27,598 nt of DNA. Source: a virus. A program made the translations under genes and the position numbers. The notes below the pieces were generated by a model that had not been told where the DNA came from, searched no databases, and worked only from the letters and a program-made list of their open reading frames with translations. The stretch covers positions 1 through 27,598 of the IMG/VR virus record IMGVR_UViG_3300042397_002275; one strand, written 5' to 3'. Below, piece by piece: positions 1 to 27,598 of the stretch (the first letter of the stretch is position 1; each line of letters opens with the position of its first letter).

Positions 1-279
1 GATGAAGATGAAACAAATGTTAATGGTAAGCCAACATCGGATAGAGATAAAAATTTGGGTCAAGACATTATTGACAGATTGACTAATGAGATTAAAGAAA
101 AAATTGAGAATGAACCGGGAATGACTTTAGATGAAATCCGAATAGAAATTAATGATGAAATGAATGTTATGAATACTATTCGTCAGGGTTTTGGTATGAC
201 TAATGAAATGTTAGAACAATTAAGAAATGCTCCGGATATTACTGAAGAACAAATAAATGAAATTAGAAATAACAATTAA
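1..279 (+). CDS. Hypothetical protein, 3' part only
   Basis: The reading frame is open to the left edge, so this is the C-terminal 92 codons of a gene that begins upstream. A TTG at 55 in this frame could be taken as a start, but codons 1-18 continue without a stop and read like ordinary phage protein sequence (Asp/Glu/Asn/Lys-rich), so a truncated longer gene is the simpler reading. The visible part is acidic and probably helical. I do not recognise a family. The next gene starts 12 nt downstream, so they are probably co-transcribed. Confidence 0.7.
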   Translation, partial: DEDETNVNGKPTSDRDKNLGQDIIDRLTNEIKEKIENEPGMTLDEIRIEINDEMNVMNTIRQGFGMTNEMLEQLRNAPDITEEQINEIRNNN

Positions 280-291
280 ATAAAAACAATT

Positions 292-549
292 ATGCCAAAG
301 TCAAAATTACGTGGTGGAGCAAAAGCTCACAAAAAAAGAGTTACATTAAGAAATCAAAACCTTAATGGATTAAGAAAGAAAGCTCAAGCAGAGTATACTG
401 AAATGTTTGAGAAACAAATGGAAGAGTTGAAAGCTCAATACCAAAATGAAAATGGTGAAACAACTGAATTAAATACTGAGGTTCTTGGTGACGTTAATGA
501 GGTTAATGTAACAGATGCTGAAGTAATAACTCCTGATGTTGAGAACTAA
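292..549 (+). CDS. Small hypothetical protein, basic N-terminus and acidic tail
   Basis: 85 aa. The first ~35 residues are strongly basic (MPKSKLRGGAKAHKKR, then more Lys/Arg). They are followed by a helical Glu/Lys/Gln stretch (~30-55) and an acidic Glu/Asp/Val tail. This charge layout suggests a nucleic-acid or ribosome-associated protein, but I know of no assigned function. The 3' end overlaps the P-loop gene at 536 by 14 nt in another frame, a compact arrangement usual in phage operons. Confidence 0.75.
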   Translation: MPKSKLRGGAKAHKKRVTLRNQNLNGLRKKAQAEYTEMFEKQMEELKAQYQNENGETTELNTEVLGDVNEVNVTDAEVITPDVEN

Positions 550-1048
550 GATAGTATCTGCGTTTCCTGGTGTTGGAAAAACAACGTATCATAAAAACAA
601 CACAGGGACTACATTGGATTCGGATTCAAGTAATTTCAGTTGGGTTGTTAATGAGAATGGAGAAAAGGTAAGAAATCCTGAGTTTCCACAGAACTACATT
701 ACCCATATTAAAAATTGTATAGGTAAATATAAATACATTTTTGTGTCATCACATAAAGAAGTTAGAGACGCATTATTAGATAATTGTCTTTTCTTTTATT
801 TAGTTTATCCGGATGACAATAGAAAAGAGGAATTTATCCAACGATACCGAGATAGAGGTAATGACGAGAACTTTATTAAGTTGGTTGATTCCAAATGGGA
901 AGAGTGGATGTCTGAGTTCTATTGGATGGGTAGAGGTTGTGAGAAACTTACTGCGTATGATGGTTGGAATTTAGATACTGTATTGGAGGCTCAAGAAAGA
1001 AGAGACGGTGGTGAAGTCATTCAAGAAGACGTAGAAGAACTGAACTAA
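536..1048 (+). CDS. P-loop NTPase, nucleotide-kinase-like
   Basis: 170 aa. The N-terminus is a beta strand running into a Walker A loop, AFPGVGKTT at residues 9-17. Gly14-Lys15-Thr16 bind phosphate, and the usual first Gly is Ala. A strand with Phe-Val-Ser-Ser-His (~69-73) and an Arg-rich segment near 100 (RYRDRGN) match the core and the LID-like arginines of small phage kinases related to adenylate or dNMP kinases. Many phages carry stand-alone proteins with the same 'AFPGVGK' loop. Their substrate, nucleotide or polynucleotide end, is usually unproven, as here. Overlaps the preceding gene by 14 nt; a 58-aa gene follows 5 nt after its stop. Confidence 0.7.
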   Translation: MLRTKIVSAFPGVGKTTYHKNNTGTTLDSDSSNFSWVVNENGEKVRNPEFPQNYITHIKNCIGKYKYIFVSSHKEVRDALLDNCLFFYLVYPDDNRKEEFIQRYRDRGNDENFIKLVDSKWEEWMSEFYWMGRGCEKLTAYDGWNLDTVLEAQERRDGGEVIQEDVEELN

Positions 1049-1053
1049 AACAA

Positions 1054-1230
1054 ATGGAGAAGTTAAATGAAGAATATATTGAGGTGATTAATCAAATGAG
1101 GGTCTTAAACAAGAAACGAAAAGAAATCTTTGATAAATATAAAGACATTGAGCCCAATGCTGAACCGGTAATTATGAGAACACCAACATTTTATCACGAT
1201 TTATTCGGGAATGATTTAGACAAAAAATAA
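1054..1230 (+). CDS. Small hypothetical protein, 58 aa
   Basis: ATG at 1054 opens 58 codons ending in TAA at 1228-1230. It fills exactly the space between the P-loop gene (5 nt gap) and the gp46-like gene (1 nt gap), which is strong support for a real gene. The N-terminal ~30 residues form a charged helix (MEKLNEEYIEVINQMR onward, Lys/Arg/Glu-rich). The C-terminal half holds a Pro-containing segment and FYHDLFGNDL. No family recognised. Because it directly precedes the recombination ATPase it may be part of that operon. Confidence 0.7.
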   Translation: MEKLNEEYIEVINQMRVLNKKRKEIFDKYKDIEPNAEPVIMRTPTFYHDLFGNDLDKK

Positions 1231-1231
1231 A

Positions 1232-3598
1232 ATGGATTTATTTAATCCCCCACCACAATTTAATTACACAATAATGGAAGATTTAGATATTGTAAACTTG
1301 GATAATCCTTACCTACAGGTTGTATGGGAGGATTATGCTGAGAATTTTACACAAGAAAAAATAAAGAGTGTTCGTCATTACTTTCAAAAGAAGTATAACA
1401 CAACCAACGTCAACGTAATCACGAAGACAAAGGTTGCTGACGACACCACACATACCGTAGACATATCATTTAACATTTTGGATGAGAACTATCAATTAGA
1501 GTTAGTTCGTTCATTCTTGGAGTCAAAAGGGAATATGGAACACTACGATGATATCTACCAACTTAATAGTATTGTGGATAACAAATTGTTACAGGACCAA
1601 ACCGATGCCACTCCGTTTAAGAGATGGTACATTAAGAACATCGAGTTCTCAAACTTCCTATCGTATGGTGAGAATCAGAAGATAGATTTTGAGAAGTGTG
1701 ATGGGATTACGGTTGTGGAGTCAAACCCGCCTAACTTTGGGGGTAAGACAGTTCTTACTGTAGATTTACTTATGTTCTTATTCTTTAATGAAACAACCAA
1801 GACATCAAAAGCGGAGGAGATATTCAACAGGTTTACAGAGAGAAACAAAGTTGCCGTGAAAGGTGAGATTACAATTGATGGTGAGGAGTATATCATATTG
1901 AGAAATATTGAAAGAAAGTTATCAAAAAAAGGCGAATGGACGGTTAAGACCGAGTTGGACTTCTATAAAAGATTGTCTGATGGTAGTTTACAAAACTTCA
2001 CCGGAGAACAACGAAGAGAGACCGAGGCGTTTATCAAAACGTCTATCGGGACCAAAGAGGACTTCTTAATGACCATCCTAACAACTGCCACCAACTTGGA
2101 AGAACTAATTGATGCCAAACCTACGGCGAGGGGTCAAGTTCTTTCAAGATTTATGGGGTTGGATTTCCTTAAACGTAAGGAAGAAGCTGCCAAAGAAATT
2201 TATAGTGACTTCTCCAAAGGAATGTTGTCAAACATCTATAACTCTGAAGAACTTAAAACGGATAATCAAACTAGTCAAGAAACAATTGATACCCTAACAG
2301 AAACTAATCTTACATTAGATATTCAGTTGGAAGATGCTAAAACAAGAATCCTTAAGGGTCAGGAATATCGTGATGGGTTATTAAACTCCAAACATAATAT
2401 TGATAGAGATTTAACACTAGTATCACCGGACAAAGTCCAAGAGGAAATTAATGGGTTGGACTTACAGAAAGCTAAAGCTATTTCAGATAGAGATGGTGTT
2501 AAGGTTGTTGAACCATCTGAATTTTACCACGAGGATAAACACGATGAGGTAAAACAAGAGATTAAAGATTTGATTACCAAACAAGCGGAGAACAATGCGA
2601 AGATTAAAAGTATTGAAGAACTGAAGAGTTCGGTTGATGGTGGAATCAAATGTGAGCACTGTGGTATTGAACTGATGAATGCTGCAATTACTAACGCTAA
2701 AATTGGAGAACTTGCCGGACTTATCACGCACAAAGAGGAATTATTGGGGTTAATGCGTGAGTTAACCGGCAGAGAAGAAGGTTTTGTTAATCTTAAAAAG
2801 GAATTTGATGAGTATGAGAAAAACAAACTTATCAAAGAGAAATATGAATTAAGTGTTGAACGATTTCAATTGATGATTGATGCGTTGAAAACCAAATTGG
2901 AAAGATACTCTGAAGTTCAGGACAAAATTATTGAAAACAATAAGACAGATGGATTGTTGATTAAAGCGGGAATTAGAATTGATGAACTTGAGGGTGAGAA
3001 GAAAACTATTGAAACTAGTATCTCAAATAATAAGTTTACAATGACTAATTTAACCACCAAGATAACTTCTAACTTGGAAACAATTAGAAAAATTGCTGAG
3101 GAAGCTGAGAGAGAAAGAATCTATAAAATCTATTTGGAAATCTTTGGTAAGAACGGTGTGACCAAACTTATTATGAAAACGATGATGCCACTTATTAATA
3201 GTGAACTTCAAAGATTGTTAGAGGATAGTTGCCACTTTAGATTAGAAGTTAAGATTAATGATAAGAATGAAGTTGACTTCCTTATGATTGATAACAACAC
3301 TCAGGTTGAGAAACCGATGGCATCCGGGTCCGGATATGAACGAAGTATCGCTTCACTAGCATTGAGAGCCGTGTTAAGTAAGATATGTTCATTGCCAAGA
3401 GCGAATGTGGTTGTATTCGATGAGGTCTTCGGAAAAATATCCAATGACAACTTGGAGATGGTATCGGAGTTTTTCTCTAAAATTAAAGAATACTTTGAGA
3501 AGATATTCGTTATTACCCACAACCCATTAGTAACAAATTGGGCGGATAATGTAGTGAGAATTAGAAAAGAAGAAAATATTAGTTATGTTTCCCAATAA
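1232..3598 (+). CDS. Rad50/SbcC-like recombination ATPase (T4 gp46-type)
   Basis: 788 aa. ABC-type SMC-family ATPase that would pair with a gp47/Mre11-like nuclease to process DNA ends for recombination-dependent replication. A globular N-terminal extension of ~130 residues precedes the ATPase half. Walker A is the unusual SNPPNFGGKT (164-173, Lys172), lacking the normal GxNGxGKS spelling. Long coiled coils (~330-640) flank a zinc-hook KCEHCG with Cys474 and Cys477. The C-terminal half has the signature SGSGYERSIASLALR (~698-712), Walker B VVVFDE (Asp730, Glu731) and the H-loop THNP (His763). Family assignment is firm from these motifs. The nuclease partner is not in the window, perhaps upstream. 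The stop codon lies in the loop of a terminator. Confidence 0.93.
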   Translation: MDLFNPPPQFNYTIMEDLDIVNLDNPYLQVVWEDYAENFTQEKIKSVRHYFQKKYNTTNVNVITKTKVADDTTHTVDISFNILDENYQLELVRSFLESKGNMEHYDDIYQLNSIVDNKLLQDQTDATPFKRWYIKNIEFSNFLSYGENQKIDFEKCDGITVVESNPPNFGGKTVLTVDLLMFLFFNETTKTSKAEEIFNRFTERNKVAVKGEITIDGEEYIILRNIERKLSKKGEWTVKTELDFYKRLSDGSLQNFTGEQRRETEAFIKTSIGTKEDFLMTILTTATNLEELIDAKPTARGQVLSRFMGLDFLKRKEEAAKEIYSDFSKGMLSNIYNSEELKTDNQTSQETIDTLTETNLTLDIQLEDAKTRILKGQEYRDGLLNSKHNIDRDLTLVSPDKVQEEINGLDLQKAKAISDRDGVKVVEPSEFYHEDKHDEVKQEIKDLITKQAENNAKIKSIEELKSSVDGGIKCEHCGIELMNAAITNAKIGELAGLITHKEELLGLMRELTGREEGFVNLKKEFDEYEKNKLIKEKYELSVERFQLMIDALKTKLERYSEVQDKIIENNKTDGLLIKAGIRIDELEGEKKTIETSISNNKFTMTNLTTKITSNLETIRKIAEEAERERIYKIYLEIFGKNGVTKLIMKTMMPLINSELQRLLEDSCHFRLEVKINDKNEVDFLMIDNNTQVEKPMASGSGYERSIASLALRAVLSKICSLPRANVVVFDEVFGKISNDNLEMVSEFFSKIKEYFEKIFVITHNPLVTNWADNVVRIRKEENISYVSQ

Positions 3599-3620
3599 AA
3601 GTTTGGGAAACATAATTTTT
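3583..3620 (+). terminator. Strong intrinsic terminator after the gp46-like gene
   Basis: A perfect 13-bp stem: TTATGTTTCCCAA (3583-3595) pairs with TTGGGAAACATAA (3603-3615) around a 7-nt loop, followed by TTTTT (3616-3620). The TAA stop of the gp46-like gene (3596-3598) is in the loop. The descending arm overlaps the TTTG (3602-3605) that serves as the -33 element of the next promoter, so end and restart of transcription are fused. Confidence 0.9.
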
Positions 3621-3632
3621 ATCGTATCTTTG
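3602..3632 (+). promoter_or_regulatory. Bacteroidetes-type promoter before the sigma operon
   Basis: TTTG (3602-3605), 19 nt, TATCTTTG (3625-3632), a match to the Bacteroidetes primary-sigma consensus TTTG-N19-21-TAnnTTTG. Transcription would begin near 3639 and run into the 191-aa gene at 3664 and the sigma gene at 4241. The host enzyme would therefore express the phage sigma factor. Confidence 0.85.
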
Positions 3633-3663
3633 TAACATAATATATAACTTAAACGTATAACGT

Positions 3664-4239
3664 ATGGATGGTTTAACCAAATACATTTTATTTGTCTTCG
3701 CTAAGAATGACAACCCAAAAGAATTTACAGAACAAATCGCAGAAGAATTATGTGTTATTTCAGACACACCAAATCTTAATTTTTATTTTGGACCAGAATC
3801 ATCTGTGTTCACAATCTCAACATTGGATTCCTATCAGGACGTGAAAGACTATGTTGATATGATTTTAGGTGTTGGTGATATTATGTACGTATTATTACCT
3901 TACACATCTGACAATTTGTCATATGGTCTACCTAAAAAAATATCAGAACACCTTTTTAACGATGGTATTAGTGACTTTATGTCAGATAATTCAAAACTTT
4001 CAGATAAAAGTGAATTTGAGGTACGAAAAATGATACAAGACCAAATCAAAGAAAGTTTTATGTTAAACATTGAAGACTTTGACTTTGACTATGATGAAGA
4101 TGAGTGGTCTGACATTGACGAAATTAAAAATAAACAACGTAGTCCATCTTTAGATTATTTATTAGAAAAGATTAAAGAAAAAGGTTTAAATTCGCTAACA
4201 GAAAAAGAATTAATACAATTAAACAAATACGCAAATTAA
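3664..4239 (+). CDS. Unknown protein co-transcribed with the sigma factor
   Basis: 191 aa, no membrane segment. The N-terminal ~90 residues look like an alpha/beta domain (hydrophobic strand YILFVFAKND, then alternating helices and strands, with MYVLLPYTSDN near 80). The middle is very acidic (DFDFDYDEDEW, ~138-148). The last ~30 residues (LLEKIKEKGLNSLTEKEL onward) resemble a short C-terminal helix pair, 'L..I...G..SLT..E...L', seen at the ends of several Bacteroidetes proteins. First gene after a host-type promoter and 1 nt before the sigma gene, so tightly coupled. A role as sigma partner or anti-sigma is possible, but only position supports it. Confidence 0.8.
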   Translation: MDGLTKYILFVFAKNDNPKEFTEQIAEELCVISDTPNLNFYFGPESSVFTISTLDSYQDVKDYVDMILGVGDIMYVLLPYTSDNLSYGLPKKISEHLFNDGISDFMSDNSKLSDKSEFEVRKMIQDQIKESFMLNIEDFDFDYDEDEWSDIDEIKNKQRSPSLDYLLEKIKEKGLNSLTEKELIQLNKYAN

Positions 4240-4240
4240 T

Positions 4241-5041
4241 ATGAAAGAGAAAAACTCGGGTATTCCGATTAATCAAGAAGAGATTCAATTATATCTAAAA
4301 GATATACGTAAGATTAAAGTAATGACCCCTGAGAGGGAACGTGAATTATCTAAAATGATATCTTCAGGGACACTTACAGAAAATGAAACCAAAGCGATTA
4401 ATAAAGAATTACTTGAAGGTAATTTAAGATTTGTTATTACTGTGGCAAAACAGTATCAAAATCAAGGGTTAGATTTTCCTGATTTAATCGCTGAAGGAAA
4501 TTTAGGTTTGATGAAAGCAATTAATAATTTTGATTGGTCAAAGAATCTTAGATTTATATCTTATGCGGTGTGGTGGGTTAAACAATCAATTCTTCAATCA
4601 TTAAATGACAATGCTCGTACAATCAGACTACCTGTTAATGTAGTTCAAGATTTACATAGAGCAAAAAAAGAAATTGAGTCTAATGGTGGTAAATTAGAAG
4701 ATAAGTTTCAAAATCTCCCATCAATGATTGATTTAGATATGAACATCAATGAAGATGGTGATACCCTTATTGATATAATTAAAAATGAGGGTGCTGATAT
4801 GCCTGATGAGGCTTTCAACAGTAAGGACCAATTAAAGGCTAAACTAATTACATTATTAAATGTTTTAGATGACCGTGAAAAAGTAATTGTTGAGGATTAT
4901 TTTGGTTTAACAGGAACACCAAGAACTCTTGAAGATATTGGAGGTGATTTTAATCTAACTAAGGAACGAGTTAGACAAATTAAAGAGAAAGCCTTACGAA
5001 AATTAAGGAATGATAGTTCAGTGTTATATGAATATATGTAA
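4241..5041 (+). CDS. Phage-encoded sigma-70 family RNA polymerase sigma factor
   Basis: 266 aa. Directs RNA polymerase to promoters. Region 1.2 is at ~11-40 (Leu-Lys-Asp-Ile-Arg core), region 2 at ~60-130 (NLRFVITVAKQYQNQGLDFPD; then EGNLGLMKA; FISYAVWWVKQSILQ; ARTIRLPVNV), and region 4 at ~203-262 with the helix-turn-helix LTKERVRQIKEKALRKLR. It resembles Bacteroidetes RpoD most closely. There is no region 1.1, and the stretch between RLPV and the 'DGDTLIDII' linker is some 30 residues shorter than in RpoD, so domain 3 seems reduced. Follows the 191-aa gene by 1 nt; a terminator follows. It may serve middle or late phage promoters, which I infer and cannot show. Confidence 0.95.
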   Translation: MKEKNSGIPINQEEIQLYLKDIRKIKVMTPERERELSKMISSGTLTENETKAINKELLEGNLRFVITVAKQYQNQGLDFPDLIAEGNLGLMKAINNFDWSKNLRFISYAVWWVKQSILQSLNDNARTIRLPVNVVQDLHRAKKEIESNGGKLEDKFQNLPSMIDLDMNINEDGDTLIDIIKNEGADMPDEAFNSKDQLKAKLITLLNVLDDREKVIVEDYFGLTGTPRTLEDIGGDFNLTKERVRQIKEKALRKLRNDSSVLYEYM

Positions 5042-5050
5042 AAATTTCAG

Positions 5051-5082
5051 AACCTTCTATTTATTATAATAGAAGGTTTTTT
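5051..5082 (+). terminator. Intrinsic terminator after the sigma gene
   Basis: A perfect 10-bp stem AACCTTCTAT (5051-5060) / ATAGAAGGTT (5069-5078) with an 8-nt loop and a T run through 5082. It begins 10 nt after the sigma stop codon and closes the two-gene sigma operon. Confidence 0.9.
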
Positions 5083-5111
5083 ACCTTTATGATAAAACTA
5101 AAACAAAAATT

Positions 5112-5384
5112 ATGAAACCAATTTTAAATTTTATTGATACTTGGGGTATTAGAATAATGTTTTTCCTAGTGGTAATAACATTCTTCAAAACTTGTAGTAC
5201 AAATTCTAAAGTCCAAGACGTTAACGATAGTGTTGATTCATTATCTGTAAAACTTCGTAGAGAAATAAAGATTGAAGGTCTTAAATCTGAGAAAAGAGCT
5301 ATTCAAGCATCTGATAGAAAAATATTAGATGTAACAAGACAAACTCAAATTGACCAAGAAATAAGTAAAATATCAAATGATTAA
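5112..5384 (+). CDS. Small single-pass membrane protein
   Basis: 90 aa. One N-terminal hydrophobic helix at ~11-27 (WGIRIMFFLVVITFF), then Cys28, then a charged, probably coiled-coil tail rich in Lys, Asp and Ser. The likely topology is N-in with the tail outside the inner membrane, or the reverse; the sequence does not settle it. The 3' end overlaps the multi-pass membrane gene at 5377 by 8 nt, so the two are probably translated together and may interact. Family not recognised. A holin-like role is conceivable because lysis genes follow, but there is no direct support. Confidence 0.75.
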   Translation: MKPILNFIDTWGIRIMFFLVVITFFKTCSTNSKVQDVNDSVDSLSVKLRREIKIEGLKSEKRAIQASDRKILDVTRQTQIDQEISKISND

Positions 5385-6204
5385 GACATTATGGGCATCC
5401 ATTAAGGAACATCCAAATAGAGCAATGTTTTTAGTACCAATTATATTGGTTGCTGGAATATCGATATCCCACGTTGTATCTTGGTATAACTTGGCTAATC
5501 CGATTAGTTGGGCTATCTATTTATCTATAGCCATTGAGATAGGCGCTATGACGGCATTAGTTGCTGCAACCAACAAAATCAAAGGTGGGGTTTGGTTTAT
5601 GTTTGGGATAATTACCTTCATCCAAATGATTGGTAATATTTTCTATTCATATAAACAAATTGATGCTAATGGGGAATTATTCAAATCGTGGATGGAACTA
5701 ACCGGACCAGTGTGGGAAATGTTAGGTTCAAAACCAAATGACGTTATATCAATGAAAAGGTGGTTAGCATTCTTAGAGGGTGGATTACTTCCGGTTATCT
5801 CACTAACATCTCTACACTTTTTTACTAAGTATGATGATGGAAAATCAAGTACTGGTGAGGTTAAAGAGGTTGTTAAAGAAATAATTGTGGAAAAAGAAGT
5901 TATCAAAGAAATAATTGTTGAGGTTCCGGTAATTGAAGAAGTAATTGTTGAAGTTGAAAAAATTGTTGAAAAAATAGTTGAAGTTGAAAAAATTGTTGAA
6001 AAAATAATTGAAGTACCGGTTGAAGTTGAAAAAATTGTTGAAAAAATAATTGAAGTGCCGGTATATCAATCCCAATCTGTTGAGTCTACAAAAATTTCTG
6101 ATTTACCTGAAATGATTGAACCGGAAAAGAATGACTATTTTGTTAGTCCGGGAATGGATATACACGAACCACCACGTCCAAATAGATTAAGTTATATAAA
6201 ATAA
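5377..6204 (+). CDS. Multi-pass membrane protein with Val-Glu-Lys repeat tail
   Basis: 275 aa. Four probable membrane helices at ~16-34, 43-65, 70-91 and 128-149. A tail (~164-228) follows, built from near-repeats of VEKIVEK, VEKIIEVPVE and EVIKEIIVEVP. Alternating Val/Ile with Glu/Lys suggests an extended beta or coiled fibre on one side of the membrane. The last ~45 residues are Pro-rich and acidic. Such 'VEKIVE' tracts occur in phage structural and membrane proteins, but I know of no defined function. The underlying DNA is a real tandem repeat, so length may vary between isolates. Overlaps the preceding membrane gene by 8 nt. Confidence 0.8.
   Translation: MIKTLWASIKEHPNRAMFLVPIILVAGISISHVVSWYNLANPISWAIYLSIAIEIGAMTALVAATNKIKGGVWFMFGIITFIQMIGNIFYSYKQIDANGELFKSWMELTGPVWEMLGSKPNDVISMKRWLAFLEGGLLPVISLTSLHFFTKYDDGKSSTGEVKEVVKEIIVEKEVIKEIIVEVPVIEEVIVEVEKIVEKIVEVEKIVEKIIEVPVEVEKIVEKIIEVPVYQSQSVESTKISDLPEMIEPEKNDYFVSPGMDIHEPPRPNRLSYIK
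5947..6060. repeat. 30-bp in-frame tandem repeat
   Basis: Three identical 30-bp copies lie at 5947-5976, 5977-6006 and 6019-6048. The third is set off by a 12-bp spacer (6007-6018), and a near-identical 12-bp unit follows at 6049-6060. Each copy encodes VEVEKIVEKI. Degenerate related units extend upstream to about 5866. All units are multiples of three, so copy-number change would keep the frame. Confidence 0.9.
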
Positions 6205-6222
6205 AACTTAAAGTGTTAGGTT

Positions 6223-6822
6223 ATGATAGACATAATTAATGGTTTTAAACCAAGTGGAAAACAAAAGAAAAAAAATCAAATAATCCTCACACATTCCTCA
6301 AGAAATGTTGGGGATTATTTACAATCATTAAAACTTAGATTTAATGGAAAATTTAAAAGAATACCTAATTATATCATTACTCGAGATGGTAGAATACTCC
6401 AATTATTAGGTAATAATGAACATTCAAATTATTTTATATCGCCAAACATAAATAGAAATTCTATAATTGTTTGCTTGGAAAATTTAGGGTGGTTAGAAAA
6501 AGAACCACTAACTAATCATTACGTTAACTGGATTGGTGATATTTATAAAGGTGATGTGTATGAAAAAAAATGGAGAGACTATTATTTTTGGCAACCATAT
6601 ACTACAGTTCAAGTTGAAAAAACTTCAATATTATGTAGTAAATTATTAAAAGAAATGAATATTAAATCCCAAATAATTGGACACAACACAAAAATAAATG
6701 GTATTGAAAAATATGACGGAATAGTTAGTAAAAGTAATTTTGATACTGATTATACTGATGTTAGTCCGGCATTTAATTTTGAAGAATTTTTAAAAAAAAT
6801 AGAATATGAGCAATTCACATGA
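6223..6822 (+). CDS. N-acetylmuramoyl-L-alanine amidase endolysin (Amidase_2)
   Basis: 199 aa. Predicted zinc amidase cutting the bond between MurNAc and L-Ala in peptidoglycan. Zinc-ligand candidates fall in the family order: His24 in IILTHSS, His154 in IIGHN and Asp179 in DVSPAF, the place where PGRP/Amidase_2 enzymes carry Cys or Asp. 'PNYIITRDGRILQLL' (~48-62) and 'NRNSIIVCLENLG' (~77-89) match the central strands of the fold. No signal peptide, so release would need a holin. It begins the lysis-like cluster ahead of two overlapping spanin-like genes, and its 3' end overlaps the next gene by 17 nt. Confidence 0.85.
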   Translation: MIDIINGFKPSGKQKKKNQIILTHSSRNVGDYLQSLKLRFNGKFKRIPNYIITRDGRILQLLGNNEHSNYFISPNINRNSIIVCLENLGWLEKEPLTNHYVNWIGDIYKGDVYEKKWRDYYFWQPYTTVQVEKTSILCSKLLKEMNIKSQIIGHNTKINGIEKYDGIVSKSNFDTDYTDVSPAFNFEEFLKKIEYEQFT

Positions 6823-7408
6823 TGAAATAAAAAGATTAATGGAGGCGTCTAGAAAGATGTTGTCAAATAGTACGATTAATGAAGATATCAATCGTATTAG
6901 AGAAAAACATGGTATTATCAATGAACAAGTTGATTTAACAGACGATAATATTATTAAAAAAACAAACATTGCTAAAGACGTTGAAGATAAAATCGAAGAC
7001 GATACTAACACACCTGAGGATAAATCTCAAGGATATAGAGTTGTTGGTGGTATTATTGTTTTACATGGTAAAGAGAACAGTGATTTAGATTTGACCACTG
7101 ATGAGAAAATTGCTTTCCAAGAAACAATGAATGAGTTTGTGGAAGAAGTTTCGGATTTAGTAGATTTTAATAAATTAAATTTATATCCAAACAATGTTGA
7201 ATGGTCTGGTAGAATAATTGATTTTGATTTAGATTTCTTTTTTACTATTGGAGAGGAAAATGGTGTATACATTAATGGAGAAATGTTGAAAACTGATGAT
7301 GAGTTTTTAGAAATGATTAATAAATTAAAAGTTTTTTATGAAAAATTTAAATCAAAATGGTCTAAAGTTTTAGCATCAAGAAAACAAACAAGTAATACCC
7401 CTGAATAA
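6806..7408 (+). CDS. Unknown protein with an 'INEQ'-ending N-terminal leader
   Basis: 200 aa. Residues 1-41 form a charged helical leader with LMEA (11-14) and INEDINRIREKHGIINEQ (24-41). The latter aligns with residues 7-25 of the LysM protein at 24653. A disordered acidic linker follows (~42-75), then a compact domain (~76-190) with strands YRVVGGIIVLHG and WSGRIIDFDLDFFFTIG and a basic C-terminal helix. I think the domain recurs in large Bacteroidetes phages but know of no function. It starts inside the amidase gene (17 nt overlap), and its stop overlaps the start of the next gene (TAATG). The leader hints at a virion protein; this is inference. Confidence 0.82.
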   Translation: MSNSHDEIKRLMEASRKMLSNSTINEDINRIREKHGIINEQVDLTDDNIIKKTNIAKDVEDKIEDDTNTPEDKSQGYRVVGGIIVLHGKENSDLDLTTDEKIAFQETMNEFVEEVSDLVDFNKLNLYPNNVEWSGRIIDFDLDFFFTIGEENGVYINGEMLKTDDEFLEMINKLKVFYEKFKSKWSKVLASRKQTSNTPE

Positions 7409-7767
7409 TGAAAGATGTTGTAGGTAATAATACTCAAAATATATTATTAATAATAGTGATTGTATTAGCGGGATGGAATATCTTTACCACCAATAATGTT
7501 AAAACTGATGTTAAATCTTATAAAGAAAAAATAGAATCTCTTCAAACAGAAATTGATTCGTCAAAAAAAGTTAATAAAACTATTGATATTAAAATTGATT
7601 CTATTAAACAAAATGTTATTAGTATAACTAAAGATATTAATCACATAGATAATAATATAACCATAATTAAAAAACAAACAAATGAAAAAGTTAATAGTGT
7701 TGACACTCTTACTGCTAACGAGCTTGAGCAGTTTTTCACAGACAGATACAACAAAAGTACGAATTAG
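7408..7767 (+). CDS. Inner-membrane spanin-like protein (Rz-type layout)
   Basis: 119 aa. An N-terminal membrane anchor (~11-28, ILLIIVIVLAGWNIF) is followed by a long Lys/Asp/Ile-rich coiled coil (~30-95) and a short C-terminal segment (LTANELEQFFTDRY). This is the layout of an i-spanin: N-in anchor with a periplasmic coiled coil. The 3' 86 nt also encode, in another frame, the start of a secreted protein, as Rz and Rz1 genes overlap in many phages. It follows the amidase and one further gene. Function rests on architecture and position, not on recognisable sequence homology. Confidence 0.75.
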   Translation: MKDVVGNNTQNILLIIVIVLAGWNIFTTNNVKTDVKSYKEKIESLQTEIDSSKKVNKTIDIKIDSIKQNVISITKDINHIDNNITIIKKQTNEKVNSVDTLTANELEQFFTDRYNKSTN

Positions 7768-8086
7768 TACACCAATTGCAAAATTGGCTATAAAAGATAT
7801 TATTAAAGGTGATGGTTGTATACTTGAGTTAAAATTAACTCAGGAAAAATTAATTAAAACTGAAGAAAGAGAAAAAGAAAAAGATGGTCATATCTTATCG
7901 CTTGAAGATAAAGATAAAAATAATAATTTTATGATGGGTAAAAAAGATGAACAATTAAAAACCTCAGATGAGTTATCTAACAATTTACGTAAGGAACTTA
8001 AAGAACAAAGAACAAAAAATTTTTTTTGGAAAGTTGGTACTTACGTTGGAATCATAACTTCAACCTATCTTTTATTATTAAAATAA
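7682..8086 (+). CDS. Secreted, membrane-tethered protein nested in the spanin-like gene
   Basis: 134 aa. A clear signal peptide, MKKLIVLTLLLLTSLSSFSQ, with the Bacteroidetes-typical 'SFSQ' end. A charged coiled-coil region follows (~40-108), then a C-terminal hydrophobic segment (~112-133, FFWKVGTYVGIITSTYLLLL). No convincing lipobox Cys, so it is not a standard o-spanin lipoprotein; the C-terminal helix could anchor it. The first 86 nt overlap the upstream gene in another frame. Codons there (CTG, CTA, ACG, AGC) differ from the AT-rich norm because both frames are coding. Probably the partner of the upstream protein in lysis. Confidence 0.75.
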   Translation: MKKLIVLTLLLLTSLSSFSQTDTTKVRISTPIAKLAIKDIIKGDGCILELKLTQEKLIKTEEREKEKDGHILSLEDKDKNNNFMMGKKDEQLKTSDELSNNLRKELKEQRTKNFFWKVGTYVGIITSTYLLLLK

Positions 8087-8093
8087 TTTAATT

Positions 8094-8867
8094 ATGAAAA
8101 TTAAAGAAAATATGTCTTCAGATTTAGAAAACAAAATAGAGGATGAAATGAGTAATGTAGGTGTTTTTAGTCAGGGTGTTGAAGGTATGATGGCAGTTAA
8201 TGATTTTAAAAAATCATTGGGTGAAGAAAAACATAAAAAAACTGATATAGTAAAAAAATCAATTAAAAAAGGTATGAAGGATAAAATAGTTAGTAATGTT
8301 AAACTTAAAAAACCTATTGGTAAATTGACATCGTCACTACCTATAATGGGTGAGAAAGAAGAAACTAAAGAACAGGGGGCTAGTTCTGCTGGAGGGTTTG
8401 TTGGTCCATTATTTTCAACAACCAAAAAAGAAATGGAAGAAGATTGTTGGAACAATTATGAGCAAAAGGGTATGAAAAAGAAAAATGGTAAAATGGTTCC
8501 TAATTGTGTAAAAGAAAATGTTGAAGAGTCAGGTGATGAGATTAAAAAAGTTGAGGCTACAGAGGCGACAGGGTCAGGTTCATCGGGACAATATTCGACA
8601 ACAGCGGCTTGGGCAAAATCAACAAGTAAAAAAGATTGGAGAGGTAAATCTAAACCACAAATACCCGGTGGTAAATTTGTTCAGGTTAAGAAAAAATGTA
8701 AAAAATTTCCATATTGTAATCAAGGTGATATTAAGGCTCTTAAAATATATGAGAATGAAACAGTTAAGAAAGCAATCAAAAATATTAGTGAAAGACATAA
8801 TATTAGTGAAAATGTTATCAAGTCAATAATTTCATATGAGTATGAAAAATTAAAATCAAACAAATAA
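8094..8867 (+). CDS. Probable virion-associated mosaic protein
   Basis: 257 aa. Lys-rich and largely without a hydrophobic core, built of short modules. Residues ~116-139 hold a Cys-Trp...Cys motif (CWNNYEQKGMKKK to VPNCVK, Cys118 and Cys138) of the kind repeated in structural proteins of large T4-like phages. Residues ~160-205 are Gly/Ser-rich, then WRGKSKPQIPGGKFVQVKKK and CKKFPYCNQGD. The C-terminus is a helical pair. The start MKIKEN could be an abbreviated leader (IKE-N); an alternative ATG lies at 8112. Lies 7 nt after the secreted gene and 37 nt before another mosaic protein. Function unknown; virion or prohead-core association is an inference. Confidence 0.78.
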   Translation: MKIKENMSSDLENKIEDEMSNVGVFSQGVEGMMAVNDFKKSLGEEKHKKTDIVKKSIKKGMKDKIVSNVKLKKPIGKLTSSLPIMGEKEETKEQGASSAGGFVGPLFSTTKKEMEEDCWNNYEQKGMKKKNGKMVPNCVKENVEESGDEIKKVEATEATGSGSSGQYSTTAAWAKSTSKKDWRGKSKPQIPGGKFVQVKKKCKKFPYCNQGDIKALKIYENETVKKAIKNISERHNISENVIKSIISYEYEKLKSNK

Positions 8868-8881
8868 AGTAAAAAACTAAT

Positions 8882-8891
8882 ATATTTATAA
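8882..8891 (+). promoter_or_regulatory. ATATTTATAA element before the 8905 gene
   Basis: The exact 10-mer ATATTTATAA lies 13 nt before ATG 8905. The same 10-mer at the same distance (13-14 nt) precedes the genes at 14847 and 24653, and a two-mismatch form precedes 20455. It may be a phage late promoter -10 element, as TATAAATA is in T4, or a translation signal. Confidence 0.5.
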
Positions 8892-8904
8892 TAAAAAAAC
8901 AACA

Positions 8905-10269
8905 ATGAAAAAATTAAATATAACTTATTTAGAGAAAATGATTTCTAAAGTTTTAAAAGAAAATTTAGGGGAGAAAGCCGAAACTTTAGTTTCTAAAATT
9001 AAAACATCAATCAAAGAAGATTCTGAAGTTTGTGAATGTGGTGGTAACATGTATGAGGGGGAATGTACCGAATGTGGTAGTAAAATGATGGATGAAGGGA
9101 TTTATGATGTTGAAGACATTAATAATAAAGATGAATTTGATTATGTTCAAGAAGAAGAAGATATTGAAACAGAAACAAATGTGGAGAATGAAGAGTCTTG
9201 TAAATACCATATGGATAAATTTGGTCCGGATGATGATAGAACAAAACAATTTTGTGGTGATTCGATGAATGAATCTTTAAAAGGTCGTCAAAGAAGACAA
9301 AGTAAAAAATCTGAAACAGATGAAGGAAATGCTTTTACCGGTGCATTATCTCAAGCTAGAAAAACAGGTGATAAAGATTTTGAGGTTGATGGTAAAAAAT
9401 TTGAAACTAAGGAAGGTAAAAAATTCCCTGATTTAACCGGTGATGGTAAAGTTACTCGTAAAGATGTTTTAGTTGGTAGAGGTGTTAAACTTAAAAATTC
9501 AAAATCTGACAAATCTATTAAAAAAGTAAATAAAATTTCTACAAAACATGGGATGGAAGAAAGTAATTCTGTTAGAATGAGTGAAAGTGAAATGGTTAAT
9601 TTAATTGAAAAAATTATAATAGAACAAAAATCTAAAAACGTTAAAGACCCAGCGGAAAAAACCAACTCAAAAATAATAGGTAATACTCCGGGATATAACA
9701 AATATGAACAAATCCATAAAAAAGATGGGAAAGAAAATGAAGATAGTCTTAAGGCGGTTGCTCAAAAAATGAAAGATTATTTAAAGGATGGTTCTAAAGG
9801 AGAATATAATACAAATCCAAAATTTTTCCCAAAAGGAAATGGTGAATTAGCTAAAATGGATAAAAAGGCGTATGTCCCATCAGAGGCTGTTGAAGATTAT
9901 ATTGATAATTTTACTGCGGCGGCTTTAGAAAATTTAGACTATGATGAAATCCATCCAAATGAGGAATGGGTGACAAATAATATTGAAGGTTCTTCCAAAA
10001 CAGGTAATAACCCTGATTGGGCGAATACAGGAGAATCAGATGTTAACAAAAAACGTAATAAGATTAGAAAAGATAATATGTTAGCAAAACTTAAAAGAAT
10101 GGCGTATAATAAATCGCCACAACCTGTGGTTAATGATAAGGATGGTGGTAGTAAAGCTAGCGATATTATGACTAAATTAGAATCTACTGAACCTAAAAAA
10201 GCGAAACAAATTAATGAAGAGTTTGAAAGAATGAAATCATTAATTGGTTACAATCAAAAAACTCAATAA
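8905..10269 (+). CDS. Modular probable virion protein: two leaders, zinc knuckle, EF-hand
   Basis: 454 aa of short conserved modules in a disordered Lys/Glu/Asn background. Residues 1-20 are a leader-like helix ending VLKEN. A zinc-knuckle-like CxC...CxxC follows (Cys43, 45, 54, 57). Residues ~141-168 read NAFTGALSQARKTGD and then EVDGKKF. An EF-hand/dockerin-like loop, DLTGDGKVTRKD, spans 176-187. A second leader-like helix, RMSESEMVNLIEKIIIEQ, spans 224-241. The C-terminus is INEEFERMKSLIGYNQ. If [IL]xE is a prohead-protease site, the internal copy would split the chain. Preceded by ATATTTATAA; followed by a terminator. I suggest an internal virion or prohead-core protein. No enzymatic motif seen. 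Confidence 0.8.
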   Translation: MKKLNITYLEKMISKVLKENLGEKAETLVSKIKTSIKEDSEVCECGGNMYEGECTECGSKMMDEGIYDVEDINNKDEFDYVQEEEDIETETNVENEESCKYHMDKFGPDDDRTKQFCGDSMNESLKGRQRRQSKKSETDEGNAFTGALSQARKTGDKDFEVDGKKFETKEGKKFPDLTGDGKVTRKDVLVGRGVKLKNSKSDKSIKKVNKISTKHGMEESNSVRMSESEMVNLIEKIIIEQKSKNVKDPAEKTNSKIIGNTPGYNKYEQIHKKDGKENEDSLKAVAQKMKDYLKDGSKGEYNTNPKFFPKGNGELAKMDKKAYVPSEAVEDYIDNFTAAALENLDYDEIHPNEEWVTNNIEGSSKTGNNPDWANTGESDVNKKRNKIRKDNMLAKLKRMAYNKSPQPVVNDKDGGSKASDIMTKLESTEPKKAKQINEEFERMKSLIGYNQKTQ

Positions 10270-10297
10270 TTTACAAATACATAAATTCAATTATAAT

Positions 10298-10330
10298 TTC
10301 TCCATAGACAACATCTATGGAGAATTTTTT
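10298..10330 (+). terminator. Terminator whose stem contains the next gene's start codon
   Basis: An 11-bp perfect stem TTCTCCATAGA (10298-10308) / TCTATGGAGAA (10314-10324) with a 5-nt loop, followed by T6 (10325-10330). It ends the transcript of the 8905 gene. The ATG of the next gene (10317-10319) lies inside the 3' arm and the T run encodes its Phe-Phe (codons 4-5). Confidence 0.88.
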
Positions 10331-10784
10331 TAACTACATAACAAAACCTTTAAAACCGGAAGATATAGATATTTGGTTTAAAATGAATAATATAACTTCT
10401 GAAAAATTGGAGTTGTATTCTGATTTTTGCCATACATTATATATTTTAATACATGAGACCTACTTAGGTCAAGATAATGTATCTACGGAAACTAAAATCA
10501 GGCTAACAGATGATGATAATGAAAAACACTTTGAATGGTGTTGGATAAAAATTATTAACAACTTCCAAAAAGAAAATATTGTTTTTCACAAAAAAGGGGA
10601 ACATTTTGATTACTTCCAATCATTTTTTGATGAAATATTTTATAATCAAATAGAAAATAAAATAAAAAATTCAATAAGTAGTTTTTTTACAGATTTATTT
10701 AATATGAAGAAATCTTTTACAAAATCAGATTTAGATATGATTTTAACCATTTATAAAACATTAGATAAAAATCTTAAAAAATAA
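10317..10784 (+). CDS. Hypothetical soluble helical protein
   Basis: 155 aa, rich in Phe, Tyr, Trp, Ile and Lys, mostly helical, with LKPEDIDIWFKMNNI near 12-26 and CWIKIINNF near 76-84. No catalytic motif recognised; I believe similar proteins occur in other large Bacteroidetes phages. The ATG at 10317 sits in the 3' arm of a terminator stem; the next in-frame ATG is at 10383 (residue 23). The sequence from residue 1 looks like a normal protein N-terminus, so I keep 10317. Translation from read-through RNA would face a masked start codon. No clear promoter of its own is visible. Confidence 0.72.
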   Translation: MENFFNYITKPLKPEDIDIWFKMNNITSEKLELYSDFCHTLYILIHETYLGQDNVSTETKIRLTDDDNEKHFEWCWIKIINNFQKENIVFHKKGEHFDYFQSFFDEIFYNQIENKIKNSISSFFTDLFNMKKSFTKSDLDMILTIYKTLDKNLKK

Positions 10785-10866
10785 AAAAATCCTTTATAGT
10801 GTTTACTATACGATTAAAAAAATTACTTTATAAGTATTAAAAATAAATTAATTAACACAATTTGAA

Positions 10867-11043
10867 ATGGAAACATTAGAACAAATTAAATCTTTAACCG
10901 AAGAGTTATCAGTCGATACTTCAAAATTTTTTGGAGGTAATAAAAGTGCAGGAACAAGAGCACGAAAATCTGCACAAGATTTGAAAAAATTATTAGATGT
11001 CTTGAGAAAAGAGATTTTATCTGAAAGAAAAAAAGACGAGTAA
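10867..11043 (+). CDS. Histone H1/Hc1-like DNA-binding protein
   Basis: 58 aa, ATG 10867 to TAA 11041-11043. Residues ~25-40 read GNKSAGTRARKSAQDL, followed by a Lys/Leu-rich helix (KKLLDVLRKEILSERKK). This matches the short Bacteroidetes histone H1-like (Hc1-family) proteins, whose hallmark is N-K-x-A-G-T-R-A-R-K followed by a basic helix. Such proteins bind DNA non-specifically and are taken to be nucleoid-associated. In a phage it could coat phage DNA or alter the host nucleoid. Its stop overlaps the next start (TAATG), so it is co-translated with a small membrane protein. The family call rests on this short motif but is quite specific. Confidence 0.8.
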   Translation: METLEQIKSLTEELSVDTSKFFGGNKSAGTRARKSAQDLKKLLDVLRKEILSERKKDE

Positions 11044-11231
11044 TGGATAGTATTGATACAATTTTTTTATTTGTATTTATCTTTTCAGTTTTAACTGTTT
11101 TTAGAACAGTTGCTAGATTGGTAAGTTCCCTGTTCTCAAACCCACCAAAGAGATTTCTATGGAATAGAGGGGAACTTATTTATCTTGGATTGGCAATATC
11201 GTATTGTTTAACCTATATTATTAAAAATTAA
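11043..11231 (+). CDS. Small two-helix membrane protein
   Basis: 62 aa. Two hydrophobic helices, ~7-28 (IFLFVFIFSVLTVF...) and ~45-59 (IYLGLAISYCLTYII), are joined by a basic loop containing NPPKRFLWNR. The start overlaps the Hc1-like stop by one base (TAATG), and the next gene follows 2 nt after its stop. Function unknown. Size and topology would suit a holin or superinfection-exclusion protein, but nothing specific supports either. Confidence 0.7.
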   Translation: MDSIDTIFLFVFIFSVLTVFRTVARLVSSLFSNPPKRFLWNRGELIYLGLAISYCLTYIIKN

Positions 11232-11233
11232 TT

Positions 11234-11671
11234 ATGAGTTTGTATAAAGAATTTTCGGAGTTATTACCCTATATTCAATCAGTAAGAAAGATTGAAAAAT
11301 ATTTATCGTTTGATATTAGTTTTCCGATATCGTGGAAACTACCTAAAAAATATGTCCAAGAAGACAAAGTAATGGAACAGGAGAATAAGGTTCCTGGTAA
11401 TCGTACTTTTTCATTTGTTGCTGAAATAAATGAAAACGATATTGAACAAGTGACAGAAAATTTACAAAATATTATTAAGTATAATCTTGAGAGAGAAGAA
11501 AAAGATAAATTGTTTCAAAACAAAGTTGATGAATTAAAAAGTATTTTTGAAAAACAAAATTTAGAAAGTTTACAAAATTTAAAATTTGATTTAAAGACTA
11601 AACAATTAACTAAATTAAAACTTGAAGATAATGAAGAAGAGCTTACAACAACTCGAGTGGTTACAGAATGA
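11234..11671 (+). CDS. Conserved-looking phage protein of unknown function
   Basis: 145 aa. N-terminal ~60 residues: LYKEFSELLPYIQSVRKIE then a hydrophobic patch with FPISWKLPKKYV. The middle is a strand-helix unit (TFSFVAEINENDIEQV, ~55-70), and the C-terminus is a long Lys/Glu/Leu coiled-coil helix. I associate this pattern with conserved hypotheticals in other Bacteroidetes phages but cannot name a family. The 3' 41 nt overlap the next gene in another frame. Its small partners immediately downstream suggest a three-gene unit (11234, 11631, 11783). Confidence 0.75.
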   Translation: MSLYKEFSELLPYIQSVRKIEKYLSFDISFPISWKLPKKYVQEDKVMEQENKVPGNRTFSFVAEINENDIEQVTENLQNIIKYNLEREEKDKLFQNKVDELKSIFEKQNLESLQNLKFDLKTKQLTKLKLEDNEEELTTTRVVTE

Positions 11672-11816
11672 GTTAACAAAGGATAAAATTGTCCTTGACC
11701 AAGAAAAATCAAAATTAATTGAAAATATTAAAAAATTAAAAAGGGAAGATATTCTTCCAAAACCACCTAAGAAATTAACGTTATGGCAGAGAATCAAAAA
11801 AGTATTGATGGGATAA
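11631..11816 (+). CDS. Small coiled-coil protein
   Basis: 61 aa. I chose ATG 11631 (MKKSLQQLEWLQNEL...) over an upstream in-frame TTG at 11622, because ATG is the usual start here and the helix begins cleanly from it. Residues 3-43 form a charged coiled coil, and the C-terminus is Pro/Lys-rich ending in an amphipathic LWQRIKKVLMG. Overlaps the previous gene by 41 nt and the next by 34 nt, all in different frames. Function unknown; the basic amphipathic tail could touch a membrane or nucleic acid. Confidence 0.7.
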   Translation: MKKSLQQLEWLQNELTKDKIVLDQEKSKLIENIKKLKREDILPKPPKKLTLWQRIKKVLMG

Positions 11817-12034
11817 TTGAAAAATTAGCAATGATTGCAGATGCTGCTGATGAATTATTCCCTAATGGGAAAATGGCAATAGCTTTTGAATTAAAAGAAG
11901 TTGAGTTTAAAAAAGTTCAAGAAAATTTTAGAGAAATTGACCGTTTACACAAACAATTTAAAATAGAGATATCGGGTAATGAATTTATGTTTTTATTGGA
12001 TGAGTCGTCGAATGTCGAATCAAATAATTCTTAG
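11783..12034 (+). CDS. Small hypothetical protein
   Basis: 83 aa, helical N-terminus (ENQKSIDGIIEKLAMIADAA) with a strand-rich C-terminal half (KMAIAFELKEVEF ... KIEISGNEFMFLLD). The start overlaps the previous gene by 34 nt. The 3' end overlaps the convergent minus-strand gene by 50 nt (11985-12034), so the last ~16 codons are read on both strands. No family recognised. Confidence 0.7.
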   Translation: MAENQKSIDGIIEKLAMIADAADELFPNGKMAIAFELKEVEFKKVQENFREIDRLHKQFKIEISGNEFMFLLDESSNVESNNS

Positions 12035-12626
12035 AAAACCCATTTTCAACTAATAAATCATACAGGTATTTTCTTTGTGATGTTGTATAATCTTTAACAA
12101 ACATACAGTCGTATCTTTTTTCGTTTATAAAATGACTGGATAAATTATCTATAAACCTTATACCATCGTCATTATTTTTAAAGGTGAATAATTTAAATTT
12201 ATCATCATTTTGAATAATTATTTTATTGTTCAATTTGGATATTAATTTAAGACCATCTTGTTTTAGATAAGTTTTTAATAATTCATTTAAAGTAATTTTT
12301 TTATTTTTTGAATAATCTAAAAATGATTCCTCAATTCGATATTTCATTATTTTTAAAATAGTAAAATCATCATCATCCAAACTCACTTTAATTTTTCTAC
12401 CAAATTCATCTTTTAAAAAAATTGGAAGAAAAGTTCCCGAAGTTTTTTCAATTAATGCTATTTCATAACTACATTCAATACCATTTTCGTACTTCCTATC
12501 AAAAATTACTGAATCGCTAACATTTATTAGAGATTCAAAATAATTATTTGCCCTTTTATGAGTCTTAAATTTATTGATTATTTTCTTTTTTGTTTTATTT
12601 TTGAATAATACTATCTGATAGTTCAT
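11985..12626 (-). CDS. Conserved-looking hypothetical protein on the minus strand
   Basis: 213 aa, basic. The N-terminus reads MNYQIVLFKNKTKKKIINKF followed by THKRANNYFESL, and the region ~40-60 has VIFDRKYENGIECSYEIALIE, a strand-rich module I associate with hypotheticals in large Bacteroidetes phages. The rest is alternating strands and helices with no catalytic signature. Its 3' end overlaps the convergent plus-strand gene by 50 nt. It diverges from dnaJ across a 55-nt AT-rich gap (12627-12681) that must hold both promoters, but no clear consensus is visible there. Confidence 0.8.
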   Translation of the reverse strand: MNYQIVLFKNKTKKKIINKFKTHKRANNYFESLINVSDSVIFDRKYENGIECSYEIALIEKTSGTFLPIFLKDEFGRKIKVSLDDDDFTILKIMKYRIEESFLDYSKNKKITLNELLKTYLKQDGLKLISKLNNKIIIQNDDKFKLFTFKNNDDGIRFIDNLSSHFINEKRYDCMFVKDYTTSQRKYLYDLLVENGFSKNYLIRHSTTHPIKT

Positions 12627-12681
12627 GTTGGATATATAATAATAAATAAGTTAGTTTTATATTAAATATAAGTAAATAAGT

Positions 12682-13599
12682 ATGGAGAATTTTTATCAAA
12701 CACTAGGTGTAAATGAAAACGCAACTCAAGATGAGATTAAAAAGGCATATCGTAAATTAGCGATTGAACACCATCCTGATAAAGGGGGTAATGAAGAGAC
12801 ATTTAAAAAAATATCGGAAGCTTATGATACGATAGGTGATGATAATAAACGAAGACAATATGATAGTCAAAAAAATAATCCATTTTCTAATATGGGTGGT
12901 GGAGGATTTAATCCTTTTGAGGATATGTTTCAGAATCATTTTCACCAACAAAGAAGAAGGTCGGCACCTGATAAGGTTATTGAAGTTAAAATAGGTGTTA
13001 TAGAATCGTATAACGGTTCGGAAAAAACTTTTACATATAATAGAAAACATAAGTGTGAACCATGTAATGGTAATGGTGGTGAAAGAATAAATTGTACTTC
13101 GTGTGGTGGAGAAGGGTTTATAACTCAAAGAGTGGGTTCCGGATTATTTGTCCAACTTATAAGACAAACGTGTAATTCATGTGGTGGAAAAGGATTCTCA
13201 TATAAAACTGTGTGTGGTTCATGTAATGGTGAAACAACATCAACTAAAACTGAAACAGTTACAATTAAACTCCCACATGGAATTGATGAGGGTCAATTTT
13301 TAAAATTACAGGGTAAAGGTGATTATGTTAATGGTGTGTATGGTAATTTGGTAATTAGAGTTAAAGTTGCTCCTGAAGATAATTTTGAAAAATCGGGGGA
13401 TGATTTAATTTATAATGCTTATTTTGATTTGAATACATTAAAAAATGAAAAATTAGACTTGAAACATCCTAAAGGTGTTATGTCAATAAAATTACCTGAA
13501 GAGTTTGATACAGAAAAACCCCTTAGAGTAAAATCTAAAGGGTTTCATAATACGGGTGACTTATTTGTTAAGTTACACGTTAAATTTAAACGTAATTAA
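12682..13599 (+). CDS. DnaJ-like (Hsp40) co-chaperone
   Basis: 305 aa. The J domain (~1-65) has the HPD tripeptide at 31-33 that stimulates DnaK ATPase. A Gly/Phe-rich linker (~70-90) follows, then a zinc domain with four CxxC pairs (Cys125/128, 138/141, 164/167, 178/181) and a C-terminal substrate-binding domain (~185-300). Overall a type I DnaJ, but ~70 residues shorter than the usual ~375, with the loss mainly at the C-terminal end. The phage probably uses it to recruit host DnaK for virion assembly or replication. Stands between two minus-strand genes; its last 4 nt overlap the convergent gene. Confidence 0.92.
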
Positions 13600-13799
13600 A
13601 AAAGACTTATTATTTTCTCAACTAATTTAATAGTCCCGTATATTGATGCGAATAATAAATAAACTGATGATATTACCATCGTCCAATGTGTTTTTGATAA
13701 TGTTTTACGTTTGCAAGATTTACATTCTTTTTTAGGTTGTTCAGGAGTGGCGTAAATAATATCCTTTTCCTCAATAATTTGTCCTTCGATTGTTTCCAT
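13596..13799 (-). CDS. Small tail-anchored membrane protein with CxxC
   Basis: 67 aa. An acidic N-terminus ([15 protein letters not shown]) is followed by a Cys-rich basic patch [10 protein letters not shown] (Cys26 and Cys29, possibly metal-binding) and one membrane helix at ~41-60 ([19 protein letters not shown]). Probably N-in with the Cys patch at the membrane surface. Its 3' end overlaps that of dnaJ by 4 nt, and it diverges from dam across 92 nt. I recall similar short proteins from Bacteroidetes phages but no function. Confidence 0.75.
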
Positions 13800-13816
13800 A
13801 ATAATATATTTTAAAT

Positions 13817-13876
13817 AAGTATAGTGAAAAAAAATGAAAGAGAAACTTGCTTTTTCACTTTTTATTTCTTATACTT
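13817..13876. repeat. Bipartite inverted repeat upstream of dam
   Basis: Outer arms AAGTATA (13817-13823) / TATACTT (13870-13876) and inner arms GTGAAAAA (13824-13831) / TTTTTCAC (13851-13858) are perfect complements, with an 11-nt bulge on the 3' side. It fills most of the 92-nt divergent gap between the small membrane gene and dam, so it could be an operator, an RNA hairpin or a binding site. No consensus promoter is evident there. Confidence 0.55.
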
Positions 13877-13891
13877 TAAAAAAAGAAAATT

Positions 13892-14740
13892 ATGGCATTA
13901 TCATACATCGGGGGAAAATCAAAAATAGGTAAGTGGATTGTTCCATTCATACCTCAAGACATTGAAACATACGTGGAACCATTTTCAGGTATGTTTTGGG
14001 TGTTCTTTAATATGGACCTAACCAAATACCCAAACTTAAAAGAAGTTGTATATAACGACTTCAATCCACTTAATTATAATTTATTTCAATGTCTTCAGAA
14101 TCCTGAGAGATTGTTAGAGGTTGTTAACTCAATTCCGTGTCAACAAAGAGATGAGTTCCCAACACCGGACATCTATAAAGAACAATTTATCAGCTTCCAA
14201 GCTGAAATATTTAAAACAGATTTCAGGGTAGAGGCTTACGATTATCAGGTTGCAGCTAAATACGCTTATGTACTAGCTCAGGTATTCTCAGGGTCTAAAC
14301 CGGAAACAAGTTCATTTATAGACTTGAAAGGGAAATATAAATCAAAGTATCTTACCTTCAGAGATAAGTTATCTAAACCGGATTGGGTGGAACATTTCTT
14401 AAAGATTACTAAAGTTGAAAATTTAGACTTTCAAGATGTTATTCAAAAGTATGATGGACCATCTACTTATGTTTACGCTGACCCCCCATATTGGAAGACA
14501 GAGAACTATTATAACAACCACGACTTTGATAGTAAAGACCACGAGAGATTAGCTGATTGTCTAAAAGGTATTCAGGGGAAGTTCTCATTATCGTATTATG
14601 ATTTCCCACAATTACATACTTGGTTCCCTCCTCTTCAATATGTTTGGGAGAAGAAAGAATTTGCTAAAGCTGCTGCGGCTAAGAAAGGTAAAGTTCAGAA
14701 CATGGGGGAAGAATTACTAATTATGAATTATAGAAAATAA
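13892..14740 (+). CDS. D12-class N6-adenine DNA methyltransferase (Dam-like)
   Basis: 282 aa. Transfers methyl from S-adenosylmethionine to adenine N6. The order is typical of Dam/D12 enzymes: the N-terminal SYIGGKSKIGKWI (SAM site), motif I EPFSGMFWVFFN at 29-40 (the usual G-S-G replaced by S-G-M-F), then ~150 residues including the target-recognition region, then catalytic motif IV DPPY at 197-200. FSLSYYD (~231-237) follows as a late strand. No restriction enzyme lies beside it, so it is probably an orphan phage methylase for anti-restriction or regulation. Target sequence not predictable here. Confidence 0.9.
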   Translation: MALSYIGGKSKIGKWIVPFIPQDIETYVEPFSGMFWVFFNMDLTKYPNLKEVVYNDFNPLNYNLFQCLQNPERLLEVVNSIPCQQRDEFPTPDIYKEQFISFQAEIFKTDFRVEAYDYQVAAKYAYVLAQVFSGSKPETSSFIDLKGKYKSKYLTFRDKLSKPDWVEHFLKITKVENLDFQDVIQKYDGPSTYVYADPPYWKTENYYNNHDFDSKDHERLADCLKGIQGKFSLSYYDFPQLHTWFPPLQYVWEKKEFAKAAAAKKGKVQNMGEELLIMNYRK

Positions 14741-14771
14741 ATTGGATATCAAAAAATAAGCGTTATCTTTG
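14741..14771 (+). promoter_or_regulatory. Bacteroidetes-type promoter before the LRR gene
   Basis: ATTG (14741-14744), 19 nt, TATCTTTG (14764-14771). The -7 element is perfect and the -33 has 3 of 4 bases. It starts right after the dam stop codon. Downstream is a 13-codon ATG ORF (14791-14832), then the ATATTTATAA element and the LRR gene at 14847. The gene may therefore have two promoters of different types. Confidence 0.7.
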
Positions 14772-14822
14772 TCCCGCTGAACAAAAGTAAATGGGTTTTG
14801 GCGAATTATTTAGAAAAAACAA

Positions 14823-14832
14823 ATATTTATAA
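14823..14832 (+). promoter_or_regulatory. ATATTTATAA element before the LRR gene
   Basis: Exact ATATTTATAA, 14 nt before ATG 14847. Same spacing as at 24653 and, with a variant, at 20455; one nt longer than at 8905. The intervening bases are A-rich, which suits Bacteroidetes translation initiation without a Shine-Dalgarno. Candidate phage-sigma promoter. Confidence 0.5.
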
Positions 14833-14846
14833 TAAAAACAATTAAA

Positions 14847-16205
14847 ATGAGACTAACTAATACACTATCAACTTTAATTACAGAACAATCACGTTTCCAA
14901 GTCTTATATGACAAATTGGTGAAACCTTCTGACAAACCAAGAAAACCTGGTGAAAAACCTAAAGGCGCTATGGATTTTGAAACATTAAAGAATATTATCT
15001 TTGGGGACCCTTCAACAACTGTCCCTCAAGGGTTTGATAAAGAAAGTGCGACTTTTGAAGACATGGGTAAAATACATGTTGGTAAATATGTTCAATGGAT
15101 GTTGAAGAACTTTATTCAACCTAAATTAGAAGATGAAGTAGGTACTCCGGAATATAAGCAAAACGCTAAAGAATATCGACGTTTATTCATAGAAGATATG
15201 GATAAGTTAAATGTTGATTTACTAAAATTTGAAAGATTTAAAAGTAGATTACCTGTAGGTGAAAGAGACATTAATAAGTATACTCCTCAAACTTTATCAT
15301 TAGCGGTTGATGAATTCAAATTAACTAAAGATTCTAAATCGGCAAAAGAAGAAAGAATTACTAAAGAAAACCCTTATAAATTTGAAGGGTCTACTATTGA
15401 TTTCGTTGGTCCTAATTGGACTATTGTTAAAATAGAGGATAAAACAAAAATTGGTGACGCTGCGGCTGATTACTTTGGTGGTTACTACGATACGAGAGAT
15501 GAGTTTGATGAAACTAATTGGTGTACGTCAAACGTTGGTGGTAGTTATTTCTACACTTATATTAAAGACGGTCCATTATATGTTATTTTACCTAATAATG
15601 CTACGGAATTTGGTAAGAAGACTGGATTACCTAAAGAAAGATATCAATTTCACTTCCCTTCAAACCAATATATGGATAGGAGAGACAGACAAATTAATTT
15701 GGTTGAATTTTTAAATGGTAAAGGTGAAGAACTTAAAGAATATTTTAAACCACAGTTTGCGAAAGGATTGGTTAAAGGTGGTTCAGGTAATGTTGTGGAT
15801 ATTGCATACCCTGATAATGCTGCCGGTAAATTCATTGCGTTATATGGTTTTGATGAATTATTTGATAGTTTACCGGACACGATTGAAAGATTATTAATTA
15901 GTAATAAATCAAACGAGGATATTGCGTTGGTGGTTCCGGAATCTATTGGAAGATTTAAAAATTTAGAAGCGTTAAAATTAGAGAAGATTTGTAAAAGTAT
16001 TCCTGATTCAATCTGTAATTTAAAATTATTAAATTTCTTGGCGTTACCAAATAACAAACAATTAGAATCGTTGCCCGAATGTTTAATGACTTTACCTGAA
16101 TTGGCATTTATTAATTTAAAGGATAGTAATCCGAATGTTAAAATTCCTGAGAAATTAAAAGAACGATTGACAGATGAAGGAATGGGGTTCTATTATTTTA
16201 ACTAA
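14847..16205 (+). CDS. Leucine-rich-repeat protein with virion-type leader
   Basis: 452 aa. Residues 1-14 (MRLTNTLSTLITEQ) look like a T4-style capsid-targeting leader with an I-T-E-Q end. Residues ~15-200 are helical and charged. A domain around 200-300 has NWCTSN (Trp225-Cys226-Thr227), DGPLYVILP, YQFHFPSNQYMDRRDR, a combination I have seen in hypotheticals of large phages, function unknown. From ~342 to 430 there are irregular leucine-rich repeats (LPDTIERLLIS; VPESIGRFKNLEALKL; IPDSICNLKLLNFLAL; LPECLMTLPELAFINL). LRRs bind proteins. An injected effector or an internal virion protein is possible but unproven. Confidence 0.82.
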   Translation: MRLTNTLSTLITEQSRFQVLYDKLVKPSDKPRKPGEKPKGAMDFETLKNIIFGDPSTTVPQGFDKESATFEDMGKIHVGKYVQWMLKNFIQPKLEDEVGTPEYKQNAKEYRRLFIEDMDKLNVDLLKFERFKSRLPVGERDINKYTPQTLSLAVDEFKLTKDSKSAKEERITKENPYKFEGSTIDFVGPNWTIVKIEDKTKIGDAAADYFGGYYDTRDEFDETNWCTSNVGGSYFYTYIKDGPLYVILPNNATEFGKKTGLPKERYQFHFPSNQYMDRRDRQINLVEFLNGKGEELKEYFKPQFAKGLVKGGSGNVVDIAYPDNAAGKFIALYGFDELFDSLPDTIERLLISNKSNEDIALVVPESIGRFKNLEALKLEKICKSIPDSICNLKLLNFLALPNNKQLESLPECLMTLPELAFINLKDSNPNVKIPEKLKERLTDEGMGFYYFN

Positions 16206-16228
16206 TACTAATACTTAAAAATAAACAA

Positions 16229-16519
16229 ATGAAAAATGTTGACGTTGAAATCTACATTAATCAATTTATAACTTTCTTTAACAACAACCCCAATGACTTA
16301 CTTGAGTTAATTGGGGATGTTTTGAAGGATGACTTCTACGACAGAGTAAAACAACAATCTTTAAATAATATTGATAATGGTGAGGATGTTTCCTTAACTC
16401 AAAAACAAATCATATCTATAGTTGTGGCTCTTAAACAATCTCAGAACGATGAGGTTGATATGGATAAGATTAAGTCCATAATTTATCACACAAAATTCGC
16501 TCACTTTTCCCTTAATTAA
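16229..16519 (+). CDS. Small conserved-looking hypothetical protein
   Basis: 96 aa, acidic and helical. YINQFITFFNNNPNDLLELIGD near 9-30, then YDRVKQQSLNNIDNGEDVSLTQKQI near 37-61. The 'NPNDLL' plus 'LTQKQ' pattern recurs, to my knowledge, in small hypotheticals of Bacteroidetes phages. No function known. Lies 23 nt after the LRR gene and could share its transcript; the promoter of the PcfJ-like gene begins at its stop codon. Confidence 0.75.
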   Translation: MKNVDVEIYINQFITFFNNNPNDLLELIGDVLKDDFYDRVKQQSLNNIDNGEDVSLTQKQIISIVVALKQSQNDEVDMDKIKSIIYHTKFAHFSLN

Positions 16520-16551
16520 TTTGTATATCTAAATTTAATGTCTTACTTTTG
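16520..16551 (+). promoter_or_regulatory. Bacteroidetes-type promoter before the PcfJ-like gene
   Basis: TTTG (16520-16523), 20 nt, TACTTTTG (16544-16551), which fits TTTG-N19-21-TAnnTTTG exactly. Expected transcription start is near 16558, 12 nt before ATG 16570. This rules out the upstream in-frame TTG at 16549, which is part of the promoter itself. Confidence 0.82.
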
Positions 16552-16569
16552 TGGTTCAAAATAAACCTG

Positions 16570-18324
16570 ATGAAAGAAGAATTATTTAACTATACCGTAA
16601 AGAAGTATCAAGTATCTGAATACTTGGATACCAATCCTATTCGACCTCTTAAAAAAGAAGTTGAGGATGATTTTTGGGGGACAATAGAAACTAGTTTAAG
16701 TTCTGGTAGACATACAAGTTATACGCCTTGGGGTGACTATACTTTTAATGCGGATTATGATACAGAAGAAAAATTCGTAGAACATTACGGAAACCCACTG
16801 ACTCAATTATATTTGAACAGGGTAATTATTTGTGTGACTAAAGAGAATGATAAAGTTTCTTTTAAGATATTTGATTATAGTAAAACAAGACGTGTTGCGG
16901 GTAAGTGGTTTAAATTAAGAACTAAATGTCAGTTCATTACATTCAACTATAAAACAAATGCGTTATATACCGGTTCATTACAGAATTATCATTTGAAAAC
17001 AAAATGTCGTAAAAAAATTAGAAGAGTTTTATTTAATAGTGACCCTATTAATAATATGAGACGACATTTACGAGATTCGTTGAACTCAATAGTTGATAAA
17101 AAAGTGGTGGATGTCCCAACAATTATTAATCAGGTAATCTCAACCTTTGTGAATGCCATTCCCGGAACTGAATTATATGCCGACTTACTTCCTGAACAAA
17201 GAATCTACAAAAGATATTTGGATGCTCAAGGAACCAAAGTTCCAAACAATTGGTTTGAACTTATGAATGTCTATCCCCAACCAAAGAAGAAAGATTTGGT
17301 GAAGTGTGACTATAAGTATATTGATGCTCTAATGAGGGTTAACGGATTAAAGGGGGATAAGGTTAAAAGGGTATTACATAACGTTAAATCATTTGAGGGT
17401 GTTCTTAATTTTAATAACGCTTGTTCAATATTTGGTGAGAAGTTTATTTTAAATCAACCGGATGAGTTTGTCCAATTATTATTGGAACATAATAAACAAA
17501 GTACATTTCATAATAATATTGGAAAAGGATTATTAACTAAAAAAGAGTTCTCCAATTTTTTTGAGATATTTAAATTATTTCAAAAAGGATTGATTAACTA
17601 CAATGTGATTGAAGACCACTTTAGATTTTATCGTTTGTTAGACCAAATGGAGACAGTTAAATGGACATCAAGAACTCACGATGAGTTTGTTCAAGAACAC
17701 TACGATTGGTCGGAGAAATACAACCATTATACCAATGGTGACTTTACTAGAATTTACAACCAAGAGTTTGTGGATAAGGTGAATGAGGTTATCTTAACCA
17801 AAGATGGTCCGTACTTCCCGGAGGTATTGACAACATCCAAACGATACAACAATGAGTCATCATTCCAGTCCAATTGTGTTAAGACATATGTTAGACGAGT
17901 GGATTCTTTATTAATCTCTATGAGACGAGGTGAGGGTGAAACGGAAGAGAGAGCGTCAATTGAATATCGTATAACTTTACCTTCACTACATAATACTTTT
18001 GATTTAGAGAGAGTTCAAACTTTGGGTAAACACAATCGTAGTTTAGATGAGAGTTGGAATGAAGTGTTAGTCAAATTGGATAATAAAATTTACCAATATG
18101 AGGATTTGTTTGATACCTTACAAATTAAGGGTGAGTTTAAAAATAAAGAATTGTTCTCTGATTGGGGTACTATGAGTGTGAAAACATATTCGGTGACTAA
18201 GACAGGAAAAGATGTAACTAAATTGGGGTTATGTTGGGAAAACGATTCAATTATGAAATTAAATTCGTATAATAATTATAACCTTGTTCCTGTCTATAAT
18301 GATGAGAACGATTTAGGATTTTAA
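16570..18324 (+). CDS. PcfJ-like protein
   Basis: 584 aa. I place the start at ATG 16570 because the longer frame from TTG 16549 would begin inside the -7 promoter element. The C-terminal third matches the PcfJ-like pattern: FQSNCVKTYVRRVDSLLISM with Asn435-Cys436-Val437, then ERASIEYRI, then VQTLGKHN at 482-489 and SLDESW. PcfJ-like proteins are found on conjugative plasmids and in phages; their biochemical role is unsettled. The N-terminal ~200 residues (strand-rich, many Lys/Arg, aromatic) and the helical middle are not assigned. Driven by a host-type promoter, so probably an early gene. Confidence 0.8.
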   Translation: MKEELFNYTVKKYQVSEYLDTNPIRPLKKEVEDDFWGTIETSLSSGRHTSYTPWGDYTFNADYDTEEKFVEHYGNPLTQLYLNRVIICVTKENDKVSFKIFDYSKTRRVAGKWFKLRTKCQFITFNYKTNALYTGSLQNYHLKTKCRKKIRRVLFNSDPINNMRRHLRDSLNSIVDKKVVDVPTIINQVISTFVNAIPGTELYADLLPEQRIYKRYLDAQGTKVPNNWFELMNVYPQPKKKDLVKCDYKYIDALMRVNGLKGDKVKRVLHNVKSFEGVLNFNNACSIFGEKFILNQPDEFVQLLLEHNKQSTFHNNIGKGLLTKKEFSNFFEIFKLFQKGLINYNVIEDHFRFYRLLDQMETVKWTSRTHDEFVQEHYDWSEKYNHYTNGDFTRIYNQEFVDKVNEVILTKDGPYFPEVLTTSKRYNNESSFQSNCVKTYVRRVDSLLISMRRGEGETEERASIEYRITLPSLHNTFDLERVQTLGKHNRSLDESWNEVLVKLDNKIYQYEDLFDTLQIKGEFKNKELFSDWGTMSVKTYSVTKTGKDVTKLGLCWENDSIMKLNSYNNYNLVPVYNDENDLGF

Positions 18325-18325
18325 A

Positions 18326-18646
18326 ATGATAGAAATACCACAAAATTGTATAGATACCTTTAAAGAAAGGTTTAAGAGTTACCCTAATATTGTAGAGGTG
18401 TATCCAAATATGTCTAATGAAGATACAGATAAATTATTAAATAAATCACTTTTACTATGGTTTGACTATTTTGTAAATAATGAACATGAGATAGTTTATA
18501 AAGATAGATTATATGAATATGATGCGACTGGTATTTTAATTTTACGGAAGTCAAAAACCAAGATATTTATTTTAACAAAGGTGGATAAACAAAACGTAGT
18601 AGAGTATTTATTACTACAAATAAAACGATTAACAAAAAAAGATTAA
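18326..18646 (+). CDS. Small hypothetical protein
   Basis: 106 aa, starting 1 nt after the PcfJ-like stop and ending 2 nt before thioredoxin. Its place between them suggests one operon (16570-19249). The helical N-terminal half has LLNKSLLLWFDYFVNNEHEI; the C-terminal half alternates strands (YEYDATGILILRKSKTKIFILT) and ends in a basic tail. No family recognised. Confidence 0.75.
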   Translation: MIEIPQNCIDTFKERFKSYPNIVEVYPNMSNEDTDKLLNKSLLLWFDYFVNNEHEIVYKDRLYEYDATGILILRKSKTKIFILTKVDKQNVVEYLLLQIKRLTKKD

Positions 18647-18648
18647 GA

Positions 18649-18972
18649 ATGGAAATTACACAAGAATTATTACAGGAAAAAATTAACAATGGTGAAAAAT
18701 TAGTAGTGGACTTTTGGGCGCCATGGTGTGGACCTTGTAAAGTTATGAAACCAGCGTTTGAAAAAGTTTCCGAACAATACAGAAATGAAAATTCAGAAGT
18801 TCAATTATTCACATTGAATGTTGAGGAAAATAAAGAATTTGCCGCTCAATTAGGTATTAGAGCAATTCCAACAGTTAAATCATTTTCCGCAGGTAAAGAA
18901 GTTTATTCTCAACCGGGAATGCAAATGGAATCACAAATTAAACAATTAGTGACTAATTTAATCAATGGATAA
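18649..18972 (+). CDS. Thioredoxin
   Basis: 107 aa, the full length of a bacterial thioredoxin. Active site WCGPC at 26-30 in the canonical FWAPWCGPCK setting, with the cis-Pro loop IRAIPTV (~72-78) and a C-terminal helix. Cytoplasmic (no signal). Reduces disulphides, with host thioredoxin reductase or a phage reductase as electron source; in phages it usually supports ribonucleotide reductase, and in T7 it is a polymerase processivity factor. The stop overlaps the glutaredoxin start by 8 nt. Confidence 0.95.
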   Translation: MEITQELLQEKINNGEKLVVDFWAPWCGPCKVMKPAFEKVSEQYRNENSEVQLFTLNVEENKEFAAQLGIRAIPTVKSFSAGKEVYSQPGMQMESQIKQLVTNLING

Positions 18973-19249
18973 GTTACTGATTCTTTTCACGATGAAAGGT
19001 TGTCCATATTGTGATATGATGAAGGAACAACTTATTAAAAATGACATTGGGTTTGTTATAAGAGATATAAACGAACACAAAGATGAATACGATATGTTTG
19101 TTGAAATTACTGAAAACGAATTTGTACCGGCATTTATGATTGTAGAATCTCCGGATGAATCACCAAAGAGTTATTTATTCGCACCTGAAAGAGATTTTAA
19201 TGAAATTGATGAAGGTATTGACATAATTAAAGAACATTTTGGAAAATAA
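18965..19249 (+). CDS. Glutaredoxin-like protein
   Basis: 94 aa. LLILFTMKGCPYCDMMKEQL has the glutaredoxin active site CPYC (Cys13, Cys16). EFVPAFMIV (~57-65) supplies the cis-Pro loop. After this the sequence departs from classical glutaredoxin: the TVP..F/GG segment is replaced by SPDESPKSYLFAPERDF, so glutathione contacts are doubtful. Most Bacteroidetes lack classical glutathione, which makes a thioredoxin-type role plausible. Start overlaps the thioredoxin stop by 8 nt; a terminator follows immediately. Confidence 0.85.
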   Translation: MDKLLILFTMKGCPYCDMMKEQLIKNDIGFVIRDINEHKDEYDMFVEITENEFVPAFMIVESPDESPKSYLFAPERDFNEIDEGIDIIKEHFGK

Positions 19250-19250
19250 A

Positions 19251-19280
19251 AAAATCCCCTTGATTGGGGATTTTCTTTTT
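19251..19280. terminator. Bidirectional terminator between convergent genes
   Basis: AAAATCCCC (19251-19259) pairs perfectly with GGGGATTTT (19266-19274) around a 6-nt loop. T-rich sequence follows on the plus strand (to 19280) and an A run lies on the other side (19247-19254), giving a T run on the minus strand. It serves both glutaredoxin and the convergent gene ending at 19279. Confidence 0.88.
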
Positions 19281-20100
19281 AAAATAATATAAGGTCTTTA
19301 ATTTTATCTCTTGTTAGCCAAGGTTTTTTATCAAATGGTAAAGTGGTGTCTTCAATTATATCGTAATCTTCAATTTTATTATTAAACACCAACATATCAA
19401 AATCAAAAACATCTAACACCATTGATATGATATCTTTTTTCGGATGTATTGAATTACTAACAATGTCAATTTGATTATCATCGTCCACTTTAACGGAAGA
19501 ATATTTAAAAGTTAACTTGTCTGTTAGTAGTACATCAAATAATTGATTACAGATGTATTCTGAATAGTATAACTCTTGTCTACCCATACTTAAACTATAT
19601 CCGTGAGGAAACTCCGATGAAATATTTAATGGTGAGTATGTGTAATAATTTAAATTAGAGGTGTCATCTTCAGAATAATCTAATTCGTATTCTAATCTAT
19701 TGTTATTATACGATATTGAATTAAATTTAGGTTGGGGATTATCAATTAAATCTTTGATTATACCTGAATGATATATTGGTCGTGAAGAATTATGGAAATC
19801 AAAAATATATTCAAGTTTTTTGGATAATTCAGTATTATATATAATAACATCAATAATATTTAAATTTTTATATCCAAACTCTTCCATTAAGGATTGATAT
19901 TCTTTATAGAATCCCTCTTTAATGATTACCATATCCAATATTTTATCTGAATTGGTTAATCCATTTACTATGAAAAATTTACCACAATCGGTAACTTCAA
20001 TAACAACATCATATTGATTGGTTTTGTTTATCTCTTTTACTAAAAAGTCTGCGAATAGGTTTACAATCCCTTTATTTGAATTTTCATTTACGTATTTCAT
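19279..20100 (-). CDS. Hypothetical protein on the minus strand
   Basis: 273 aa, acidic, rich in Asp, Asn, Tyr and Ile. Starts MKYVNENSNKGIVNLFADFL, has strand-rich stretches (YDVVIEVTDCGKFFIVNGL, ~33-51), an acidic low-complexity middle (~150-175) and HGYSLSMGRQELYYSEYICN near 171-190. I do not recognise the family and see no catalytic signature. The gene has its own 93-nt upstream space before the small minus-strand gene and ends at a bidirectional terminator, so it is a stand-alone unit inside an otherwise plus-strand region. Confidence 0.78.
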   Translation of the reverse strand: MKYVNENSNKGIVNLFADFLVKEINKTNQYDVVIEVTDCGKFFIVNGLTNSDKILDMVIIKEGFYKEYQSLMEEFGYKNLNIIDVIIYNTELSKKLEYIFDFHNSSRPIYHSGIIKDLIDNPQPKFNSISYNNNRLEYELDYSEDDTSNLNYYTYSPLNISSEFPHGYSLSMGRQELYYSEYICNQLFDVLLTDKLTFKYSSVKVDDDNQIDIVSNSIHPKKDIISMVLDVFDFDMLVFNNKIEDYDIIEDTTLPFDKKPWLTRDKIKDLILF

Positions 20101-20152
20101 ATTTTTAAATTATATGAAAGGATATACAAATTAAATTTAATTATAAATGAAA

Positions 20153-20180
20153 AAAGGGACAAAAAATCCCTTTATTTTTT
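20153..20180 (-). terminator. Terminator after the small Cys/Gln-rich gene
   Basis: AAAGGGA (20153-20159) / TCCCTTT (20167-20173), 7-bp stem with a 7-nt loop. Read on the minus strand it follows the stop of the 52-aa gene by about 20 nt and ends in a short T run. The plus strand also shows T7 after it (20174-20180), so it could work in both directions. Confidence 0.7.
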
Positions 20181-20193
20181 TAAACACATAATA

Positions 20194-20352
20194 TTATTTT
20201 TTAGTATAATATCTCTCAACAACTTTACGAATAGATTCTTGTATTGGCTGAGTTTTTGGTGTTTGAGCCTGAACCTGCTGTAGAGTTTGAGATTGACTTG
20301 ATTGTTGTGTCGTTTGTGTTTGTTGTGCTTTGTTTTTACATCCGCAACCCAT
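20194..20352 (-). CDS. Small Cys/Gln-rich protein (MGCGCK type)
   Basis: 52 aa, ATG at 20352 reading down to TAA at 20194-20196. Starts MGCGCKNK, then a Gln/Thr/Ser low-complexity stretch (~9-38), then a basic amphipathic helix IQESIRKVVERYYTKK. I have seen short 'MGCGCK...' proteins in large phages of this kind; function unknown. The paired Cys could bind metal. It explains most of the otherwise empty 20101-20442 stretch. A terminator lies just beyond the stop; the remaining 20353-20442 is an AT-rich divergent promoter region. Confidence 0.7.
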   Translation of the reverse strand: MGCGCKNKAQQTQTTQQSSQSQTLQQVQAQTPKTQPIQESIRKVVERYYTKK

Positions 20353-20430
20353 GATAATTTTTATTTAAACGTTTATAACAATAAATATCTACCTTTTACG
20401 TTAATTGTAAAGATTTATTTTTAATTACTG

Positions 20431-20440
20431 GTATTTATTA
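20431..20440 (+). promoter_or_regulatory. Variant of the ATATTTATAA element
   Basis: GTATTTATTA matches ATATTTATAA at 8 of 10 positions and lies 14 nt before the ATG at 20455, the same spacing as at 14847 and 24653. It is only 2 nt from the upstream in-frame ATG at 20443, which would fall before any transcription start set by this element. Confidence 0.4.
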
Positions 20441-20454
20441 ATATGAATAAGAAA

Positions 20455-21813
20455 ATGATTTTAACAAATAAAGAATTATTACAAGTTGTAAAACAAATTG
20501 TTGAACAAGTTGAGGAAGAATATTATAAAATATCTCCTGAAGAATATTTGCAATTAATGTCGTTAGGTAGTTATCACGGTAAAGCAATAACTAAAATGAA
20601 AAGATTTGAAGGTAAACCATTATGGATAACCGGAGATTTAAGTCTTGAAGGAACCCCAACAGATAACTTGGGAAATGTTGCTTATGTTGATGGTTCATTA
20701 AATATTAGTAATACTAAGGTATCTAATCTTGGTGATATGAGAGTTAAATCATATATTAGTGATAGGGACACTCCTCGTGAGAAAATTAGAGAGAGACAAG
20801 AACTTTTGGGTAAACAAGCTGAGATGGATTCTAAAAGAGAAGATGATGAATGGAATTTTCAAAACCATGATGAAGAGGGATTAAAGGCTATGGCGTTATT
20901 AGAATGGCTTGAAGGTGAAGGTAGAGTTACAGTATTGAATGATGAACAAAAAGAAGAATTAAGTTTGTTAACTCAACAATTAGAAGAACTTAATGCGGAT
21001 TATGATGATGAACATAGAGATGGTGACCCAGATGAGAATGTGGAAATATTAAATAAAATTGAAGATGTTGAGGAGAGAATTAGTGAATTAACAGAGGATG
21101 TTGCTGACATATATGATATGTATCCAGTATCAAAATATAGTCATTATGGTTTAACCTCATTCGAAGTTTTAGTTGATGGGTTTAGAGATGAGGAATATTC
21201 GGTGGGAACCCACGATGAAATGGATAAAGCTGCATTAGAGTATGCTGAAAGTTATGTTGATGATATTGGTGTTGATGGGTTTAGTAAAGGTTTTATTGAT
21301 GATTATTTAGATGAAGATGCTATTGTTGAATTTGCTAGAGAAGATTATGAATATCAAGTGAGGGAGAATCCTGAAAGTTATTTTAATGATGATGATTATG
21401 AATTGACTTCGGAGCAAGAAGAAAGAATAGAACAACTTGAATCTCAAATTGAGGATTTGGAACAACAAAAACTTGAATTAGATTCGGATGATGAAAATTA
21501 TTATGACTACGAAGAAGATTTAGATAATCAAATTGAAGCACTCCAAGAGGAATTAGATAATATTGAAGTTGATACTGAACCAACCGAAGATATGATTGAT
21601 AATATGGTTGAGAGTTTAGTTAGAGACGTAAGAAGAGACCCTATTGGGTATCTTAATGATTATGGGTTACCTGTTAAAGAATATGTTGATGAATCAGCTT
21701 TAGCTCAGGGATTAGTTGATTCCGAAGGTTGGGGTTTTATGAATAGTTATGATGGTAATTATGATAGTGTTGATATTGCCGGTGAGACTTATTACGTAAT
21801 GAGAATTAATTAA
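20455..21813 (+). CDS. Acidic beta-repeat/coiled-coil protein with leader motif
   Basis: 452 aa. I favour ATG 20455 over the in-frame ATG 20443, which would add four residues: the upstream element then has standard spacing and the product begins MILTNKELLQVVKQIVEQ, matching leaders on other proteins here. After the leader come two beta-repeat units (GDLSLEGTPTDNLGNV and GSLNISNTKVSNLGDM, ~62-95), of a solenoid-like kind known in phage hypotheticals. The rest is very acidic with coiled coils (~160-210 and ~318-375). A C-terminal segment near 390-452 contains YLNDYGLPVKEYVD. Function unknown; virion or injected protein is an inference. Confidence 0.78.
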   Translation: MILTNKELLQVVKQIVEQVEEEYYKISPEEYLQLMSLGSYHGKAITKMKRFEGKPLWITGDLSLEGTPTDNLGNVAYVDGSLNISNTKVSNLGDMRVKSYISDRDTPREKIRERQELLGKQAEMDSKREDDEWNFQNHDEEGLKAMALLEWLEGEGRVTVLNDEQKEELSLLTQQLEELNADYDDEHRDGDPDENVEILNKIEDVEERISELTEDVADIYDMYPVSKYSHYGLTSFEVLVDGFRDEEYSVGTHDEMDKAALEYAESYVDDIGVDGFSKGFIDDYLDEDAIVEFAREDYEYQVRENPESYFNDDDYELTSEQEERIEQLESQIEDLEQQKLELDSDDENYYDYEEDLDNQIEALQEELDNIEVDTEPTEDMIDNMVESLVRDVRRDPIGYLNDYGLPVKEYVDESALAQGLVDSEGWGFMNSYDGNYDSVDIAGETYYVMRIN

Positions 21814-21861
21814 AACTATTCCTTTTTCCAATCTTTTCCCGTATATTTTAAATAATATAAT

Positions 21862-22629
21862 ATGGAAATGAAACAGAAAAATAAGAATAAATTTATAATG
21901 GACACCGATTGGTTATTTGACGGCATTTTAGACGCTGAACAAAAACAATATGTATTATTAGATTACTTCCAAAAGATGAACAAACATCTTGAAAGGATGG
22001 AGGTCTACCCAATGTTTATTGAGCTTTCATTACACTTGGGTAATATACAAACCTTACTAACGCAAAACAAAATTTTATATGTTGATAAAAAATTAACATC
22101 AAATGATGATGAACTAGTATTGTCTGATTTAAAGGTTAAAGATATTCCTGTTCTTGACGATGAGGAAATTATTGAATATCAAAAAATATTAAAAAATAGT
22201 CAACCACAACTACATGACTATTTTAATTTTGCAAAATCAATATGGAGTATTGTTTATGATTCTATTGATGTTGTTGTAAAGAAAAACAAAAATAATTTAC
22301 AAAATAAATCAGGTTTTTTTTACTTTAAATTACCTGAAGAAATGTTTATATGGCAATATACCACAAGAAAGGTGTATAAGACCAAAAATCAAACAAAAAC
22401 ATCTTTAAAATTAATTTTCAAAGGACAACAGGGTAGTTTGACTATTCCGGAAATTATCTCTACATTTTCAAAAACATACGAAAAAAATAACGAAATGGAT
22501 TATCCAATATTTGAAGTTTTTTGTAGTGACATCTTTCCGTTAAAGGAAACATTAGTTCCAATTTTTAAAAGAAAAATATTATCATATATTAATCAAAATG
22601 TCAAAATAACAAGAAAACTATTATCATAA
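21862..22629 (+). CDS. Conserved-looking phage protein of unknown function
   Basis: 255 aa. TDWLFDGILDAEQKQYVLLDY (~15-35) and FIELSLHLGNIQTLL (~52-66) open the protein. FNFAKSIWSIVYDSIDVVVKKNK (~121-143) and a strand-rich region with FYFKLPEEMFIWQYTTRK (~152-169) follow, and the end is basic. I associate this order with a widespread hypothetical of Bacteroidetes phages but know of no function. A second ATG at 21868 is also possible. The stop overlaps the next start by one base (TAATG). Confidence 0.8.
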   Translation: MEMKQKNKNKFIMDTDWLFDGILDAEQKQYVLLDYFQKMNKHLERMEVYPMFIELSLHLGNIQTLLTQNKILYVDKKLTSNDDELVLSDLKVKDIPVLDDEEIIEYQKILKNSQPQLHDYFNFAKSIWSIVYDSIDVVVKKNKNNLQNKSGFFYFKLPEEMFIWQYTTRKVYKTKNQTKTSLKLIFKGQQGSLTIPEIISTFSKTYEKNNEMDYPIFEVFCSDIFPLKETLVPIFKRKILSYINQNVKITRKLLS

Positions 22630-22811
22630 TGGACAAAAAACAAATTAAAGTATTAATGGATAAGTTGAGACGACCAATTCATATTAGTTACGTTTCAAAA
22701 TATATTCTTAGACAGAATCTTGAAGAAACAAAAAAACAATTGGATATTTTAATATCTGAAGGATATGTTAAAGAAAGTGGTATTAGTGAAGGGTATTATG
22801 TGGCTATCTAA
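22629..22811 (+). CDS. Small winged-helix-like protein
   Basis: 60 aa. The pattern MDKLRRPIHISYVSKYILRQ then LEETKKQLDILISEGYVKES then GYYVAI has the helix, helix-turn-helix and beta-wing order of a minimal winged-helix domain, in which 'LISEGYVKE' is the usual link from recognition helix to wing. It could be a small DNA-binding regulator. Recognised from pattern only. Start overlaps the previous stop (TAATG). Confidence 0.65.
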   Translation: MDKKQIKVLMDKLRRPIHISYVSKYILRQNLEETKKQLDILISEGYVKESGISEGYYVAI

Positions 22812-23019
22812 AAAAACATATTACATCGGTAGTGGTTGTAGTCAGACAATAATTAAAATTTTTAATTACTCCGTATTGTTTAGTATTTCACCTGTTGGGT
22901 GGTCAATTAGATTTAATGGTGGGTTCGGAATTAATGTAACCACAAAACCACTATTCTCTGTTAGAAATGGTTATAAAAAATCCCTTAAATTGGGTAAATA
23001 TTATATAGTAAAATTATGA
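22798..23019 (+). CDS. Small strand-rich hypothetical protein
   Basis: 73 aa from ATG 22798 (MWLSKKTYYIGSG). An earlier in-frame ATG at 22765 would lengthen the overlap with the preceding gene from 14 to 47 nt, so I prefer the shorter form. Basic, Gly/Ile/Phe-rich, mostly beta strands, with PLFSVRNGYKKSLKLGKYYI at the end. I believe similar short proteins with an 'FS.RNGYKK' ending occur in other Bacteroidetes phages, function unknown. The stop overlaps the DUF3310 start (ATGA). Confidence 0.65.
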   Translation: MWLSKKTYYIGSGCSQTIIKIFNYSVLFSISPVGWSIRFNGGFGINVTTKPLFSVRNGYKKSLKLGKYYIVKL

Positions 23020-23255
23020 GTGAAAATAAAGAAATGGTGAACCATCCATTACATTATGGTGGTGAAGATAACCCATACGAGGTTGTTAAAGTATGTGAGG
23101 CTTGGGGTCTTGACCACGATGCTTATATCTTCAATGTCGTAAAGTATGTTGCAAGAGCGGGATTAAAAGATTCGGATAAAGAAATACAAGATTTGAAGAA
23201 AGCTTTATGGTATTTAAATCGTAAAATTGAAAATTTAGAAAAAAACAAAATATAA
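23016..23255 (+). CDS. DUF3310 family protein
   Basis: 79 aa. VNHPLHYGG near 8-16, then YEVVKVCEAWGLDHDAYIFN, then VVKYVARAGLKDSDKEIQDL and a closing KKALWYLNRKIENLE. This is the complete DUF3310 pattern. These small phage proteins are often labelled 'nucleotide kinase', but they lack a P-loop, and this one does too, so I make no functional claim beyond the family. Start overlaps the previous gene by 4 nt (ATGA). Confidence 0.88.
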   Translation: MSENKEMVNHPLHYGGEDNPYEVVKVCEAWGLDHDAYIFNVVKYVARAGLKDSDKEIQDLKKALWYLNRKIENLEKNKI

Positions 23256-23260
23256 AAATT

Positions 23261-23443
23261 ATGGCGAAATTAGAAAAAATTGAGACAACAACTTATGTTT
23301 ATGAATATGAGTTATCAGATGACGAGTATCAACAATATTTAGAAGACGAAGATGCGTTTTGGAGTACGTTTGAAGAAAATTGGGAATTAGTTGATGAGGA
23401 TGTGGATTCAATACCAACTGAAATTAATTTACTTGATGAGTAA
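23261..23443 (+). CDS. Small acidic protein
   Basis: 60 aa. The first ~17 residues (MAKLEKIETTTYVYEYEL) look like a beta strand; the remainder is dominated by Asp and Glu (SDDEYQQYLEDEDAFW; DEDVDSIPTEINLLDE). Net charge is strongly negative. Small acidic phage proteins sometimes mimic DNA or inhibit host enzymes, but that is only a possibility here. It overlaps the next gene by 8 nt. Confidence 0.65.
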   Translation: MAKLEKIETTTYVYEYELSDDEYQQYLEDEDAFWSTFEENWELVDEDVDSIPTEINLLDE

Positions 23444-23741
23444 AGTGACTGTCGATATTGACCAATATGCGGAAGGTGCGATTCTATTGGATGGGTTAGA
23501 AAGTGCTATTATAGGTATTGTTGAGGACTTTGGTTCTCCGGGAAGAAAAATCTTATATTCAAAACAAAGAATATTAGATATTCTACAAGAAAGGGATTTA
23601 ATGCTTTATGGAGAAGCGGAAGAGTTTTATGATTATAATATATTAGGGTTATACGCGGGTGAACAGAATGCGGTTTTCTTGGACCAAAGTTTAGAACCAA
23701 TTAAAAATAAAGAAAACGAGTGGGAATACCACGCAAAATAA
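23436..23741 (+). CDS. Conserved small phage protein
   Basis: 101 aa from ATG 23436 (MSKVTVDIDQYAEGA). The frame is open further upstream to 23391, but that would embed it deep in the previous gene. LLDGLESAIIGIVEDFGSPG then ILYSKQRILDILQERDLM then EAEEFYDYNILGLYAGEQNA and VFLD form a pattern found in a widely distributed small protein of unrelated phages, normally hypothetical. Cytoplasmic; function unknown. Overlaps the upstream gene by 8 nt and precedes the methylase by 4 nt. Confidence 0.75.
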   Translation: MSKVTVDIDQYAEGAILLDGLESAIIGIVEDFGSPGRKILYSKQRILDILQERDLMLYGEAEEFYDYNILGLYAGEQNAVFLDQSLEPIKNKENEWEYHAK

Positions 23742-23745
23742 TAAA

Positions 23746-24609
23746 ATGATAGAAACAGGAAAGATAATTAATGGAGATTGTATTGAGGTAATGAAAACTT
23801 TCCCGGAAGGTTCAATTGATTTATTGGTGACATCACCACCCTACGGAGTTAACATCAAATATGATGTTTATAATGATAGTATTCCTATGGATGAATATTG
23901 GGATTTTACAACGCAGTGGTTAACAGAATCTTATAGAGTATTAAAAGATGATGGTCGGATAGCAATCAACGTTCCTATAGAAATTAACGTACAGGAAAGA
24001 GGTGGTAGAATATTATTCAACGCAGAGTTTTGGATGAAAATGAAAGAGGTTGGGTTTAAATTTTATGGAATGGTTGACCTTACAGAAGATAGCCCACATA
24101 GAGTTAGACAAACAGCTTGGGGTTCTTGGATGAGCGCAAGTTGTCCTTACATCTATAATCCTAAGGAATGTATTATTCTAGCTTACAAGAAAACTAATAA
24201 GAAATTAACCAAAGGGGAGTCTCAGTGGTTAGGTACACCAACTGAAGTAACTACAGAAGATGGTAAAACTAAAAATAAAATGGTTTATCAGGACGAAGAT
24301 AAGAAAGAGTTTATGAACTTGGTTTTTGGTAGATGGGAATATTTTGCAGATACTAGGTCGTTAACTAAAGCAACATTCTCAATGGATATTCCATCAAAAG
24401 CAATTAAGATATTATCATATAAAAATGATATAGTTCTTGACCCTTTTATGGGAAGTGGAACATCGGCATTTGCTGCTGAGTTATTGGATAGACGATGGAT
24501 TGGGATTGAGTTATCTCCGGACTATACAGAGATTGCGAGAAAAAGAGTCCAATCGTTAATTGATGAACATAAACAAACAAAATTAGAATTAAAAGAAGAG
24601 GTGTTATAA
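23746..24609 (+). CDS. Beta-class DNA methyltransferase (N4-cytosine or N6-adenine)
   Basis: 287 aa. Catalytic motif IV TSPPY at 29-33 comes first, and the SAM-binding motif I LDPFMGSGTSAFAA (Asp232 to Gly238) comes near the C-terminus. This permuted order defines the beta class. TSPPY is commonest in N4-cytosine enzymes but also occurs in N6-adenine ones, so the base is uncertain. Residues ~115-210 should hold the target-recognition region. No nuclease is adjacent, so this is the second orphan methylase in the window. The stop codon is in the loop of a terminator. Confidence 0.9.
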   Translation: MIETGKIINGDCIEVMKTFPEGSIDLLVTSPPYGVNIKYDVYNDSIPMDEYWDFTTQWLTESYRVLKDDGRIAINVPIEINVQERGGRILFNAEFWMKMKEVGFKFYGMVDLTEDSPHRVRQTAWGSWMSASCPYIYNPKECIILAYKKTNKKLTKGESQWLGTPTEVTTEDGKTKNKMVYQDEDKKEFMNLVFGRWEYFADTRSLTKATFSMDIPSKAIKILSYKNDIVLDPFMGSGTSAFAAELLDRRWIGIELSPDYTEIARKRVQSLIDEHKQTKLELKEEVL

Positions 24610-24624
24610 CCTCTTTTTTATTTT
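24596..24624 (+). terminator. Terminator overlapping the end of the methylase gene
   Basis: AAGAGG (24596-24601) / CCTCTT (24610-24615) with an 8-nt loop containing the stop codon TAA (24607-24609), followed by a T-rich run to 24624. Short but with the right layout, and it precedes a new promoter-like element at 24629. Confidence 0.75.
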
Positions 24625-24628
24625 CGGT

Positions 24629-24638
24629 ATATTTATAA
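24629..24638 (+). promoter_or_regulatory. ATATTTATAA element before the LysM gene
   Basis: Exact ATATTTATAA, 14 nt before ATG 24653, and just downstream of a terminator, which is where a promoter is expected. The preceding bases CGGT are shared with a near copy at 27223-27235. Confidence 0.55.
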
Positions 24639-24652
24639 CTAAAAGATTTATT

Positions 24653-25006
24653 ATGGCAAAAAGATTTATAATTTCAGAAGAAGAAAAAGGAGATATCCTT
24701 TCAAAATATGGATTAGTTAATGAGCAAATGAATCAACAAAAAGGTGTTGATGTTCAAATGGAAAAAATTAAACCTGAAATGGGGGGTAAATATTGTTTTG
24801 GTGACCCAAAACGACTTCAAGCAACTTATGGTTACAATGTTAAACTATATAAAGTTAAATCAGGTGATACGTTAAGTGATATTGCATCAAAATATCCTGG
24901 TGTTTCGAGTGTTGATGAGATTATCGCAACAAATAGAAGTTGTAATTTAGGTAAAGGTCTTAAAGGTGGAGATGTTATAGCAATAACTATTTTACCTTCA
25001 ATGTAA
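24653..25006 (+). CDS. LysM-domain protein with leader motif
   Basis: 117 aa. Residues 7-25 (ISEEEKGDILSKYGLVNEQ) form a leader-like helix that aligns with residues 24-41 of the 6806 protein. After a short linker, one LysM domain spans ~63-114: VKLYKVKSGDTLSDIASKY (Ser70-Gly71-Asp72-Thr73-Leu74), then VDEIIATNRSCN and GGDVIAITIL. LysM binds N-acetylglucosamine glycans such as peptidoglycan. There is no signal peptide and no catalytic domain. A virion-located wall-binding part, such as a tail or injected protein, is plausible. Starts after a terminator and the ATATTTATAA element; the DHH gene follows 1 nt after its stop. Confidence 0.85.
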   Translation: MAKRFIISEEEKGDILSKYGLVNEQMNQQKGVDVQMEKIKPEMGGKYCFGDPKRLQATYGYNVKLYKVKSGDTLSDIASKYPGVSSVDEIIATNRSCNLGKGLKGGDVIAITILPSM

Positions 25007-25007
25007 T

Positions 25008-26414
25008 ATGAAAAAACTTATAAAAGAAAGTGGTTTAAGAGATATTAATGCTCTTGCTAAACGATACCCCAAAGCTGAAATATATTTTCATCAAGATTTG
25101 GATGGGGTAACGACGGCAATTGCTATGAAACAATATCTTGAGAACAACGGTATTAAAGTGGTGGATGCTCATATTATTCAATATGGCGATAAAGAGTTTG
25201 CTGTAAAGAAGAATGACGCAACCGGTGATGTTATGCCAGTATTGGTAGATTTTGCTCACGGAAAACCAATGTTTGTGATTCATACGGACCACCACGATAG
25301 ACAAGCGGGAGCTGAAGAAACTAAATCCACATCATTTAGAAGTTCTCGTTCAAATGTTGAAACAATATCTCAAGTAGTTTCTCCAAAAGAATTATTCCCG
25401 TCTTCAGATATATTACTTATTTCAACAGTGGATTCTGCAAATTATGCGGTTAATGAAATTTCAGTAGACCAAGTAATTTCTTATTTATTTAAATTGGATA
25501 AGGACAAATCGTTAGAGAAAAATAAAATGTTAATGGGGTTAGTTGCAAACAAACTATTATTAGCATTTAAAAATAAGCCAGGGTTCTTAGAAACGTTGGT
25601 TATGGAATGTACGCCATCATTATTAAATATCCTTCAAACTATTAAACGAATAATGGTTGAAAAGGGATATGCTAAACCGGAAGAGCTTGAAAAAAATAAA
25701 GAAGATTACGTTAAATCAATGCAAACAAATCCTAATGTTAAGGTATTAGGTAATGTTATTGTTCAATACGGAGGTGGTTCAATGTTTAAACCCGGTTCAT
25801 ACGATAGATATACACCATTTAAAAACAATCCTGACGCTGATTTTATTGTAATTGCTTGGCCTTTAGGTTTAGTTCAAGCGTCTTGTAACCCATTTAAAGG
25901 TGAACGTCAATTGAAAGGTGTTAACTTAGGTGAGATTGCTCAAGAAGTATTATCAAAATGGGAAGACCAATTAAAACAAAGAGAAATATCCCTTTCAACA
26001 ATTAAGTGGATATCGGAATCTTCAAAAGATTTTAACCCTGAATCAACAGGATTTACATTTAAAGACTTTGTTGCGTTATATGGTAAAGATTTCAAAACTA
26101 TGGATAATGGTAGAGAAAAACTAACACATATTGGTGAGATGATGGAAAAACCATTTTCTGAATTGCCAGAAGAACATAGACAAATGTTAGATGATATTAA
26201 GGTAAACGCTTGGGATTTCATTCAAGCAAATAGTGGTGGACACAAATGTATTACAAATATCTCAGGATTAAACTTTATGGGTAGAAGTACTCGTCCACCA
26301 AAAGGAAGTGGTGGGTATAATAGAGAATCGGAAGATGCTCCTTATATTAAGTTTACAAAAATGATTCAGAATGAGTTTGTGAAATTGTTACAGGAAAAGA
26401 TAAATCAATCGTAA
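25008..26414 (+). CDS. DHH-family phosphoesterase with DHHA1-like tail
   Basis: 468 aa. Metal-dependent phosphoesterase. Motif I is HQDLDG (His28, Asp30, Asp32), motif III is HTDHHD (92-97, with Asp94-His95-His96), and Asp142 in VDSAN is a further metal-ligand candidate. SGGHKCITNISG around 409-420 matches the GGH signature of the substrate-binding DHHA1 part. Relatives degrade short RNA (NrnA), cyclic-di-AMP (GdpP), pAp or single-stranded DNA (RecJ), so substrate is open. The central ~250 residues are unlike any of these I can name. The start MKKLIKESG has an [LI]xE-Ser, a possible shortened leader. Translationally coupled to the LysM gene. Confidence 0.88.
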   Translation: MKKLIKESGLRDINALAKRYPKAEIYFHQDLDGVTTAIAMKQYLENNGIKVVDAHIIQYGDKEFAVKKNDATGDVMPVLVDFAHGKPMFVIHTDHHDRQAGAEETKSTSFRSSRSNVETISQVVSPKELFPSSDILLISTVDSANYAVNEISVDQVISYLFKLDKDKSLEKNKMLMGLVANKLLLAFKNKPGFLETLVMECTPSLLNILQTIKRIMVEKGYAKPEELEKNKEDYVKSMQTNPNVKVLGNVIVQYGGGSMFKPGSYDRYTPFKNNPDADFIVIAWPLGLVQASCNPFKGERQLKGVNLGEIAQEVLSKWEDQLKQREISLSTIKWISESSKDFNPESTGFTFKDFVALYGKDFKTMDNGREKLTHIGEMMEKPFSELPEEHRQMLDDIKVNAWDFIQANSGGHKCITNISGLNFMGRSTRPPKGSGGYNRESEDAPYIKFTKMIQNEFVKLLQEKINQS

Positions 26415-26752
26415 TGAATGATTTTGTCTCCGGACTTAATCCCTAATTTTTTACAGGTACCACCTTGAAGTTCAAGTATCATATCACCTTCACCACAATA
26501 GTTTCTACAATCTTTGGTTTTACAAGGAGGACAGTTGTGGTGAATTTTTGTTATAATATCGTCTTCAATCATAATGATATCCAATGAAATTATACAATTC
26601 TTCATCCAAAAACAGTGATGACCATCTGACATAATAAATAACATACCATTAAAAGTATCGTCAAATCTTTTATTCATCATACCACGACTAGTGTCTTTGG
26701 GAGATATAACAGTTTTGACTTTGAATTTATTTTTGTTTATAGTTAGTTCCAT
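26405..26752 (-). CDS. DUF192 family protein
   Basis: 115 aa from ATG 26752 (MELTINKNKFKVKTV). A longer frame from an in-frame TTG at 26770 is less likely. The DUF192 pattern is complete: SRGMMNKRFDD, GMLFIMSDGHHCFWMKNCI, SLDIIMIEDDIITKI, then CGEGDMILELQGGTCKKLGI and GDKI. CPPCKTKDCRNYC adds four Cys that could bind metal. Chromosomal DUF192 proteins are often secreted; this one has no signal peptide. Biochemical role unknown. Its 3' end overlaps the convergent DHH gene by 10 nt, and it diverges from the Nudix gene across 29 nt. Confidence 0.88.
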   Translation of the reverse strand: MELTINKNKFKVKTVISPKDTSRGMMNKRFDDTFNGMLFIMSDGHHCFWMKNCIISLDIIMIEDDIITKIHHNCPPCKTKDCRNYCGEGDMILELQGGTCKKLGIKSGDKIIHYD

Positions 26753-26781
26753 ATACTTATAAATACACAAAAAAATATAAA

Positions 26782-27207
26782 ATGAAAGAAGTTAAACGAT
26801 ATTCCGGTGTAATTGTTAAATGTGGTGATGAAGTATTACTTTGTAAAAGAAATGCTACAGGTACTTTGCCCGGACAATGGAGTATACCTTGTGGTCATTT
26901 GGAAAACGATGAACATCCAATGGATGGGGTCCAAAGAGAGTTCAAAGAAGAAACAAATTATACGTTAGATAATAAATTAAATTTAGTTGGTTTTGTTAAA
27001 CGATACAATCGTGATGGAACGGAAGTAAAAGGATTAATGTATGTGTTTATGATGGAGACGGATGAAAGAATTAATCCGGACTTGGAAAATGCGTTTGATG
27101 GTGATGAACACTCTATGTGTTCATATTTTAATCTTGAAAATTTACCATTTGAGGATAAATCAGACCAATTATGTAGATTAATTATTAGAATTTTGAAAAA
27201 AGATTAA
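26782..27207 (+). CDS. Nudix hydrolase
   Basis: 141 aa. The Nudix box spans 38-60: Gly38, Glu44, then REFKEE at 52-57, fitting Gx5Ex7REUxEExxU with the usual Gly replaced by Asn59. Glu53, Glu56 and Glu57 would hold the metal. Fold elements precede it (YSGVIVKCGDEVLLCKRN; PGQWSIPCG). Nudix enzymes split nucleoside diphosphates linked to another group; phage members can clean up dNTPs, cut ADP-ribose or NAD-like compounds, or remove RNA caps. The box alone does not tell which. TATAAATA, the T4 late promoter sequence, lies 16 nt before the ATG (26758-26765). Confidence 0.9.
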   Translation: MKEVKRYSGVIVKCGDEVLLCKRNATGTLPGQWSIPCGHLENDEHPMDGVQREFKEETNYTLDNKLNLVGFVKRYNRDGTEVKGLMYVFMMETDERINPDLENAFDGDEHSMCSYFNLENLPFEDKSDQLCRLIIRILKKD

Positions 27208-27225
27208 CTTTTCTAATTTTACGGT

Positions 27226-27318
27226 ATATTTATATTCTCATAAGCCAACAGCCCCTTTCTTTACAGCTGGTATTATAAAAACCTCAACAGAGTAAAATTT
27301 GTTGAGGTTTTTTTTGTT
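27226..27318 (+). other. Gene-free stretch, possible short RNA
   Basis: Between the Nudix stop and the gene at 27364 there is no ORF of useful size. A near copy of the AT-rich element, ATATTTATAT (27226-27235, 9 of 10), is followed by ~40 unusually C/T-rich bases with a short possible stem (CAGC...GCTG, 27249-27269) and then a strong terminator. A transcript begun here would be roughly 75-80 nt. It is not a tRNA as far as I can fold it by eye. Confidence 0.3.
27278..27316 (+). terminator. Strong intrinsic terminator
   Basis: AAAACCTCAAC (27278-27288) pairs perfectly with GTTGAGGTTTT (27301-27311) around a 12-nt loop, with a T run at 27308-27315. The T run supplies the TTTG (27313-27316) of the next promoter, the same fusion of terminator and promoter seen at 3583-3632. 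Confidence 0.9.
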
Positions 27319-27343
27319 TATATCAAAAATAGTATTATCTTTG
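27313..27343 (+). promoter_or_regulatory. Bacteroidetes-type promoter before the last gene
   Basis: TTTG (27313-27316), 19 nt, TATCTTTG (27336-27343), identical in both boxes and spacing to the promoter of the sigma operon at 3602-3632. Expected start of transcription near 27350, just ahead of ATG 27364. Confidence 0.85.
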
Positions 27344-27363
27344 TCCCATAGAAAATTAAACAT

Positions 27364-27598
27364 ATGAAAACAAATACTTACTCTATTAGAATTGAGAACG
27401 AAAAGTTCGGAAAACTATTACACGAGACATTCGTGGACGCAATCCAATTCAAATTATTCTTGAAGATGGTTCAGGGTTGTATTGAGTTGAAAAATGATTT
27501 AACATTCTTCAACGGGAGTGACTTCTTAATTCACGTCCCACACAAATACTTAGTTGATTCAATTATTGTTACATCAGTTAACGATTACGACTTGGCTG
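27364..27598 (+). CDS. Hypothetical protein, 5' part only
   Basis: ATG at 27364 opens a frame that runs off the right edge (78 complete codons). The protein starts MKTNTYSIRIENEKFGKLLH, continues with FVDAIQFKLFLKMVQGCIEL and FLIHVPHKYLVDSIIV. It looks like a mixed alpha/beta soluble protein; no family recognised. It stands behind a clear host-type promoter, so it is probably an early gene and possibly the first of an operon. Confidence 0.75.
   Translation, partial: MKTNTYSIRIENEKFGKLLHETFVDAIQFKLFLKMVQGCIELKNDLTFFNGSDFLIHVPHKYLVDSIIVTSVNDYDLA

Follow-up and report, generated by a model that had tools for sequence, protein, structure and literature searches.

A stand-alone Hc1-domain gene and its closely spaced two-helix neighbour in a probable large phage of Bacteroidota

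The DNA analysed in this study (hereafter the window) is a 27,598-base virus record. It contains a short gene coding for a protein composed of a single Hc1 domain, directly followed by a gene for a small, probably membrane, protein. The features of this region are as follows:

6223-6822: Amidase_2 protein; the block containing Hc1 follows it
10317-10784, + strand: upstream neighbour of Hc1, conserved in 80/80 related loci
10802-10829, + strand: promoter-like pair TTTACT (10802-10807) and TACTTT (10824-10829) with a spacing of 16 nt, conservation of the first box and a putative function
10867-11043, + strand: Hc1-domain protein of 58 aa, a stand-alone PF07432 domain (ORF, Pfam match and predicted structure)
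10936-10968, + strand: core of the family, residues 24-34 (GNKSAGTRARK), defined by alignment
11043-11231, + strand: two-helix, probably membrane, protein of 62 aa (ORF and predicted structure)
11234-11671, + strand: gene after the membrane protein, conserved in 80/80 related loci

The Hc1 ORF (10867-11043, + strand) begins with ATG and ends with TAA; an in-frame TAA is located six codons 5′ of the ATG, with no intervening start codon. The original prediction of a 58-codon gene carrying GNKSAGTRARKSAQDL was borne out by this ORF and its 58-aa translation. The protein matches the Pfam family Hc1 (PF07432) over profile positions 1-57 of 57, with an E-value of 4.9e-18 and a score of 65.2 bits (the curated cut-off, applied to the whole-protein score, is 23.5 bits), which confirms the proposal that a protein of the Hc1 family is carried by a phage. 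Hc1 was also above the Pfam cut-off in a search at the DNA level, while the best match to the protein in PHROGs was to an unrelated family (E 0.21). Of eight homologous proteins taken from bacteria and other phages, seven exceed the PF07432 cut-off and the eighth lies exactly on it. The Hc1 gene is under purifying selection: its ratio of summed pN to summed pS, calculated for the window together with eight close relatives, is 0.11, and that of the membrane-protein gene is 0.36. The full-length Pfam match, the low pN/pS ratio and the relatives encoded by 273 of 331 pattern matches in viral contigs (described below) place this ORF beyond chance. Judging from its sequence, the window protein is a genuine relative of the Hc1 family.

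The AlphaFold2 model of the protein (128 aligned sequences; mean pLDDT of 96.2) comprises helices at residues 2-22 and 27-56. Hc1 is therefore predicted to be a two-helix hairpin, which corresponds to the N-terminal Hc1 domain alone. Residues G29, R31, R33 and R47 are invariant in all 128 aligned phage and bacterial sequences, and the window protein contains the complete GNKxAGTRxRK core and the later invariant Arg that characterize the family. Position 40 is basic in 38 of 38 rows of the lineage, but is occupied by Glu in 17 of the 43 bacterial rows, and so the basic surface as a whole is not conserved. The net charge of the protein is +2, within a range of 1 to 4 for its group.

Chlamydial Hc1 (HctA) is homologous to the window protein in its N-terminal half (positions 5-58 of the 121 in the HctA model NF051889 of NCBIfam, with a score of 22 bits, below the equivalog cut-off of 100), but differs in the possession of a lysine-rich C-terminal DNA-binding half. 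No such half is present in the window protein, which ends at residue 58, and each of the 297 scored ORFs for viral Hc1 ends within 7 residues of the domain. According to the accessible part of PMC2848022, the N-terminal half of the chlamydial protein is responsible for self-pairing and the lysine-rich C-terminal half for DNA binding, and expression of this protein in E. coli results in nucleoid compaction. In Chlamydia, condensation of the nucleoid still occurred after knockdown of hctA, hctB or both genes (PMC13317200, accessible part). Because the DNA-binding half of chlamydial Hc1 is missing here, homology alone is not proof of DNA binding. The family name Hc1 is correct, but DNA compaction, with which this name is commonly associated, is tied to the part that is lacking in this protein. 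The original prediction can be upheld with regard to the Hc1 family and the coupling to a two-helix gene; its term "nucleoid protein", as stated, is unsupported in view of the HctA score, the missing tail and the net charge of +2.

No solved structure related by sequence to the Hc1 protein was found, and the fold searches returned only generic hairpins, with matches no better than those to designed hairpins. A search of a viral structure library identified two proteins named "Histone H1" (E 0.15 and 0.21). The chains ranked first by Foldseek were ribosomal (best E 0.41); we take them to be uL29/eL35. A kinship with uL29 was rejected in favour of a common shape: the hhalign probability against 12 L29 sequences was 0.3%, and VIA-align gave designed or unrelated hairpins the same Z (7.4-8.7, among the matches listed). 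The Pfam search, read up to E = 1, included no match to L29 (PF00831). The globular domain of eukaryotic linker histone H1 is a winged helix; this protein was also discarded as a relative, since the predicted structure of Hc1 has two helices and no strands.

A scan of viral contigs with the window protein revealed that 273 of 331 pattern matches encode relatives, 80 of which were kept. Scans with other members of the family gave 264 of 358 (80 kept), 52 of 60 (52 kept) and 364 of 419 (80 kept). Hc1 genes of the stand-alone type are present in many phage contigs. Matches at E up to 1 were found in 20 of 50,697 records of annotated phages (best identity 53%); 15 of these 20 are weak matches from Prevotella Lak phages, where one copy scores well against the Hc1 profile. 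The "histone H1" of Synechococcus phage S-SRM01 resembles the window protein in exceeding the PF07432 cut-off, but this phage belongs to the Kyanoviridae, and the next gene, which overlaps, is not membrane-like. The cultivated Flavobacterium phage immuto contains a Hc1-like gene, annotated as hypothetical, directly after GroES/GroEL (L084:6379-6552). This copy is divergent, with the core KKSQASARKA and a score exactly at the Pfam cut-off (23.5 bits). Since immuto is a cultivated phage carrying a divergent relative, a host-phage pair suitable for experiments may exist. The huge uncultured phage LR745206.1 (634,780 bases) has two different Hc1-matching places, at approximately 246.5 kb and 567.4 kb, the second of which has a longer N-terminus. 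In some other phages (L381:1333-2546, L398:2165-2563 and L359:2181-2933), Hc1 is adjoined by baseplate wedge, hub or lysozyme genes, which is not the case in the window.

The scan of bacterial genomes with the single protein yielded at least 194 relatives; the scan with alignment A1 gave 195 pattern matches and no relative. The stand-alone Hc1 proteins of Bacteroidota, Fibrobacterota and Planctomycetota share the GNKxAGTRARK core with the window protein, and 59 of 80 were read as 58 aa. They differ from it in sequence, the best near-full-length identity among the matches listed being 52% (residues 1-54, Phycisphaerae), and in their genetic context: the membrane partner was found in none of 80 bacterial Hc1 loci, all 80 of which are matched by the Hc1 profile. 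Among the matches listed, full-length identities to Bacteroidota proteins are mostly 43-48%, and short matches to the core reach 67%. Within a Flavobacterium-centred family, Hc1 is present in 5 of 80 genomes, including the central one (G012), which was picked for Hc1; as a positive control, 18 of 18 known carriers were recovered by the search. Cellular Hc1 has a patchy distribution, and mobile elements may be its carriers. Several genomes (G055, G036, G098, G101, G102, G104, G110, G111 and G112) have 2-4 copies, and two of those in G055 lie 1.1 kb apart.

The Hc1 stop codon and the ATG of the following gene overlap by one base (TAATG): the A at position 11043 closes the TAA and opens the ATG. 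The 62-aa product of this gene, for which no match was found in Pfam, PHROGs or NCBIfam, has predicted helices at residues 3-31 and 42-61 (20 sequences, mean pLDDT of 76). The ORFs and these helices agree with the earlier proposal of a TAATG coupling to a two-helix, probably membrane, protein. Residues 22-44, which span the last part of helix 1 together with the turn, have a net charge of +1 to +3 in all 20 sequences, and given this positive charge, the turn would face the cytoplasm under the positive-inside rule.

A profile of the membrane protein matches 172 of the 297 Hc1-holding viral and phage loci, each time directly after Hc1; the loci share contigs and many are near-copies, the 172 pairs representing 91 distinct 350-nt stretches. 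The partner was detected in 80/80 and 80/80 loci of the two nearest sets, in 12/52 of the third, in 0/80 of the fourth and in 0/5 from the phage collection, which leaves 125 of the 297 loci with Hc1 and without the partner. When the membrane protein itself was used for scanning, Hc1 was located immediately upstream in each of the 22 loci identified (20 by string match and 2 by profile). In 88 of the 91 distinct loci, the membrane-protein gene starts at a distance of -8 to +7 nt from where the Hc1 stop codon ends, and TAATG is one arrangement among several (18 of 91). In a phylogenetic tree built from 60 columns and 128 rows, and left open at 69 of its 125 internal branches, the partner-bearing rows need three changes and not one, with L271 placed apart and L297 and L298 in open branches. 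The tree was used solely to place the group of the window, which lies outside the cellular Bacteroidota rows.

The constancy of the gene pair was also apparent in loci selected on a basis other than Hc1, namely those fetched by the amidase gene, located approximately 4 kb upstream of Hc1. Both genes are present in 68 of the 68 such loci that reach at least 6 kb downstream. Among all 80 amidase-fetched loci, 73 contain Hc1, and two of these (L417 and L457) have no membrane-gene match. When the gene after the membrane protein was used, both genes were found in 79 of 80 loci, the exception (L500) having only 40 bases before the match. The flanking genes are conserved as listed above, and DnaJ is present in 79 of 80 related loci. 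As the whole block is about equally constant, adjacency does not prove a joint action of Hc1 and the membrane protein.

The window also encodes a SbcC-like protein, a sigma factor, DnaJ, two DNA methyltransferases and the Amidase_2 protein. The methyltransferases, of types D12 and N6_N4 (13892-14740 and 23746-24609), are both located on this one 27.6-kb fragment. Near-identical loci were found on contigs of up to 318 kb, and the window probably derives from a large phage whose host belongs to the Bacteroidota. Eleven related contigs (270-322 kb), which were picked for holding Hc1 and may be incomplete, contain one Hc1 gene each; since they were picked in this way, its presence in 11/11 is not evidence of constancy. 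HSP70 is encoded by 6 of the 11 and a baseplate wedge match is present in all of them, at least 40 kb from Hc1 in each case, while no match to HU (PF00216) was found in any of these picked, possibly incomplete contigs.

The accessible part of PMC12619734 describes the moraphages as large aquatic phages with predicted hosts in the Bacteroidota and with DnaJ/DnaK genes, and reports that PF07432 is encoded by 4/4 complete moraphage genomes. The presence of Hc1 in such phages is thus already in print. The window phage shares PF07432 with the moraphages, and the size (270-322 kb), HSP70 (6/11) and baseplate wedge (11/11) of the related contigs, together with the sigma factor and DnaJ of the window, fit their description. 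Judging from this published description, it is likely that the window phage belongs to the moraphage lineage. The accessible text differs from the present analysis in giving no membrane partner, domain analysis or comparison with cellular Hc1. No further paper on phage Hc1 was found in the open-licence literature on Hc1, PF07432 or histone H1 in phages.

A detailed inspection of the sequences preceding Hc1 revealed a TT[TG]AC box approximately 41-70 nt ahead of the ATG in 80 of the 84 distinct regions, compared with a mean of 9 and a maximum of 18 in shuffled sequences, a rough control because single bases were shuffled and the regions are related. The conservation of this box suggests that Hc1 has a promoter of its own. 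A T4-type late promoter was dismissed, since TATAAATA occurs 7 times in the window against 7.0 expected, and TATAAGTA is present at 10829-10836, but its position upstream of Hc1 varies among the relatives. The pattern TTTACN{15,19}TANNTTT has 7 matches in the window (3.6 expected), none of them upstream of Hc1. Amidase genes are usually late. The cues to the timing of Hc1 conflict: its own promoter-like box, the amidase upstream and the tail or baseplate neighbours seen elsewhere point different ways. The two overlapping small ORFs that follow the Amidase_2 gene (7408-7767 and 7682-8086) look like a putative spanin pair, and positions 6223-8086 form a lysis-like group; the segment 7477-7929 shows 73.8% DNA identity to phage immuto.

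We tentatively favour, at slightly less than even confidence, a reading in which Hc1 is a small dimeric, probably nucleic-acid-touching protein that acts in the infected cell. The stand-alone Hc1 domain, of a kind that Bacteroidota, Fibrobacterota and Planctomycetota also possess, would form a short two-helix hairpin pairing with itself, by analogy with the N-terminal half of the chlamydial protein. The conserved basic residues R31, R33, K34 and R47, situated in the turn and along helix 2, could let the dimers contact nucleic acid. During infection by moraphage-like jumbo phages, the protein would then serve as a small architectural protein on the DNA of the phage or of its host. What is observed is that the protein belongs to the family, that its gene is constrained and constant in the lineage, and that the next gene overlaps it or starts close behind. 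The architectural reading is favoured by the PF07432 match, the confident hairpin (pLDDT 96.2), the residues invariant in 128/128 sequences, the pN/pS of 0.11, the 68/68 loci and the lack of HU matches in the related contigs, and, by analogy, by the compaction of the E. coli nucleoid by chlamydial Hc1 (PMC2848022, accessible part). Against it stand the missing DNA-binding half, the low net charge, the variable position 40, the condensation left intact by HctA knockdown (PMC13317200, accessible part), the lack of a solved relative and fold matches at the level of designed hairpins. No binding data on a stand-alone Hc1 domain were found in the open-licence literature.

A role in virion packing, with Hc1 as a late protein that condenses phage DNA for packaging or is packed together with it, was proposed by the authors of the moraphage study (PMC12619734, accessible part). 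We consider this unlikely. Baseplate wedge, hub or lysozyme genes do adjoin Hc1 in some other phages, the 71 neighbour proteins scanned include 4 baseplate wedge, 3 baseplate hub and 3 tail tube matches, and the block in the window comes after an Amidase_2 protein, a kind of gene that is usually late. However, most of the 71 proteins gave no match to a structural family, the baseplate wedge match is at least 40 kb from Hc1 in 11/11 lineage contigs, a conserved promoter-like box precedes Hc1, and the protein has neither a lysine-rich tail nor a high net charge. It is similarly unlikely that the hairpin binds and regulates the two-helix protein in a job unrelated to DNA, e.g. in controlling lysis or the envelope. 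Both genes are constantly found together in the lineage, the pair is absent from 80/80 bacterial Hc1 loci, the starts are closely spaced (-8 to +7 nt in 88/91 distinct loci), and the upstream region contains an amidase gene as well as a pair of small ORFs that overlap; yet adjacency is weak evidence in a block that is equally conserved as a whole, 125/297 viral and phage loci have Hc1 without the partner, and the invariant core is common to partnerless bacterial Hc1.

The two genes may instead form a phage-only module, in which the two-helix protein holds the dimeric Hc1 hairpin at the inner membrane and thereby anchors phage or host DNA, although we regard this as rather improbable. Tethering of DNA near the membrane was envisaged in the original prediction; the pair is constant in this lineage, but its other neighbours are equally so. 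The original prediction also envisaged competition with host Hc1. A decoy of this sort would be a phage domain that pairs with the host protein and blocks it. The phage protein has the same length and core as the host forms, and the conserved half is the one responsible for dimerisation in Chlamydia (PMC2848022, accessible part). This idea is weakened by the presence of Hc1 in only 5/80 genomes of the Flavobacterium-centred family (its centre G012 included); moreover, the host forms of the same length also lack the lysine-rich tail, leaving no host protein of greater length for it to disable. Such a decoy is very improbable.

The Hc1 domain is spread, in its stand-alone form, through phages and several bacterial phyla, while the functional work found is on Chlamydia, where DNA binding is assigned to the part absent from the stand-alone proteins. 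A phage gene kept in 68/68 sampled loci offers a simple handle on the function of the bare Hc1 domain, and the constant membrane partner provides a testable clue to its role. If the two-gene module exists, and anchors either host DNA or the phage genome as it enters or replicates, it would represent a membrane-bound nucleoid organiser of jumbo phages.
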